Shown here piece by piece: positions 1 through 64,000 of a DNA stretch of 64,000 nt. This DNA comes from Aliarcobacter cryaerophilus ATCC 43158 (GTDB taxonomy: Bacteria > Campylobacterota > Campylobacteria > Campylobacterales > Arcobacteraceae). The notes beneath the pieces are model-generated. The model did not search any database. It was not told the origin of the DNA and saw only the letters and a program-made list of their open reading frames with translations. How positions within the stretch are numbered: the first letter of the stretch is position 1; every line of letters starts with the position of its first letter. Position numbers and translations under genes: made by a program. The stretch lies in assembly GCF_003660105.1 (NCBI RefSeq), contig NZ_CP032823.1:496001-560000 (forward strand), in the 5' to 3' direction.

Positions 1-2
1 TT

Positions 3-122
3 AATATCTACACAGAAGTAAAGAAACTAATAAAAGCAAATAAACTTCCTATTATTAAAACTGATTCACTCATTGATATTCTCCAAATTTTAAATATTTT
101 AAATAATATCAAGAAAATTTAA
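3..122 (+). CDS. 3' end of an unidentified gene
   Basis: One plus-strand frame is open from the left edge of the window to a TAA at 120-122, giving 39 C-terminal residues rich in Lys, Leu, Ile and Asn with an amphipathic-helix look. The composition resembles the coding sequence of the neighbours. A weak stem (ATTAC/GTAAT) followed by a T-rich stretch lies just after the stop and could be its terminator. No family can be named from this fragment. The opposite strand holds a 21-codon ORF that I regard as its shadow. Confidence is moderate because 39 open codons can arise by chance in AT-rich DNA. Confidence 0.45.
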   Translation, partial: NIYTEVKKLIKANKLPIIKTDSLIDILQILNILNNIKKI

Positions 123-136
123 AAATATCTAAAAAA

Positions 137-151
137 ATTACAATTTGTAAT
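137..151 (+). terminator. weak hairpin after the first partial gene
   Basis: ATTACAATTTGTAAT is a perfect 15-bp palindrome around one central base, followed by GTTTTTATCTT. It could terminate transcription of the partial gene ending at 122. The stem is short and wholly A/T rich, so it could equally be a protein-binding site. Confidence 0.25.
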
Positions 152-275
152 GTTTTTATCTTATAAATATTTTTTACTATATTTAAACTAGTGAAATCAT
201 ACAGAGAAAAATAATCTCAAAATAGTGTAAAAAAGTAACATATTTAAATAAAACTGAAATGCTTATTCACTTAGT

Positions 276-301
276 TGTTTTTAGAACAAATTAAACTAAA
301 A
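276..301 (+). promoter_or_regulatory. 17-bp motif shared with the hypB promoter region (site 1)
   Basis: TGTTTTTAGAACAAATT (276-292) recurs exactly, in reverse orientation, at 9468-9484 in front of hypB. Here it lies inside a wider inverted repeat with TTTTAG and CTAAAA arms (279-301). A weak -10-like TAAATA follows at 318-323. It sits about 150 bases upstream of hydA. An operator for the regulator encoded at 8811-9452 is an inference. Confidence 0.5.
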
Positions 302-447
302 GAGTACCTGAAAATGGTAAATATTTTTTTACATTTCTTAACAAAGTTACTTAAAAATAAGCTTTTACTTTATAACTATTTATCCGAATATAAGTTTGAT
401 TACAATAATTTGTTATTAATATTTACTTTTAAGTAGGAGGAGTTAAT

Positions 448-1683
448 ATGAATGGTAACATTGAGCGAGTAAGAGAAGTTTTTACTCAAAAATCAACTAG
501 AGTTGATACAAATAAAGGGGATGAGTTTTATAACTCATTATTTGAAAAATCAAAAGCTAGATTAAAACTTTTAAGAGATCAAAAACCTCTTAGAGATATA
601 GATATGATTGAGGTTATTGAAACTGAAGGAGTAAACAGAAGAGATTTTATGAAGTGGGTTAGTGCAACAACTGCAACACTTATGCTTCCACCTATGTTTG
701 CTCCTTTAGTTGCAGAAGCTACTGAACTAATGAATAGAGTTCCAGTAATTTGGATAGAGTTACAAGATTGTGCTGGAAATACAGAAGCTCTTTTAAGAAG
801 TTCTGCTCCAACTGTTGATGATTTACTTTTTGATGTTTTAAGTTTAGAGTTTCATCATGCTTTAATGGCATGTGCAGGAAATGATGCAGAACATCAATTA
901 GATGATGCTATTGAACATTTTAAAGGAAAGTATTTACTTTTTGTTGAAGGATCTATTCCAACTGCTATGAATGGAAATTATGGGACAATTGGACCATCAG
1001 GTGAAACTTTTCAAGAACATTTAGCAAGATTGTCAAAAGATGCAGCTGCTATTGTAGCTGTTGGAACATGTGCCACATTTGGTGGAGTTCCAGCTGCTGC
1101 TCCAAATCCGACTGGTGCTGTTGGAGTTATGGATTTAGTAAAAGGAAAACCAATTGTTAATATTCCAGCTTGTCCAGCGAATCCAGCAAATATGGTTGGT
1201 GTTGTTTTACATTATGTTTTAACTGGTCAAGTTCCTGAACTTGATTCACTTTTAAGACCAAAATTTGCATTTGGATATAGAATTCATGATAACTGTGAAA
1301 GAAGAGCTCATTTTGATGCAGGAGAGTTTGTAGAAGAGTGGGGAGATGAAGGAGCTAAAAACAATTGGTGTTTATATAAAGTTGGTTGTAAAGGACCAAT
1401 GACATTTAATAACTGTTCAATTATTAGATATAACGATGGTGCAAACTGGCCAGTTGGTGTAGGGCGAGGATGTATTGGATGTAGTGAACCAGATTTTTGG
1501 GACAAATATGCTTATGAAAGACCAATGGCAACTGCAAGAATTAAACCACCAACAGGTGGAGTTGAAAAAACTGTTGATGAATTTGGTCTAGGACTTTTAA
1601 CAGCAACTGCTGTTGGTATTGGAGTTCATGCAATTGCAAGTGTAGTTGCTGGTAAAAAATCAAATGAAAATGAGGAGAGATAA
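448..1683 (+). CDS. hydA: [NiFe] hydrogenase small subunit
   Basis: This is the electron-transfer subunit of a periplasm-facing uptake hydrogenase. A twin-arginine motif (RRDFMKW, residues 64-70) follows an unusually long N-terminal region, so the folded dimer is exported by Tat. A hydrophobic segment near residues 380-402 anchors it in the membrane. Distal-cluster ligands H280, C283, C308 and C314 and medial-cluster ligands C323, C342 and C345 are all visible. The proximal cluster shows C108, C208 and C242, but the second Cys of the usual CxxC is Asn111; an additional Cys142 lies nearby. AGGAGG precedes the ATG. The gene overlaps hydB by one base (TAATG). The length of 411 residues suits a precursor with anchor. 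Confidence 0.95.
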   Translation: MNGNIERVREVFTQKSTRVDTNKGDEFYNSLFEKSKARLKLLRDQKPLRDIDMIEVIETEGVNRRDFMKWVSATTATLMLPPMFAPLVAEATELMNRVPVIWIELQDCAGNTEALLRSSAPTVDDLLFDVLSLEFHHALMACAGNDAEHQLDDAIEHFKGKYLLFVEGSIPTAMNGNYGTIGPSGETFQEHLARLSKDAAAIVAVGTCATFGGVPAAAPNPTGAVGVMDLVKGKPIVNIPACPANPANMVGVVLHYVLTGQVPELDSLLRPKFAFGYRIHDNCERRAHFDAGEFVEEWGDEGAKNNWCLYKVGCKGPMTFNNCSIIRYNDGANWPVGVGRGCIGCSEPDFWDKYAYERPMATARIKPPTGGVEKTVDEFGLGLLTATAVGIGVHAIASVVAGKKSNENEER

Positions 1684-3407
1684 TGACAAAAAAACATTTA
1701 GTAGTAGATCCAATTACAAGGATTGAAGGACATCTTAGAATTGAAGCAATTATAGATGAGAACAATGTTATCACAGATGCTTACTCTTCTTCTACAATGT
1801 TTAGAGGAATTGAAGAGATTTTAAAAGGAAGAGATCCTAGAGATTGTGGACTTCTTGCAATGAGAATTTGTGGAGTTTGTACAGGAACTCACTATCAAAG
1901 AAGTATTGAAGCTGTTGAAAATGCTTTTAGTGTAACTATTCCTAAAAATGCAAGATTGGTACGAAATCTTATCCAAGGTGCTTTATATCTTCACGACCAT
2001 GTTGTTCATTTCTATCATCTACATGCACTTGATTGGGTTGATATTACAAAAGCACTTGACGCAGATCCAAAGAAAACGGTTGCTGAAGCTCAAAAATGGG
2101 CGGGGCTTTCAAATCAAAGAGCTTGGAATGCTTCTGAAGATGTATATATTCAAGTAAAAGAGAGAGTTCAAAAATATATAAAACAAGGAAGACTTGGTAT
2201 TTTTGGAAATGCTTATTGGGGTAGTGAAGGTTTTAAATTAACTCCTGAACAAAATTTAATTGGTCTTTCTCACTATCTTGATGCTCTTGAATTACAAAGA
2301 GATTTAGCAAAAATGATGGCTATTTTTGGTGGTAAAAATCCTCATCCACAATCTTTTGTAGTTGGTGGAGTTACTTGTGTTCAAGATATAAAAAATCCTG
2401 CAAGAATTGCTGAATTTAAACAACTTCTTAAAAGAGGAAGAAAGTTTATTAAAGAGGCTTATTTACCAGATGTTTATATGGCTGGAACAATGTATGGTGA
2501 AGAGGCATTAAATGGAACAGGTGGTGGATTAGGAAACTATATGAGTTATGGTGGATTTAATTTAGATGATTTACCATTTTATAAATCTAAAAAATTATTC
2601 CCTGCTGGAATTGTAAAAAATAAAGATTTAAGTAAAGTTTATGAAGTAGATGAAGCAAAAATTACTGAAGATGTTACTCATGCTTGGTATAAAGGAAATA
2701 CAAATCTTCATCCATTTGATGGAGTAACAGAGCCAAACTATACAGGTTTTGGTAAAAAAGAGAATAATATTGCTTATTTAGATACTCAAAATAAATACTC
2801 TTGGATTAAATCCCCACTTTATAATGATGAAAGAATGGAAGTAGGACCACTTGCTAGAATGGTTGTTGGATTTGCTAGTAATGATGAGTTAATTAAAAAA
2901 TATGTTACAAATTTTTTAACTAATGCAAATCTTCCTGCAACAGTTTTATTCTCAACTGTTGGAAGAACAGCAGCACGTGCAATAGAGAGTGAACTTATGG
3001 CTGATGTTATGATGGACTGGGTGGATGAATTAGCTTTAAATGCTGCAAATGGTGATTTATCAACATGGACAGAGTTTGATTTTAATACAGTTGCAAAAGA
3101 TGTAAAAGGAATTGGTCTTGAAGAAGCACCAAGAGGAGCATTAGGGCACTGGGTAAAAATTAAAGATGGTAAAGTTGTAAATTATCAAACAGTTGTTCCT
3201 TCAACTTGGAATGCAGCTCCTAGAGATTATAAAGGAAGAATGGGAGCTTATGAAGCTGCTTTAATTGGTACAAAAGTTGCAAATGTTGAGCAACCTTTAG
3301 AGATATTAAGAACTATCCATAGTTTTGATCCTTGTATTGCTTGTGCGGTTCACCTAATTGATACAAATGGTAAAGAGCTTGGTGTTTATAAAGTAAATCC
3401 AATTTAA
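1683..3407 (+). CDS. hydB: [NiFe] hydrogenase large subunit
   Basis: The catalytic subunit splits H2 at the NiFe(CN)2CO centre. Both nickel-binding Cys pairs are present: RICGVC (C63, C66) near the N-terminus and DPCIAC (C551, C554) near the C-terminus. The motif ends at H557, after which 17 residues form the tail removed by the HydD protease once nickel is in place. It has no signal peptide of its own and should be carried out by the Tat signal of HydA. The start overlaps the hydA stop, implying translational coupling. At 574 residues it has the usual length for a group 1 enzyme. Confidence 0.97.
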   Translation: MTKKHLVVDPITRIEGHLRIEAIIDENNVITDAYSSSTMFRGIEEILKGRDPRDCGLLAMRICGVCTGTHYQRSIEAVENAFSVTIPKNARLVRNLIQGALYLHDHVVHFYHLHALDWVDITKALDADPKKTVAEAQKWAGLSNQRAWNASEDVYIQVKERVQKYIKQGRLGIFGNAYWGSEGFKLTPEQNLIGLSHYLDALELQRDLAKMMAIFGGKNPHPQSFVVGGVTCVQDIKNPARIAEFKQLLKRGRKFIKEAYLPDVYMAGTMYGEEALNGTGGGLGNYMSYGGFNLDDLPFYKSKKLFPAGIVKNKDLSKVYEVDEAKITEDVTHAWYKGNTNLHPFDGVTEPNYTGFGKKENNIAYLDTQNKYSWIKSPLYNDERMEVGPLARMVVGFASNDELIKKYVTNFLTNANLPATVLFSTVGRTAARAIESELMADVMMDWVDELALNAANGDLSTWTEFDFNTVAKDVKGIGLEEAPRGALGHWVKIKDGKVVNYQTVVPSTWNAAPRDYKGRMGAYEAALIGTKVANVEQPLEILRTIHSFDPCIACAVHLIDTNGKELGVYKVNPI

Positions 3408-3417
3408 GGAAAGTACC

Positions 3418-4119
3418 ATGTCAAAAAATATAGAAATAAAAAGAATGACAGGAACTATGAGAATAGTTCACTGGGTTACATTTTTTAGTATGATAACAGC
3501 TGTAATCACAGGCTTATATATTGGTCATCCATATTATCAAACATTTATAGCAGATCCTGCTGTTGATAAATATGTTATGGCATGGAATAGATGGGCACAC
3601 TTTATAGTTGCTATTATATTTGATGTAACAGCTATTTTGGTTGGATATTTATATTTCTTTTCAAGATTTGAGAAGCCTTATAAAAAACTAATTCCTAATA
3701 AGAAAAATATTGTTGAATTTTTTGAAGTATTATTAAATTTAATAACACTTAATAGAAGAAAAAATTTTGATTCAAGCCATAGCGATAGTTTTAATATTGT
3801 ATTTTTTACAATATTTCATCTACTTTTAGTGTTTATGCTATTTACTGGACTTCAACTTTATGTTCATGGATTAGCATCTGGACATAGCTCTATTGGAGCT
3901 TGGTGGCCAGCAATGCTTCATTTGTTTACAGATTGGACTTTATATGTTTTTGGTGGAAATATGGGAGTTAGAATTGCTCATCATTATAGTATGTATTTTA
4001 TACTTGTTTGGGTAATGTTTCATATTTATTATCAAATTTGGAGAACAATCTTCTGGAAAGAGGGTGATATTGCTATTGTGTTTGGTGGAAGTAAGTTTGT
4101 AAAAGAAGAGGAGAAATAG
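3418..4119 (+). CDS. hydC: hydrogenase cytochrome b subunit
   Basis: A 233-residue integral membrane protein with about four hydrophobic segments (roughly residues 18-36, 60-82, 127-150 and 188-208). His residues in or near the helices (H18, H61, and the H187/H188 and H202 group) are candidate axial ligands for two b hemes. It accepts electrons from the small subunit and passes them to the quinone pool, anchoring the enzyme to the membrane. It lies ten bases after hydB behind a GGAAAG-type ribosome-binding site. A hairpin follows immediately after the stop. Confidence 0.9.
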   Translation: MSKNIEIKRMTGTMRIVHWVTFFSMITAVITGLYIGHPYYQTFIADPAVDKYVMAWNRWAHFIVAIIFDVTAILVGYLYFFSRFEKPYKKLIPNKKNIVEFFEVLLNLITLNRRKNFDSSHSDSFNIVFFTIFHLLLVFMLFTGLQLYVHGLASGHSSIGAWWPAMLHLFTDWTLYVFGGNMGVRIAHHYSMYFILVWVMFHIYYQIWRTIFWKEGDIAIVFGGSKFVKEEEK

Positions 4120-4120
4120 G

Positions 4121-4147
4121 GGTTTAAAAGGCTTTGCCTTCTAAACC
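4121..4147 (+). terminator. hairpin between hydC and hydD, possible attenuator
   Basis: GGTTTAAAAGGC (4121-4132) pairs with GCCTTCTAAACC (4136-4147) across a three-base loop, with one mismatch in twelve pairs. It starts two bases after the hydC stop. Only four T follow directly, so it may terminate partially or protect the hydABC message from decay. The next gene is in the same direction 15 bases later and has no clear ribosome-binding site. Confidence 0.55.
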
Positions 4148-4161
4148 TTTTAAATATTTAT

Positions 4162-4749
4162 ATGAAAGATACAATTATTATAGGCGTGGGAAATATGCTC
4201 TTTAAAGATGAGGGTATAGGAATTTATACTAGTGAGTATATCAAACAAAATTATGAGTTTGATGAAGATTTAGAGATTATTGATGGTGGAACATTAGGAT
4301 TTAAACTAATGGCATATTTTCAAGAGTATAAAAATGTCATTATTTTAGATACTGTGTCTATTGATGATGAAGCTGGAAGTATATTTAGGCTTCCTAGTGA
4401 TGTTTTATTAGGACTTGGTAAATATAGAAAAACAGCACATGAAGTAGAGATTGTAGAGATGCTTGAAATTGTTTCAGTTTTAGATTCTCATGCAAATGTT
4501 ACAATAATTGGAATAGTTCCACAAGATATACAAAGTGTTGAAATAGGACTTACAAAACTTATGGAAGAAAGATTTCCATTTTTTATAGAAACTTCTATAA
4601 AAGAGATAGAAAGTTTAGGGTTTAAACTTACAAAAAAATCAGATATTGCTGTTCCTGATATTGTAAAAAGTTTAATTGGAAGCTACAATGGCTCTCATTT
4701 AAATAGAATCCCAAATGAAGAGGATTTTACGCATGAAGTTAATCTATAA
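4162..4749 (+). CDS. hydD: hydrogenase maturation endopeptidase
   Basis: A cytoplasmic nickel-dependent checkpoint protease of the HyaD/HybD family. It removes the C-terminal tail of the large subunit after the metal centre is complete. The family motif GVGNMLFKDEGIG is at residues 8-20. E17, D63 and H93 match the three residues that bind nickel in the known enzymes. At 195 residues it is slightly longer than typical. The start lacks an obvious ribosome-binding site and follows a strong hairpin, so it may be expressed less than hydABC. Its end overlaps the start of hydE, as in the Wolinella hydABCDE order. Confidence 0.93.
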   Translation: MKDTIIIGVGNMLFKDEGIGIYTSEYIKQNYEFDEDLEIIDGGTLGFKLMAYFQEYKNVIILDTVSIDDEAGSIFRLPSDVLLGLGKYRKTAHEVEIVEMLEIVSVLDSHANVTIIGIVPQDIQSVEIGLTKLMEERFPFFIETSIKEIESLGFKLTKKSDIAVPDIVKSLIGSYNGSHLNRIPNEEDFTHEVNL

Positions 4750-6235
4750 AATAGAGTACAACTCAACTTCTTTTTATTTTAAAAGATTAATAGATGAGTT
4801 GATAAAAAACTCAAATATAGATGCAAATACAAAACAATATGTTGGATTTATTTTAATATTTATTGATGATGAGCTTGAAAATATTGAAAAGTTTTTTTTA
4901 AATTTAGAAACAAATCTTCCTTACTCTATGTTTTTGAAAAAATCATATTTAATAGATGATTTTAATGAAGAGATTAAAGAGTTAGAAGATAAAAATATAA
5001 AAGAGAATTTTGAGATTTTAACAAATACAAAAGTTAAAGATATCTTAGAAAATTCTAATTTCGATTTTTTAAGACAAATTGTTAATTTAAATAAATATTT
5101 GGTTGTTGAATTTGAAGAATTAAATCTCTTTTTACCAAATAAAAATTTAAAAGAAAACTTTGAAAAAGAAAATTATGAAGTTAAATTAATAGTTACAAAC
5201 AGCCAAGTCTTAACAGATCTATTTATAGTAGAAGAGTCTGAAATAAATCTTTTATGTTCAATAGAGAGACCTTTGGTTAAATTGAAATTAAAAAATATAG
5301 ATGAAAATATTTCAAATAGTGGATATATTTTTACAAGGCTTGTAAACTCTTCAAAAGAGGTTGAGCTATCAAAAGCATTAAAAGAGCAAAATATTAATTA
5401 TATTTTATATGTAAATAAAAAAGATGAGTTAAAAGCTTGTAGTTTTGAGGGACTAAATCTTATTATTAGTGATGATAAAACTTTATATCCCAAATATGAT
5501 TATAAAAAAGATTTGATATTTAATTCAAGTAGTGAATATTTGAACTCTTTTTTAAATGTTTATAATGCATGTTTACATGAGAATAACCTTTTAGATAAAA
5601 ACTCTATTGGAGTATATTTTTCATTAAATTCTAAAAATAGTTTTGTGGATATAAAAGTTTTAAATGAAGAAGAAAAAAGAGTAATATATATTCCTGATAT
5701 TGAATCTAATATGAATCAAATTTTAGAAGATATATCTTTGATCGATGAAAATTGTAAAAGATTAGTGGATAATTTTTCAAAAAAGTATCTTTATACAAAA
5801 GAGATAAAACTTTCAAATAACAATGGATTTTCAACTATTATAGAAGCTATTGCAAAACTTTTAAATATACAATCAGTAAAAGATTTTGAAGATTTGGCAC
5901 TAAATAGTGGATATGTGGATGCTTTACAAATTGATATGAAATTAATTAAAATTGACAATAAAAACTATTTAGATTATAGAAAAACTATTCAATCTGTAAT
6001 GTCATATAAAATGGCAAATGTTGATAATGAGACACTTAGTTTCTCTTTTTATGAATTTTTAGGAGAATTTATAATAGATTATTTAAGGGAAATAGCAAGA
6101 AAAATAGATGTAAAAGATATAGTTTTATGTGGAGATATCTTTTCAAATAGACAAGTTTTTCATAAAGTTTATAAAGAACTTAACAAAAAATATAATCTAA
6201 TTTTACCAACAGAGTATGCAATGGATTACATATAA
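4733..6235 (+). CDS. hydE: hydrogenase accessory protein HydE, HypF C-terminal-like
   Basis: A 500-residue protein occupying the hydE position of Wolinella and Helicobacter hyd operons. The last 120 residues resemble the Kae1-like end of HypF: LCGDIFSNRQVFHKV looks like a degenerate version of the HypF LSGGVFQN motif. The N-terminal part has no recognisable domain. HydE proteins have been linked to hydrogenase maturation, but the exact reaction is not known to me. I prefer the ATG at 4733 over an in-frame ATG at 4715 because AGAGG lies about nine bases before it. It overlaps hydD by 17 bases, and its stop overlaps the hypF start. Confidence 0.75.
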   Translation: MKLIYKIEYNSTSFYFKRLIDELIKNSNIDANTKQYVGFILIFIDDELENIEKFFLNLETNLPYSMFLKKSYLIDDFNEEIKELEDKNIKENFEILTNTKVKDILENSNFDFLRQIVNLNKYLVVEFEELNLFLPNKNLKENFEKENYEVKLIVTNSQVLTDLFIVEESEINLLCSIERPLVKLKLKNIDENISNSGYIFTRLVNSSKEVELSKALKEQNINYILYVNKKDELKACSFEGLNLIISDDKTLYPKYDYKKDLIFNSSSEYLNSFLNVYNACLHENNLLDKNSIGVYFSLNSKNSFVDIKVLNEEEKRVIYIPDIESNMNQILEDISLIDENCKRLVDNFSKKYLYTKEIKLSNNNGFSTIIEAIAKLLNIQSVKDFEDLALNSGYVDALQIDMKLIKIDNKNYLDYRKTIQSVMSYKMANVDNETLSFSFYEFLGEFIIDYLREIARKIDVKDIVLCGDIFSNRQVFHKVYKELNKKYNLILPTEYAMDYI

Positions 6236-8472
6236 GTAAAAAAATAAAAGTTTACGGAACTGTACAAGGTGTTGGATTTCGACCTTTTGTATATAATCTA
6301 GCAATAAAATACAATCTTTATGGCTATGTAAATAATGATAATATTGGAGTAAATATAGAAGTATCTGGAAAAACTAATGATATTTCTAGTTTTTTAGAAG
6401 AGTTAAAAAATAATCCGCCACCTCTTGTAGTTATTGAAGATATCAAAATAGAAGATTCAAATAAACAATTTTTTGAATTCAAAATAGAAAATAGTAATAG
6501 TTGTGATAATAAAACAACTACAATTCCTCCTGATATAGCTATTTGTAAAGATTGTATAGATGATATTTTTGATAAAAACAATTTTAGATATCGTTACTCT
6601 TTGACAAATTGTACGAACTGTGGACCTAGATACTCTATAATAAAAACTGTTCCATATGATAGAATTAATACTTCTTTAAAAGATTTTTCTCTTTGTAAAA
6701 AGTGCCAAAATGAGTTTGAAAATCCAACAAATAGAAGATATCATGCACAAGCAATATCTTGTGAAGATTGTGGACCAACAACTTTTTTATATGATAGTAA
6801 ACAAACCTTAATTGCTTCAAAAATAGACGCCATAAATTTAGCTTCAAAATATATAAATGATGGAAAAATTTTAGCTATAAAAAGTATGGGGGGATTTCAC
6901 ATAATTTGTGATGCCTCAAACGATAAAACTATAATTAAATTAAGAGAGTTTAAAAAAAGAGCTACAAAACCTTTTGCTGTTATGTTTAAAGATACAAATA
7001 TTTTAAAAGAATATACAAAATATTCACAAATAGAAGAAAATATTCTAACTTCAAAACAAAGACCAATAGTTTTATTAGAAAAAAAAGAAAATCAAAATAT
7101 ATCAAATTTTGTAGCACCAAATATAAAAAAAATTGGTTGTTTTTTACCAAATAGTGCTTTACACTATCTTTTATTTGAAAACTTATCTAAGCCAATTATC
7201 GCAACTAGCGCAAATTTAAATGGTGAACCAATAATTACAACAAAAGAGGATATTTTTTTAAAACTAAATAATTTAGTTGATTTTATACTTGATTATAATA
7301 GAGAAATATTAAATAGTTGTGATGATTCAATAGTACAGGTTGTAAATGAAAAAATTATAAAACTTAGAAATAGTAGAGGATATGCTCCTAATAGTTTAAA
7401 AGTTGCTGGAAAATTTAGTAAAAAAATTTTAAGTTTAGGAGCAAATCAAAAATCAACTTTTAGTATAGCTTTTGATAATAAGATTATTACAACTCCATAT
7501 TTAGGAGATTTAGACTCTATTGCTTCTATAGAAAACTATAAAAAAACAGTAGAAAATTTGCTCTCTTTTTATGATTTTGTACCTGAAATTATAGTTTGTG
7601 ATAAGCATCCAAAATATGAGAGTACTAAATTCGCTTTTTGGCTTTTGGATAAAAATCCAAATTTAGAGTTAGTTCAAATTCAACATCACTATGCCCATGT
7701 TTTAGCAGTTTTAGCAGAAAATTCTTTAAAAGATGATGTTTTGGCATTTGTTTTTGATGGGACAGGATATGGAGATGATAAAAATATTTGGGGTGGTGAA
7801 GTTTTTATTGCAAATAAAAAAGAGTACAAAAGAGCTTATCACCTAAAATATTTTAAACTTTTAGGGGCAGAATTAGCAATAAAAGAGCCCAAAAGAGTTG
7901 CTTTATCTTTACTTTTTGATAATTTTACTCTAGAAGAGATTTTAGATTTACCTTTAGATTTTTTAAACTCATTTGAAAAATCAGAGATAAAAATTCTATA
8001 TACTCTTTGGCAAAAGAATTTAAATTCACCTCTTTGTAGCTCTTTTGGAAGATTATTTGATGCAGTTTGCTCACTTGCTAATATTCTTCATATTCAAGAA
8101 TTTGAAGGACAAACTGGTCTTTATATAGAAAATTTATATGATGAAAATATAAAAGAGTTTTTTTCTTACGAGATTATCAATAATACTATTGATTTTTCAA
8201 AAATGATAAAAGAGATTTTAAAAGAAAAAGATAAAAGAATCGTTGCTTCAAAGTTTATAAATACAGTTGCAAATATTGTTCTTGAGATATCAAATTTACA
8301 CAAAGATTTACCTATAGTTTTAAGTGGTGGAGTTTTTCAAAATAAAACTTTGGTGGAGATTTTATTAAAAAGATTTCAAAAAATTAATAGAAAGGTTTAT
8401 TTAGGAGAAAAATATAGTCCAAATGATGAATCTATAAGTTTAGGTCAAGTATATTTCCAATTAGAAAATTAA
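6232..8472 (+). CDS. hypF: carbamoyltransferase HypF, apparent AUA start
   Basis: HypF makes the thiocarbamate on HypE from carbamoyl phosphate, the source of the cyanide ligands. Domains in order are an acylphosphatase (GTVQGVGFRPF near residue 10), paired CxxC zinc fingers (about residues 105-180), a YrdC-like domain, and a Kae1-like domain with HHYAH and LSGGVFQN. No ATG, GTG or TTG exists in frame between the upstream stop at 6193 and a TTG at 6601, which would remove the acylphosphatase domain and the first zinc Cys pair. The ATA at 6232 overlaps the hydE stop as ATAA and gives 746 residues, the usual HypF length. I therefore annotate from this ATA. The gene is certain; the start is inferred. 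Confidence 0.9.
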   Translation: MSKKIKVYGTVQGVGFRPFVYNLAIKYNLYGYVNNDNIGVNIEVSGKTNDISSFLEELKNNPPPLVVIEDIKIEDSNKQFFEFKIENSNSCDNKTTTIPPDIAICKDCIDDIFDKNNFRYRYSLTNCTNCGPRYSIIKTVPYDRINTSLKDFSLCKKCQNEFENPTNRRYHAQAISCEDCGPTTFLYDSKQTLIASKIDAINLASKYINDGKILAIKSMGGFHIICDASNDKTIIKLREFKKRATKPFAVMFKDTNILKEYTKYSQIEENILTSKQRPIVLLEKKENQNISNFVAPNIKKIGCFLPNSALHYLLFENLSKPIIATSANLNGEPIITTKEDIFLKLNNLVDFILDYNREILNSCDDSIVQVVNEKIIKLRNSRGYAPNSLKVAGKFSKKILSLGANQKSTFSIAFDNKIITTPYLGDLDSIASIENYKKTVENLLSFYDFVPEIIVCDKHPKYESTKFAFWLLDKNPNLELVQIQHHYAHVLAVLAENSLKDDVLAFVFDGTGYGDDKNIWGGEVFIANKKEYKRAYHLKYFKLLGAELAIKEPKRVALSLLFDNFTLEEILDLPLDFLNSFEKSEIKILYTLWQKNLNSPLCSSFGRLFDAVCSLANILHIQEFEGQTGLYIENLYDENIKEFFSYEIINNTIDFSKMIKEILKEKDKRIVASKFINTVANIVLEISNLHKDLPIVLSGGVFQNKTLVEILLKRFQKINRKVYLGEKYSPNDESISLGQVYFQLEN

Positions 8473-8489
8473 ATAAAAGAGGTTTTATA

Positions 8490-8807
8490 ATGAAATGTCC
8501 AGTTTGCAAAGATATAGATTTAGTAATGAGCGAAAGACAAGGTGTTGAAATTGATTATTGTCCATCGTGTAGAGGAGTTTGGCTTGATAGAGGTGAGTTG
8601 GATAAGATTATTGAGAAAAGTTCAACTTATCAGTCACATAATCAACAATCAAATAACCATGCAAGTTATGCTAAAAATGATGATAGAAATTCATATAATA
8701 AACATAACAATTACCAACAATATAACTCTTATGATAAAAGCCAACAAGCTCCATACAAAAAGAAAAAAGAGGGATTTTTATCTGAAATTTTTGACTTTGA
8801 TTTTTAA
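8490..8807 (+). CDS. small zinc-ribbon protein (TFIIB-type)
   Basis: A 105-residue protein with an N-terminal zinc ribbon (CPVC at 3-6 and CPSC at 24-27, followed by RGVWLDRGELDKI), a pattern known from the zf-TFIIB family of small bacterial proteins. The remainder is a low-complexity stretch rich in Asn, Gln, Tyr, His and Lys, ending in an acidic-aromatic tail. It lies 17 bases after hypF behind AGAGG, so it probably shares that transcript. Its role is unknown. Metal handling or an assembly-chaperone function would fit its position but is only a guess. Confidence 0.75.
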   Translation: MKCPVCKDIDLVMSERQGVEIDYCPSCRGVWLDRGELDKIIEKSSTYQSHNQQSNNHASYAKNDDRNSYNKHNNYQQYNSYDKSQQAPYKKKKEGFLSEIFDFDF

Positions 8808-8810
8808 TTT

Positions 8811-9452
8811 TTATAGAAAGCTAAGAGATTTTAAAATCTCTAGCTGTTCAGACTTTTTATAGTTAAATTTAAATTCATACTCTTTTAAATAGTAAAAAAA
8901 ATTATCTTCATAAACACCTTTGTGTTTTTTTAAATTTTTCTCTAAAAACTTCCAAAATCTATTTAATTTTGTTTGATGTGCATTTTGAGAATGAATTTTA
9001 TACCAACTTAAATATTGAATAAATCCATCTTCTACATCAAATGCTCGATTACCTATTTTTGGCATTAAAAGTGTGTAAACTTTCTGATTTGAATAAAAAC
9101 CAATAATATTTATAGCTTCACTAAGACTCTTTTTCTTCTTTACTTTTTCTCTCTCTTTTAGGTAATAAAACTCTTCATACTCAGTATTATCTTTAATTGA
9201 TGAGTTATAAATATCTTCAGAGTAAATTGCAATTTTTTGTCTTAAAACATCAAACCTATCTTTTACGGTTTTATAATTTAATTTTAATTCATTTGAAACT
9301 TCAAAAGCACTCTTATTTTCACAGAATTTTTGAATTATTAAAATATCTTTTTCAATCTTTTTTAAAGATAGTTTTTTGGCACATTTTTTACATTTTATAT
9401 AATCATTTGCAAGAGTATAAAAATCTTTATTTTTACAGTTTGGGCATATCAT
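8811..9452 (-). CDS. transposase-derived zinc-ribbon/HTH protein (IS1595-like), probably domesticated
   Basis: This 213-residue protein has a CxxC...CxxC zinc ribbon (C3, C6, C21, C24), a helix-turn-helix region (about 45-70) and a C-terminal part resembling the end of IS1595-family transposases (KLNRFWKFLEKNL near 162-174, then KEYEFKFNYK). Where those enzymes carry catalytic acidic residues I see substitutions: the Glu before the conserved FW reads Asn164. No terminal inverted repeats or target duplication surround it. It is therefore probably an inactive, domesticated DNA-binding protein. It lies inside the hyp cluster on the opposite strand, divergent from hypB, and the motif shared with the hydA region sits just upstream of its start. 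Confidence 0.7.
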   Translation of the reverse strand: MICPNCKNKDFYTLANDYIKCKKCAKKLSLKKIEKDILIIQKFCENKSAFEVSNELKLNYKTVKDRFDVLRQKIAIYSEDIYNSSIKDNTEYEEFYYLKEREKVKKKKSLSEAINIIGFYSNQKVYTLLMPKIGNRAFDVEDGFIQYLSWYKIHSQNAHQTKLNRFWKFLEKNLKKHKGVYEDNFFYYLKEYEFKFNYKKSEQLEILKSLSFL

Positions 9453-9459
9453 GAATAGA

Positions 9460-9484
9460 TTTTAACAAATTTGTTCTAAAAACA
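9460..9484. promoter_or_regulatory. 17-bp motif shared with the hydA upstream region (site 2)
   Basis: AATTTGTTCTAAAAACA (9468-9484) is the exact reverse complement of 276-292. It contains the palindrome ACAAATTTGT (9465-9474). It begins eight bases upstream of the minus-strand regulator-like gene and covers the -35 side of the hypB promoter, so a bound protein could act on both genes. Confidence 0.5.
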
Positions 9485-9494
9485 TATAGGTGTT

Positions 9495-9500
9495 TATAAT
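9495..9500 (+). promoter_or_regulatory. -10 box of the hypB promoter
   Basis: A perfect TATAAT lies 62 bases before the hypB start and just downstream of the shared motif. No clear -35 is seen, which is common in campylobacterotal promoters. Confidence 0.55.
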
Positions 9501-9561
9501 ATATCAAATAGTTTTAAAAGGAAATGGGCTAGACTTGTGAAAAATAAAAGGGAAGAATAAT

Positions 9562-10359
9562 ATGTGTAAAGACTGCGGATGTACAATAGCTGGAATGGAA
9601 CACAACCATAATCATAGCCATGAGCATGGACATACTCACCATAATCATGAAAACAGAACTATGTTTAAACCTATAAATGACAATTTAAAGACTAATCCTT
9701 TACTAAATGATTCAAAAACTATATCAGTAATTCAAAAGATTTTAGATAAAAATGACCATGAAGCAACACATAATAGAGCTCATTTTGATCAACACAAAGT
9801 TTTAGGAATAAATTTAATGTCAAGTCCAGGAAGTGGGAAAACTACACTTTTAGAAAATCTAGTTGATATGGTAGATTTTAAATTTGCAGTAGTTGAAGGT
9901 GATTTAGAAACTTCAAGGGATGCAGATAGATTAAAAGCAAAAGGAATAAATGCTGTTCAAATCCAAACAGGAAGTGCATGTCATTTAGATGCTTTTATGG
10001 TTCATAAAGGTTTACATGATATTAAACTTGCTGATATTGATGTTTGTTTTGTGGAAAATGTTGGAAATCTAGTTTGTCCTGCTTCTTATGATGTGGGAAC
10101 TCACTTGAATATTGTTTTAGTTTCTGTTCCAGAAGGGGAGGATAAAATTGCAAAATATCCAGTTATGTTTAGATGTGCTGATTTAATCCTTATTACAAAA
10201 ACAGATTTACTTCCTTATTTTGAGTATGATATTGAAAAAGAGAAAGCAGAAGCTAGAAAACTAAAACCAAATGTTGATATATTAGAAGTAAATATAAAAG
10301 ATAAACAATCACTTCAAAGTGTAATTGATTGGATTAATTTCAAAAGGAGAATGAGATAA
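9562..10359 (+). CDS. hypB: hydrogenase nickel incorporation GTPase HypB
   Basis: A SIMIBI-class GTPase that, with HypA, delivers nickel to the hydrogenase precursor. It begins with the high-affinity nickel motif CxxCGC (C2, C5, C7), followed by a His-rich stretch (residues 14-29) that may store nickel. The P-loop SSPGSGKTT is at about 87-95, and NKxD-type recognition appears as TKTD. The metal-binding Cys and His of the G domain appear in GSACHLDAF. A ribosome-binding site (AGGGAAG) precedes the ATG. Its stop overlaps the hypC start by one base. Confidence 0.96.
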   Translation: MCKDCGCTIAGMEHNHNHSHEHGHTHHNHENRTMFKPINDNLKTNPLLNDSKTISVIQKILDKNDHEATHNRAHFDQHKVLGINLMSSPGSGKTTLLENLVDMVDFKFAVVEGDLETSRDADRLKAKGINAVQIQTGSACHLDAFMVHKGLHDIKLADIDVCFVENVGNLVCPASYDVGTHLNIVLVSVPEGEDKIAKYPVMFRCADLILITKTDLLPYFEYDIEKEKAEARKLKPNVDILEVNIKDKQSLQSVIDWINFKRRMR

Positions 10360-10640
10360 TGTGTTTATCAATTCCTTCAAAAATAAAAAGTATAGACACT
10401 GAAATGAACAGTTGTGTGGTTGATACTATGGGAGTTGAAAGGAGTGCTAGTTTAGATTTAATAGACCAAGATGTAGTAGTTGGCGATTATGTATTAATTC
10501 ATATTGGTTTTGCTATGAATAAAATAGATGAAGAAGATGCCTTAGAATCACTCAAAGTTTACCAAGAGATAATAGAAAAGATGGAAGAACAAGATAGATT
10601 AGAAGCAATTGAACAATCTGAAAATTGCCTAAATAGATAA
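10359..10640 (+). CDS. hypC: hydrogenase assembly chaperone HypC
   Basis: A small 93-residue HypC/HybG chaperone. The characteristic MCLSIP start is present, with the essential Cys2. HypC binds HypD to carry the Fe(CN)2CO unit and delivers it to the large-subunit precursor. It overlaps hypB by one base and is followed by hypD after four bases, the usual hypBCD arrangement. The C-terminal 20 residues are acidic and helical, as in other members. Confidence 0.95.
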   Translation: MCLSIPSKIKSIDTEMNSCVVDTMGVERSASLDLIDQDVVVGDYVLIHIGFAMNKIDEEDALESLKVYQEIIEKMEEQDRLEAIEQSENCLNR

Positions 10641-10644
10641 TACC

Positions 10645-11769
10645 ATGGAAGAAAAACTACAACTAAAAGATTTATACGATGGTTTTAGAGATGCTAAAAC
10701 TATAAAAGCATTTAAACAAATCATTGATGAAGACTTAAAAGATTATGATGGAATCATAAATATCATGGAAGTGTGTGGTGGACATACTCACACTATTATG
10801 AAGTATGGAATCCCACAACTAATAAATAAAAAAATCAATTTCATCCACGGACCTGGTTGTCCTGTTTGTGTTATGCCAAAAGAGAGAATTGATAGTGCAT
10901 ACGCTTTGAGTTTACAAGAGAATGTAATACTTGTAACTTTAGGAGATATGATAAAAGTTCCAGGAAGTAATGGAAGTTTACAAAATGCAAGAAGTCAAGG
11001 GGCAGATGTAAGATTTGTTTATTCTCCAATGGAGTGTATAAAAATAGCAAATGAGAATCCAAATAAAACAGTAGTATTTTTTGCCATAGGATTTGAAACA
11101 ACAACGCCAATGACTTGTGCATTACTAGAGCAAGTAATCAAAAACGACATAAAAAATATATTATTTCATATAAACCATATTACAGTTCCAGAAGTAATGC
11201 AAGTTTTAGTTCAAGATGAGAACTGCAAAATTGATGCCTTTTTAGGACCATCTCATGTAAGTGTCATAAGTGGAAGTAAAATTTATGAAGAGTTTCCAAG
11301 AGATTATAATAAACCAGTAGTTGTGAGTGGATTTGAACCAGTAGATGTTATGCAATCACTTTCTATGATAGTAAAACAGTTCAAAGAAAAAAGAGCTGAT
11401 TTAGAAGTAGAGTACAAACGACTTGTTTCATATGAGGGAAACCTAAAAGCCCAAGAGTTAATAAACAAATACTTCAAAAAAGTTCCTTTTAAATTTAGAG
11501 GAATAGGTGAGGTTCAAAATAGCGGATATGAACTAAAAAATGAATATGATAACTACAATGCCAAAATAGTATATAAAGAAATTCTACCAACCAAAGAAGT
11601 AAAAGATAATAAGGCATGTAGATGTCCTGAGATTTTAAAAGGAGTTGCAAAACCAACAGATTGTAAAATCTTTGGAAATGTATGTACTCCATCAAATCCT
11701 ATTGGCTCTTGTATGGTAAGTAGCGAGGGTGCTTGTAGTGCTTATTATAAGTATGGGAATTTGTTGTAA
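10645..11769 (+). CDS. hypD: hydrogenase maturation iron-sulfur protein HypD
   Basis: The scaffold on which the Fe(CN)2CO group is assembled together with HypC and HypE. Conserved motifs are all visible: CGGHTH (about 44-49), GPGCPVC (about 72-78), GFETTTP (about 151-157) and the C-terminal Cys-rich segment CRCPEILKG...SEGACSAYYKY that binds a [4Fe-4S] cluster. At 374 residues the length is normal. It starts four bases after hypC. After its stop the hyp series is interrupted by three unrelated genes. Confidence 0.96.
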   Translation: MEEKLQLKDLYDGFRDAKTIKAFKQIIDEDLKDYDGIINIMEVCGGHTHTIMKYGIPQLINKKINFIHGPGCPVCVMPKERIDSAYALSLQENVILVTLGDMIKVPGSNGSLQNARSQGADVRFVYSPMECIKIANENPNKTVVFFAIGFETTTPMTCALLEQVIKNDIKNILFHINHITVPEVMQVLVQDENCKIDAFLGPSHVSVISGSKIYEEFPRDYNKPVVVSGFEPVDVMQSLSMIVKQFKEKRADLEVEYKRLVSYEGNLKAQELINKYFKKVPFKFRGIGEVQNSGYELKNEYDNYNAKIVYKEILPTKEVKDNKACRCPEILKGVAKPTDCKIFGNVCTPSNPIGSCMVSSEGACSAYYKYGNLL

Positions 11770-11838
11770 AATATGAAAACTATTGTGGTTTAATAATTAA
11801 TGAAATAAAGGAAAATATACTAAAAGTGGAAAGTTTAA

Positions 11839-12711
11839 ATGTTTAGTGAGGATAATTCAATAGAATCTAAAAAAGTATATTTTTTTTGCTTTGTTTTATT
11901 TATTGTTATATTAATACAATTTACTTTTGTTCGTAATTATTCTAATTATAGTGATGTACCTCAGGGAATTATGATTGAAGCTTTTGGTGTTATAGCTGAT
12001 ATATTCCTTTTTGGTATAGCTATAACAATATATGAAATATTTTGGAAAAAAAAGGAAACGATAACTCGTTATTTAGAAGAATTAGAAGATTATTGTGGAT
12101 GGAATGAAAAAGAAGCAAGTTATAGAGTATTTGGATTAATAAAAAGACTTCATAAATTTAATAAAACAGATATTGATTTATCAAATTGTTATTTTGAAGA
12201 AGTACCTTTTAGTAAAAATTCGTTTAATGGTTTTGATTTTAAAGAATCTTTATTATATGGTACAAAATTTAAAAAATGTAACTTACAACTTTCAGTATTT
12301 AATAACATTCACCAAAAACATATTAAAAATATTTTTGACTATGGAACTGTGATTGAAAAAGTAGTTTTTCAAAATTGTAATTTAAGAGATAGTAAGTTTA
12401 TGAATAATTTAAATTTTTTGGATATACACTTCTCAGAATGTGATATGAAAAATGCTAATTTATCTAATAGTGGTTTTTTATCGTGCCATTTTAAATCAAT
12501 AGATTTTCATAATGCGAATTTTGAAAAAACTAAATTTAAAAGTTGTGTATTTGAACAAATTGATTTTAATAATTTAAAATTGATTGATATGGAATGTAAT
12601 ACATGTAAATTTATTAGTTGTAAAAATGTTGATTTAATTAAAAATAATACTAATCCAGATCCAGAAATTATTAAAGACATAAATGAAATAAATATTGAGA
12701 GTAAAAAATGA
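11839..12711 (+). CDS. membrane protein with pentapeptide-like repeats
   Basis: A 290-residue protein with two predicted membrane helices (about 14-31 and 45-67), a short cytoplasmic linker, and from about residue 105 a series of degenerate pentapeptide repeats of the A(D/N)Lxx type (for example CDMKNANLSNSGF), which would fold as a right-handed quadrilateral helix. The function is unknown. It lies between hypD and the remaining hyp genes and overlaps the next gene as ATGA. Its base composition looks even more A/T rich than that of the hyp genes, so recent insertion is possible but unproved. Confidence 0.7.
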   Translation: MFSEDNSIESKKVYFFCFVLFIVILIQFTFVRNYSNYSDVPQGIMIEAFGVIADIFLFGIAITIYEIFWKKKETITRYLEELEDYCGWNEKEASYRVFGLIKRLHKFNKTDIDLSNCYFEEVPFSKNSFNGFDFKESLLYGTKFKKCNLQLSVFNNIHQKHIKNIFDYGTVIEKVVFQNCNLRDSKFMNNLNFLDIHFSECDMKNANLSNSGFLSCHFKSIDFHNANFEKTKFKSCVFEQIDFNNLKLIDMECNTCKFISCKNVDLIKNNTNPDPEIIKDINEINIESKK

Positions 12712-13556
12712 AAAAAATAGGATTTATCGGTGTTGGAGTTATTGGAAAATTTATGGTTTCAAATTTGCTAAAAAATGGATTTGAAGTAAGCATTTATGCA
12801 AGAAATAAATCAAAAGTAGAAGAGACTATAAAGGAGGGTGCTATTTTTTGTGAAAGTATTAAAGAGTGTGTACAAAACAAAGATGCGATTATCACAATAG
12901 TTGGTTATCCAAAAGATGTAGAGGAATTATATTTTTCACAAGATGGGATTATAAACTCTGCTTCACAAAATTCATACTTAATAGATATGACAACTACAAC
13001 TCCAACATTATCTGTAAAAATTCATGAAGTTGCAAAAAAGAAAAATCTAAAAGCTTTAGATGCACCAGTTTCAGGTGGAGATGTCGGAGCAAAAAATGCA
13101 ACTTTATCTATTATGGTAGGAGGAGAGCAAGATGATTTTGAAGCTTGTAAAAAACTATTTGAGGCGATGGGAAAAACTATCGTTTATGCTGGAGGCTCAG
13201 GTAGTGGACAACATACTAAAATGGCAAATCAAATAGCAATTGCAGGAGTTATGGCAGGAGTTAGTGAAGCTATTGCTTATGGTAAAAAAATGGGGCTTGA
13301 TATACCAACTATGTTAGCAAGTATTAGTAATGGATCAGCTCAAAGTTTTCATCTTACAAACAATGCTCCTAAAATGTATAAAAGAGAGTTTGATCCAGGT
13401 TTTTATATAAAACATATGGTAAAAGATTTAAAAATAGCATCAGAAGAGATGCCAAATTTAGAAGTATTAAAAGATGTATTACATATGTATGAAACACTCG
13501 AAAGAAATGGTGATGGTGATTTAGGAACACAAGCTATTTGTAAATATTATGAATAA
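12708..13556 (+). CDS. NAD(P)-dependent 3-hydroxyisobutyrate dehydrogenase family protein
   Basis: A 282-residue beta-hydroxyacid dehydrogenase. The Rossmann motif GFIGVGVIG is at residues 4-12, the substrate-binding motif DAPVSGGDVGA near 118-128, and the catalytic-Lys helix GQHTKMANQ near 166-174. Members reduce or oxidise short hydroxyacids such as tartronate semialdehyde, hydroxyisobutyrate or succinic semialdehyde; the substrate cannot be told from sequence. It is translationally coupled to the pentapeptide-repeat gene upstream and followed closely by a MazG-like gene. No link to hydrogenase is known. Confidence 0.85.
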   Translation: MKKIGFIGVGVIGKFMVSNLLKNGFEVSIYARNKSKVEETIKEGAIFCESIKECVQNKDAIITIVGYPKDVEELYFSQDGIINSASQNSYLIDMTTTTPTLSVKIHEVAKKKNLKALDAPVSGGDVGAKNATLSIMVGGEQDDFEACKKLFEAMGKTIVYAGGSGSGQHTKMANQIAIAGVMAGVSEAIAYGKKMGLDIPTMLASISNGSAQSFHLTNNAPKMYKREFDPGFYIKHMVKDLKIASEEMPNLEVLKDVLHMYETLERNGDGDLGTQAICKYYE

Positions 13557-13565
13557 AGGTTTTTG

Positions 13566-13922
13566 ATGGATATAGAAAAAATAAAACAAAGAATACAAAA
13601 GTTTAGTGATGATAGAAATTGGGAAAGTTTTCATAATCCAAAAAATTTAGTTATGGCATTAAATGGCGAAGTAGGTGAGCTAAATGAAATTTTTCAATGG
13701 CTAAACTTTGAAGAGTCTATTAATTTACCTGATGATGTAAAAGAACATGCAAAAGAAGAGGTTGCAGATATTGCTATTTATCTTCTTAGAATCTGTATGA
13801 AACTTGACATTAACCTTGAAGAAGCCATTATGAATAAGATTATAAAAAATGAAAAAAAATATCCAGTTGAAACATCTCAAGGTGGAAGTAAAAAGTATAG
13901 TAAAAGTAGGGAAGATAAATAA
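13566..13922 (+). CDS. MazG-like nucleotide pyrophosphohydrolase
   Basis: A 118-residue all-alpha NTP pyrophosphatase of the MazG/dCTPase type. The metal-binding acidic motifs are visible as NGEVGELNEIFQW (about 30-42) and EEVADIAIYL (about 64-73). Such enzymes hydrolyse non-canonical or excess dNTPs to the monophosphate. I place the start at the ATG at 13566 rather than the adjoining TTG because AAAGG lies six bases before it. The gene sits directly before hypE with no gap. Confidence 0.85.
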   Translation: MDIEKIKQRIQKFSDDRNWESFHNPKNLVMALNGEVGELNEIFQWLNFEESINLPDDVKEHAKEEVADIAIYLLRICMKLDINLEEAIMNKIIKNEKKYPVETSQGGSKKYSKSREDK

Positions 13923-14921
13923 ATGACAAAAACAATAACACTATCACATGGAAACGGTGGAGCAGAAAATAACGAGTTGATAAAAGAGGTTTTTTATGAA
14001 GCTTTTAAAAATGAGATACTTGAAAAAAGTGAAGATGCAGCAGTTATAGAAAATGGAAAATTAGCCTTTAGTACAGACTCTTTTACCGTAAGTCCTCTTT
14101 TTTTCAATGGAGCAAATATCGGAAAACTAGCTATTTGTGGAACTTGCAATGATTTAGCAATGATGGGAGCAAAGCCAAAATATCTTACTTGTTCAGTTAT
14201 TATAGAAGAAGGGTTTGAAGTTGAGCAACTTGAACTTATAGTAAACTCTATGAAAGAAGAGTTAGCTAAAAATGAAGCTATTGTTGTAAGTGGAGATACA
14301 AAGGTAGTGCCAAAGGGAAGTGTTGATAAGATTTTTATAAATACTACTGGTATTGGAGAGATACTTTATAGTGGAATAAGCTCAAACAATATTACGCAAG
14401 ATGACTTGATACTTGTAAACCGTGACATTGGAGCTCATGGAGCTACTATTTTTACTGCACGAGAAGGTATGGATATGCACTCAAATTTAAAAAGTGATTG
14501 TACCTCTTTATATCCTCAAGTAAAAGCTTTAATTGACGCAAGTGTTAAAATAACAGCTCTTAGAGATGCTACAAGAGGAGGAGTAAGTGCTGTTTTAAAT
14601 GAGTGGGCAAAACAATCAAATATCTGTATTGAAGTAGAAGAAGAGAATATTCCAGTAAGTGATGAGGTAAAAGGAATTTGTGAGATGTTAGGATTTGAAG
14701 CTACAAATTTAGCAAATGAAGGAACATTTCTACTTGCAATAAAAAAAGAAGATGTAGCCAAAGCGATAGAGATTTTACATAAATTTCCAGAAGCTTCAAA
14801 CGCTTGTATCATAGGAAAAGTGACTCAACAATATCCACAAAAAGTTATTTTAAATAGTTCTTGGGGAACAAAAAGATTTTTAGATACACCAACTGGTGAA
14901 CTGCTTCCAAGAATTTGTTGA
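13923..14921 (+). CDS. hypE: hydrogenase maturation protein HypE
   Basis: HypE dehydrates the thiocarboxamide made by HypF to a thiocyanate and donates CN to the iron on HypCD. The protein ends in PRIC, placing the essential carrier Cys at the very C-terminus (residue 332). The AIRS/PurM-like nucleotide-binding motifs are visible: SHGNGGAEN near the start, DAAVIENGKLAFSTDSF, and the glycine-rich DATRGGVSAVLNEW. The ATG directly follows the stop of the MazG-like gene. Two inverted repeats follow the stop. Confidence 0.96.
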   Translation: MTKTITLSHGNGGAENNELIKEVFYEAFKNEILEKSEDAAVIENGKLAFSTDSFTVSPLFFNGANIGKLAICGTCNDLAMMGAKPKYLTCSVIIEEGFEVEQLELIVNSMKEELAKNEAIVVSGDTKVVPKGSVDKIFINTTGIGEILYSGISSNNITQDDLILVNRDIGAHGATIFTAREGMDMHSNLKSDCTSLYPQVKALIDASVKITALRDATRGGVSAVLNEWAKQSNICIEVEEENIPVSDEVKGICEMLGFEATNLANEGTFLLAIKKEDVAKAIEILHKFPEASNACIIGKVTQQYPQKVILNSSWGTKRFLDTPTGELLPRIC

Positions 14922-14923
14922 TA

Positions 14924-14959
14924 AACTCAGTGCAACTAGTTGCACTCTTTAGAGTTTTT
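14924..14959 (+). terminator. hairpin after hypE
   Basis: AGTGCAACTAGTTGCACT (14929-14946) is a perfect 18-bp palindrome, extended by flanking AACTC/GAGTT arms and followed by TTTTTGCTTCTTTTT. It is a good candidate Rho-independent terminator for the hypE transcript. Confidence 0.6.
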
Positions 14960-14960
14960 G

Positions 14961-15000
14961 CTTCTTTTTAACAGAATTTATTTCTTTGTTAAAAAAGAAG
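14961..15000. repeat. long inverted repeat between hypE and hypA
   Basis: CTTCTTTTTAACA (14961-14973) pairs with TGTTAAAAAAGAAG (14987-15000) over a short A/T-rich loop, with one extra base in the right arm. It ends 25 bases before hypA. It could be a second terminator or a regulatory stem in the hypA leader. Confidence 0.5.
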
Positions 15001-15025
15001 ACTTAATATTAAAAAGGAAACTAAT

Positions 15026-15367
15026 ATGCACGAATATAGTATTGTTCAATCACTGTTAGAAAGTTGTGAAGAACACGCAAGAGAAAATGATGCAAAAAAA
15101 GTTACAAAAGTAGTTGTAAAAATTGGAGTTTTAAGCGGAGTTGAGCCAGAGCTTCTTCAAACAGCTTTTGATACATTTAAAGAACAAACAGTTTGTAATG
15201 ATACACAATTTATAATAAATGTTCAACAAATAGAGATTTTTTGTAATAAATGTAATACTAATTCAACTTTACAAAAAAATGAATTTGCTTGTCCAAAATG
15301 CCAAAGTGTTGATTTAAAAGTAACTGATGGAGAAGATATGTATCTTATGAGTTTAGAATTTGAATAA
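15026..15367 (+). CDS. hypA: hydrogenase nickel metallochaperone HypA
   Basis: A 113-residue nickel chaperone acting with HypB. The N-terminal MHEYS provides the nickel-binding His2, and a structural zinc site is formed by C73, C76, C89 and C92. In some relatives HypA also feeds urease; no urease gene is in this window. It has its own leader after two inverted repeats and is followed at about 90 bases by the nickel transporter genes, so all nickel-related functions are grouped here. Confidence 0.95.
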   Translation: MHEYSIVQSLLESCEEHARENDAKKVTKVVVKIGVLSGVEPELLQTAFDTFKEQTVCNDTQFIINVQQIEIFCNKCNTNSTLQKNEFACPKCQSVDLKVTDGEDMYLMSLEFE

Positions 15368-15426
15368 TATGGTTCTAAATTTATATAAGAAATAGTAAAT
15401 TTTATTTTACATAAACTAAAGATAAT

Positions 15427-15432
15427 TATAAT
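15427..15432 (+). promoter_or_regulatory. -10 box before nikK
   Basis: A perfect TATAAT lies 32 bases before the nikK ATG, with an A/T-rich upstream stretch. I see no convincing NikR-type inverted repeat. Nickel control of this promoter is plausible but not shown by the sequence. Confidence 0.5.
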
Positions 15433-15458
15433 TTCACAAAATAAAATAAGGAATTTTT

Positions 15459-16184
15459 ATGAAAAAAGTAATTTCAGCTTTAGCATTAATGGCACTTTTT
15501 GCAAATGCACATTTTTTAACTCTTCTTCCAACTAGTGATAATATTGAAGATAAAAAAAATTCAAATATCAAAATAGATGCTATGTTTATTCACCCTTTTG
15601 AACAAAGTGGTATGAATATGGAGAAGCCAAAAGGTATTTTTGTAAATAACACTAAAAACTCTCTGCCTTTAAAAGAGACAAAAAAATTTGATAACAAAGC
15701 TTGGGAAACTTCATATTCAATAAATAAACCTGGAGTTTATAAGTTTTTTGTACAACCAGAGCCATATTTTGAAGAGTCAGAAGGTTTATTTATAAGCCAT
15801 GTACCAAAAGTTATAGTTAGTGCATTTGGTGTTGAAGATGGATGGGATGAACCAATTGGTTTAAAATATGAGATAGTTCCACTTACAAAACCTTTTGCTC
15901 TTTATTCTGGAAATATTTTTCAAGGTGTTGTTTTAAAAGATGGAAAACCACAAGCAAATGTTGAAGTAGAAGTTGAACTTTATAATGAGTTTGGTTTAGA
16001 AGCACCAAGCTCTTCACATATTACTCAAAGTGTAAAAACAGATAAAAATGGAGTTTTCTCTTTTGTGATGAATCACAAAGGTTGGTGGGGATTTGCTGCA
16101 CTTATTCTTGAGGGAGAAAAAGAGCTAAATGGTAAAAAATATCCTATTGAAAATGGTGCATTATTTTGGTTAAAAGCTTACTAA
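15459..16184 (+). CDS. nikK: periplasmic nickel-uptake component NikK (DUF4198)
   Basis: A 241-residue secreted protein of the DUF4198 family, placed first in a nikKMLQO operon. The signal peptide (residues 1-17, ending FANA) should leave a mature protein starting with His (HFLTLLP). A C-terminal Ig-like region (VLKDGKPQANVEVEVELYN) is typical of the family. NikK-type proteins accompany ECF nickel importers; they are thought to bind the metal or assist the S-component, but the detailed role is unsettled. It ends two bases before nikM. Confidence 0.85.
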   Translation: MKKVISALALMALFANAHFLTLLPTSDNIEDKKNSNIKIDAMFIHPFEQSGMNMEKPKGIFVNNTKNSLPLKETKKFDNKAWETSYSINKPGVYKFFVQPEPYFEESEGLFISHVPKVIVSAFGVEDGWDEPIGLKYEIVPLTKPFALYSGNIFQGVVLKDGKPQANVEVEVELYNEFGLEAPSSSHITQSVKTDKNGVFSFVMNHKGWWGFAALILEGEKELNGKKYPIENGALFWLKAY

Positions 16185-16185
16185 A

Positions 16186-16788
16186 ATGCATATTAGTGAT
16201 GGTGTTTTAAGTTTAGAAGTTACAGTAGTTTCGACTATTGTAGCTTTTGGTTTTTTTGCTTACTCTTTTAGAAGTTTAAATAATGAAAAGATAGTTTTAG
16301 CATCGGCATTTAGTGCTCTTTTTTTTGTAGCTTCATTTATTCATATACCATTTGGACCAACACAAATTCATCTCATGCTTTTAGGATTTATTGGAATATT
16401 TTTAGGAAGTGTTGCAATATTTTCTGTATCTTTAGCACTTATTTTACAAGCTTTACTTTTAGGATTTGGTGGAGTTAGTTCTATTGGAGTAAATATATTA
16501 ATTATGGGATTAGCTTCATATTTGGTATATATTATTTTTAAATTAAATTTTTTAAGAGCTTTAAATGAAAAGATAAAGTTTTTTTTAATTGGATTTAGTG
16601 GGGTTTTTATATCCACTTTTATTTTATTTATACATCTTATATTTTCAAAAGATGAGTATGAAAAACTTTCTTATACTATTATTCTTGCAAATATACCTAC
16701 TATGATTTTAGAAGGTTTAGTTACACTCTTTTTATTTTTATATATTAAAAGAACAATGCCTAGTTTATTAAAAGGATTAAATATATGA
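16186..16788 (+). CDS. nikM: ECF nickel transporter substrate-binding membrane protein NikM
   Basis: A 200-residue CbiM/NikM-family S-component. It begins MHISDG, the conserved start in which the N-terminal Met-His coordinates Ni2+ inside the membrane. Six or so hydrophobic segments follow, with GPTQIHLMLLGFIG in the middle as in relatives. It is preceded by nikK and overlaps nikL by four bases (ATGA). A separate nikN is absent, and nikL takes its place. Confidence 0.9.
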   Translation: MHISDGVLSLEVTVVSTIVAFGFFAYSFRSLNNEKIVLASAFSALFFVASFIHIPFGPTQIHLMLLGFIGIFLGSVAIFSVSLALILQALLLGFGGVSSIGVNILIMGLASYLVYIIFKLNFLRALNEKIKFFLIGFSGVFISTFILFIHLIFSKDEYEKLSYTIILANIPTMILEGLVTLFLFLYIKRTMPSLLKGLNI

Positions 16789-17267
16789 GATTTTTTTTAA
16801 TTTTAGTTTTACCAATATTTTTATTTGCTCATAAAGTAAATCTATTTTTAGACTTAAAAGATGATAATCTTTATATAAATTCATATTTTGCAAATGCTAA
16901 ACCATGTATGAATTGTAAATTTAAAATAGAATCAAATGAAAAAGTAATTTTTGAAGATATTTTAGATGAAAAAGGTGAGTACAGCTATAAAACATCTGTA
17001 AATGATTTAAAAGTTATTGTAGATGCTGGAAGTGGTCACAGTGTAAGTAAAAAAATAAAACTTCAAGAGCAAAAAAATGAAGAAAAAATAATACAAACAG
17101 AAAAAATAGATAAAGAGATAGAGAGATTATTAGAAGAAAATAGAGTACTTAAAAATCAAATAAATGTTTTAGAAGAACAATTAAATTACTTTGAAATTTT
17201 CAAAATAGTTTTTGGTCTAATTTTAATTATTTTAATTTTTATAGTTCTAAAAAGAGCTAAAAGTTGA
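16785..17267 (+). CDS. nikL: NikL-type auxiliary component of the nickel transporter
   Basis: A 160-residue protein with a signal peptide (about 1-15, ending FLFA), after which the mature protein would start with His (HKVNLF). It then has a small beta-rich periplasmic domain with a CxxC (PCMNC), a coiled-coil stretch (about 108-140) and one C-terminal membrane helix (about 139-156). This architecture and its place between nikM and nikQ fit NikL of the nikKMLQO class. It overlaps both neighbours by four bases, so the whole transporter is translationally coupled. Confidence 0.75.
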   Translation: MRFFLILVLPIFLFAHKVNLFLDLKDDNLYINSYFANAKPCMNCKFKIESNEKVIFEDILDEKGEYSYKTSVNDLKVIVDAGSGHSVSKKIKLQEQKNEEKIIQTEKIDKEIERLLEENRVLKNQINVLEEQLNYFEIFKIVFGLILIILIFIVLKRAKS

Positions 17268-17908
17268 GTTTAAATCCAGCTATTGGACTTATTAGTGCTA
17301 TTGTTTTTAGTTTACTTTTAAGTTTTTCAAATTTAGAAGTAATTTTTATTATTCCTGTGGTTTTTTTGATATTTTTAAATCTAAAATATATTTTAATAAT
17401 TTTAAAAAAACTACTATTATTAAACTTTTTTATAGTTTTTTTAGTACTCTTTTTCTATTTTGAAACAGACTTTAATCAAGCAATAAATCTATTTTTTAAG
17501 ATAAATTTGATTATTTTATTTAATCTTTTATTGTTCTCTTCTTCACATGGTTTTGATATTGTAAAGGGATTTATGATACTAAGATTTCCACAAAAATTTA
17601 TATCGGCTTTATATTTCACAGTAAAACTTATTTTTGAACTAAATTTAGAATTAAAGAATATTAAATTATCTTTGAAAGCGAGAAATTTTAAAGCAAAAAC
17701 AGATATATTTACTTATAAAACATATGGAAATATATTTGGAATACTATTTTTGAAGATGATTTTAAAATCAAATAATTTAAAAGATACTCTTTTGCTTCGA
17801 GGTTTCAAAGAGCAGATATTTTTGAATTATGATTCTAAAATATATTTATATGATATTGTTTTACTATTTTTGATATTCTTTATTTTTATCTTAAAGGTTT
17901 TTTTATGA
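17264..17908 (+). CDS. nikQ: ECF nickel transporter transmembrane protein NikQ (EcfT family)
   Basis: A 214-residue, strongly hydrophobic protein with about five membrane helices and the EcfT-type cytoplasmic coupling segment (LSLKARNFKAKTD and LLRGFKEQ) that contacts the ATPase. The start is a TTG overlapping the nikL stop as TTGA. It couples ATP hydrolysis by NikO to nickel movement through NikM. It overlaps nikO by four bases. Confidence 0.85.
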   Translation: MSLNPAIGLISAIVFSLLLSFSNLEVIFIIPVVFLIFLNLKYILIILKKLLLLNFFIVFLVLFFYFETDFNQAINLFFKINLIILFNLLLFSSSHGFDIVKGFMILRFPQKFISALYFTVKLIFELNLELKNIKLSLKARNFKAKTDIFTYKTYGNIFGILFLKMILKSNNLKDTLLLRGFKEQIFLNYDSKIYLYDIVLLFLIFFIFILKVFL

Positions 17909-18540
17909 GTTGTTCATTAAATTTAAAAAATATTTCTTATGTAAAAGAAGAAAAACTATTATTTAAAGATATAAATATTGATTTAGGGCATAAAGAAAAA
18001 ATTGCGATTGTTGGAGCAAATGGAGTTGGAAAATCAACACTTTTAAAGATTATGGCAGGATTAATTGAACCTTCATTTGGTGAAATTAAGCTATTTCATA
18101 ATTTGATAAAAAGTAAAAAAGATTTTGAAAAGTTTAGAGATGATATAGGATATTTGCCACAAGATGTGAGTAGTTTTTTTCTATGTATTACTGTGATTGA
18201 AGATATAATGTTTTCGTTACAAACTTTAGGAATTGAAAAAAAAGATGCTTATACTAAAAGTAAAGAGATTTTAAAAAATCTTAATATATTACATTTAGAA
18301 AATAGGGTTATTTATGAGCTTAGTGGTGGTGAACAAAAAATTGTCGCACTTGCTGCGATTTTAGTAAAAGAGCCGAAAATTCTACTTTTAGATGAACCAA
18401 CAAATGCACTAGATGAAGAGAGTGAAAATACAATTTTAGATATTTTAAGTAATATAGATAAATCTATGATAATAGTTTCTCATCATAAATCTTTCATTGA
18501 AAGAGTAGTTTCTAAGATTTATAATTTAAATTCTTTATAA
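17905..18540 (+). CDS. nikO: nickel transporter ATP-binding protein NikO
   Basis: A 211-residue ABC ATPase. Walker A is GANGVGKST (about 37-45), the Q-loop LPQD is near 81-84, the signature LSGGEQ near 141-146 and Walker B ILLLDEP near 163-169, followed by a switch His (SHH). It energises the ECF transporter. The gene is the last of the operon and ends five bases before the convergent response-regulator gene, so no clear terminator can be placed between them. Confidence 0.9.
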   Translation: MSCSLNLKNISYVKEEKLLFKDINIDLGHKEKIAIVGANGVGKSTLLKIMAGLIEPSFGEIKLFHNLIKSKKDFEKFRDDIGYLPQDVSSFFLCITVIEDIMFSLQTLGIEKKDAYTKSKEILKNLNILHLENRVIYELSGGEQKIVALAAILVKEPKILLLDEPTNALDEESENTILDILSNIDKSMIIVSHHKSFIERVVSKIYNLNSL

Positions 18541-18545
18541 TTAAA

Positions 18546-19232
18546 TTATTTAATCTTGATTAAATATCCTAAATCTTTGATTGTAGTAATAATATCTGTA
18601 TTAATTTTTTTTCTAAGTCTATAAACCATATTTCTAAGAGTATTTTCATCTACACTAGCTTTAAAAACAATATTTTCTATTATATATTTTGAAATTAAAT
18701 GATTTGGTTTTTCTAAAAGAAGTTCTAAAAATAAAACCTCATTTTTTGTAAGAGTAATCTCTTCTGTATTTTTTATAATATTTTTATTAACAAATGAGTA
18801 GTAAATATTTTCATCTAGTTTTATTTGTAGTAAATTATTTTCTTGCATGTATTTAATTATATTTTCAAAAACTTTTATTAAATCATCATATAAAATAGGT
18901 TTCTCAATATATTTTATTAGATTTAGCTCAATAGCATTTAGCAGTTTCTCTTTATCAGTATATGCGCTTGTGATTAAAATTGGAATTTTTTTATTATTTT
19001 CTCTAACAGTTTTTGCAGTTTCATATCCATTTAAATTTGGCATCACATAATCTAAAATTAAAATATCAATTTTTCTACTATTGTAAATTTCAATAGCCTC
19101 TTTTCCATCACTTGCAATAATTACATCTTTGAAAAACATTCTTAAAATTCTTGAAATACTATCTTGAATTACTAAATCATCTTCAGCATAAAGAACAGTT
19201 AAATTTTTTAAAATAGTTAAATTTTTAAACAA
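18546..19232 (-). CDS. OmpR-family response regulator
   Basis: A 228-residue two-component response regulator. The receiver domain (about 10-130) has the acidic pair EDD (17-19), the phosphoacceptor D61 and the conserved Lys111 before Pro. A winged-helix DNA-binding domain (about 140-226) carries the OmpR-type TLTKNEVLFLELLLEKPN and NMVYRLRKKI segments. It is downstream of the sensor kinase gene on the same strand (47-base gap), so the two form a pair. Likely targets are the direct repeats at 20920 and 23997. Confidence 0.9.
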   Translation of the reverse strand: MFKNLTILKNLTVLYAEDDLVIQDSISRILRMFFKDVIIASDGKEAIEIYNSRKIDILILDYVMPNLNGYETAKTVRENNKKIPILITSAYTDKEKLLNAIELNLIKYIEKPILYDDLIKVFENIIKYMQENNLLQIKLDENIYYSFVNKNIIKNTEEITLTKNEVLFLELLLEKPNHLISKYIIENIVFKASVDENTLRNMVYRLRKKINTDIITTIKDLGYLIKIK

Positions 19233-19279
19233 TGTTTTTTCCTCTTAATTAAATTTTAGAATAATAATATATTTTCTCA

Positions 19280-20842
19280 CTATTTTTTATAAAATATGAT
19301 TTTTAAACCATTATCAATATTTTCAATACTAAAAAACCAGCTATTTTTTTCTAAAATCTTTTTAGTCATTTTAAGACCTAATCCCTCTTGTTTATTATTT
19401 TTAATCTCTTTTATAGTTTTTTCTTCTAATCCTTTACAGTTATCTGTGTAGATAATACTATTTTCATTTATAGTTATTTTTATCTTAGGAGTTATGTTTT
19501 GATTTTTTGATGCTTTTATAGTGTTTGTAATTAAATTTAGCCAAATATGCATCCATTCGTTGTTATTAGCTGTTATTTTAAGATTAAATTTTTTTATAAT
19601 TTTAATATTTAAGTTTGAATTTTTTATTTCAATATCGATTAATTTTAAAACATCTTCAATATTCTCTTTAATTTCAAATTCTTTATGATTTTTTTCCTCT
19701 TTGTAGTATCCTAAAAATGTATTCATAGTTTCAACCATAAATTTTATAGAATTTTCTGTATCTTTTAATCTTTGGTAAAATTCACTATTTTGTTGTAAAT
19801 TTTTATTTAATTGATACATTAAAATCATCTCTAAATTTAAAGATGATATTTGAGCTAATCCATTTCTCCATTGATGTGATATATTTCCCAAAAGCTCTCC
19901 TATTTGAGCTTTTCTTTTTTGTTCAATTAGTTTTAGTTGTTGTTCTTCATTTTTTTTGAGTTCTATTTTCACTTTTTTGTTTAAAAGATAGTTCCATAAT
20001 AAAATTATAAGAATAATTATTATGAATATACCTAATACCCAAAAAGCTGTAGTAAGTGTTGTTGTTTTATTTACAACCACTGTTACATATTTATTTACAA
20101 TATTATCTACATCTTTTTTGGTTATTTTTACAATTGCTTTATTTAAAATATCTTTTAAAATAGGTTCATCATTTCGTACCCCAATTCTAAGATAGTTTTC
20201 ATAATCTTTTGGTTCACCAACAATTTTTAGATTAAACAATCCATTTTTTTTAATAGTATATGCTGTAATTATCAAAGAACGCAAAGTTAAATCAGCTTTA
20301 TACTCTTCTACAAGTTTAAAGGCTTCATCTTCTGTTGATGTTGGAATAATTATTAGATTTGGGAAATCATTTGCAAATCTTTCACTCATTGCTGTTTGTC
20401 TAGGAAGTGCAATAGATAAATTCTCTTTTGAAATATCTTCTATATATTTTCTTTCAGCTCTTCCTATAAGTACATTTTGATCAGTAAAAATTGGTTTTGT
20501 AAAAACTAACCACTCTTTTCTTTTAGGAGTTTCATTTAAAAAACTTAAAATATCACATTTCTTATTTTTTGAAAATTCTATACTTTCATCCCAGTTTTTA
20601 GTTGGTATTAGTTCTATATTTAGATTTAGTTTATCTTTTATTATTTTTATTAAATCTGCTGAAATTCCTTCATGAACATTATCTTGATTTATTATTTCAA
20701 AGGGAAACCAATCTGGATCAACACACATTTTTATAATTTTTTTATTATTTAAATACTCTTTTTCTTCTTCCTCTAGTTCTATCTCATTTGAAAAGATAGA
20801 GCCTAATAAAACAAATATTAATAAAAATAGCACTCTTTTCAT
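19280..20842 (-). CDS. sensor histidine kinase with periplasmic solute-binding domain
   Basis: A 520-residue BvgS-like sensor. A signal peptide (1-18) is followed by a bacterial solute-binding family 3 domain (about 30-250, with CVDPDWFPFE and PKRKEW), one membrane helix (about 266-284), a coiled coil, the phosphoacceptor His323 in ISHQWRN and a HATPase domain (N-box near 436, DNCKG near 474, GLGLKM near 500). The HQWRN-type H-box is common in Arcobacter-like bacteria. The periplasmic domain probably binds an amino acid or similar small molecule; the ligand is unknown. The gene is divergent from the autotransporter. Confidence 0.88.
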   Translation of the reverse strand: MKRVLFLLIFVLLGSIFSNEIELEEEEKEYLNNKKIIKMCVDPDWFPFEIINQDNVHEGISADLIKIIKDKLNLNIELIPTKNWDESIEFSKNKKCDILSFLNETPKRKEWLVFTKPIFTDQNVLIGRAERKYIEDISKENLSIALPRQTAMSERFANDFPNLIIIPTSTEDEAFKLVEEYKADLTLRSLIITAYTIKKNGLFNLKIVGEPKDYENYLRIGVRNDEPILKDILNKAIVKITKKDVDNIVNKYVTVVVNKTTTLTTAFWVLGIFIIIILIILLWNYLLNKKVKIELKKNEEQQLKLIEQKRKAQIGELLGNISHQWRNGLAQISSLNLEMILMYQLNKNLQQNSEFYQRLKDTENSIKFMVETMNTFLGYYKEEKNHKEFEIKENIEDVLKLIDIEIKNSNLNIKIIKKFNLKITANNNEWMHIWLNLITNTIKASKNQNITPKIKITINENSIIYTDNCKGLEEKTIKEIKNNKQEGLGLKMTKKILEKNSWFFSIENIDNGLKIIFYKK

Positions 20843-20919
20843 TTTGTTCCAAAATTTGATTTTTTATTATTTTACACAAATAAAATTAAAATAAAAAAAT
20901 AATTAAAAAAGTTAGCAAT

Positions 20920-20951
20920 ATGATATTGAAATGATATTGGTTTTATATACT
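20920..20951 (+). promoter_or_regulatory. direct-repeat operator and promoter of the autotransporter gene
   Basis: ATGATATT occurs at 20920-20927 and again at 20931-20938, an 11-bp period typical of OmpR-family binding sites. A -10 box TATACT follows at 20946-20951, 15 bases from the second repeat start. The same arrangement recurs at 23997-24028. A GAGGAG ribosome-binding site precedes the ATG. Confidence 0.65.
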
Positions 20952-20981
20952 TTCATAATTTAATTTTTTTGAGGAGAAAAA

Positions 20982-23939
20982 ATGTTTAGCAGGTATATAG
21001 ATAATATTGATTATAAATCAAGATTTAGAATCTTAAAAGGTGGGAAAGTTTCATTAGTTATTAGCACAATTTTAATTGGAAGTATCGTAAATATTGCTAA
21101 TGCTGCAAATGTAATATCTTCACCTTTAAATTCTACATACAATTATATTAATGGAGATGTTGAAGATACCATAATTACATCTACTGGATCAATTTCAGTT
21201 TCAGGTGGTGTGACTGCTATTAATATTAATACAAAACCTTTAGTATCTGATAAAAAACTTGACAATTATGGGACAATATCAGTTGTAAATGGATCTGGTG
21301 CAAGTGCAGTTTTTTCAAATCAAACAATTTTTGGAGCTATTAATAACTTTGGTACTATCTCAAGCACTGAAGCTAATGGTGGTGCTGCTGGTATAAATAT
21401 CTCTACACTACTTGATAAAGGAACAATAGAAAATAAAGTTGGTGGAACTATCACTGCTTCATCTACTTCAGGAATGAACTCTTTTTCATGGGGAATTTAC
21501 GCAAATTCATTAACAGATGGGGGAACAGCTAATTCAGCTGAAATTATAAACAATGGAGTAATCAATGCTTCTTCAATCAAAGACTCTTTTGGTATAAAAA
21601 TAAATACAGATTTATTAGGCTCAAATATTAAAAACAATGGCATTTTAAATGTAAATGCAATAGATGAAGACACTGTAACAAGTAAAGGAATCTATATAGG
21701 TGGTAAATCTGAAAACTCTTTTGATGCCCCTCAGATAACCAATGATGGAACAATGACGATTCGCTCAAATGCTGTCAATGGATATTATTCTTATGCTTAC
21801 TCTTATGGTATTGATATTAACCAAGCTCTTGGTTCTCATTATTCAAACACAGGTACTATTGATGTGAAAGCCCAATCAAATATAGGCGATACGGAAGCTA
21901 AATCGCTGGTTTATGGTATGAATTTTGGAACACTTATCAATAATTCACATATTACAAACGATGGAACTATTAAAGTCGTTGCAAATGCACAAGATATTGA
22001 TTACTCTTTTGGTGAAGCGTATGGTATTAAAGCATCAGCATCTGATTCTACAATTACAAACAATGGTGATATTTTGGTTGAAGCTTATGGTAAAAGAGGA
22101 AATGTATCATCTACTAAAGCTGCAGGTATTTCTTTGGGATTAGAAGAAGATTGGGAGATGCCTACAAGTGTTACAAATACAGGAAAAATAAGTGCAAAAA
22201 CTATCTCTTCTGCTAATTACGCAGAAGCTTATGGAGTTCAGCTAAATACAAATAGAAATAATAATTTTGAATTTATCAATGAAGCAAATGGAGTTATTGA
22301 AGCCTATCATAATGGTCAACTTGGACTCAATGCTTATTCGCTTTCTTTATATAGTTTAGGTGATGTAACAGCTATAAATAGAGGTACTTTAAAAGGAAAT
22401 CTTAATGTTAGTGGAACACTAACAAACAGTGGTTTAATAGAACTTCCTCATTATAACAATGATGGAGAAGCTGGTGGATATGTCAAAAACTTCACCAATG
22501 AAGCAAATGGTATTTTAAAAATTGGAGTACTAACTGATGGAACTTTAAATAACACTACATATTCTAAATTGGAAACACAAAACGCAGTTTTTAATAGTGG
22601 TTCAACTTTAAATGTAAATGTTTTAAGTGCTTCTACAAATCAAGCATTATTAGCTGGAAAAAGACTTGAAAATGTAGTAAAAGCAAGTAATAATCTAACA
22701 ATAGATGGAAAACTAAATGTAACAGATAATTCAGCACTTCTAAATTTCAATTATGTAACAAATAATAGTTGGACAAATGGAGGAAGTGGAGCAATTCATT
22801 TAGATATAGTTAAAGCTTCTGAAAATAATATAATAGATAGTACTGTTGGTGGAGGTGGAAACCAAAATTCACAAAGAGCTGCTGCTGCACTACAAAATGT
22901 TTATAATAATAATCCTGCAATACAAAGTGCTTTTAATAACCTAACAACAGATCAAGCAGTTGCTAATGCAGTTCAAAGTACAACAGCATTAACACCAACA
23001 GCAGCAGTTGGGGCTACAACACAAATATCAAATGGAATAGCAGGAATAGTAACTCAAAGACAAAATGCAAATATTTCTGGTAGTGGTTTGAATTCAGGAG
23101 ATACAATGTTTTCACAAAAAAACTTCTGGTTTAAACCTTTTGGTTCATTAGGTTCTCAAAAGGATAAAGATGGAATTAGAGGATTTGATGTAAAAGCTGG
23201 TGGATTTGGTTTAGGTCTTGATGGAGAGTATAAAGATAATCAAAATATAGGATTTGGATTATTCTATACAAATGCTAAAGTAGATGTAAATAATGTAAAT
23301 CAAAAAGCAGATCTTGATGTATTTACAACTTTACTATATGGAAATGTGCCAATAATTGATGATAAAATAAACTTCTTGTATCAGCTTGGTTACTCTTGGC
23401 AAAAAACAGATGGAAATAGAGAAATATTCACAGGTGATACAGCAACATCTGAATATACAAGTAAAACAGCATCTTTAGATTTAAAATTAATGAGAGATGT
23501 ACAAGTAACTGATAATTTACTATTGCAACCAATAGTTGAAACAACATATAGACACTTTACAAACCCATCATATAAAGAAAATGGAGCAGGAGCATTAAAT
23601 TTAAGTGTAGATAAATTTACATCAAAAGATTTAATTGTAGGATTAGGAACTATTGCTCACTATAAATTAACAGATGATTCAAAAATATTAGCAAATGTAA
23701 ATGTAGGTTATGATTTAGAAGGTAAAAATCAAACAGTAACATCAGCATTTGAAGGCTCTACTGGAGTAAAATTTGATACAGATGGAATAGATAATGGAAG
23801 ATGGTCTTATCAAGCTGGTATAGGATATGAATTAGATATAAATAAAACAAATAGTATAAACGTATCTTATGATTATCAAGGTCAAGGAAGTGATTTTTCA
23901 AATAATACATTATCAGCAAAATATGTGTTGAAATTCTAG
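20982..23939 (+). CDS. autotransporter (type V secretion) surface protein
   Basis: A 985-residue protein with a long signal peptide (about 1-42, ending ANA), a passenger built of repeated TN(D/N)GTIxVxA-type strands (about 45-620) expected to form a beta-helix, and a C-terminal autotransporter beta-barrel (about 720-985) ending in Phe (YVLKF). The passenger is Asn, Ser, Thr and Gly rich, with no protease or lipase motif I can see, so an adhesin or biofilm role is likely but inferred. It is divergent from a two-component system that probably controls it. The passenger uses a slightly less A/T-rich codon mix than the genes around it. Confidence 0.88.
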   Translation: MFSRYIDNIDYKSRFRILKGGKVSLVISTILIGSIVNIANAANVISSPLNSTYNYINGDVEDTIITSTGSISVSGGVTAININTKPLVSDKKLDNYGTISVVNGSGASAVFSNQTIFGAINNFGTISSTEANGGAAGINISTLLDKGTIENKVGGTITASSTSGMNSFSWGIYANSLTDGGTANSAEIINNGVINASSIKDSFGIKINTDLLGSNIKNNGILNVNAIDEDTVTSKGIYIGGKSENSFDAPQITNDGTMTIRSNAVNGYYSYAYSYGIDINQALGSHYSNTGTIDVKAQSNIGDTEAKSLVYGMNFGTLINNSHITNDGTIKVVANAQDIDYSFGEAYGIKASASDSTITNNGDILVEAYGKRGNVSSTKAAGISLGLEEDWEMPTSVTNTGKISAKTISSANYAEAYGVQLNTNRNNNFEFINEANGVIEAYHNGQLGLNAYSLSLYSLGDVTAINRGTLKGNLNVSGTLTNSGLIELPHYNNDGEAGGYVKNFTNEANGILKIGVLTDGTLNNTTYSKLETQNAVFNSGSTLNVNVLSASTNQALLAGKRLENVVKASNNLTIDGKLNVTDNSALLNFNYVTNNSWTNGGSGAIHLDIVKASENNIIDSTVGGGGNQNSQRAAAALQNVYNNNPAIQSAFNNLTTDQAVANAVQSTTALTPTAAVGATTQISNGIAGIVTQRQNANISGSGLNSGDTMFSQKNFWFKPFGSLGSQKDKDGIRGFDVKAGGFGLGLDGEYKDNQNIGFGLFYTNAKVDVNNVNQKADLDVFTTLLYGNVPIIDDKINFLYQLGYSWQKTDGNREIFTGDTATSEYTSKTASLDLKLMRDVQVTDNLLLQPIVETTYRHFTNPSYKENGAGALNLSVDKFTSKDLIVGLGTIAHYKLTDDSKILANVNVGYDLEGKNQTVTSAFEGSTGVKFDTDGIDNGRWSYQAGIGYELDINKTNSINVSYDYQGQGSDFSNNTLSAKYVLKF

Positions 23940-23946
23940 AATAAAG

Positions 23947-23979
23947 GTTGGAGTTAAAGAGTAAATCTTTTTTTCCAAC
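23947..23979 (+). terminator. terminator after the autotransporter gene
   Basis: GTTGGA and TCCAAC form the outer arms and AAAGA/TCTTT the inner arms of an interrupted hairpin eight bases after the stop, followed by TTCTCTTTATT. It is a plausible but not strong Rho-independent terminator. Confidence 0.45.
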
Positions 23980-23996
23980 TTCTCTTTATTAAAATT

Positions 23997-24028
23997 ATGA
24001 TGTAGAAATGATATTAGTTTTATATACT
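23997..24028 (+). promoter_or_regulatory. direct-repeat operator and promoter of the GGDEF gene
   Basis: ATGATGTA (23997-24004) and ATGATATT (24008-24015) are spaced 11 bp apart, followed by TATACT at 24023-24028. Spacing and much of the sequence (AGTTTTATATACTT side) repeat the autotransporter promoter at 20920-20951, so the same regulator probably acts on both. Confidence 0.65.
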
Positions 24029-24072
24029 TACAAGATTTTTTAATTCTATGTAGTAAAAGGTAATTTTTACAA

Positions 24073-26025
24073 ATGAGAGTAATTTTAATTGTCTTAATAT
24101 TTTTTTCAATACTCCAAGCTCAAAAAGATATAAAAGTTCAACTTCGCTGGAAACATCAATTTCAATTTGCAGGTTATTACATGGCTTTACATAAAGGTTT
24201 TTATGAAGATATTAACCTTAAAGTAAAATTATTAGAAGGTGATGAAAATATTGATGTTGTAAAAGCTGTATTATCAAAAAAAGCTGATTTTGGTATTTCA
24301 AACTCTAGTTTAATTCTTGATTATATGAAAGGATTGGATGTAGTTACTTTAGGAGCTATTTTTCAACACTCTCCAAATATTTTATTAACAAAAAAAGAAT
24401 TTCAAAGTCCTGTAGATTTAGTAAGAGATGGGAAAATTGCTCTTATGGGAGGATATCAAGATATTGAACTAAAAGCAATGCTAAAAAAAGAGGGTATAGA
24501 TTTATCAAAAGCAAAATTTGTAACAAATAAAAATTATATTGAAAATTTAATTGAAGGTAAAGTAGAAGCAATTAATGGTTATATCTCAAATGAGCCTTTT
24601 GTTTTGAAACAAAAAGGATTTGATTTTAGCGTTATAGAACCTCGTCATTATGGTTTAGACTTTTATGGAGATACTTTATTTACATCTAAACTATTTTATA
24701 ACAATAATTATGAAACGGTTTCAGCTTTTAGAAGTGCTACTTTAAAAGGTTGGGAGTATGCTTTGGAGAATATAGAAGAGAGTGTAGATGTAATATTAAA
24801 ATATTATAATACTCAAAATAAATCAAAAGAAGCCCTTCTTTATGAAGCAAATACACTAAGTAAACTTATAAATTATGATTTAGTAGAAATAGGTCATATA
24901 AATCGTGGTAGATGGGAAAATATAGCTTTAGTTTATAAAGATTTAGGATTAGTCCAAAATTTACCAGAATTTGATGATTTTTTTTATCTTGAAAATAAAA
25001 AAGTAAATTTAACATGGTTTTATATCTATTTTTTTATTTCTTCTATTTCTATTTTGATTGCATTAACTATTGTTTATTATATATACAAAATAAATAAAAA
25101 ATTAGTAAAAAGTGAGAAAAGACATAAGATACTTTTTAAAAATTCAGCATCTGCTGGCTTGGTTTGGAAAAAAAATTATATTATTACAGAGTGGAATGAA
25201 CAAGCTACGAAGCTTTTTGGTTGGAGTGCAAATGAAGTATTAGGAAAAAGTTTTTTAGATTTTTTAATACCACAAGATGAAAAATTTAAATTTGATGATA
25301 GACTAAAAAGTATTTTTGATGATAATAAACTTCATATTTTTATAAATAAAAATTGTAAAAAAGATAAAAGTATAATAATATGTGAATGGTACAATACAAA
25401 ATTACAATCAACTACTGATAATAGTTCTGAAGTTGTTTCATTGGCTATAGATATTACAAAAAGATTTGAAGAGGAACAAACTCTTAAATTACAAGCAAAT
25501 AATGATTTTTTAACAAAACTTCCTAATCGTCTATTTTTTGAAAATATACTTCAAAAAGTTTATTCATATTCAAAAAGAAATTTTTGTATGTTTGGATTAG
25601 CAATTATAGATTTAGATGGATTCAAAGCTATAAATGATATTTATGGTCACTATGCTGGGGATACTATTTTACAACAGATATCTTTAAGATTTCAAGATTG
25701 TATAAGAGCCGAAGATACAATAGCAAGAATAGGTGGTGATGAGTTTGCATTTATTTTTCATATAGGTACAATTAAAGAACCTTATGAAAAAATAATAGAT
25801 AGATTGTTACAAGAAGCTGAAAAAATTGTAGTATTGGATGAGAATATTAAATTGAAAGTATCTGCAAGTATTGGAATAAGTTTTTATTCAAAAGATAATG
25901 ATGTCGATACTAAAACGCTACAAAAACAAGCAGACGAAGCTATGTATTTATCAAAAACAAAAGGTAAAAACTGTTTTACAGTTTTTGATAACTCAATAAT
26001 TAGGAGTAATATATTTGAAGAATAA
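24073..26025 (+). CDS. NMT1/THI5-like periplasmic sensor with PAS and GGDEF domains (diguanylate cyclase)
   Basis: A 650-residue inner-membrane protein. A signal peptide (1-16) leads to an NMT1/THI5-like binding domain (about 20-300, with RWKHQFQFAGYYMA), then a membrane helix (about 315-338), a PAS domain (about 350-475) and a GGDEF domain (about 480-640). The active-site RIGGDEF is intact, preceded five residues earlier by an RxxD inhibitory site (RAED), so it should make and be restrained by cyclic di-GMP. The input domain family binds pyrimidine-like or sulfonate ligands; the real ligand is unknown. Its promoter matches that of the autotransporter. Confidence 0.88.
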   Translation: MRVILIVLIFFSILQAQKDIKVQLRWKHQFQFAGYYMALHKGFYEDINLKVKLLEGDENIDVVKAVLSKKADFGISNSSLILDYMKGLDVVTLGAIFQHSPNILLTKKEFQSPVDLVRDGKIALMGGYQDIELKAMLKKEGIDLSKAKFVTNKNYIENLIEGKVEAINGYISNEPFVLKQKGFDFSVIEPRHYGLDFYGDTLFTSKLFYNNNYETVSAFRSATLKGWEYALENIEESVDVILKYYNTQNKSKEALLYEANTLSKLINYDLVEIGHINRGRWENIALVYKDLGLVQNLPEFDDFFYLENKKVNLTWFYIYFFISSISILIALTIVYYIYKINKKLVKSEKRHKILFKNSASAGLVWKKNYIITEWNEQATKLFGWSANEVLGKSFLDFLIPQDEKFKFDDRLKSIFDDNKLHIFINKNCKKDKSIIICEWYNTKLQSTTDNSSEVVSLAIDITKRFEEEQTLKLQANNDFLTKLPNRLFFENILQKVYSYSKRNFCMFGLAIIDLDGFKAINDIYGHYAGDTILQQISLRFQDCIRAEDTIARIGGDEFAFIFHIGTIKEPYEKIIDRLLQEAEKIVVLDENIKLKVSASIGISFYSKDNDVDTKTLQKQADEAMYLSKTKGKNCFTVFDNSIIRSNIFEE

Positions 26026-26833
26026 TTATATATATATAATTTTACTTAATGTGTTTATTTTATTTTTTAGCAGTTGCTCAAATAAACTTCCATCTTTAAA
26101 TGATAGAAAAGAGTTAGCCTTTTCTTTGATAAATGATAAAAATATTATTCAAAAAGATATAAAGACAACTCAATTTAATCTATTCTCTTTTCAAAAAATA
26201 TCAAATAGTTGTAAAGATAGTATAAAAATATATATAGAAGGAGATGGTCTATCTTGGATTTCAAGAAATATTGTATCTTCAAATCCAACACCTATAAATC
26301 CGATAGCTTTAAAATTAATGCTTTTGGATAATAGCTCTTGCAAAATTTATTTAGCAAGACCTTGCCAATACATAAGTTCAGAGTCTTGTGAAGAAAAATA
26401 TTGGACAAGTCATAGATTTAATACAAAAATTATAAAAGCTTATGAAGATGCTTTAAATATGATAAAAAATGAGTATCTAAATATTAAGTTTGATTTAGTT
26501 GGATATTCTGGTGGAGGAGCAATTGTAACGCTTTTAGCATCTTTTCGAGATGATATAAATAGTATTACAACAGTAGCTGGAAATTTGAACATAGAAGAGT
26601 GGAGTAAAATAAAAAATATTTCAAAATTAGATGGTTCTTTAAATCCAGCAGATTTTAGTAAAAATTTAGAAAATATAAAACAATATCATTTAATAGGTTC
26701 AAATGACAAAATTATTCCAAAAGATATATTTTTTTCATATCAAAATAGATTTAAAAATAAAAAAAATATAAAATATTTTATTTATGAAGCTGATCATAGT
26801 TGCTGTTGGGAAAAGATTTATAAAGGGTATTAA
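26015..26833 (+). CDS. lipoprotein with alpha/beta-hydrolase fold
   Basis: A 272-residue protein with a lipoprotein signal (hydrophobic 5-19, lipobox FSSC with Cys21) and a serine-hydrolase nucleophile elbow GYSGGG (about 164-169). The late DHSCCW segment probably supplies the catalytic His. The start is a TTG eight bases after AGGAG, inside the end of the GGDEF gene, so the two are coupled. The substrate is unknown. A surface- or periplasm-facing esterase linked to the sensor upstream is a possible reading. Confidence 0.75.
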   Translation: MKNNYIYIILLNVFILFFSSCSNKLPSLNDRKELAFSLINDKNIIQKDIKTTQFNLFSFQKISNSCKDSIKIYIEGDGLSWISRNIVSSNPTPINPIALKLMLLDNSSCKIYLARPCQYISSESCEEKYWTSHRFNTKIIKAYEDALNMIKNEYLNIKFDLVGYSGGGAIVTLLASFRDDINSITTVAGNLNIEEWSKIKNISKLDGSLNPADFSKNLENIKQYHLIGSNDKIIPKDIFFSYQNRFKNKKNIKYFIYEADHSCCWEKIYKGY

Positions 26834-26843
26834 ATGTTTTTTT

Positions 26844-26870
26844 GCTTTAGAGGTTTTAGTTTCCTAAAGC
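26844..26870 (+). terminator. hairpin between the convergent lipoprotein and kdsA genes
   Basis: GCTTTAG (26844-26850) pairs with CTAAAGC (26864-26870), and an alternative AGAGG/CCTCT pairing overlaps it. CTCTTTTATA follows on the plus strand. It overlaps the last codon of the convergent kdsA gene. Confidence 0.4.
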
Positions 26871-27656
26871 CTCTTTTATAGCAAAAATCTCATCCATTGT
26901 TTTATAAAGTTGTTCAATATTAAGCATATTTGGTCCATCACTTTTTGCATTTTTTGGGTCAATATGTGTTTCAAAGAAAAATCCATCTACTCCAACACTA
27001 GCAGCTGCTCTTGCCATATATGGTACAAATGAGCTGTTCCCTCCAGTTGTTCCTCCAGTACTTGGAATTTGCACACTATGAGTTGCATCGAAAATCACAG
27101 GAGCATATTGTCGCAGAAGTAGTAAGTTTCTCATATCTACAACCAAAGCTCCATATCCAAAAGTGTTTCCTCTCTCACAAAGCCAAACACCAGCTTTTTT
27201 GCTACTTTCATAGCTTACTTCACTTATTCCTCTTGTGTTTAGTACTTTTTCAACAGGGTGCTTCATAGCATCAGCTGCCAAAAATTGCCCTTTTTTAATA
27301 TTTATTTTTGCTTTTGTTTTAGCAGCAGCAACTAACAAATCTGTTTGACGACACAAAAAAGCAGGGATTTGAAGTATATCCATAACTTCTCCAGCAGGAG
27401 CTGCTTGATATGATTCGTGAATATCGGTAACCACTTTGTACCCAAACTCTTTTTTGATTTTTTCAAAAATTTTTAAACCCTCATCAAGTCCTGGTCCTCT
27501 AAATGAGCTTAGACTTGTTCTGTTTGCCTTGTCAAAACTAGCTTTAAAATAAAAATCAACTCTTTTATCTTCACTAAGTGGTCTTAATTTTTCTGCTATT
27601 TTTAAAACTGTATCCATATCTTCTAAAACACAAGGTCCTGTCATAACTGTCAACAT
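26856..27656 (-). CDS. kdsA: 3-deoxy-8-phosphooctulonate (KDO-8-phosphate) synthase
   Basis: A 266-residue DAHP/KDO8P synthase-family TIM barrel that condenses phosphoenolpyruvate with arabinose-5-phosphate for the Kdo of lipid A/LOS. Visible motifs include GPCVLED (7-13), the substrate-binding KASFDKANRTS (about 43-53), FRGPGLDEG and the phosphate/metal segment IPAFLCRQTDLL. The C-terminal HIDPKNAKSDGPN is also typical. The start is supported by AAAAGGA in front of the ATG. That site is covered by the arm of a long perfect palindrome, so translation may be controlled. Confidence 0.95.
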   Translation of the reverse strand: MLTVMTGPCVLEDMDTVLKIAEKLRPLSEDKRVDFYFKASFDKANRTSLSSFRGPGLDEGLKIFEKIKKEFGYKVVTDIHESYQAAPAGEVMDILQIPAFLCRQTDLLVAAAKTKAKINIKKGQFLAADAMKHPVEKVLNTRGISEVSYESSKKAGVWLCERGNTFGYGALVVDMRNLLLLRQYAPVIFDATHSVQIPSTGGTTGGNSSFVPYMARAAASVGVDGFFFETHIDPKNAKSDGPNMLNIEQLYKTMDEIFAIKEALGN

Positions 27657-27664
27657 AATATATT

Positions 27665-27702
27665 TTCCTTTTATTTAATTGGTTCCAATTAAATAAAAGG
27701 AA
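27665..27702. repeat. 18-bp-arm palindrome over the kdsA ribosome-binding site
   Basis: TTCCTTTTATTTAATTGG (27665-27682) pairs perfectly with CCAATTAAATAAAAGGAA (27685-27702) around two bases. On the minus strand the right-hand arm ends in AAAAGGAA, the Shine-Dalgarno sequence of kdsA, so a folded leader would hide it. A protein-binding palindrome or a terminator are the alternatives. Confidence 0.65.
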
Positions 27703-27717
27703 CCATATTATATTAAA

Positions 27718-27757
27718 CTACTTTTTAGCGGAATTTATAAAAAATTCCTAAAAGTAG
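27718..27757. repeat. imperfect inverted repeat in the kdsA leader region
   Basis: CTACTTTTTAG at the left pairs with CTAAAAGTAG at the right, and inner GGAATTT with AAATTCC, leaving a small loop and two bulged bases. It lies between the kdsA palindrome and the terminator of the upstream transporter gene. Confidence 0.45.
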
Positions 27758-27770
27758 CAAAACTCTAAAG

Positions 27771-27788
27771 GGCTTCGAGAACGAAGCC
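27771..27788 (-). terminator. terminator of the DMT transporter gene
   Basis: GGCTTCG and CGAAGCC form a perfect seven-pair, GC-rich stem around AGAA, 14 bases after the stop of the minus-strand gene. On that strand it is followed by CTTTAGAGTTTTG. Confidence 0.55.
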
Positions 27789-27801
27789 TTGAACTAATTT
27801 A

Positions 27802-28680
27802 TTATTTCTTACTAACCATTATTCCACTAATTACAATCAAAATTATACCCAAAAGCACTATAAAAGATGGAAAAGCATCTCCCATAAAAAGTCCTAAAAT
27901 TATTGAAAAAACAATATTACTATAAGAAACAGTGCTTACAATGCCTGCTTTTGCAAGAGAGTATGATTTTGTCATATATATTTGTGCATAAGTAGAAAAA
28001 ATTCCCAAGAAAGCTATAAAAATCCAATCTCTACTTTGTGGAACTACAAAAGTACCCAACATAAAATCAAGGTTTGGATTTGTGTAAAACTCACTTATTA
28101 TCATAAAAAACAAAGGTAAGATTGTACCAACGCCCATGAAACTCAAAACAATAGCTCTGCTATCATAATATTTTCTTAATTCTCGTATAGATGTATATGC
28201 TAAAGCTGCTCCAACACCAGATAAAATTCCTAAATAATCTGTTTTTTTAAGGCTACTTCCATCAAACTGGGCAATAAATAAAATTCCAATAAATCCTATA
28301 AAAACTCCAATCCAACCTTTAAATCCAATATGTTCTTTTAGAAAAAAATATGCTAAAAGTGCTGTAAATATTGTAGATGTTTTAGAAAAAGTCATAGCTT
28401 CTCCTAGAGGAATATTTGCAATATTATAAAAGAAGAAAAGCAAAGCAGAAAATCCTGCAATTCCTCTAAAAATAAGTAACCAAAATTTTCCACCCAACTG
28501 ATTAAGCGGACTTTTGTATATAGAAAATAGTATAAAAAAGACTCCAAAGATATTTCTAAAAAATACAACCTCTATTGTAGATAAATTATCACTTAGCTCT
28601 TTTGCAGTAACTCCCATTAAAGCAAATAAAAAAGAAGCAATAATCATATATTTTATAGCTTTATTTACATTTTCTTCCAA
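27802..28680 (-). CDS. DMT-family (EamA) transporter
   Basis: A 292-residue inner-membrane protein with about ten hydrophobic segments in two halves, each with EamA-like features (VTAKELSDNLSTIEVVFFRN in the first half, STYAQIYMTKSYSLAKAG in the second). Members export or import small metabolites, and the substrate here is unknown. It is divergent from murA with 97 bases between them and is followed by a GC-rich hairpin. Confidence 0.85.
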   Translation of the reverse strand: MEENVNKAIKYMIIASFLFALMGVTAKELSDNLSTIEVVFFRNIFGVFFILFSIYKSPLNQLGGKFWLLIFRGIAGFSALLFFFYNIANIPLGEAMTFSKTSTIFTALLAYFFLKEHIGFKGWIGVFIGFIGILFIAQFDGSSLKKTDYLGILSGVGAALAYTSIRELRKYYDSRAIVLSFMGVGTILPLFFMIISEFYTNPNLDFMLGTFVVPQSRDWIFIAFLGIFSTYAQIYMTKSYSLAKAGIVSTVSYSNIVFSIILGLFMGDAFPSFIVLLGIILIVISGIMVSKK

Positions 28681-28777
28681 TCCAAAATCCTTTTAAAAAC
28701 CAAAAGTATTGCAAAATTTGTGTTAAAGCAATATTTCGTTAAAATCTTAACCATTTTAAACATTATTTAGGAAATTT

Positions 28778-30046
28778 ATGGATTATTTAAAAATCATAGG
28801 AAATCAAAAGCTAAGTGGAGATATATATATTTCTGGAGCAAAAAATGCGGCACTTCCTTTAATAGCATCTACTATTTTGGCAAAAAATGAAACTATCATA
28901 AACAATCTTCCAGATGTTGCTGATATAAACACTTTTTTGAAGCTTATAAAAATGCTAGGTGGTAGTTTTGAAAAAGATAAAAATAGTGCAAAAATAGATA
29001 CTAGTATCATAGATAATACAACTGCAACTTATGATATAGTAAAAACTATGAGAGCTTCTATTTTGGTTCTAGGACCTTTACTTGCAAGATTTGGGCATTG
29101 TGAAGTTTCTCTTCCTGGTGGTTGTGCAATTGGTCAAAGACCTGTTGATTTACACTTAAAAGCTTTGGAAGCCATGGGTGCAAAAATTGAAATACTTCAA
29201 GGATATATAAAAGCCACAGCTCCAAATGGATTAAAAGGTGCAAAAATTGTATTTGATAAAGTTACAGTTGGTGGAACTGAAAATATAGTTATGGCAGCAG
29301 CATTAGCTTCTGGAGTTACAACTATAATAAATGCAGCTAAAGAGCCAGAAATTGTTCAATTATGTGAAGTAATAGCAAGTGCTGGAGTAAAAATAGATGG
29401 AATTGGAACATCTAAAATTATTATTGAAGGAACAGGTGGAGAGTTACTTGATATCAAACCTTTTAGCGTAATTCCTGATAGAATAGAAGCTGGAACTTAT
29501 ATGTGTGCAGCTGCTATTACAAACCAAAAATTAACTATAAAAAATATTGTACCTGCTCATCTTGAAGCTGTTATTTCAAAGCTAGAAGAGATGAATTTTG
29601 AAATAGATATAAAAGAAGATGAACTTACAATTTTTCCAACATCAAAAATTTTACCTGTAAATATTATTACAACAGAATATCCAGGTTTCCCAACAGATAT
29701 GCAAGCTCAGTTTATGGCACTTGCAACTCAAGCAGAAGGAACTAGCACAATTGATGAGAGACTTTTTGAAAATAGATTTATGCATGCAAGTGAACTTGTT
29801 CGACTTGGAGCTGAAATTCATTTAAATGGAAATATAGCTACAATTATTGGTGAAAAAGGTAATTTAAGTGGAACAGATGTTATGGCAACAGATTTAAGAG
29901 CATCTTCAGCTCTTGTTTTAGCAGCCTTGGTTGCACAAGGAGAGACAAATATTCATAGAATTTATCATCTTGATAGAGGATATGAAGATTTAGAAGGAAA
30001 ATTCTTAAAAATTGGTGCAAGTATTCAAAGATGTAAAGAAAAATAA
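28778..30046 (+). CDS. murA: UDP-N-acetylglucosamine 1-carboxyvinyltransferase
   Basis: First committed enzyme of peptidoglycan synthesis; it transfers enolpyruvate to UDP-GlcNAc in the cytoplasm. The active-site loop [11 protein letters not shown] places the catalytic Cys at residue 116, the residue attacked by fosfomycin. SGAKNAALP (19-27), [13 protein letters not shown] and FENRFMH are also present. Length 422 is normal. A TAGGAAA ribosome-binding site precedes the ATG. A degenerate HNH-type gene follows after three bases. Confidence 0.97.
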
Positions 30047-30049
30047 TGT

Positions 30050-30616
30050 ATGTTTGATAATATTAAAAAACTATTTGAAACTAAAGAAGAAGAAAAAGAG
30101 TTGAAATTAAATAGATTTCAGCTCTTTTTGGATTTAGTTAATAGTTATTTAAAAAGAGAGTATCCAAATATTCATTTTGACTTAACTTTGTATGAAGACA
30201 AGGAAGAAGAAGATAATTTAAAAGTTCAAAAAGCTATGGTTATTCATGAAGTTATAAGACAATTTGCAGATTTCCACTGGGAAAAGACAACTCAAAAAAG
30301 TGTAAAAAAAGAGCTTATTTGGAGTGGTTATGGGATAAATTCTCAACCAAACAAAAAAATTCCACAAGACTTTTTACGAAGAAAAGAGTTGGTTTTTTTT
30401 AGAGAAGAGGGAATTTGCAATAGATGTGGGAATATTATGGATAAAATACAAAAAAGTTCTATAATTTTGGCCCAAGAAAGTCATGAAAATGGAGGTTATA
30501 ATGTTGAAAATCTTATACTACTTTGTTCAAGTTGTTATAGTCTTATACAAAATCAAGATAAGATTTTTTCAGAAATCCCACTTAGAATCAGAGATGATTT
30601 ATACGACTTGATTTAG
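30050..30616 (+). CDS. degenerate HNH-type zinc protein
   Basis: A 188-residue protein. The C-terminal half looks like an HNH endonuclease whose zinc Cys pairs remain (CNRC near 124-127 and CSSC near 158-161) together with the ENLILLC stretch. The usual catalytic DH of HNH enzymes is not where expected: the segment reads LAQESHENGGYN. It is probably a structural or DNA-binding relative rather than an active nuclease. The N-terminal half is helical and charged, with no known domain. It follows murA by three bases and overlaps the convergent BrkB-like gene by 18. Confidence 0.65.
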   Translation: MFDNIKKLFETKEEEKELKLNRFQLFLDLVNSYLKREYPNIHFDLTLYEDKEEEDNLKVQKAMVIHEVIRQFADFHWEKTTQKSVKKELIWSGYGINSQPNKKIPQDFLRRKELVFFREEGICNRCGNIMDKIQKSSIILAQESHENGGYNVENLILLCSSCYSLIQNQDKIFSEIPLRIRDDLYDLI

Positions 30617-31384
30617 ATATCTCATATTTAATTTATGACAAATTTTTATACCATAAAGATAGATTATCCATGAAATATAAATCCATAAAATTGAGAAAAG
30701 CAAAGTTGAAAGTGAGCCATAAATTGTTGTATATGTTTTGTTGTAAACGACATAATATATAAAAAGATTTTTTGTAATACTTAAAGTTGCCAAAGTCAAA
30801 AAAGATGATATAAAAGCTGCTTTCGTAGATATAATTTTATTTACACTTACTTTAAATAAAGCAAAAAATATAAGCCAAGTAAATAAAAATAGTAGAATTT
30901 TTTTGAAAAAATTACTATCATTAAAACTAAAAAGTAAATTTAATACAATAAAAATAGCAGGAAACAGTATAAAAAAGATTGTGTATATAAAAAATGATTT
31001 ATATATTGCTCTTCTAGTTGTTTGATGTATTTTATTTACAATATAGTCATAATCTTTGAAAAACATAATATAGACAAAAAGCATATAAAATATTCCTATA
31101 AAGCCTAATTTATCAGAGTTTGATATAAAATTCTTTAGGGTATTTACAATTTCGTCAGAGTGAGTAGGATTTAAAAAGTTTAGTAAAAAATTTGTAAACA
31201 TATCAAGATATGAGTTGAATTCTTGAAATTGTGAAATAATAGCAATTCCAAGAGCAATTATTGGTAGTATTGAAAATATAGTAAAAAAACTAAGACTTGC
31301 AGCATAGTAGCTTGTGTCATCATTAAAAAATGTTTCAACAGCTACAAATAGCTTTTTGGAAATAGTATTTTTACTATTTTCCAA
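30599..31384 (-). CDS. YihY/BrkB-family inner-membrane protein
   Basis: A 261-residue membrane protein with six predicted helices. SYYAASLSFFTIFSILPIIALG (within 26-47) and the late YGSLSTLLFSILWIYISW stretch are typical of the YihY/BrkB family (once misnamed ribonuclease BN). The function is not established; some relatives are flippase-like or affect serum resistance. It begins two bases after the glcD stop on the same strand and probably shares its transcript. Confidence 0.85.
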   Translation of the reverse strand: MENSKNTISKKLFVAVETFFNDDTSYYAASLSFFTIFSILPIIALGIAIISQFQEFNSYLDMFTNFLLNFLNPTHSDEIVNTLKNFISNSDKLGFIGIFYMLFVYIMFFKDYDYIVNKIHQTTRRAIYKSFFIYTIFFILFPAIFIVLNLLFSFNDSNFFKKILLFLFTWLIFFALFKVSVNKIISTKAAFISSFLTLATLSITKNLFIYYVVYNKTYTTIYGSLSTLLFSILWIYISWIIYLYGIKICHKLNMRYLNQVV

Positions 31385-31385
31385 T

Positions 31386-32774
31386 TTATAATCCCATTTT
31401 AAAAGGATTTAAAATATTATTTGGGTCAAATGCTTTTTTGATATTTCTAAATAGGTTCATTTCAGCTTCAGTAAATGCTATATTCATAAATGGTGCTTTT
31501 GATATACCAATACCGTGTTCACCACTTAGAGTTCCACCCATATCTACAACAAGCTGGAAAATTTCTTCAATAGCTTTGTGACCATCAGCCATCTCTTTTT
31601 CATTGTTTTTATCTTTAACCATAACATTTACGTGAATATTTCCATCTCCTGCATGTCCAAAACAAGGCACTTGGAAACCATATTTGTCACCGATTTTATA
31701 AATCTCATCTAAAGCCTCTGGAAGCTTACTTCTTGGAACACTTATATCTTCATTTAATTTTTTTGTTCCATAAACCATAGTTGCTGGACTTGCATTTCGT
31801 CTTGCAAACCATAGTTTTTTACTCTCTTCTTCATCTTGTGCCACAATAAAGTCTATTGAGCCATTTTCTTTAAAAGAGTTTTTCAAAATATTTAATTGGT
31901 CTTCAATTTCAGCAATACTACTTGCATCTACATCACCTATTAAAATTCCACCAGCATTTTCTGGCAATGAAACTTGAGGAAACTTTTGTTTTAAAGCTTT
32001 TATTACAAGTGAATCTAAAAACTCCATAGCAACAGGATTTGCTCCACTTGCAAGTGATTTAAAAACAGCTGTCATAGCACTATTTACATCTGAAAAAACT
32101 CCCATATAAGTTTTTTTAAATTTTGGTTTTGGAATAAGTTTTAAAGTAATCTCTGTAATAACTGCCAAAGTTCCTTCGCTAGCTATTAAAATACCAGCAA
32201 CATTATAACCAGCTACGTCTTTGATAGTTTTTTTACCAGCAACTATAATATCTCCATTTGGTAAAACTGCTCTTAAAGCCATCACATAATCTTTTGTGAT
32301 ACCATATTTAGCAGCTCTCATACCTCCAGCATTTTCGCTTACATTTCCACCAAGAGTTGAATACTCTTCACTTGCTGGATCTGGTGGATAAAATAGACCA
32401 ACTTCTTCTACTGCTTTTTGAAACTGCATATTTACAACTCCTGGTTGAACAACTCCAACCATATTTTGCATATCAATTTCAAGTAGTTTATTCATATGTC
32501 TCTCTAGTGATAGAATAATTCCACCATTTGAAGGCAATGCTCCACCTGTAAATCCACTTCCAGCACCTCGTGGAACAATTACTACTTTATTTTCATTACA
32601 ATATTTTAGTATATCACTTACATCTTGTTCGTGTCTTGGAAAAACAACAGCATCTGGCTCAAAACGACTTCTTGTAGCATCGTAACAAAAAGCTATCAAA
32701 TGAGCTTTGTCTGATTTTACATTCTCTTCACCAACAATAGAAATGAAGTAATCCAAATGTTTTTTATCAATCAC
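31386..32774 (-). CDS. glcD: FAD-linked glycolate/D-lactate oxidase subunit
   Basis: A 462-residue FAD-linked oxidase of the GlcD/D-lactate dehydrogenase type. The FAD-binding PCMH domain (about 35-215) has PRGAGSGFTGGALP and GGNVSENAGGMRAAKYG, and the C-terminal domain ends with HAGDGNIHVN and GEHGIGISK near the flavin-binding end. It oxidises D-lactate, glycolate or a similar 2-hydroxyacid and feeds electrons to the chain. The substrate cannot be decided here. Its start overlaps the stop of the PgbA-like gene by one base. Confidence 0.9.
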   Translation of the reverse strand: MIDKKHLDYFISIVGEENVKSDKAHLIAFCYDATRSRFEPDAVVFPRHEQDVSDILKYCNENKVVIVPRGAGSGFTGGALPSNGGIILSLERHMNKLLEIDMQNMVGVVQPGVVNMQFQKAVEEVGLFYPPDPASEEYSTLGGNVSENAGGMRAAKYGITKDYVMALRAVLPNGDIIVAGKKTIKDVAGYNVAGILIASEGTLAVITEITLKLIPKPKFKKTYMGVFSDVNSAMTAVFKSLASGANPVAMEFLDSLVIKALKQKFPQVSLPENAGGILIGDVDASSIAEIEDQLNILKNSFKENGSIDFIVAQDEEESKKLWFARRNASPATMVYGTKKLNEDISVPRSKLPEALDEIYKIGDKYGFQVPCFGHAGDGNIHVNVMVKDKNNEKEMADGHKAIEEIFQLVVDMGGTLSGEHGIGISKAPFMNIAFTEAEMNLFRNIKKAFDPNNILNPFKMGL

Positions 32775-33793
32775 TATTTAACTCCCAAAAGTTGTTTATA
32801 GTAGTTGTCATAGCTTGAATCATCTATACCATCTTCATTTAAACCTAAAACATCAGATACAATAGGAATATTTTTAAGGTCAATTAGTGGTCCTTTTATC
32901 TCTTCAACTCTTGTAAAGAATGGCAACTGTTTTTTTGAAGAACCAATTTGTAAACTATAACTATCTAGTAGAGTAAATGTTTTTGCATCATATATAAAGA
33001 TTTTTCTATTTAATACAATAAAAATAGTTCCTAAATTTTGCTCAATTGCAAATTTTTGGAAATCTTCAATTCTAGGAAGTGGTTGATTTTGAAATTTTAA
33101 AGCAGCCCCAAATAAATCTGGATGTATAAAGTTGTTTTGAGCAAAATCATCTTTTACTGCTTTATAGTTATTAAAATCAGGAGCTATAAGTAAAGATTGG
33201 TCATACATATAGTTTAAAAGTAAAATATCACCTTTTTCAACTACTCTATTTGTATTAGGAATTGCATCTTGTTTTAAATCATCAAAAGCAAAATATTCAA
33301 TAACAGAACTTTTTTCATTTGAGCTTACTACTTTTGCGTTTGAAACTATTAGTCTTCTATCGTTGTCATAAATATGCACAACAATTCCACTTTGACCTAT
33401 AAGCAAATTTCCTTTTGGAATAGTTGTTTTGTTATTTTCTAAATTATCAATTTTAAATGCCATAGGTGAAATAGAGAACTCTTTTTTCCCATAATCTAAT
33501 TTTGATGCATAAGTTCCACTACTTAAACCCTGTTTTGCATTTTGATAAAAGTAGTATGAGTAACTTAACTTCCCATTTTCAGTTGTTACATTTATATCTA
33601 AAATTTGCCAACCATTTTTTAACATTTCTCCAACAGTAGTTTTACCACCACAAATTCCACCTTCAAGTTTTGCAGTTTCAATTTGTGATGGTGTATCTAA
33701 ACCATTTTTATAACAAACAGTTTCAACTGCTAAACTATTTGTAGCAAATAAAATAGCACCAACAAAAGCTAACTTTGTAAACATTTTTTTCAT
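32774..33793 (-). CDS. PgbA-like secreted protein (plasminogen-binding protein N-terminal domain)
   Basis: A 339-residue protein with a signal peptide (1-22, ending SLA). The central part (about 130-300, including GQSGIVVHIYDND, GDILLLNYMYDQSLLIAPD and NFIHPDLFGA) resembles the N-terminal domain of Helicobacter PgbA, a family restricted to campylobacterota. The Lys-rich C-terminal tail that binds plasminogen in Helicobacter is absent, so that function should not be assumed. A conserved envelope role is more likely. It is translated with glcD. Confidence 0.75.
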   Translation of the reverse strand: MKKMFTKLAFVGAILFATNSLAVETVCYKNGLDTPSQIETAKLEGGICGGKTTVGEMLKNGWQILDINVTTENGKLSYSYYFYQNAKQGLSSGTYASKLDYGKKEFSISPMAFKIDNLENNKTTIPKGNLLIGQSGIVVHIYDNDRRLIVSNAKVVSSNEKSSVIEYFAFDDLKQDAIPNTNRVVEKGDILLLNYMYDQSLLIAPDFNNYKAVKDDFAQNNFIHPDLFGAALKFQNQPLPRIEDFQKFAIEQNLGTIFIVLNRKIFIYDAKTFTLLDSYSLQIGSSKKQLPFFTRVEEIKGPLIDLKNIPIVSDVLGLNEDGIDDSSYDNYYKQLLGVK

Positions 33794-33801
33794 ATTTTTT
33801 C

Positions 33802-34311
33802 CTAATATTTTGATTGTAATTCTTCTAGTTTTTCTCTAACTTCATCCACATGTAAAACTTCGATTTTATTTCCTTTTACACTCTTTGTTTTTCGTACACT
33901 CACCTTATCCCAAATTGCTGCAATTTCTCCTTTTGGATTTATAATAAAAGTTGTTCTAACAACTCCCATAAAATCTTTTCCCATAAATTTTTTTAATTGC
34001 CAAACATTGTAATCTTGACACATTTTTTTATTTTCATCTGCTAAAAGAGTAATACCTAAATCATATTTTTCTATAAATTTTCTATGTTTTGCACTATCAT
34101 CAGGACTTACACCAATAATTGTTGCTTTTAAATTATCAAATTTATATAAGTTTGCTGTAAAATCACAAGCTTGAGTTGTACACCCTGGAGTTAAATCTTT
34201 TGGATAAAAGTATAAAACTATCCAATTTCCAACAATATCTCTTAGACAAATTTCTGTATCATCTTGATTAAAAGCACAAAATGCTGGTGCCATATCTCCT
34301 GTTTTTAACAT
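33802..34311 (-). CDS. bcp: thiol peroxidase of the Bcp/PrxQ type
   Basis: A 169-residue cytoplasmic peroxiredoxin that reduces hydrogen and organic peroxides with electrons from thioredoxin. The active site LTPGCTTQACDF carries the peroxidatic Cys (44) and the Bcp-type resolving Cys five residues on (49). FYPKD in front and the C-terminal FIINPKGEI strand are typical. It lies eight bases upstream of the PgbA-like gene on the same strand. Confidence 0.93.
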   Translation of the reverse strand: MLKTGDMAPAFCAFNQDDTEICLRDIVGNWIVLYFYPKDLTPGCTTQACDFTANLYKFDNLKATIIGVSPDDSAKHRKFIEKYDLGITLLADENKKMCQDYNVWQLKKFMGKDFMGVVRTTFIINPKGEIAAIWDKVSVRKTKSVKGNKIEVLHVDEVREKLEELQSKY

Positions 34312-34330
34312 ATATTCTCCTTTGGTTTTA

Positions 34331-35038
34331 CTATTTAATTGCTATAAAAGTTGCAAAGTTTACCCATTTAAAAAGAGTTTCACAATGTTTAAATCCAGCA
34401 TCTTTTATCATCTTTTTATTCTCATCTTCAGTATAAGGAATAAGTACATTTTCCAAAGCCTCTCTTTTTTGAGATATTTCAAACTCACTATAACCTTGAG
34501 TTTTTTTGAAGCTATAATACTCATCTATAAACTGTTTATTCAAAGAGCTATCTTGTGAAACTAGTTTTTCACTAAAGATAAAAATTCCACCATCTTCTAA
34601 GCTATCATATATTTTTTTTACTAATTTTTCTCTATTTATTGGTCTTATAAATTGTAAAGTATAGTTTGAAATAACAAGATTTGCATTTTTTAATTCAACA
34701 TCAAAAATATCACTGTTTAAAAACTCTATATCAACCCCAAATGCTTTTGCTTTTTTACTAGCTCGTTCAAGCATTGCTGTTGAGTTATCTATTCCTATTA
34801 AATCTAATTTATAAGGAGTTGTTTTACTAAGTTCAATCAAAGTTGAAGCAGTTGAACAACCTAAATCATATACCTTACTATTTTCTTTTAAAAAATTATT
34901 GGCAAAAGATATTGATAGTTTTTGCATCTGTTTATAAAAAGGAACAGAACGCTCTAACATATCATCAAATACGCTAGCTACCTCTTCATCAAACTCAAAC
35001 TGTTTTGAAATTGTTTTATTAAATACTTTATCAATCAT
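34331..35038 (-). CDS. cmoA: carboxy-S-adenosyl-L-methionine synthase
   Basis: A 235-residue SAM-dependent enzyme that turns SAM and prephenate into carboxy-SAM, used by CmoB to modify wobble uridine in tRNA. The nucleotide-binding motif [11 protein letters not shown] (about 57-67), [11 protein letters not shown] and SNYTLQFI match CmoA well. The N-terminal [13 protein letters not shown] is also conserved. cmoB is not in this window. Confidence 0.92.
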
Positions 35039-35058
35039 TCTAATATTCTATCTAAAAA

Positions 35059-35916
35059 TTAATAAAAATATTTTTTAGCAATATCTATATCTTTAAAAAT
35101 CTGATTTTTTAGTTCTAAAAAACTATCGAATTTTCTATTTTCTCTTATACGACTTATAAATTTTATTTGTACGTTTTCATCTTTTATTTCTATATTTTCT
35201 TGATTTAAAATATGAGTTTCAACTGCAAATTTACAATCTGTTGAACCTCTTTGCCCCAAAAAACTAATAGAGTTATATTCAATATCATTTACAATAGTTT
35301 TTGTGATATAAACTCCATTTTGTGGTAATAAAAACTCATTTACATTTAGATTTATAGTTGCTACAAACTCTTTTTTTCCAAGTCCTTGTCCAACTATATG
35401 TTTTCCAAAAATTTTATACTCTTTTCCTAAAAAGCTATTTGCTTTTTCTATATCTCCATTTAGTAAAAATTCTCTTATATATCGTGAATGAACTGGGAAA
35501 TTATTTAGCTTTATTTCAGGTATTACAACTACAACTCCATCAAAAATTTTTTTCAAATCATCTGTTTTGTATGCTCTATTTTTACCAAAACAAAAATCAA
35601 AACCAACAACTATTTTATTTAAGTTTTTAAAATCATTTTTTAGCATCTTTATAAAATCGGCTCCATCAAGAGCTTTTATATCTTCTAAATCATAATAAAA
35701 AATTGGGTATCTTGTGTACTCTTGTCTATAATCTTTTGGAGTAATTGAAGCATAACCTGTTTCTATACTTATAATTGCCCCATTTTGGTTTAAGTTTTTA
35801 AATAACTCTTGATGAGCAATATGCATACCATCAAATCCACCAATTGCAATTGAATCTATAATATTTTTATTAAAATTACTATTTACTAAAGTAGAAGAAC
35901 TCTTCTTCATTTCCAT
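35059..35916 (-). CDS. ribF: bifunctional riboflavin kinase/FAD synthetase
   Basis: A 285-residue enzyme making FMN and FAD from riboflavin. The adenylyltransferase half has IGGFDGMHIAHQEL (about 26-39) and the kinase half has HIVGQGLGKKEFVATINL, which stands for the usual GxGRGRxxGxPTANL motif and deviates from it. The length is slightly short for RibF. The start is uncertain between ATG 35916 and ATG 35910 (AGGAAAAG lies just upstream of the first and better spaced for the second). It overlaps the tlyA end by about 38 bases. Confidence 0.85.
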   Translation of the reverse strand: MEMKKSSSTLVNSNFNKNIIDSIAIGGFDGMHIAHQELFKNLNQNGAIISIETGYASITPKDYRQEYTRYPIFYYDLEDIKALDGADFIKMLKNDFKNLNKIVVGFDFCFGKNRAYKTDDLKKIFDGVVVVIPEIKLNNFPVHSRYIREFLLNGDIEKANSFLGKEYKIFGKHIVGQGLGKKEFVATINLNVNEFLLPQNGVYITKTIVNDIEYNSISFLGQRGSTDCKFAVETHILNQENIEIKDENVQIKFISRIRENRKFDSFLELKNQIFKDIDIAKKYFY

Positions 35917-36592
35917 CTTTTCCTACAAGCTTACTAATGCTGTTATAATTTAATTTCCAGTTCAAAGAAAATGCTTTGCTTAAGAAGTTCTCTTTAGCTT
36001 TTAAAATCGCATTTTTATCTTTTACTACACCTTTTTTATCTCTTTTTACTCCAGTTCCAACTTCAAATTGTGGTTTGAAAAGTATTATTATATTTTTAAA
36101 ATTTAAAGAGTTTATTGAATCAATAATTTTTAAAATAGAGATAAAAGATACATCACAAGTTACAATATCAAAACAAATATCACTTTTAAAATCTCTAATA
36201 TCGCAGTTTTCAAAAAACTCTATTCTTTTATCTTTTTTTACTCTTTCGTGAAGTTGATTACTTCCAACATCAACACAAATTACTTTTTTAATATCAAATT
36301 CTAATAAAATTTGTGTAAATCCACCAGTACTACTTCCAATATCAAGAGCTGTTTTATCTTTTAAATTAATCTCATTTTTTAGCTCATCTAAAAAATATTT
36401 TAGTTTATAAGCAGCTCTTGAAACATAAAAATCTTCTTCAAGTATTTCAATAATCATATTTTCATAAACTAAAAATGAAGCTTTTGATACAATTTCACCA
36501 TCTATTTTTACTTTATTTGAAAGAATTAGTTCAAGTGCTTTGTTTCTACTTTGAATATTAAAATTTTGGCTAAGGTATAAATCTAATCTCAT
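35879..36592 (-). CDS. tlyA: TlyA-family rRNA 2'-O-methyltransferase
   Basis: A 237-residue protein with an N-terminal S4 RNA-binding domain (about 1-60, RLDLYLSQNFNIQSRNKALELI) and an FtsJ-like methyltransferase domain (ALDIGSSTGGFTQIL near 84-98; KPQFEVG and KDKNA later). TlyA enzymes methylate ribosomal RNA and affect capreomycin susceptibility; the hemolysin name is historical. The gene is divergent from the YigZ gene with only 14 bases between the start codons. Confidence 0.92.
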   Translation of the reverse strand: MRLDLYLSQNFNIQSRNKALELILSNKVKIDGEIVSKASFLVYENMIIEILEEDFYVSRAAYKLKYFLDELKNEINLKDKTALDIGSSTGGFTQILLEFDIKKVICVDVGSNQLHERVKKDKRIEFFENCDIRDFKSDICFDIVTCDVSFISILKIIDSINSLNFKNIIILFKPQFEVGTGVKRDKKGVVKDKNAILKAKENFLSKAFSLNWKLNYNSISKLVGKDGNEEEFFYFSK

Positions 36593-36606
36593 AAGGAAAA
36601 TTATAG

Positions 36607-37179
36607 TTGAAATTTGTTCAAAAAGAGTTTACAGCAACAGTAGAAGAGAAAAAATCAAAATTTATAGCTTTTTTAATGCCTTATAAAGATTTTGATAAAA
36701 CAATGCAAAGATTAAGAGTTGAGCATCCAAAAGCTGTTCATTTTGTTTATGCATATAGATATTTAAATGAGTTTGAGCAAATTGTTGAAAATAGTAGTGA
36801 TGATGGAGAACCAAGAGGAACAAGTGGAAAACCAACATTGGCTGTTTTAAGTGGTGCAGGTATTATAAATATCGCAGCAATAATAGTTCGATATTTTGGT
36901 GGAATAAAATTAGGAACTGGTGGATTAGTTCGAGCTTATGGTGGCTCTTTAAATGAAGTTATAAAAATTGCAGAATTTTTTGAGTATAAAAAACTAGAGA
37001 ATCATATAATAGAGTGCGAATATAGTTCTTTAGGACAGCTTGAGTATATTTTAAATCAAAATAGTATAAAAATTATAAATAAAGATTTTTTAAATAGTAT
37101 AAAAATAACAATCCAAATTACAAAAGATGAATTAGAAACTATAAAATCTTTACTTCCAAGAGAAATTAAGATAATATAA
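36607..37179 (+). CDS. YigZ/IMPACT-family protein
   Basis: A 190-residue UPF0029/YigZ protein. The signature DDGEPRGTSGKPTLAVL (about 60-76) and VRYFGGIKLGTGGLVRAYGG (98-117) are intact. Relatives are linked to translation control, but the bacterial role is unclear. The start is a TTG with AAGGAAA about seven bases upstream. There is no earlier in-frame ATG that would fit. Confidence 0.9.
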   Translation: MKFVQKEFTATVEEKKSKFIAFLMPYKDFDKTMQRLRVEHPKAVHFVYAYRYLNEFEQIVENSSDDGEPRGTSGKPTLAVLSGAGIINIAAIIVRYFGGIKLGTGGLVRAYGGSLNEVIKIAEFFEYKKLENHIIECEYSSLGQLEYILNQNSIKIINKDFLNSIKITIQITKDELETIKSLLPREIKII

Positions 37180-37211
37180 AAAACTTATCATATTATTTCT
37201 AGGGGTAGCAA

Positions 37212-38633
37212 ATGAAATGGTTTTTAAATCTCTTTTTTCTTTTATTCTTTTCTGTACAAAGCTTTGCCAATGATTATATAGATGTAAATTTTACAAATTT
37301 AAAATTAGATGAATTTATAAAAATCGTTTCAAAAGTGAGTAATAAAAATATTCTTGTGAGTGAACCTTTGGATATAAATTTAAACTTTGTATCAAATAAA
37401 AAAATCAAGAAAGATGATTTGCTTACAATTTTAAAAACTATTTTAGATGAGCATAATTATATTTTGGAACAAAAAGGTGATTTTTTAAAAATTAGTAAAA
37501 AAATACCACCAAAAAAACAAAATTCTATCTCAAAAGTTTATGAATTAAGAAATATCGATGCAGAAAATATAGCTAAGATATTGGAAAATATTATTGAAAA
37601 AAATAGTTATGAAGAGGGTGAAAAACCAAATATTTCATTTGCACAAGAGACAAATTCAATTGTTTTAACAGGTCAAAAAGATATTTTAGAGCCACTTTTT
37701 AATCTTTTAAAAGATTTAGATAAACAAAAAGAACAAGTTTATATTCAAGCAAAAATTATAGAAGTAAACAACGAACTTGTAAATAAAATAGGTTTATCTT
37801 ATGGAATTTTAAAAGCAGATAGCTCAAGTGATGGAATTATGGCAATATCAACAAACTTAAATGGTGGTTCAAAAAGTATTGAAGATGCTTCAACACTTTT
37901 AGGTATAGATGTAAAAAAATTAAATTTAAAATCAGGACTAGCTTTGGGTGCAAGTTTAAATCTTTTAAAACAGCAAGGAGCTTTGGATATTGTTTCTGAA
38001 CCATCAATTTTGGCTTTAAACAACAAAGAGAGTTTTATATATGTTGGAGAAAAAATTTCAATGCAAACTTCAAGTAGTGTAACAGATGGTGGAACTTTAA
38101 GAACAAATTATGAAAGAGAAGATATTGGATTGACTTTAAAAGTAAAACCTAGAGTTTCAAGTGACACAAAACTTAGCTTAGAGATTAATACACTTTTGGA
38201 AAATTTAAAAGTAAGATCAGTTGGAACTAGTAATCCTGATACTCTTAAAAAAGAGATAAATACAACAGCAATTTTAAGTAATGGAGAGAGTGTAATAATA
38301 GGTGGATTAATTGAAAATAAAAATGAGATTGTAGAGGAAAAAGTACCAGTTTTGGGAGATATTCCAGTGTTAGGAGAACTTTTTAAAAATGAATCAAATC
38401 TAAATAGAAAAAATAATTTAGTAATAATTGTAACACCATATATTATTCAAAAAACCCAAGATATTACATATATAAGAGATAAATTAACAAAGTTAAAAGC
38501 ACTAGAAGAGAGATATTTAGAAGAGAGTTTGAGTGATTTAAAAGTTGAATTAAAATCAAAAAATGAGAATAAAATAGAAGATACACAAGCTTTACAAGAA
38601 AAAAAGTTTAAAGATTTTTTTGAGCAACAGTGA
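37212..38633 (+). CDS. secretin (type II secretion/GspD-like)
   Basis: A 473-residue outer-membrane secretin with a signal peptide (1-19, ending SFA). N-terminal N-domains (about 20-160) include the VYELRNIDAENIAKILENII repeat, and the C-terminal secretin core has VPVLGDIPVLGELF near 380-393 and NLVIIVTPYII near 408-418. It forms a gated ring for type II secretion, type IV pili or a related machine. No other secretion genes adjoin it, so its partners must lie elsewhere. It is shorter than typical GspD. Confidence 0.88.
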   Translation: MKWFLNLFFLLFFSVQSFANDYIDVNFTNLKLDEFIKIVSKVSNKNILVSEPLDINLNFVSNKKIKKDDLLTILKTILDEHNYILEQKGDFLKISKKIPPKKQNSISKVYELRNIDAENIAKILENIIEKNSYEEGEKPNISFAQETNSIVLTGQKDILEPLFNLLKDLDKQKEQVYIQAKIIEVNNELVNKIGLSYGILKADSSSDGIMAISTNLNGGSKSIEDASTLLGIDVKKLNLKSGLALGASLNLLKQQGALDIVSEPSILALNNKESFIYVGEKISMQTSSSVTDGGTLRTNYEREDIGLTLKVKPRVSSDTKLSLEINTLLENLKVRSVGTSNPDTLKKEINTTAILSNGESVIIGGLIENKNEIVEEKVPVLGDIPVLGELFKNESNLNRKNNLVIIVTPYIIQKTQDITYIRDKLTKLKALEERYLEESLSDLKVELKSKNENKIEDTQALQEKKFKDFFEQQ

Positions 38634-38679
38634 TTTTTAGCTTATTTTGATAAAATCAGCAAAAAATTAAGGAAAAGAG

Positions 38680-39555
38680 ATAAAAAAGTTTAAAAAAGTT
38701 CATATAGAACTTACAAATATTTGTAATTTGAAATGCTCTTTTTGTCCACCAAAACTATTAGCAAATAAGATTATGGATTTAAATACTTTTGATAGATTAA
38801 ATTTTGAGCTAAAAGATATCACAAATGAGTTAGCATACCATATTGTAGGTGACCCTTTAGTTTTGACAAATTTAAGTGAATACTTAAATATAAGTAAAAA
38901 GCATAATTTAAAGGTAAATATAACAACAACAGCAAATAATATTTCACAAAAGCATTATGAAACTTTACTAAATACTACAATCAAGCAGATAAATTTTTCA
39001 CTAAACTCATATAATGCCAACTCTCATAAAAAAAGTTTTGATGAATACATAGAGCCTATTTTAGAGTTTGTAAAGTTTGCACAAAATAAAAAACATGAAT
39101 ATTTTATAAACTTTAGAATTTGGAATTTAGATGAGAAAAAGAGTGCAAAAGAGTTTAATCTAAAGATTTTTGATAAATTAAATCACTTTTTTTCTTCAAA
39201 TTTAAATATAGATGAGATTTATGAAAATAAACCAAAAAATATAAGAGTTGCTAGAAAAATATTTATAAATTTTGATGAATATTTTGTTTGGCCAAATTTA
39301 AAAAATGAAGTTGTAAGTCAAAAAGGTTTTTGCTATGGTTTAAACTCACATTTTGGCATTTTATCAAATGGAACTGTAGTTCCTTGTTGTTTGGATTTAG
39401 ATGCAAATATAAATTTGGGAAATATTGAGAAATCAACTATAAAAGAGATTTTGCAAGGACAAAGAGCAAAACAGATGATAGAGGGTTTTAAAAATAATAT
39501 TTTAAAAGAAGAGCTTTGTCAAAAGTGTGAGTATAGGACAAGGTTTGATTTTTAA
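38680..39555 (+). CDS. radical SAM protein with SPASM-like end, apparent AUA start
   Basis: A 291-residue radical SAM enzyme. The CX3CX2C motif that holds the [4Fe-4S] cluster is ICNLKCSFC (C15, C19, C22), followed by HIVGDPL and, at the C-terminus, a SPASM-like Cys set (CYGLN, PCCLD, CQKCEYR). The first conventional start codon in frame, TTG 38728, lies after C15 and would destroy the motif. Upstream the frame opens only after a TAA at 38668, and the ATA at 38680 has AAGGA six bases before it. I annotate from that ATA. The substrate is unknown; peptide or tRNA modification are possibilities. Confidence 0.85.
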   Translation: MKKFKKVHIELTNICNLKCSFCPPKLLANKIMDLNTFDRLNFELKDITNELAYHIVGDPLVLTNLSEYLNISKKHNLKVNITTTANNISQKHYETLLNTTIKQINFSLNSYNANSHKKSFDEYIEPILEFVKFAQNKKHEYFINFRIWNLDEKKSAKEFNLKIFDKLNHFFSSNLNIDEIYENKPKNIRVARKIFINFDEYFVWPNLKNEVVSQKGFCYGLNSHFGILSNGTVVPCCLDLDANINLGNIEKSTIKEILQGQRAKQMIEGFKNNILKEELCQKCEYRTRFDF

Positions 39556-39599
39556 CCATTTGTAGGTAGAATATGCAAAAATTAAATAAAAGATAAAAT

Positions 39600-40400
39600 A
39601 TGAATGAAGTAGAAATTTTACAAAGAAGTATAAGAGATTTTTTTAGTTCAAAAATGCTAAAACTGGCTCTAATTCCACTTTTTATAACAATGTTGATTTT
39701 ATATATGTTATTTTTTGGAGTTGCAAGTGTTGGTATAGAAGCTCTTAAAACTGTTGCTCTTACATCACAAGCTGGTGGTGAAGTTGTTATTGATGAAAAT
39801 GCACCATTTTATTTTGTTTGGCTTACATATTTTATAGTTTTTTTATTTAAGTATTCTATTACTTCTTGGATTGCTGGATTCCTATTTTATAGTATTGGAG
39901 CTATTTTTGTTTTTCATTTAAGTGTTATATTAACTTTGGTAATTATTGGTTTTTTGACACCTTTTGTTATAAAATATTTAAATGAAACTAGCTATAAAAA
40001 CTTAAATTTAAAACCGTATGGAACTATTTTAGGAGCATTTGGGGTATTTTTAAAAGCATTTTTTATGATGATTTTACTATATATTTTATTTATTCCATTG
40101 TATTTTATTCCGCTTATAAATTTTATAGCTCTTTATCTTCCTTTGTACTATTTTTTTCACAAAATGTTAAATTATGATGTATCTTCAACAATTTTGAGCA
40201 AAGAAGAGTATGAAAAAATTTATTCTAAATCTTCTAGTTCATTTAGAGTTAGAACACTTTTTTTATATTTTATTACTACTATTCCTTTTGTTACACTTTT
40301 TGTTTCAATTTTTTATATTATTTTCCTATCACATGCTTATTTTATAGAGCTAGAAAATCTTGAAAAAACTAAAAATCAAGATAAAAAAGAGGATATGTAG
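39600..40400 (+). CDS. EI24-domain inner-membrane protein
   Basis: A 266-residue membrane protein with about five to six helices (roughly 18-45, 64-84, 88-122, 145-180 and 215-250) and the EI24/CysZ-like pattern of a helix-rich family, with YLPLYYFFHKMLNYD near 178-192. CysZ members import sulfate, but campylobacterotal homologues are uncharacterised. The gene is followed two bases later by the inositol-phosphatase-like gene. Confidence 0.75.
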   Translation: MNEVEILQRSIRDFFSSKMLKLALIPLFITMLILYMLFFGVASVGIEALKTVALTSQAGGEVVIDENAPFYFVWLTYFIVFLFKYSITSWIAGFLFYSIGAIFVFHLSVILTLVIIGFLTPFVIKYLNETSYKNLNLKPYGTILGAFGVFLKAFFMMILLYILFIPLYFIPLINFIALYLPLYYFFHKMLNYDVSSTILSKEEYEKIYSKSSSSFRVRTLFLYFITTIPFVTLFVSIFYIIFLSHAYFIELENLEKTKNQDKKEDM

Positions 40401-40402
40401 TT

Positions 40403-41131
40403 TTGGAAAATATAACAAAAGCAATAATAAAATCAAATCTTGAAATAGTAGAATATATAAAAAATAGTTTAAAAGAAGACGATTTTACATATACAAAACA
40501 GATTGGATTTGGTGGGGATAATTCACTAAAAATTGATATTTTTTTTGAAGATATATTTATAAAAAATCTAAAAGATTTTGGAAATATTTTTAGTGAAGAG
40601 TGCGGATTTATAGATAACAAAAAAGATATTACATTTATAATAGACCCACTTGATGGAAGTAATAACTTTTTGTCAAATATCCCATATTTTGGTACTTCCG
40701 TTGCAGTTAAAAAGAGTGATGAAATTATTGCTGGTTTTGTAGCAAATATGGCAAATAAAACTTTAATTTATAGAAGTTTAGATGATGAGATAAAATATTT
40801 TTGTTTGGAAAATAAAAAAGAGTTTCAAAGAATCGAGCATAATAGTTCAAAAGTTGCAGTTTTTGAAAGAGGATATAAATATCCAAATATTTGTAAAAAT
40901 ATAGATGATAAAAATGTAAAGTTTAGAGTTCTTGGTGCAACAGCACTATCTTTGGCAAATGCAAGAGATTTTTTGTTTGTTATTTTTAAAGGAGATTTAA
41001 GAGAATTTGATGTTGAAGCTGGATTATTTATAAGTAGAGATTTATATATAAAAAAAGAAGAAGATATTATATTTGTTACAAAATATAAAGAACAATTTTC
41101 AATTTTTAAAGAAATTATTAAAGATTTTTAG
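40403..41131 (+). CDS. inositol monophosphatase family protein
   Basis: A 242-residue lithium-sensitive phosphatase-fold protein. The metal-binding motif IDPLDGSNNF is at residues 78-87 and the first acidic ligand lies in FSEECG; the C-terminal WDxxAG block appears only as EFDVEAGLF. Relatives act on inositol phosphate, 3'-phosphoadenosine phosphate or fructose bisphosphate. The choice cannot be made here. The start is a TTG directly after the EI24 gene. Confidence 0.85.
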   Translation: MENITKAIIKSNLEIVEYIKNSLKEDDFTYTKQIGFGGDNSLKIDIFFEDIFIKNLKDFGNIFSEECGFIDNKKDITFIIDPLDGSNNFLSNIPYFGTSVAVKKSDEIIAGFVANMANKTLIYRSLDDEIKYFCLENKKEFQRIEHNSSKVAVFERGYKYPNICKNIDDKNVKFRVLGATALSLANARDFLFVIFKGDLREFDVEAGLFISRDLYIKKEEDIIFVTKYKEQFSIFKEIIKDF

Positions 41132-41160
41132 GTATAACTCCAGATTAATAAAAAAATTAG

Positions 41161-41424
<264 letters not shown>

Positions 41425-41425
41425 A

Positions 41426-42895
41426 ATGTCTAAAATTACAACAGTCATCGATATTGGCTCAAATTCAATGCGGATGGTTGTTTTAGAAAAATCTAGCCGT
41501 TTTGCTTTTTCTTTAATAAATGAGACAAAAAGTAGGGTAAAAATTTCTGAAGGTTGCTATGAAAATGGTGGAAATCTTCAAGAAATTCCTATGGAAAGAG
41601 CTTACCAGTCTTTAAAATCTTTTTTAAATATTTCAAATGCTTTAAAATCAAGAAAAGTTTTGTGTGTTGCAACTTCTGCTTTAAGAGATGCTCCAAATTC
41701 AAAAGTTTTTTTAAATAGAGTTAAAAATGATTTGGGTTTGAGTATAAAAGTAATTGATGGAGAAAAAGAGTCATATTTTGGTGGTGTTGCTACTTCAAAT
41801 TTACTTCATGATGACGAGTTTATAACTATTGATATTGGTGGTGGAAGTACAGAATTTTGTTTTGTAAAAGACAAAAAAATATTAAAATCAATATCTTTAA
41901 ATATTGGAACTGTAAGAATAAAAGAGTTATATTTTAACAAAGACAATATAAACGGAGCAAAAGAGTATATTTTAGAGAACTTAAAAAAAGTTTTTGAACA
42001 AAATATTGATATTCCTTCAAAAGCTGTTGGAATTGGTGGAAGTATTAGAACTTTATCAAAAATGATTATGGTTAAAAATGAATACCCATTAGATGCAATT
42101 CATGGATTTACATATGATGTAAATAAAGAGAAAAAACTTTTTGAAAATATTTTAAAAGCAGATTCAAATGAAGAACTTCAAGAATTAGGAGTTAAAAAAG
42201 ATAGATTTGATACCATAAAAGAGGGTACATTTATTTTTAAAACTATTCTTGATGAGTTGAATATAAAAGAAGTTGTAACTTCTGGTGTAGGTGTGAGAGA
42301 AGGTGTTTATCTTACAGATTTACTAAGGAATTCAAATCATAGATTTCCAAATAATTTTAATGTAAGTGTAAAAAGTTTACTAGATAGATTTGAGTTAAAT
42401 GAGAAACAAAGTGCTTATTTTGGTAACAATGCAAAAAAAATATTTGAAGTTTTAAAACCTCTTCACAATCTTGATGATAAATTTAAAGAACTTTTGGTTG
42501 TATCTTCAAAACTTCACTCTGTTGGTTCTAGTTTGAATTTTTATAAAAAAAATGACAATGCCTTTGAGTTTATTTTGAATGGTTTAAATTATGATTTTCA
42601 ACACACTTCAAGAGTTATAGTTGCTCATACTATAAAGTTTTCAAAAAAATCTTTACCAAAACAAAGTGATATAGAAGAGTATAAAGAGTTATTACCAAAT
42701 TTAGAAACTATGCAATGGCTTTCATTTATGATTGCTCTAAATATTGCTGTAAATACTGATTTCTCTTGTCCAAAAGTAAACTATATTTTAGATGATGATA
42801 TTTTAAAATTGGAGCTTCCAAATAGATCATTTTTAATAAATTCATATATTGAAAAACTAGAGCTGCCAAAAGATTTATCCTTAGAGATTTTATAG
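41426..42895 (+). CDS. Ppx/GppA phosphatase
   Basis: A 489-residue exopolyphosphatase/guanosine pentaphosphate phosphohydrolase family protein. ATPase-fold motifs are VIDIGSNSMRMVV (8-20) and ITIDIGGGSTEFCF (about 133-146), and SGVGVREG marks the end of the domain. The C-terminal part is an HD-like helical region. It degrades polyphosphate or pppGpp and so may tune the stringent response. Its stop overlaps the GTG of waaC by one base. Confidence 0.9.
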   Translation: MSKITTVIDIGSNSMRMVVLEKSSRFAFSLINETKSRVKISEGCYENGGNLQEIPMERAYQSLKSFLNISNALKSRKVLCVATSALRDAPNSKVFLNRVKNDLGLSIKVIDGEKESYFGGVATSNLLHDDEFITIDIGGGSTEFCFVKDKKILKSISLNIGTVRIKELYFNKDNINGAKEYILENLKKVFEQNIDIPSKAVGIGGSIRTLSKMIMVKNEYPLDAIHGFTYDVNKEKKLFENILKADSNEELQELGVKKDRFDTIKEGTFIFKTILDELNIKEVVTSGVGVREGVYLTDLLRNSNHRFPNNFNVSVKSLLDRFELNEKQSAYFGNNAKKIFEVLKPLHNLDDKFKELLVVSSKLHSVGSSLNFYKKNDNAFEFILNGLNYDFQHTSRVIVAHTIKFSKKSLPKQSDIEEYKELLPNLETMQWLSFMIALNIAVNTDFSCPKVNYILDDDILKLELPNRSFLINSYIEKLELPKDLSLEIL

Positions 42896-43905
42896 TGCAA
42901 AAAATAGCTATTATAAAGCTATCTGCTATGGGTGATATTATTCACTCAATGGTTGCTTTGCAGTTTATAAAAAGAAAATATCCAAATATCCAAATTGATT
43001 GGTTTGTTGAAGATTCTTTTTCTAAAATTTTAGAAAATAATCCAGATATAAATAATATAATCAAACTAAATTTAAAATCTATTAAAAACTCAAAAAAAGA
43101 GATTTTAACTCAATTAAAACTAGTAAAAAGTTTCAAAAATAGAAATTATGATTTAATTATAGATGCTCAAGGTTTAATAAAATCAGCAATAGTTGCTAGA
43201 TTTTTAGGTAAAAATAGAGTTGGTTTTTGTAAAAATTCAACTAGAGAAGGATTAGCCAGTTTTTTTTATAATAAAAAAATATCAATATCTTATGATAAAA
43301 ATGTTATAGATAGAAACTGTTATTTATTTTCAAAAGCACTTAATTTTGATATTTCAAAAGATGAGATTTTAGATAAAAAACCTTTCTTATTTTTTAAAAA
43401 TGAAGATGAAAAAGTTTATCAATATTTAGATAAAAATAGGAAAAATATTATTCTTGTAGTTGGTGCTAGTTGGAAGAGTAAAATGTATTCTAAAGAGAAG
43501 TTTGTTAAAATAGTACAAAATTTGAAAGAGAATTTTTTTATTGCTTGGGGAAATGAAGAAGAAAAAGAGATTGCAAAATTTATTTGTGATAATTCAGATG
43601 CTATTGTTTTACCAAAAATAGATTTAAATACATTAAAAGCTTTGATTAGCAAAGTTGATTTAGTAATTGGAAATGATACTGGACCAACACACATGGCTTG
43701 GGCTTTAAATACTCCTTCAATAACAATTTTTGGAAATACACCAGCTTATAGAAATACTTATGAAACAAAAATTAATAAAAGTGTAAAGTCTTCTTCTGTT
43801 GTAAATCCCTTTAAGTTGGACAAAAAAGATTTTTCAATAAAGACGATTGATGAGAATATTATTATAGATATAGCAAAGGAGCTTTTAAGTGTACAGAAAA
43901 ATTAA
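42895..43905 (+). CDS. waaC: lipopolysaccharide heptosyltransferase I
   Basis: A 336-residue GT9 glycosyltransferase that adds the first heptose to Kdo in the inner core. KLSAMGDIIHSMVALQF (8-24) and IGNDTGPTHMAWALNTPSI (about 260-278) are the family's donor-binding motifs. GTG is the start, overlapping the preceding stop. The waaC, acyltransferase, ... waaF order is the same as in the Campylobacter LOS locus, which supports this assignment over the other GT9 genes in the window. It overlaps the next gene by 17 bases. Confidence 0.9.
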   Translation: MQKIAIIKLSAMGDIIHSMVALQFIKRKYPNIQIDWFVEDSFSKILENNPDINNIIKLNLKSIKNSKKEILTQLKLVKSFKNRNYDLIIDAQGLIKSAIVARFLGKNRVGFCKNSTREGLASFFYNKKISISYDKNVIDRNCYLFSKALNFDISKDEILDKKPFLFFKNEDEKVYQYLDKNRKNIILVVGASWKSKMYSKEKFVKIVQNLKENFFIAWGNEEEKEIAKFICDNSDAIVLPKIDLNTLKALISKVDLVIGNDTGPTHMAWALNTPSITIFGNTPAYRNTYETKINKSVKSSSVVNPFKLDKKDFSIKTIDENIIIDIAKELLSVQKN

Positions 43906-44800
43906 AGATTATTTTAGACTTTTTTTATACAACACATTTCTTTTTTTATTTTTAATAACTCCTAAAATTCTTATGAAACAGATTTTGAAATTTTTTGCAT
44001 TTTTTGCATTTAAATTTAATAAAAAACATATAAAAGTAGCTCGTGCAAACTTAGATTTTGTCTATGGCAAGAGTATAAGTGAGGATAGAAAAAATGAGAT
44101 TATTTATAACTCTTATAAATCTTTGGTTTTTAATATGTATGAGTTCATTGAGAATCAAAATATAGAAAAAGAGGATTTATTAAAAAAAGCAAATATTGTA
44201 AATAAACATATAATAGAAGATGCAATAAAAGAGAATAGAAAAATTATTTATATTTCTGCTCATTATGGTGGTTGGGAGCTAACTGTTCCATATATTGCAC
44301 TTATGTTCGGAGATGTTGCAATAGTAAATAGAAGAATGAATAATCCTCATATTCAAAAAAAGTATGAGAAAGCAAGAAGTAAAAATCATATTACAATGCT
44401 TGAAAAAGAGAGTGCTGCAAAGGGTATGATAAAAGCTTTTAAAGAGAATAAAACAGTTTGCGTGGTAATTGACCAATATTTAAATAGCGGAATAGATATA
44501 GAGTTTTTAGGAAAAACTACAAAAGCAACAGATTCAACTTCAAGAATGGCATTGAAATTTGATGCAGTAATTATTCCAATTTTTACTATTTGTAATGATT
44601 TTAGAGATTGGACTATAAAAGTTTGTGAGCCAATTGATACTAAGAGTTTTGAGTTTAAAAGTGAAGATAAAATAAAAGAGTTAACTCAAATTCAAAATGA
44701 TATTTTGTCTAAGCAAATTTTAGAAAAACCAGATTTTTGGCTATGGCAACATAAAAGATTTAAAGATTTTAAAAATGATATTTATAAAAAAGAAGATTAA
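43889..44800 (+). CDS. htrB: lipid A biosynthesis acyltransferase (HtrB/LpxL type)
   Basis: A 303-residue inner-membrane acyltransferase with an N-terminal hydrophobic anchor (about 13-32) and the HX4(D/E)-like active site SAHYGGWEL (about 117-125). It adds a secondary acyl chain to Kdo-lipid A. The start is a GTG inside the waaC end, so the two are coupled, as in Campylobacter, where the homologue is htrB/waaM. Chain length cannot be read from the sequence. Confidence 0.88.
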   Translation: MYRKIKDYFRLFLYNTFLFLFLITPKILMKQILKFFAFFAFKFNKKHIKVARANLDFVYGKSISEDRKNEIIYNSYKSLVFNMYEFIENQNIEKEDLLKKANIVNKHIIEDAIKENRKIIYISAHYGGWELTVPYIALMFGDVAIVNRRMNNPHIQKKYEKARSKNHITMLEKESAAKGMIKAFKENKTVCVVIDQYLNSGIDIEFLGKTTKATDSTSRMALKFDAVIIPIFTICNDFRDWTIKVCEPIDTKSFEFKSEDKIKELTQIQNDILSKQILEKPDFWLWQHKRFKDFKNDIYKKED

Positions 44801-45571
44801 TTGAACAGTTTTGAAAATGTAGCAAAAAAAGAGTATGAGTTATCAAATAAGGATATTTTCCCTTTTATTTTTGATGAAAAGCAGTATTGGTTAAAAAAAT
44901 CTAGAGCTACAAAACCAGATAAAATTCAGAGTTTTTTTTATAAGTTTTTTCATTTTGAACTACTTATTCCTCCTATTGTAAAAAATTCAAAAGAGGCCTT
45001 ATTTTATGAAGTTTCAAAGCTTGAAAAATTTAAAGAACTAGTAATAAATGTTCCAAATATAGCTTATAAGTGTGAAGATTTTTTTGTTTTAGAAGATAGT
45101 GGAAATAGTGTAAATGCTTATTTAAGAAGCAAAGATATAAATGAAGATAAATTTTATTTTTTTGTGGATAAGTTAATATTTGAACTCTCAAAAATTCATA
45201 ATTTCTCACAATTTCATGGTGGAAGTCAATTAAGAAATTTTACTTTTAAAAATGATAAAGTTTTTGTTTTAGATTTTGAAGAGAGTTTCGAGTCTAATGT
45301 AGATATCAAAACTTTACAATATAGAGATTTTTTACTATTTTTATTATCATTTATAAAGTTAAAAGAAGCTAGTTTTAAAATAGATTATGAAAAAATAATT
45401 AATAAATATTGTGAACTTTCAAATAATTTTGAATTTAAACAGAAGTTAATAAAATTTAGTAAAAAACTTGGATTCTTTTTATGGCTTTATGAAAAAGAGT
45501 TTATAAAAAAAAGAGTTGGTAGTGATGTAAAATATTTTTTTGAGTTTATAAAAGTATTAAGAAATTTATAA
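44801..45571 (+). CDS. LPS kinase-like protein
   Basis: A 256-residue protein resembling small sugar kinases of the LPS/BUD32 class. HGGSQLRNF (about 146-154) stands for the catalytic loop HxDxxxxN, with Gly-Gly in place of the His-x-Asp spacing, and VFVLDFEES (about 161-169) for the metal-binding DF(E/G). The start is a TTG directly after the htrB stop. It may phosphorylate Kdo or heptose in the core. Because the catalytic Asp is not where kinases usually have it, activity is uncertain. Confidence 0.6.
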   Translation: MNSFENVAKKEYELSNKDIFPFIFDEKQYWLKKSRATKPDKIQSFFYKFFHFELLIPPIVKNSKEALFYEVSKLEKFKELVINVPNIAYKCEDFFVLEDSGNSVNAYLRSKDINEDKFYFFVDKLIFELSKIHNFSQFHGGSQLRNFTFKNDKVFVLDFEESFESNVDIKTLQYRDFLLFLLSFIKLKEASFKIDYEKIINKYCELSNNFEFKQKLIKFSKKLGFFLWLYEKEFIKKRVGSDVKYFFEFIKVLRNL

Positions 45572-45599
45572 AATAATATTTTAAAATTAAGGGAAAAAT

Positions 45600-46607
45600 T
45601 TGAAGAGTATAAAAAGAATATTGATAATAAGATGTGGAGCTTTAGGGGATTTAGTATATTCTACATCAGTGTTAGATGCACTAAGATTGGAGTTTGGAGA
45701 AGATGTAACTATTGACTATGTATCAACTCCAGCAGCTTCAAAACTTTTTGAATATGATAAAAGAGTAAATAAAATTTTTCATTTAAAACATAAAAAAATT
45801 CCAATAATTTTTAGTTCACAAAAAAAAGCAGTAATAAACTATTCAAAAAAAGAACCTTATGATATTTTAATAAATTTTGAAATGGGAAAACAATTTAAAA
45901 GTTTAGTTGAAAAAATTGTTGCGAATAAAAAAGTTGGTTGGTTTTGTGAAGATATTAAAATCACGAAATCTCATATGGTTGAAATTTGTAAAGAGTTTTA
46001 CACAAGTATAATTTCAAAGGAAAATTTAGATAAATCATTTCCTAAAGTTTTTGGTTCAGATTTTAATCAAATTAAAACTAAATTTAGTTTACCAAATGAT
46101 TATATTATTGTTAGTCCAAGTAATTCACATAATAAAAAGAAAAGATTAAATTATAGAGCCTGGCCTCATAAAAATTGGAAAGAGTTTTTAAATTTAGTTC
46201 CAAATCATAATAATATTATTTTAATTGGTGCAAAAGGAGAAGAGGATTTTTTTGAGCCTCTTAAGCCTTATAGCAAAAATATTATAGATTTAGTAGGAAA
46301 AATAACAATTCCTGAAATGGTTAGTATTATTGAAAAAGCAAAAGCTTTGGTTGTAACTGACACAGGAACAGCTCATATAGCATCTGCAGTTAATACCCCA
46401 GTTTTTTGTCTTATTGGACCAACTCCAGAGGAGCAAACAGGACCATATAAAACACCTTTTAACGAAGTGCATATTATAAATGCAGGATTATCTTGTAGTC
46501 CTTGTTATAAAACAGAAGTTATGAAAGCTTGTAAGGATAATATTTGCATGAAGAATATTAAGCCTTTAAACGTTTTGGCTTTATTAAATCAAGCTAAGAT
46601 ATTGTAG
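45600..46607 (+). CDS. GT9 family glycosyltransferase (heptosyltransferase-like)
   Basis: A 335-residue GT9 enzyme, with RCGALGDLVYSTSVLDAL (11-28) and VVTDTGTAHIASAVNTPVF (about 259-277) as family motifs. A C-terminal Cys-rich end (CSPCYKTEVMKAC) resembles that of WaaF. It is one of five GT9 genes here and probably adds a heptose or a related sugar to the core. The start is a TTG preceded by AAGGGAA. It lies just upstream of the rml genes. Confidence 0.8.
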   Translation: MKSIKRILIIRCGALGDLVYSTSVLDALRLEFGEDVTIDYVSTPAASKLFEYDKRVNKIFHLKHKKIPIIFSSQKKAVINYSKKEPYDILINFEMGKQFKSLVEKIVANKKVGWFCEDIKITKSHMVEICKEFYTSIISKENLDKSFPKVFGSDFNQIKTKFSLPNDYIIVSPSNSHNKKKRLNYRAWPHKNWKEFLNLVPNHNNIILIGAKGEEDFFEPLKPYSKNIIDLVGKITIPEMVSIIEKAKALVVTDTGTAHIASAVNTPVFCLIGPTPEEQTGPYKTPFNEVHIINAGLSCSPCYKTEVMKACKDNICMKNIKPLNVLALLNQAKIL

Positions 46608-46640
46608 TATATAAGCCAAATTATTTTAGAGGGAAGATAT

Positions 46641-47531
46641 ATGAAAGGCATAATATTAGCAGGTGGAAGTGGAACAAGACTTTATCCAATCACAAAAGGT
46701 GTTTCAAAACAACTAGTTCCAATTTATGATAAACCTATGATTTATTATCCACTTTCAGTACTTATGCTTTCTGGTATTAAAGAAGTATTAATTATTACAA
46801 CTCCTCAAGATCAACAAAGTTTTATAAATCTTTTAGGTGATGGAAAAGATTTAGGAATGAGATTTGAATATGTAGCACAACCTAATCCAGATGGCTTAGC
46901 ACAAGCATTTATTCTCGGTGAAAAGTTTCTTGATGGTGATGATGCTTGTTTAGTTCTAGGAGATAATATATTTTATGGTCATGGTCTAACTGAATTACTA
47001 GCTAAAAGCATAAAAAATATTAAAGATGAAAATAAAGCAACAGTGTTTGGTTACTATGTAAGTGATCCTGAACGTTATGGAGTTGCAGAATTTAATGATA
47101 ATGGAGATGTAATCTCTATTGAAGAGAAACCAAAAGAGCCAAAATCAAACTATGCAGTTGTTGGATTATATTTTTACCCAAATGATGTTGTAAAAAAAGC
47201 TAAAGATGTAAAACCAAGCCATAGAGGTGAATTGGAAATTACAACACTAAATCAAGATTATTTAAATGAAAATAGATTAAAAGTAGAACTAATGGGAAGA
47301 GGGTTCGCTTGGCTTGATACAGGAACTCATGAATCACTACTTGAAGCTAGTTCATTTATTCAAACTATTGAAAATAGACAAAGTCTAAAAGTAGCATGCC
47401 TTGAAGAGATAGCTTATGAGATGGGATATATAAGTAAAGAAAAACTTCTTGAACTAGCAGAGCCTTTAAAAAAGAATCAATATGGTCAATACTTAATCTC
47501 TAGAGCAAATCAACCAAGAAGAATGAAATAA
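46641..47531 (+). CDS. rmlA: glucose-1-phosphate thymidylyltransferase
   Basis: A 296-residue nucleotidyltransferase that starts dTDP-L-rhamnose synthesis. The signature [20 protein letters not shown] (8-27) and the substrate segments [11 protein letters not shown] and [17 protein letters not shown] are intact. The ATG is preceded by GAGGGAAG. The order rmlA-rmlC-rmlD-rmlB, with overlaps or no gaps, indicates one transcript. Confidence 0.96.
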
Positions 47532-48115
47532 TGCAATTTATTAGAACTAATATTCCAGATGTTGTAATTATTGAACCAAAAGTTCATGGCGATAGTAGAG
47601 GTTATTTTGTTGAAACTTTTGTGAGCAATAAATTAGAAGAATTCCTAGGTTATAAAATAAATTTTTGTCAAGATAATGAATCAAAAAGCTCTAAAGGAGT
47701 TTTAAGAGGACTTCATTATCAATTACCACCACATGCTCAAACAAAATTAGTACGAGTTATAAAAGGACGTGTACTTGATGTTGCAGTTGATATAAGACGT
47801 AACTCTCCAACTTTTGGACAGCATGTTGCAGTTCTTTTAAGTGGCGAAAATAAAAAACAACTTCTAATTCCAAGAGGATTTGCTCATGGATTTGTAGTTC
47901 TTGAAGATGATACAATATTTGCATATAAAGTAGATAATTACTATAGTCCAGAATGTGATAGAGGAATAGCCTTTGATGATAAAAATCTAAATATAGATTG
48001 GTTATTAAATCATGATGAATTAAATTTATCAGCTAAAGATACAAAACAACCAAAACTTTTTGATATAAAATATAATAAAGAGATATTTGAATTTGGAGTA
48101 AACTATTATGCCTAA
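47531..48115 (+). CDS. rmlC: dTDP-4-dehydrorhamnose 3,5-epimerase
   Basis: A 194-residue cupin epimerase acting third in the dTDP-rhamnose pathway. GDSRGYFVETF (about 20-30), the catalytic His segment GVLRGLHYQLPPHAQTKLV (about 57-75) and PRGFAHGFVVLE (about 117-128) are characteristic. It overlaps rmlA by one base and rmlD by eight. Confidence 0.96.
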   Translation: MQFIRTNIPDVVIIEPKVHGDSRGYFVETFVSNKLEEFLGYKINFCQDNESKSSKGVLRGLHYQLPPHAQTKLVRVIKGRVLDVAVDIRRNSPTFGQHVAVLLSGENKKQLLIPRGFAHGFVVLEDDTIFAYKVDNYYSPECDRGIAFDDKNLNIDWLLNHDELNLSAKDTKQPKLFDIKYNKEIFEFGVNYYA

Positions 48116-49010
48116 TTTGGGAACGGGGGCTTTAGTCTCATTAAATATAAATGTTTTAGTAACAGGATCAAATGGTCAAGTTGGAAGTGAAATAAAAGAG
48201 TTAAGTAAAGATTATAACTATAACTTCTTTTTTACAACTAGAGACGATATAGATATTACTTCTAAAGATAGTCTAATAAACTTCTGTCAAACAAATAGTA
48301 TAAACGTGATTATAAACTGTGCAGCTTATACAGCAGTAGATAAGGCTGAAAGTTATATTGAAAATGCAGATTTAGTAAATAGAAAAGCAGTTAAAAAACT
48401 TTCAATTGTAGCAAAAGAGTTAGATATAAAATTAATTCATATCTCAACTGATTATGTATTTGATGGAAAAAATTATAAGCCTTATTGTGAGGAGTTTCAA
48501 ACAAATCCACAATCAGTTTATGGTAAAACAAAACTTGATGGTGAGCTTGAACTCTTAAATGTAAATCCATTAAACTCTATAATTATTAGAACTTCATGGG
48601 TTTATTCATACTATGGAAATAACTTTGTAAAAACAATGTTAAGACTAGGGAAAGAAAAAGAGGAACTAGGTGTAATCTTTGATCAAGTTGGAACACCAAC
48701 TTATGCCGCACATTTAGCAAAGACTATTCTTGATATTGTTCCACAAATAAAAAATACTAAAGTAGAAATATATAATTACTCAAATGAGGGTGTTCTGTCT
48801 TGGTATGATTTTGCAAAAGAAATTATGAAAATGGCAAAATTAAACTGTAAAGTAAAGGCAATAGAAACATACCAATATCCAACTCCAGCAATTAGACCTC
48901 ATTTCTCACTTTTAAATAAAAGTAAGATAAAATCGAAATTCAATTTAGAAATACCATATTGGAAAGATGGCTTGGATGATTGTTTAAAAAGATTAGGAGA
49001 GAGAAAATAG
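48108..49010 (+). CDS. rmlD: dTDP-4-dehydrorhamnose reductase
   Basis: A 300-residue short-chain reductase that finishes dTDP-L-rhamnose. The Rossmann motif NVLVTGSNGQVG, here preceded by 14 extra residues, is followed by HISTDYVFDG and the catalytic SVYGKTKLDGE. The ATG at 48108 is favoured because GGAG lies ten bases before it. The conserved protein would otherwise start at an in-frame ATA (48147), which has no ribosome-binding site. The extra N-terminal residues are therefore probably translated. Confidence 0.92.
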   Translation: MPNLGTGALVSLNINVLVTGSNGQVGSEIKELSKDYNYNFFFTTRDDIDITSKDSLINFCQTNSINVIINCAAYTAVDKAESYIENADLVNRKAVKKLSIVAKELDIKLIHISTDYVFDGKNYKPYCEEFQTNPQSVYGKTKLDGELELLNVNPLNSIIIRTSWVYSYYGNNFVKTMLRLGKEKEELGVIFDQVGTPTYAAHLAKTILDIVPQIKNTKVEIYNYSNEGVLSWYDFAKEIMKMAKLNCKVKAIETYQYPTPAIRPHFSLLNKSKIKSKFNLEIPYWKDGLDDCLKRLGERK

Positions 49011-50048
49011 ATGCAAAATAAAAATATACTATTAACAGGATGTGCTGGATTTATTGGTTCAAACTTTCTACCATACTTTCTTGAAAAATACCCAAATTAT
49101 AATCTAGTAAATCTCGACCTTTTAACTTATGCTGGAGATTTAGAAAATCTTAAAGAGTGTGAAAATAATCCCCGATATAAATTTATCAAAGGTGATATTT
49201 GTAATAGAGAATTAATAGAATTTATTTTTAATGAATATGATATAAAAGGTGTAATTCACTTTGCAGCTGAATCTCATGTAGATAATAGTATAAAAAATCC
49301 AGGTGTATTTGTACAAACAAATGTAAATGGAACATTTACTTTGATTGATGTTGCATATAAATATTGGATGAATAAACCATTTGTTTATAAAGATGAATAT
49401 AAAGATTGTAGATTCCATCATATTTCAACAGATGAAGTGTATGGAACACTAAGCCTAGATCCAAATGACCTTTTTACAGAAATTACTCCATACGCTCCAA
49501 ACTCACCATACAGTGCAAGTAAAGCTTCATCTGATATGATTATTAGAGCTTATAATGAAACATATGGATTAGATACAGTTATTACAAACTGTTCTAATAA
49601 CTATGGACCAAAACAACATGATGAAAAACTAATTCCAACAATTATACGAAATGCTTTAAATAATAACCCAATTCCAATATATGGTGATGGAAAAAATATA
49701 AGAGATTGGCTCTATGTTTTAGACCACTGTAAGGGAATAGATTTAGTTTACCATAATGGAAAAACTGGAGAAACATATAATATTGGTGGAAGAAATGAAA
49801 GAACAAATCTGCAAATAGTAGATAGAATTTGTACTATCTTAGACCAACAAGTTCCAAAAGATAAATCTTATAAAGATTTAATTACTTTTGTAGAAGACAG
49901 AGCAGGACATGATAGAAGATATGCAATAGATGCAACAAAGTTAGAACAAGAACTAGGTTGGAAAGCAGATGAAAACTTTGATAGTGGGATATTTAAGACT
50001 ATTGAGTCGTATTTGGTGAAGTATAAGATTACTAAGGAAATAAATTGA
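49011..50048 (+). CDS. rmlB: dTDP-glucose 4,6-dehydratase
   Basis: A 345-residue extended short-chain dehydrogenase, the second enzyme of the dTDP-rhamnose pathway. GCAGFIGSNFLPYFL (10-24), HFAAESHVDNSI, STDEVYGTL and the catalytic YSASKASSD are all intact. It starts directly after the rmlD stop and overlaps the ligase-like gene by four bases. Confidence 0.96.
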   Translation: MQNKNILLTGCAGFIGSNFLPYFLEKYPNYNLVNLDLLTYAGDLENLKECENNPRYKFIKGDICNRELIEFIFNEYDIKGVIHFAAESHVDNSIKNPGVFVQTNVNGTFTLIDVAYKYWMNKPFVYKDEYKDCRFHHISTDEVYGTLSLDPNDLFTEITPYAPNSPYSASKASSDMIIRAYNETYGLDTVITNCSNNYGPKQHDEKLIPTIIRNALNNNPIPIYGDGKNIRDWLYVLDHCKGIDLVYHNGKTGETYNIGGRNERTNLQIVDRICTILDQQVPKDKSYKDLITFVEDRAGHDRRYAIDATKLEQELGWKADENFDSGIFKTIESYLVKYKITKEIN

Positions 50049-51289
50049 ATTATTTAAAAATTAAAACTATAAATAAAGCATTTTATGAAGATTATATAAA
50101 TTATTTTATACTTTTATATGCTTTTTGTTTGCCAATTTCTAGAGCTGGAATTTCATTAGCTGTTATTTTTATATTTTTATTTTGGGTTTTGGGAACTGAT
50201 TTTAAAAGAAAGTATTTTGAAATAAAGAATAATTATTTTATTTTAGCTATATTTATCTTTATATTATATAGTATTATTGCAGTTTTATGGAGTAGTGATA
50301 AATTTTTTGCTATTGAATATGTAAAAAAATATTATCATTTTTTAATAATACCTATAATTTTTACGTCATTAAAAAAAGAGTACATAGATAAAGTTTTTTC
50401 TGCATTTTTACTTGGGATGTTAATAAGTGAAATTACATCTTATGGTATATTTTTTGAACTTTGGACAAAACAAGGAGTATCTCCAAATGACCCAAGTCCA
50501 TTTATGGATCATTCAAATTATAGCACATACTTAGCTTTTACTGTTTTTATTTTGATGCATAAAATTATTTATACTGATGATTTAAAATGGAAATTTTCTT
50601 ATTCAATTTTTTTCTTATTTTCTACAAGTAATTTATTCTTAAATGGTGGAAGAACTGGTCAATTTTCTTTTCTTATAGCTTTATTTCTAATTGGGTTTTT
50701 AAATTTTAAAAATAAGATTAGAGCTACAATTTTATTTTTAATTTTGGGAACTACAATATTTATATCAGCATATAACATAAGTCCAGTATTTAAATATAGA
50801 TTTGATTATTTTTTACATGATATTGAAGTTATGGTTTATGAAAAAGATTTTTCTAATAGTTTTTCATTAAGAGTTGCCTTATGGATAAGTGGATTAGAAG
50901 CTTCAAAAGATAATTTAATTTTTGGTTCTGGAATAGGTGATGAAAGAGATAATGCAAAGTATATGCTTCAAAAATTTAATATAAAGAATGATTCTTTTAA
51001 ACAAGATACCGAAAACAGTATAGATTTCCATAATATGTTTGTTCAATATTTAGTTCAGTTAGGAATATTGGGATTGATTATTCTAATTACAATATTTTAT
51101 TTTATATTTAAAGTAAAAATAAAAGATAAAACATATAAAAACTTGTTATTGATTTTTTTAATACTTTATTTTTGCCATTCAATGTTAGGAAATAGTTTTC
51201 ATATAAATCAATCTATGGTTTTATTTGCATTATTTAGTAGTGTTTTTATAACTATTTCAAAATATGAAGAAATAAAATTAAAAGATTAA
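50045..51289 (+). CDS. O-antigen ligase family membrane protein
   Basis: A 414-residue protein with about ten to twelve membrane helices and the large periplasmic loop before the last helices typical of WaaL/Wzy-like ligases (the segment around ISGLEASKDNLIFGSGIGDE, with a later HNMFVQYL His). It would join an O-chain or sugar to the lipid A core in the periplasm. Start is a TTG overlapping rmlB. It is followed, on the other strand, by a GT2 gene overlapping by four bases. Confidence 0.8.
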   Translation: MNYLKIKTINKAFYEDYINYFILLYAFCLPISRAGISLAVIFIFLFWVLGTDFKRKYFEIKNNYFILAIFIFILYSIIAVLWSSDKFFAIEYVKKYYHFLIIPIIFTSLKKEYIDKVFSAFLLGMLISEITSYGIFFELWTKQGVSPNDPSPFMDHSNYSTYLAFTVFILMHKIIYTDDLKWKFSYSIFFLFSTSNLFLNGGRTGQFSFLIALFLIGFLNFKNKIRATILFLILGTTIFISAYNISPVFKYRFDYFLHDIEVMVYEKDFSNSFSLRVALWISGLEASKDNLIFGSGIGDERDNAKYMLQKFNIKNDSFKQDTENSIDFHNMFVQYLVQLGILGLIILITIFYFIFKVKIKDKTYKNLLLIFLILYFCHSMLGNSFHINQSMVLFALFSSVFITISKYEEIKLKD

Positions 51290-52113
51290 TTTTGATTCAA
51301 GCCTAAATCACAGAAATTTTTTTTATTTTCTTGATTTTTTTTAATTTTTTCTAGCATACCTCTTTCAAATATTCCATTTTTACGTTTATGGAAAAGATGA
51401 AACTGGTTTGCTATATATTTTGCAGAAATAATTTTGTATCCAACTCCTTTAAATCTCCACTCTAAGTCTGTATCACTAGCATATGCAGAATTACCTAGTC
51501 CTTCATCAAATCCATTTATATCAATCATTGCTTGTTTATAACAAGAAAAATTACATCCCAATATAGAAACATCTTTTTTTTTATATTTTAAATGTAATAT
51601 TTTATGTAAAAAACTAGAAGGTTTTATTTTAAAACCTTCTTCAGTATGTTTTTCTTCTTTTGCATCTTTTGATATATCAAAATACTTATTTATAAAGTTT
51701 TTTTCAAGCCATGCAGAAGTAATGTTTTTATTTTTTAACAAAGAAGAGTATTTAGGTCCAAGATTTACTCTTCTACCAGAAATAATATATAATGGAGAAG
51801 CTAAACTTAAGTGTTTTTCAATAAAATCACTATATAAAATACAGTCACCATCAATAAAAATCAAATATTCTCCATTAGAAGTTTTTATTCCATTATTTTG
51901 AGATCTTGATTTTCTAACACCAAGATCTTCTTGACTTATGTGTTTGATATCTAAATCTTTTATTGATTCAACAAACATTTTCATTTTCTCATCTTGCCCA
52001 TCTTCTGAAATAATAACTTCAAAATTTTTATATGTTTGATTTTTTAAAGACTCTATAATAAGTTCAAGTGCTTCTACATCTTTATAAACTGCAATAATAA
52101 TACTGACTTTCAT
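51286..52113 (-). CDS. family 2 glycosyltransferase
   Basis: A 275-residue GT-A enzyme. IIIAVYKDVEALELII (5-20), the DxD-type metal motif FIDGDC (about 91-96) and the C-terminal ASDTDLEWRFKGVGYKI (about 225-241) are typical of GT2/DUF-type chain-building enzymes. The acceptor and sugar are unknown. It is transcribed against the main LOS direction together with the GT4 gene upstream, with which it overlaps by four bases. Confidence 0.85.
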   Translation of the reverse strand: MKVSIIIAVYKDVEALELIIESLKNQTYKNFEVIISEDGQDEKMKMFVESIKDLDIKHISQEDLGVRKSRSQNNGIKTSNGEYLIFIDGDCILYSDFIEKHLSLASPLYIISGRRVNLGPKYSSLLKNKNITSAWLEKNFINKYFDISKDAKEEKHTEEGFKIKPSSFLHKILHLKYKKKDVSILGCNFSCYKQAMIDINGFDEGLGNSAYASDTDLEWRFKGVGYKIISAKYIANQFHLFHKRKNGIFERGMLEKIKKNQENKKNFCDLGLNQN

Positions 52114-53159
52114 ATTTTCTCCAAAATATCTTTTATCTCTTCAAACTGCCTCTTACTATCAAAAACTTCATTAGCTTTATTCTTGCCATTAAAAGCTAAT
52201 GTCTCTTTTAATTTTCCATCTTCTATAATCAAAGATAATTTTCCACATAAACTATCGCTATTCATACTTTCAAATAATAGTCCAGTTTTTTCATCATCGA
52301 TGATTTCAAGAGGTCCGCCACTATTACTTCCTAAAACACAAACACCACATTTCATGGCTTCAATTAATACAAGCCCAAAAGTCTCTTTTTTTGTTGCTAG
52401 CACAAGACAATCAGAAATTTGCATAAAATCAGTAGGATTAGAAACAAAGCCTGTAAATATATCATTTGGATAACTGTTTTTTAGATTATTAAAGTAGTTT
52501 TCATCCATATAGTGACCAACGACTAAAGTTTTTATTTTTATACCATTTTTTCGTAAATTCTCAACTGCTTGTAAAGCTATATGTTGTCCTTTTGCTTCTT
52601 CAATTCTTCCAACAATACAGACAATAAATTCATCAGTAATATTAAAAGATTTTTTTAAACTATTTTTTTCTTCATTGCTTAAAAGTTTAGGAGTATTTGC
52701 CCCAATATAAGAAGTCTCTATTTTTGGTCTTATATCTTTTGGAATAAATTTTTCAAGTTGTTCTTTTACTAGATTTGTAACAGCGATTATCATATCAATA
52801 TTTTTATACAAAAACTTATGATAAAAATCGCTTTTAAATCTTGTAATATGCATATGTCTTGTTTGAACGATTTTTGGTTTTCTTTTTGAAAGAAGTTTCG
52901 CAAATACAACCGTTGTGGTATCTTTTGTCCAATGAAGATGAACTATATCAATTTTTTCTTTATCTATGATACGAGCTAGTTTAAAAAAACTATATCTTGA
53001 AAGCTCAAAATAATCTATTTCTTCATTTTCAAATACACTTTTTAGTTTTGATTTTTTGTTTATAACAGCAGGTGAATTTAAATATTTTGTAATATTTTTC
53101 ATATACAGCTCAAGTCCACCTAAATCAGGAGATAGACAAACTTCTAAAATTTTTTTCAT
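52110..53159 (-). CDS. family 4 glycosyltransferase
   Basis: A 349-residue GT-B retaining transferase. The N-terminal LSPDLGGLELYM (9-20) and the donor-binding KETFGLVLIEAMKCGVCVLG (about 259-278) with its EX7E pattern mark GT4. FIVCIVGRIEEAKGQ precedes it. It probably adds one sugar of the outer core. It forms a two-gene minus-strand unit with the GT2 gene and is divergent from a GT9 gene. Confidence 0.87.
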   Translation of the reverse strand: MKKILEVCLSPDLGGLELYMKNITKYLNSPAVINKKSKLKSVFENEEIDYFELSRYSFFKLARIIDKEKIDIVHLHWTKDTTTVVFAKLLSKRKPKIVQTRHMHITRFKSDFYHKFLYKNIDMIIAVTNLVKEQLEKFIPKDIRPKIETSYIGANTPKLLSNEEKNSLKKSFNITDEFIVCIVGRIEEAKGQHIALQAVENLRKNGIKIKTLVVGHYMDENYFNNLKNSYPNDIFTGFVSNPTDFMQISDCLVLATKKETFGLVLIEAMKCGVCVLGSNSGGPLEIIDDEKTGLLFESMNSDSLCGKLSLIIEDGKLKETLAFNGKNKANEVFDSKRQFEEIKDILEKI

Positions 53160-53232
53160 ATGACTCTTTTGTTTTTAATAACTTGATATTCTAATTTATT
53201 ATCAGTTAAAAAGCTATTAAATTGTTTTTAGA

Positions 53233-53238
53233 TATAAT
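53233..53238 (+). promoter_or_regulatory. -10 box of the rightward LOS transcript
   Basis: A perfect TATAAT in the 91-base divergent gap, 36 bases before the GT9 start codon at 53269. It would restart transcription after the minus-strand pair. No -35 is clear. Confidence 0.5.
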
Positions 53239-53268
53239 TATTGCTTATTATTGAAGGTTACAAAATAT

Positions 53269-54303
53269 ATGAAATTTATAGAAAAAAAAGAAAATATGAA
53301 AATATGTATTTTAATGTTAGGTTTATTAGGAGATGTTTTACTAAGAACACCTATCATAAGAAGTATTAAGCAAAACTATCCACATTCTAACATTACAGTG
53401 ATTGTTGATAAAATTGGATATGATGTTCTTTACAATAATCCAAATATAAGTAATATAATAATTATGAATAGAAATAAAAGTAATATAATTAAGTACCTTT
53501 TTTCTAAGCTTTATACACAATCTAAAATTATATTTTCAAGATATGATTTAATTATTGATCTATATAATGGAAAATCTTCTAAGAATATGCTTAATTTTTC
53601 TTTTGTAAAAAACAAAGTATCAACTCAATATACAAATGATAGAATTTATAATTTTAAAAATAATATTCATTTGACAAACCAATTATTTCAATCACTTCAT
53701 GTATTGGATTTTAAACAAAATACTATGTATTTAGAACCAGAGTTTTTTATTAATCAAAAAGTCGAGAAATTTATTTTGAATTCTTCATTATATTTGAAAG
53801 ATAAGAATAATTATTTGATTTCTTTAGGTTCTGGAGATTTAAAAAAAATAATTGATTTAGAAAAAACATATAAATTAATAGAATATTTGTATAATAGTTA
53901 TAGACTAATCCCCATAGTAGTTTTAAATCCAGGACAAGAATTTTTACAGTTAGAGTTAGTAAACAAATTTTTAATACCAACTAATATAAATTATATTAGT
54001 TTAGATAAAAAATCTATAGATGAAATGGCTGTAATTATAAAATATTCTAAATTTTTTATTGTTCCTGATACAGGATTGTTTCATATGTCATTGTCTTTAA
54101 AAGCACCAACTTTTTGTATTTTTACATATACAAATCCTAAATTAGTTCAACCAGACAATGATGATATTATATATAAGGCTTGTTATAAAATAAAAGAACC
54201 AAAAGAATATGATGTATTTGGATTAGAAAATTGTACAAAAGAAATAAGTTTTGAAGAGATAAAGAATAATTTAGATTCTTTTTTATCTTCATTAAAGAAT
54301 TAA
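53269..54303 (+). CDS. GT9 family glycosyltransferase
   Basis: A 344-residue GT9 enzyme. The N-terminal ILMLGLLGDVLLRTPIIRSI and the donor-binding VPDTGLFHMSLSLKAPTF stretch are recognisable, though more divergent than in WaaC or WaaF. I prefer ATG 53269 (GAAGG eleven bases upstream) to an in-frame TTG at 53251; a third candidate ATG is at 53296. The sugar is unknown. It lacks the Cys-rich C-terminal end seen in two of the other GT9 proteins. Confidence 0.78.
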   Translation: MKFIEKKENMKICILMLGLLGDVLLRTPIIRSIKQNYPHSNITVIVDKIGYDVLYNNPNISNIIIMNRNKSNIIKYLFSKLYTQSKIIFSRYDLIIDLYNGKSSKNMLNFSFVKNKVSTQYTNDRIYNFKNNIHLTNQLFQSLHVLDFKQNTMYLEPEFFINQKVEKFILNSSLYLKDKNNYLISLGSGDLKKIIDLEKTYKLIEYLYNSYRLIPIVVLNPGQEFLQLELVNKFLIPTNINYISLDKKSIDEMAVIIKYSKFFIVPDTGLFHMSLSLKAPTFCIFTYTNPKLVQPDNDDIIYKACYKIKEPKEYDVFGLENCTKEISFEEIKNNLDSFLSSLKN

Positions 54304-54319
54304 TTTAAAAAGGTAAAAA

Positions 54320-55069
54320 TTGTCAAACTATAAATTTATTTTAAATGAAGAATTCAAAAAATTTGAATTTTTTTTATGCAATATAAAACAATTTTTCAAA
54401 AAAAATTCAAATACCATACACAAAGCCAGAAATGAACTAAAAGTTATAGAGCATGAAAATAAAAAGTTAGTTGTGAAATATTTTAAAATACCTCATTTTA
54501 TAAATAAAATTGTCTATACATTTTTCAAAAAATCAAAAGCACAAAAATCTTATGAATATGCATTAAAAATAAAAGATTTTACACCAAAACCCATAGGATA
54601 TATAGAGTTTTACAAATTTGGATTATTAAATGAGAGCTATTTTGTAAGTGAAAAATTTGAATACGATTTTACTATTCGAGAGCCACTTTTAGACATGAAT
54701 TTCCCCAATAAAAATGAGATTTTAAAAGCTTTTGCAAAATTTACATTTGATTTACACCAAGCTGGAATTTTTCATTTTGATTACAGTCCTGGAAATATAT
54801 TAATCAAAAAAGAGAATAATCATTTTATTTTTAAAATAGTCGATATAAACAGAATGAAATTTTTTGATTTAGAGCTAAATGATAGACTTAAAAACTTCTC
54901 AAAACTTTGGGCAAAAGATGAAGATTTAGAAGTTGTTATAAAAGAGTATGCAAGAGTTTTACAAAAAGATGAAAAAGATTTAGTTTCTAAAGCTTTAGAT
55001 TTTTCGCATAAACATAAAGCAAAAATAAATTTCAAAAAAAGATTAAAAGGAAAAAAAGTTGTTGATTAG
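54320..55069 (+). CDS. LPS core kinase-like protein (Kdo kinase/WaaP type)
   Basis: A 249-residue protein of the LPS kinase class. The catalytic loop reads HFDYSPGNILIKK (about 152-164), with the HxDxxxxN pattern intact, and KIVDINRMKF (about 171-180) holds the metal-binding Asp. A Lys in VVKYF (about 49-53) likely contacts ATP. It probably phosphorylates Kdo or heptose in the core. The start is a TTG after AAAAAGG. It overlaps the deacetylase gene by 11 bases. Confidence 0.72.
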   Translation: MSNYKFILNEEFKKFEFFLCNIKQFFKKNSNTIHKARNELKVIEHENKKLVVKYFKIPHFINKIVYTFFKKSKAQKSYEYALKIKDFTPKPIGYIEFYKFGLLNESYFVSEKFEYDFTIREPLLDMNFPNKNEILKAFAKFTFDLHQAGIFHFDYSPGNILIKKENNHFIFKIVDINRMKFFDLELNDRLKNFSKLWAKDEDLEVVIKEYARVLQKDEKDLVSKALDFSHKHKAKINFKKRLKGKKVVD

Positions 55070-55784
55070 TATTATGTATCATCATGTAAATAGTGATAGA
55101 TGTTCAAATGATTTATCAATTTTTGAAGAGCATCTAAAATATATAAAAAACAATTTTAAAACTATTTTTCCAGGTGAAGAAGCAAATCAAAAAAGTGTTT
55201 GTTTGACTTTTGATGATGCTTATGCAGATTTTTATTTTTTGATTTTTCCACTTTTAAAAAAGTATAATTTAAAAGCACTTTTGGCAATTCCTTCAAAATA
55301 TATTTTAGATGATACAGATGAATTACCAGAAAATAGAATGAATTTTGAGCACAATGATCTGTTTCAAAACTATAAAAAAGCAACATTTTGTACATATAAA
55401 GAATTGAATGAGATGAAAGAGAGTGGATTAGTTGTTTTTGGTTCGCATTCTCATTCACATATAAATTTACTAGAAATTGATGTTGATTTAGATTTGGAAT
55501 TAAGAGTTTCAAAAGAGATTTTAGAAGAGAAGTTAAATACAAAAATAGAGAGTTTTGTATTCCCTTTTGGAAAATACAATCAAAATATTTTAAAAGAAGC
55601 AAAAAAATACTATAAATACAATTTCAGAATTGGAAATGCAATACATAAAGATTTTAGTGGAATTAATGGAGCAATTTATAGAATTGATGGTGATAGTTTA
55701 AAAACTCCTGATGAAATATTTAAAACTACAAAACTATTAAAATATAAATTTAAAGCTTTATTAAAAAGATTAGGTAAAAAATGA
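55059..55784 (+). CDS. polysaccharide deacetylase family protein
   Basis: A 241-residue NodB-type deacetylase. The catalytic TFDDAY (about 48-53) and the metal-binding HSHSHINL (about 126-133) motifs are visible, and SFVFPFGKYN stands for the third motif. It would remove an N-acetyl (or other) group from a sugar of the surface glycan. Start is a TTG behind AAAGGAA. It overlaps the following GT2 gene as ATGA. Confidence 0.85.
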   Translation: MLISIMYHHVNSDRCSNDLSIFEEHLKYIKNNFKTIFPGEEANQKSVCLTFDDAYADFYFLIFPLLKKYNLKALLAIPSKYILDDTDELPENRMNFEHNDLFQNYKKATFCTYKELNEMKESGLVVFGSHSHSHINLLEIDVDLDLELRVSKEILEEKLNTKIESFVFPFGKYNQNILKEAKKYYKYNFRIGNAIHKDFSGINGAIYRIDGDSLKTPDEIFKTTKLLKYKFKALLKRLGKK

Positions 55785-56530
55785 ATATTAGTGTAGTTGT
55801 ATTAGCAAAAAATAATGAAAAAACCATAGAAAATAGTTTAAAAAGTTTATTAGATTTTGATGATGTAGTAGTTTACGATAATGGCTCAACAGATGAAACT
55901 ATAAATATTGCAAAAAAATTTTCAAATGTAAATTTAATACAAGGTGAGTTTAAAGGTTTTGGTTGGACTAAAAATCATGCAACTTCTTTTGCAAAAAATG
56001 ATTGGATTTTAATAATTGATAGCGATGAAGTAGTTGATAGTGAGCTTTTAGGAGAGTTAAAAAATAAAAAACTTGATGAAAAAACCGTTTATAAACTTAA
56101 TTTTAAAGCTTTCTACAAAGATATTCAAGTAAAACATTGTGGATGGAATAATCAAAAAATCAAAAGATTATATAATAAAAACACAACCTCTTATAACTCA
56201 AATGATGTTCATGAAGATATTATAACTGACAGCTTGAAAATAGAAGAGATAAAAGGAAATGTTGAACACTATAGCTATCATACAATTTCAGAATTTATTA
56301 TAAAAGCAGATAGATACTCAAGCTTATTTGCACAAAATAATGTAGGAAAGAAAAATTCAAGTCCTACAAAAGCTTTTTTTAATGGAATGTACTCTTTTTT
56401 TAGAACATATATTTTAAAACAAGGTTTTAGAGATGGTTATGTGGGACTTGTAATTTCCTTTTCACATATGGTTACGAATTTTTATAAATATATAAAATTA
56501 TATGAATTAAATAAAGAGTTAAAAAAATGA
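55781..56530 (+). CDS. family 2 glycosyltransferase (WaaE/KdtX-like)
   Basis: A 249-residue GT2 enzyme of the LPS core beta-1,4-glucosyltransferase class. ISVVVLAKNNEKTIENSLKS (2-21) and the DxD-type LIIDSDEVVDSEL (about 78-90) are typical, as are NDVHEDI and HYSYHTISEFI near the C-terminus. It probably adds glucose to the inner core heptose. It overlaps both neighbours by four bases. Confidence 0.85.
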   Translation: MNISVVVLAKNNEKTIENSLKSLLDFDDVVVYDNGSTDETINIAKKFSNVNLIQGEFKGFGWTKNHATSFAKNDWILIIDSDEVVDSELLGELKNKKLDEKTVYKLNFKAFYKDIQVKHCGWNNQKIKRLYNKNTTSYNSNDVHEDIITDSLKIEEIKGNVEHYSYHTISEFIIKADRYSSLFAQNNVGKKNSSPTKAFFNGMYSFFRTYILKQGFRDGYVGLVISFSHMVTNFYKYIKLYELNKELKK

Positions 56531-57450
56531 ATTTACTTATAACAAGACACGATAAAATAGGGGATTTTGTAGTTACTCTACCACTTTTTAAAGCTATAAA
56601 AGAGCAGTATCCTGATACAAAAATTACAGCTTTGGTTTCAAAAATAAATTATAAATTTGCAAAAGATATTGAGTTTATAGATGAGGTTATTTTATATAAT
56701 AAAAAGGATTTTCCTAGAACTCTGCAAGAGATAAAATCTAAAAATTTTGATGCAAGTATTAGTGCATATATAGATACACAATTAGGAAAAATACTTTATA
56801 AAAGTGGTATTAAGAAAAGAGTTGCTCCAGCAACAAAATTAGCACAATTTTTCTTCAATAAACGAATAAGACAAAGAAGAAGTAAAGCTATAAAAACAGA
56901 GTGGCAATATAATCTTGAATTAGCAAAGGCGATTTTTCCAGAAATTAAGCTTGATTTCACAAAACCACTTTTAAATATTAAAGAAACAAAAGAGAAAAGA
57001 GTTATTTTTCATACTGGCTTTGGTGGTAGTAGTGATGGAAATTTAAAAATTGATGATTATATAAATTTGGCTAGAAGTATTAAAAATAGTGAGTATGATA
57101 TAGTTTTCTCTTTTGGTCCAGATGATGAGAAATCAAAAGATTATATTGAGGCTCATTTAGATTTTGAAGCATATATTTATGAGTCAAAAGTTACTTTGAT
57201 GGATTTTGCAAAATATATAGCAAAAAGTAAAATATTTATAAGTACTTCAACAGGACCTATGCATCTTGCTGGTGCAACAAATACTATGACTTTGTCTTTT
57301 TTTGGAGATAGCCTATTTGCAAGTAGTAAAAGATGGGCAACAGTAAGTGATGAAAAATATCAAAATAATTTTATGATAAACAAAAATTATACAAAAGAGC
57401 AATATTTGCAAATAGAGAATAGATTAAAAGAGATTTTGGATGTCAAATAA
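56527..57450 (+). CDS. GT9 family glycosyltransferase
   Basis: A 307-residue GT9 enzyme: ITRHDKIGDFVVTLPLFKAI (4-23) at the N-terminus and the STSTGPMHLAGATNTMTLSF stretch near residue 240 for the donor site. It is closer to the heptosyltransferase pattern than the gene at 53269. The substrate is unknown. It overlaps the next gene by 11 bases. Confidence 0.82.
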   Translation: MNLLITRHDKIGDFVVTLPLFKAIKEQYPDTKITALVSKINYKFAKDIEFIDEVILYNKKDFPRTLQEIKSKNFDASISAYIDTQLGKILYKSGIKKRVAPATKLAQFFFNKRIRQRRSKAIKTEWQYNLELAKAIFPEIKLDFTKPLLNIKETKEKRVIFHTGFGGSSDGNLKIDDYINLARSIKNSEYDIVFSFGPDDEKSKDYIEAHLDFEAYIYESKVTLMDFAKYIAKSKIFISTSTGPMHLAGATNTMTLSFFGDSLFASSKRWATVSDEKYQNNFMINKNYTKEQYLQIENRLKEILDVK

Positions 57451-58510
57451 TCATTTTATTTGGGACAATTATTCAGATCAACCGCAAGTTATAAAAGACA
57501 AATCTTTTAAAAAAGCTATGAGAAAAAGAGAATTTAAAGACAATTTAAAACTACTTTTTACTTCTATTTTTATTCTTCCTATTTCAATAATTTTTATGAA
57601 ATTTTTTAAAGGAAATGTTAAAGTTTCAAATATTGATTTTATAGGTCTTGGAGTAAATCTAGATAAAGAAAATGGCAATAATATTCAGCAAGAATTGGTT
57701 GAAGAGTTAGGTGTTAAAAATCTAATTATTAGGTTACCTCTTAGTGATATTAAAAATATTGATTTATATTTTGAGTTTGCGAATAGTTTTAATCAAAATA
57801 ATAGAAAAAATATTTTAATAAATGTAATTCAAGATAGAGTAAATATTGAAAATAAAGAGCTTTTTAAAAAAAATATTAGTTTAATTTTTGATAAATTTAA
57901 AGATATATCAAATGAATTTCAAATAGGAACTACAATAAATAGATTAAAATGGGGATTTTTTAGTACATCAGAATTTATAAATTTTTATATAATAGCTCAA
58001 AAAATAAAAGAAGAAAAATATCCAAATATAAAACTTTTAGGACCATCTGTGATAGATTTTGAGTACTATTACAATGCGAGGGCTATGTTTAATCTAAAAA
58101 AAATAAAATATGATATAACTTCGTCACTTCTTTATGTAGATAGAAGGGGTGCTCCACAAAATAGCCAATATGGAATTTTTGATTTGAACAATAAAATAGA
58201 TATGCTTTTTTCACTTGTAAAAATAAGTCCAAAAACTTTAAGTGATGATGTTTATATTACAGAAGTTAATTGGCCAATTTCAAATACAGCTCCATATGCA
58301 CCTACTAGTGAAAAGGAGTGTGTTAGTTGTGAGGATTATACAAAATATATGTTGGATTATTTTAAAATTGCACGAGAATCTAAAAAAATAAAAAGAGTCT
58401 ATTGGCATCAATTAATTTCTCCTGGATATGGTTTAGTTGATAATAGAGATGAAAAAATAGTTAAATATAGACAATTTTATGCTTTTAAGGAAATGTTGAA
58501 AAATGGTTAA
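57440..58510 (+). CDS. membrane-anchored glycoside hydrolase-like protein
   Basis: A 356-residue protein with one N-terminal membrane helix (about 39-55) preceded by a basic cytoplasmic stretch, then a beta/alpha-barrel-like domain. VYITEVNWP (271-279) looks like the nucleophile strand of clan GH-A, with Glu275. The strand where acid/base Glu is normally found reads QIGTTINRLKWG (161-172), with Thr-Thr in place of Asn-Glu, so hydrolysis may be lost or altered. It lies inside the LOS operon. A role in trimming or recognising a glycan is inferred. Confidence 0.6.
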   Translation: MSNNHFIWDNYSDQPQVIKDKSFKKAMRKREFKDNLKLLFTSIFILPISIIFMKFFKGNVKVSNIDFIGLGVNLDKENGNNIQQELVEELGVKNLIIRLPLSDIKNIDLYFEFANSFNQNNRKNILINVIQDRVNIENKELFKKNISLIFDKFKDISNEFQIGTTINRLKWGFFSTSEFINFYIIAQKIKEEKYPNIKLLGPSVIDFEYYYNARAMFNLKKIKYDITSSLLYVDRRGAPQNSQYGIFDLNNKIDMLFSLVKISPKTLSDDVYITEVNWPISNTAPYAPTSEKECVSCEDYTKYMLDYFKIARESKKIKRVYWHQLISPGYGLVDNRDEKIVKYRQFYAFKEMLKNG

Positions 58511-59447
58511 AAATATATTTATAGAAATTCCTGCATGGCTAGGTGATGCTATAATGGCAACTCCAGCTATAGAAAATATAATAAAAACATATCCACAAGC
58601 AAAAATTACACTTTTGGGCTCATATGTATCTACACAAGCTTTTGCTAATTATCCAAATATTGAAAAAATGATAGTTGATAATACAAAAAAAAGTGGAAAT
58701 AGATATAAAAATTTAATAGTTTTAGCAAAATCTATTGGAAAAATTGATTTAGCAATCTCTTTTAGAAGAAGTTTTTCTTCAAAATTTATGATGTTTTTTA
58801 TAAAATCAAAAAAGAAATTTAACTATAAAAGACTTACAAAAAAAGAGATACATTTATGTGTAAGATACAATGATTTTATAAATAAAATTCTAAATTTAAA
58901 AAATGAAGTAGGGGATTTAAAACTCTATTTTAAGCCATTTGCATATCAAAAACCAACTTTAGGAATAAATCCAGGTGCAACTTATGGAAGTGCAAAAAGA
59001 TGGTATCCCCAAGAGTTTGCAAAAGTTGCAATAAGTTTAGCTTCAAAATATGATATTGTAATTTTTGGGGGACCAACTGAAACTGATATTGCAAAAGATA
59101 TTGAAGATATATTAATAAAAAATGGTATATCAAATTATCAAAATTTATCTGGACTAACAACAATCCCAGAGCTTATAGAAAAAATTGCAGGATTAGATTT
59201 GTTTATTACAAATGATAGTGGACCTATGCATATTGCAGCTGCTTATAAAGTAAAAACTGTATCAATTTTTGGACCAACAAAGTTTACTGAAACAAATCAA
59301 TGGAGAAATGATAAAAATGGTTCGATTGTAACAAAAAATTTAGAGTGCGCACCATGCATGAAAAGGGAGTGTCCTCTAAAACATCACAACTGTATGAAAC
59401 TAGTTACAGCAAATGATGTTTTAGAAGCAATTTTAAAATTAGCTTAA
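58503..59447 (+). CDS. waaF: ADP-heptose:LPS heptosyltransferase II
   Basis: A 314-residue GT9 enzyme that adds the second core heptose. [18 protein letters not shown] (8-25), [20 protein letters not shown] and [22 protein letters not shown] (split near residue 240) match WaaF closely, together with the Cys-rich end [16 protein letters not shown]. Its place as the last gene before convergent gmhA is as in Campylobacter. It overlaps gmhA tail-to-tail by nine bases. Confidence 0.93.
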
Positions 59448-60005
59448 TTCATTATCAATAATTTGACAAATTGTGTGTGCAAAAAGTATATGCATCTCCT
59501 GAATTCTAGGTGTATCATTTGAAGGAACAACTAAGTTTATATCACAAAGCTCATTCATAGCTCCACCATCACGACCTGTTAAGCCTAAAGTTTTACATCC
59601 CATTTCTCTTGCAACTTTTAAAGCATTTATTACATTAGAAGAGTTTCCAGAAGTTGAAATTCCAATTAGTAAATCGCCTTTAGAAGCCAAAGCTTCAACT
59701 TGTCTATCAAAAACTCTATCATATCCATAATCATTTCCAATAGCTGTTAATGCACTTGTATCAGTTGTAAGAGCAATTCCAGGAAGCCCTTTTCTTTCAG
59801 TTTTATATCTTCCTGTTAATTCAGCAGCAATATGTTGCGCATCAGCTGCACTTCCACCATTTCCACAAAGTAAAATCTTATTGCCTGTTCTTAATGTTTC
59901 AACTGCAAGTTTTGAAGCCTCTAAAAGAGGCTCTTGCATAGTTTCTATTACTTTTACTATTGTCTCTTGGTGAGCTAAAAATTCTTTAATTATTGCATTT
60001 TGCAT
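59439..60005 (-). CDS. gmhA: phosphoheptose isomerase
   Basis: A 188-residue SIS-domain isomerase that turns sedoheptulose-7-phosphate into D-glycero-D-manno-heptose-7-phosphate, the first step to ADP-heptose. [20 protein letters not shown] (48-67) and [15 protein letters not shown] (about 114-128) are the family motifs, and [17 protein letters not shown] the zinc/active-site end. It overlaps hldE by 20 bases on the same strand and is the last gene of the four-gene ADP-heptose operon. Confidence 0.96.
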
Positions 60006-61422
60006 CGTTTTGTATCCTTTTTATTGTATTTGTTGTACTTTTACCATCTACAAATTGAACAAGCTTTAACTCATCTGCTATATCTTGCCCAACAACTTCT
60101 TTACCTTCATAATCTCCACCTTTAACTAAAACATGGGGTTTTATTAGTTTTATTAACTCATAAGGTGTATTTTCATCAAAAATAACTACGTAATCAACAC
60201 TTTCAAGCGAAGCTAAAATATATGCTCTATCATCTTGAGTATTTATTGGTCTACTTGGACCTTTTAATTTTCTTACACTACTATCTGCATTTAATCCTAA
60301 AATTAAAACATCACCATAACTTTTTGCAACTTCTAAGTATTTTACATGACCCGCATGTAGAATGTCAAAACAACCATTTGTAAATACTATTTTTTTACCT
60401 TGATTATGTAGTTTTGAAGCTAAAGTTCTAATCTCATCAAAAGTTTTTATATGTGAAGTAGAGTTTGATTTGTGTAAACTGTATTCATATTCATAAATTT
60501 CATCAAGTGTTGCTGTTGCACTTCCAATTTTTCCTACAACAACTCCAGCTGCTAAATTTGCAAAATATATAGCATCTTTTATATCTAAATCATTTCCTAA
60601 AGCAAAAGCAATTGAAGCAATTACTGTATCTCCAGCACCTGTTACATCATAAACTTCTCTTGCAACTGTTGGTTTAATAGTTAAATTATCATCAAAAATT
60701 GCAATACCTTGTTCACTTAAAGTTATTAGAGAAACTTCTAAAGTACATTGATTTTTTAAACTTTTTAAAGCTTCTATTAAAGAATTTTCATCTTTTATAT
60801 CAATATTTGTAGCTTCCATAGCCTCTTTTTTGTTTGGAGTTAGAGTATATGAACCTTTATATTTACTATAATCTTTTCCTTTTGGATCAACCAAAACTTT
60901 TACACTGTTTTTATTTGCAATTTTTATTATATCTTTTGTTAATTTTGCAGTTAAAACACCTTTTCCGTAATCTGATAAAATTATTGAACTATATTTATTT
61001 ATATTTTTCTCTAAAGTTTGAATAATTTGTTTGTGACTATTTTCATCTATATCATCAATACTTTCCATGTCATATCTTAGAACTTGCTGTTGAGATGCTA
61101 TAAGACGACTTTTTTTAGAAGTTTTTCGACTATTTTCAACCACTAAGTTTGATGTTGGAACATCTATTTTCTCTAATAAACTTTTTAATTCATTTGCAAC
61201 GGTGTCATTTCCAATAACACTTATAACACCAACACTACTTCCAAGTGCAACAAGATTGTTAATAACATTTCCCGCACCACCTAAAACTGAGCTCTCTTTT
61301 TTTACATTTACTACTTGTACAGGAGCTTCTGGTGAAATTCTATCACAAGACCCCCACAAATAGTGATCTATCATTAAATCACCAATTACAAGAATATTTG
61401 GTTTTTTATCTAATTTTATCAT
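59986..61422 (-). CDS. hldE: bifunctional heptose-7-phosphate kinase/heptose-1-phosphate adenylyltransferase
   Basis: A 478-residue fusion. The N-terminal ribokinase-like half (about 1-310) has [11 protein letters not shown] and the ATP/Asp motif [11 protein letters not shown] (about 255-265), and the C-terminal cytidylyltransferase-like half has [17 protein letters not shown] (about 348-364) and the [13 protein letters not shown] stretch. It performs steps two and four of ADP-heptose synthesis. It overlaps hldD by four bases. Confidence 0.96.
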
Positions 61423-62426
61423 TTTACCTCTTCAGCAAACAATCTTTTAATTTCAGGAATATAAGCTTTAATTCCATCTTCTAAACTAAATCTTGGTTCA
61501 TAATCTAAAAACTTTTTAGTTGTTAGAATATTTGCTTCTGTAAAAAATTGGTAAGAACCAATATAAGGATTTGGTATATACTCTTTTCCATTATCAATTT
61601 CAAGCTCTTTTTGTAAAATAGTTACAATATCTTCAAAACTTCTAGCATGTCCAGTTCCTACATTATAAACACCAGATTTTTTTGGTTTACAAGCTTTAAT
61701 ATTTGCTTGAATAATATCTTCAATATAGATAAAATCTCTTAAAATCTTATCGCTTCCCTCAAAAAGTTTTGGAGTAACTCCTTTTAAAATTTGGTGACCA
61801 AATTGTACTACCATTGAAGCTGTTTTATTTTTGAAAAACTCTTTTGGACCATAAACATTAAAATATTTTAGCCCAACAATAGATATTGGTAAATCTTTTT
61901 TTAAATATTCATAAGTAATGTTATCCATCATAACTTTTGAAAATCCATAAACATTATTTGGTTTTTCAAAACCAACTTCAAATCGATCACTATCTCCATA
62001 AGTTGCTGCACTAGATGCATAAATCATATTTGCTTTGTGTTTTATTGCAATTTTTAACAAATCTTCATAAGCGTTTACATTTGTTTTTATCATAATATCT
62101 TGCTCAATTGCAGTTGTATCAGAAATTGCTGCTTGATGAAAGATATAGTCGAATTTATAGTTATTTTCTAGAGATTTTAACAATTTTTTATCATTTATAT
62201 CACCACTAATAACAACTCCATTAAATCCCAAAAGATTTTTAAAGTGACCAAAACTTTTTAAATTTCCATTTGAAAAAGTTTCTCCACTTCTAAAACAATC
62301 TAAAACTACTACTTTTGATTCTGGAAAGTTTTTTTGAAAATAAAAAGCTAGATTTGAACCTATAAATCCAGCACCACCAGTTATTAAAATCGTTTTTTTA
62401 TTAAAATTTATATTGTTGTATTTCAT
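61419..62426 (-). CDS. hldD: ADP-L-glycero-D-manno-heptose 6-epimerase
   Basis: A 335-residue NADP-dependent epimerase completing ADP-L-glycero-D-manno-heptose. GGAGFIGSNLAFYFQ (17-31), HQAAISDTT, SSAATYGDSD and the catalytic YGFSKVMMDN are visible. It lies between gmhB and hldE on the same strand, six bases after gmhB. Confidence 0.95.
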   Translation of the reverse strand: MKYNNINFNKKTILITGGAGFIGSNLAFYFQKNFPESKVVVLDCFRSGETFSNGNLKSFGHFKNLLGFNGVVISGDINDKKLLKSLENNYKFDYIFHQAAISDTTAIEQDIMIKTNVNAYEDLLKIAIKHKANMIYASSAATYGDSDRFEVGFEKPNNVYGFSKVMMDNITYEYLKKDLPISIVGLKYFNVYGPKEFFKNKTASMVVQFGHQILKGVTPKLFEGSDKILRDFIYIEDIIQANIKACKPKKSGVYNVGTGHARSFEDIVTILQKELEIDNGKEYIPNPYIGSYQFFTEANILTTKKFLDYEPRFSLEDGIKAYIPEIKRLFAEEVK

Positions 62427-62432
62427 ATTTTC

Positions 62433-62948
62433 CTACTTTTTTATATATTTTACTGAATCTAGCAATGATTTTGCAAGCAAAAAATCTTTACTATCTACAA
62501 TATTTTCACTTATTAAAATTCTATTTGGTATATTACCATTTTTTGCACACTCAATATCACTTATTTTATCACCAATTAGCCATGAATTATTTAAGTCTAT
62601 TTCAAAATCGTTTAAAGATTGTAAAATCATTCCAGCTTTTGGTTTTCTGCAAGAGCAATCTTCATCTGGATTATGTGGACAATAATATACATTTAAAATA
62701 TCTATATCTTCTTTTTTAAACTCATTTTTCATATATTTAGTAAGTTCTAAAAATTCATCTTCGCTATAATAATTTCTTCCAATACCAGATTGATTTGTAA
62801 CAACAATAATCTCATATCCAAGAGTTAAAAATTCTTTACAAGCTTCAAAAACTCCATCTACAAAATTAAAATCCTCAATTTTACTAACATATCCAAAATC
62901 TTCATTTATAACTCCATCTCTGTCAAGATAGATAATCTTTTTTTGCAT
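62433..62948 (-). CDS. gmhB: D-glycero-D-manno-heptose 1,7-bisphosphate phosphatase
   Basis: A 171-residue HAD-family phosphatase, step three of ADP-heptose synthesis. YLDRDGVINEDFGYV (7-21) carries the nucleophile Asp, and CPHNPDEDCSCRKPKAGM (about 90-107) the zinc ligands and the catalytic Lys. It is first in the gmhB-hldD-hldE-gmhA unit, with AAGGA before its ATG. The 87-base gap to the divergent GT4-like gene holds its promoter. Confidence 0.95.
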   Translation of the reverse strand: MQKKIIYLDRDGVINEDFGYVSKIEDFNFVDGVFEACKEFLTLGYEIIVVTNQSGIGRNYYSEDEFLELTKYMKNEFKKEDIDILNVYYCPHNPDEDCSCRKPKAGMILQSLNDFEIDLNNSWLIGDKISDIECAKNGNIPNRILISENIVDSKDFLLAKSLLDSVKYIKK

Positions 62949-63000
62949 ATAACATATCCTTACAATTTAAGTTTAAATAATATCATAAAGCACTTTTAAC

Positions 63001-63006
63001 TATAAT
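63001..63006 (+). promoter_or_regulatory. -10 box of the last glycosyltransferase gene
   Basis: A perfect TATAAT, 29 bases before the start codon at 63036, in the divergent gap opposite gmhB. Confidence 0.5.
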
Positions 63007-63035
63007 TACAACTTTAAAAATAGGAAAACTAAATT

Positions 63036-63908
63036 ATGAAACAAACAACTATCTACTATAAAACAAGTAATACTCTAATAAATAAACTAAAAGTTAGAGA
63101 TGATATAAAAATTTTAAAAAAATCATCTTTTATTACAAAGTTTTTTTCAAAAAAAAGATATCCAGATATATATTTTCATAGTGGAGAATTAGATGAAAAT
63201 TCAATAGATTTTATAAAAAATTCCAAATTTGTAGTTACAAACTCATTTTCAAATCTAAATCTAATTTTAGCAAAAACAAAAATAAGCCATGAAAAAATAA
63301 AAGTTATTTATCCAAGTGTTGATTTAAAATATCAAAAAGCAAAAGAGTTAAAAGAAAAATATAAAGAGAGATTTTCTCTTACAGTAAACACAAAAATTAT
63401 ATTTTTTACAGCAAAAAATTTTAAAACAAGTGGAATAAAAGAGTTTTTACAAATAGTTTCAAATCTTTCATTTATTGATTTTAAAGTTATTATTGCAGGA
63501 ACAAAACAACAATTGGCAGCTTTGGAATTTACATTACCAAAATATTCAAAATTAGAACCAAAAATTATATTGCTAGATGAAAGTAAAGAGAGATTAGATG
63601 AAATCTATCTCATAAGTGATGTTTTTTTACTTCCAAGCTATAACAAGAATATTGCGAGTAGTGTTATAAAAGCTATGTTTTGTAAATGTGTAGTTTTTTC
63701 TACTATGAATAATGATGCAAAAGAGATATTAGATGTTTATGCGACAATGGAAAATCCAAGTGACCCTAGTACATCTTTTAAAATAGATGCTATTTTATTT
63801 GATGAAAATGAACTTAAAAAAATTAAAAAACAAAATAGAAATATTGCACTTGAAATGAGTTTAGATAAAAATATTGACAAATTTAATGATATTTTAACAA
63901 AAATTTAA
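63036..63908 (+). CDS. family 4-like glycosyltransferase
   Basis: A 290-residue GT-B protein, shorter than typical GT4 enzymes because the N-terminal half is reduced. IKVIYPSVDLKYQKAKELKEK joins the two halves, TKIIFFTAKNFKTSGIKEFL is the donor-domain start, and the LLPSYNKNIASSVIKAMFCKC stretch stands for the usual EX7E region, with the first Glu not evident. Loss of that Glu makes activity uncertain. A TAGGAAAA ribosome-binding site precedes the ATG. Confidence 0.7.
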   Translation: MKQTTIYYKTSNTLINKLKVRDDIKILKKSSFITKFFSKKRYPDIYFHSGELDENSIDFIKNSKFVVTNSFSNLNLILAKTKISHEKIKVIYPSVDLKYQKAKELKEKYKERFSLTVNTKIIFFTAKNFKTSGIKEFLQIVSNLSFIDFKVIIAGTKQQLAALEFTLPKYSKLEPKIILLDESKERLDEIYLISDVFLLPSYNKNIASSVIKAMFCKCVVFSTMNNDAKEILDVYATMENPSDPSTSFKIDAILFDENELKKIKKQNRNIALEMSLDKNIDKFNDILTKI

Positions 63909-63973
63909 CTCTAACTTAAGAATTTTAAGATAGAATTCTGAATTATTTTTCACTATAAAAAAGGAATACCAAA

Positions 63974-64000
63974 ATGGCAAGAAGATGTGCAATTTCTGGA
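63974..64000 (+). CDS. rpmB: 50S ribosomal protein L28, 5' end only
   Basis: The first nine codons (MARRCAISG) match the start of bacterial L28, which continues past the window. AAAAGGAATACC supplies the ribosome-binding site, and a possible -10 (TAGAAT, 63931-63936) lies upstream. Confidence 0.8.

What the first reader, a model, noticed from the sequence alone, without database searches (positions are those of the whole stretch)
38680..38682. Radical SAM gene also appears to start at AUA, with an ideal ribosome-binding site
The CX3CX2C motif requires codons upstream of TTG 38728. The frame is closed by TAA at 38668, and ATA 38680 is preceded by AAGGA at a six-base distance. The predicted start (I/M)KKFKKVHIELTNIC is what relatives look like with Met. 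A second independent case in one 64-kb window argues against a single sequencing error and for real AUA initiation in this very AT-rich genome.
Basis: partly seen in the sequence, partly recalled or inferred. Interest (0 to 1): 0.75.

Follow-up and report, generated by a model that had tools for sequence, protein, structure and literature searches.

The report
Enzyme gene with conserved AUA start
A conserved radical SAM enzyme gene in Arcobacter-like bacteria lacks a normal start codon, and about 60 related species keep AUA, AUU or AUC there behind a strong ribosome-binding site, so the odd start is an old, maintained feature and not a sequencing error.

Summary
At window 38680 a radical SAM/SPASM gene has AAGGA-N6-ATA, an in-frame TAA at 38668, and no ATG/GTG/TTG until TTG 38728, which lies beyond the first cysteine of CX3CX2C. 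Of 70 orthologues read in the same family (Arcobacteraceae-like), 62 have AUA (46), AUU (12) or AUC (4) at this codon. Conservation starts exactly there, and in several species a stop lies one sense codon upstream, so the codon cannot be an internal Ile. Elsewhere in the order the gene starts with ATG/GTG/TTG and a much weaker Shine-Dalgarno. A second gene outside the window, a small lipoprotein, shows the same pattern (28 of 30 AUH, AUG at the same codon in two relatives); hypF in this window starts at ATA in five species. A scan of 464 kb shows such starts are few and gene-specific, not a general use of AUA. Initiator tRNA (CAU) looks normal; infC starts with TTG. Most likely this is weak initiation by design: near-cognate start, strong SD, short leader. 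The start is inferred comparatively, without protein data. Conserved AUA/AUU starts are already known (infC, ccpN, cvfC1), so this is a new member of a known kind.

The parts
38680..39555 (+). radical SAM/SPASM gene, 291 codons from ATA to TAA
   Evidence: AlphaFold model pLDDT 82.8, radical SAM fold
38680..38682 (+). ATA start codon (AUH in 62 of 70 family orthologues)
38669..38673 (+). Shine-Dalgarno AAGGA, 6 nt before ATA
   Evidence: aSD duplex -6.1 kcal/mol, within the strongest 22% of the genes sampled
38668..38670 (+). in-frame stop TAA that closes the frame 3 sense codons upstream
38651..38656 (+). TAAAAT, a -10-like element 29 nt before ATA; a similar box lies at -32 to -28 in 36 of 59 orthologues
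   Evidence: pattern match, not tested; the sigma-70 consensus scan did not list it
38722..38745 (+). CX3CX2C cluster motif (Cys15, Cys19, Cys22)
   Evidence: invariant columns
38728..38730 (+). first canonical start codon in frame (TTG); it lies after Cys15 and has no Shine-Dalgarno
6232..8472 (+). hypF, the other ATA-start case in the window; ATA overlaps the upstream gene's TAA (ATAA)
   Evidence: ATA in five species, ATG one codon upstream in the nearest other relatives

Best explanation
The radical SAM/SPASM gene is translated from AUA at 38680 by the normal initiator tRNA (anticodon CAU), with a third-position mismatch. A strong Shine-Dalgarno at fixed spacing on an apparently short, unstructured leader makes this possible. 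Shown by sequence comparison: the coding region begins at this codon, the codon is AUH across the family, and the SD is strong and conserved. Inferred: the start is weak on purpose, so translation runs at a fraction of the AUG rate (about 10-30% by analogy with measured S. aureus AUA/AUU starts) and can vary with initiation stringency (IF3). This would keep a radical SAM enzyme at a low or conditional level.
For: Of 90 orthologues read across the order, 62 are AUH, all 62 in this family. In 59 core rows codon 1 is AUA 45, AUU 12, AUC 2; residues 2-15 are highly conserved with synonymous variation, while the codons two and four upstream are stops in 7 and 13 species. In L103, L051, L033, L034, L035, L016 and L017 only one sense codon separates ATH from an in-frame stop. 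49 of 59 species have no ATG/GTG/TTG in any frame from -8 to +15. SD:anti-SD energy median is -5.55 for AUH orthologues against -1.55 for NTG orthologues. At least 11 changes among AUA/AUU/AUC on the tree, against 2 exits to NTG. The same pattern appears in a lipoprotein gene, 28 of 30 AUH with AUG at the same codon in two relatives. The N-terminal residues form strand 1 of the barrel. Precedent: conserved AUA/AUU starts with strong SD giving about 10-30% of AUG expression in S. aureus (PMC13009471).
Against: No proteomic, Ribo-seq or reporter data for this gene. The purpose of the weak start is not shown: at fourfold sites of this gene G is only 4.7%, so absence of G at the third base does not by itself prove selection against AUG; it shows that the usual pull towards AUG is missing. 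infC starts with TTG here, so the classical IF3-AUU loop is not in place. Three species have an in-frame ATG two codons upstream, too close to the SD to be a likely start.
Confidence: 0.82

Rival explanations
1. AUA is the true start but is only tolerated: a low-demand gene drifted to a near-cognate start and no regulation or selection for weakness is involved.
For: Lack of G at the third base is close to what neutral AT-rich composition gives (fourfold G 4.7%); AUA/AUU/AUC interchange freely.
Against: The state has lasted across most genera of the family with a stronger SD than NTG orthologues, and AUC appears in genus g20, placed apart from the core clade, suggesting a second origin (long branches). 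A single base change would restore AUG, yet it is not seen at this codon in 59 core rows.
Confidence: 0.3
2. The ATA is an internal Ile codon and translation starts further upstream.
For: AUA, AUU and AUC are all Ile codons, so a conserved Ile would look similar; some species have an open frame of 10-55 codons upstream.
Against: Seven species have a stop with a single sense codon between it and ATH; upstream codons show no protein-level conservation. Rejected for this gene; it was the right answer for a permease at G000:C1:98525.
Confidence: 0.02
3. Translation starts out of frame or downstream (frameshift, slippage on the A-runs, or TTG 38728) and ATA is irrelevant.
For: A-rich runs follow the ATA; TTG 38728 is the first canonical in-frame start.
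Against: 49 of 59 species have no NTG in any frame near the SD; TTG 38728 has no SD and loses Cys15 of CX3CX2C, invariant in the alignment; codons 2-15 evolve under strong amino-acid constraint.
Confidence: 0.03
4. Sequencing or assembly error, or a decaying gene.
For: None found.
Against: 62 genomes agree; the gene has intact frames in nearly all family orthologues and 75% mean column identity over 25 family members.
Confidence: 0.01

Closest known systems
S. aureus ccpN (AUA), cvfC1 (AUU) and infC (AUA) conserved non-canonical starts (PMC13009471)
   Same: Near-cognate AUH start, strong SD at suitable spacing, conserved in relatives, gene not confined to translation factors.
   Different: Bacillota; starts shown by Ribo-RET and reporters. 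Here the gene is a radical SAM enzyme in Campylobacterota, AUA/AUU/AUC interchange over ~60 species, and evidence is comparative only.
E. coli infC (AUU) autoregulated by IF3, and pcnB (AUU) (general knowledge; infC autoregulation also cited in PMC13009471)
   Same: Near-cognate AUH start that is sensitive to initiation stringency.
   Different: infC in this family starts with TTG; no link of this enzyme to initiation is known.
BtrN and other SPASM/twitch radical SAM enzymes (PDB 4m7s, 4m7t; SuiB 5v1q; anSME 4k36)
   Same: Closest by sequence (E 3.5e-7 over residues 2-104) and by fold; radical SAM plus C-terminal cysteine-rich domain.
   Different: About 16% identity in the structural match and no NCBIfam equivalog reaches its cut-off, so substrate and function are unknown.

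Membership tests
conserved non-canonical (AUH) start codon | no ATG/GTG/TTG compatible with the conserved N-terminus | tested here: met
conserved non-canonical (AUH) start codon | AUH retained at the same codon in orthologues | tested here: met
   62 of 70 family orthologues
conserved non-canonical (AUH) start codon | strong Shine-Dalgarno at fitting distance | tested here: met
conserved non-canonical (AUH) start codon | ribosomes or Met-initiated peptides detected at the codon | not testable with these tools
   no Ribo-seq or proteomics data held; the C. jejuni Ribo-seq metagene analysis used annotated ATG/TTG/GTG only (PMC11955535)
IF3-infC type autoregulation | infC itself starts with AUH in this genome | tested here: not met
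   infC starts TTG in G000 and nearly all sampled relatives
altered initiator decoding (e.g. initiator tRNA with UAU anticodon) | unusual initiator tRNA gene | tested here: not met
   two identical initiator genes with CAT; none of the tRNAs read has a UAU anticodon
radical SAM/SPASM enzymes | CX3CX2C motif and Pfam Radical_SAM plus SPASM over cut-off | tested here: met

The most novel reading that the evidence does not exclude
Arcobacteraceae carry a small, conserved set of AUH-start genes (this radical SAM gene, a lipoprotein, hypF in one group, perhaps a dozen genome-wide) that together respond to initiation stringency, i.e. a regulon defined by start-codon quality and not by a regulator protein.
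Probability: 0.15. Interest if true: 0.78.

Novelty: new member of a known kind. Interest (0 to 1): 0.56.

Why it matters
Gene finders usually allow only ATG/GTG/TTG, so such genes are cut short (here losing an iron-sulfur cysteine) or missed. A start codon kept at AUA/AUU/AUC across about 60 species, with a second unrelated gene showing the same, gives a clean natural system to test whether bacteria use poor start codons as a lasting expression control, outside Bacillota and outside the infC loop.

Tried and rejected
Fe ABC permease at G000:C1:98525 looked like a further ATA start (AAGGA, spacing 8) but relatives keep ATG/TTG/CTG two codons upstream, so it is a normal start. A TraG-like mobile gene at 469131 lacking a start near its 5' end was left unresolved. 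A strict comparative scan gave no further convincing ATH case; the codon-blind scan found only this gene. Both scans are insensitive: neither recovers the lipoprotein. IF3 autoregulation by infC AUU: not met, TTG. Unusual initiator tRNA: not found. Leader RNA structure: none, z-scores near 0. The claim that absence of ATG proves selection against AUG is weakened by 4.7% G at fourfold sites. No literature on AUA starts in Arcobacter was found.

Full report
Observation. The sequence is as described: AAGGA 38669-38673, six bases, ATA 38680, in-frame TAA 38668. The 291-codon frame is a radical SAM/SPASM protein, and the first ATG/GTG/TTG in frame, TTG 38728, comes after the first cysteine of CX3CX2C and has no Shine-Dalgarno.

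Orthologues. The window genome (G000, 2.1 Mb) is close to Aliarcobacter cryaerophilus by its named relatives. The gene matches in 100 of 104 genomes of the family at E<=0.001, the large majority of them true orthologues, and strong orthologues occur through much of the order. Starts were read in 90 orthologues: 46 ATA, 12 ATT, 4 ATC, 18 ATG, 5 GTG, 5 TTG. All 62 AUH starts are in this family, where 70 were read. On the tree (a quick search, the careful one did not finish), a core clade of 63 rows holds 60 AUH, 2 ATG (genus g6, ATG one codon upstream with GTA at the old position) and 1 TTG (G064). Genus g20 has ATC separately, on long branches. Deeper genera (g7, g8, g11, g12) and other families use ATG/GTG/TTG.

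Is the codon really the start? AUA, AUU and AUC are all Ile codons, so an internal conserved Ile had to be excluded. In L103, L033, L034, L035, L051, L016 and L017 one sense codon separates the ATH from a stop, and the codon before it varies freely (18 codons seen). Codon 1 is ATH in all 59 core rows, which were chosen as AUH rows; what matters is that residues 2-15 are strongly conserved with synonymous changes while upstream codons are not and include stops. 49 of 59 have no NTG in any frame from -8 to +15. A scan that ignores codon identity placed the start at this ATA. The N-terminus forms strand 1 of the barrel in the AlphaFold model.

Second gene. A scan of 464 kb of the genome (440 predicted genes) for coding that reaches upstream of the first canonical codon gave three credible cases: this gene, hypF (window 6232) and a small lipoprotein at G000:C1:108727. 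The lipoprotein has AAAGGA-N6-ATH in 28 of 30 relatives (16 ATA, 9 ATC, 3 ATT), and ATG at the very same codon in two. hypF has ATA in five species where other close relatives have ATG one codon upstream. A fourth candidate failed this test. So AUH starts are real but few: the genome does not use AUA as a general start.

Mechanism. The initiator tRNA genes are ordinary (CAT), so AUA is read with a third-base mismatch, the kind that IF3 disfavours (PMC10158994). The AUH orthologues have stronger SDs than NTG orthologues (median -5.55 against -1.55 kcal/mol), although the relatedness of the sequences makes that test's P value too small. A -10-like box 28-32 nt upstream is common, fitting a short leader like the ~25-nt leaders of C. 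jejuni (PMC11955535); the leader has no notable structure. In S. aureus AUA and AUU starts with strong SDs give about 10-30% of AUG expression (PMC13009471). The same is expected here, by inference.

What is not shown. No direct evidence of initiation at the codon is held. Selection for weakness, as against tolerance, is open: G is rare at neutral third positions (4.7%), so lack of ATG alone is weak evidence. infC starts with TTG, so the classical feedback is absent. The enzyme's substrate is unknown; BtrN is its closest solved relative.

Noticed in passing
window 6232-8472: hypF has no canonical start for 135 codons of open frame; ATA 6232 overlaps the upstream stop (ATAA) and is shared by G000, G005, G007, G013 and G027, while other close relatives have ATG one codon earlier.
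   Followed up: partly
G000:C1:108437-108727 (L265): Small lipoprotein gene matched in 100 of 104 family genomes starts with ATA/ATC/ATT in 28 of 30 relatives read, behind an almost invariant AACAAAGGA or AATAAAGGA; ATG in two.
   Followed up: yes
G000:C1:96966-98531 (L295-L324): Fe ABC permease start varies ATG/TTG/CTG among close relatives; several species (L296, L298, L309, L311) show CTG at the start position.
   Followed up: partly
G000:C1:469131-470990: TraG-like gene lacks a canonical start for 88 codons; mobile gene remnant or a further non-canonical start.
   Followed up: no
infC loci L143-L172: infC starts with TTG in nearly all Campylobacterales sampled, not AUU as in E. coli.
   Followed up: no
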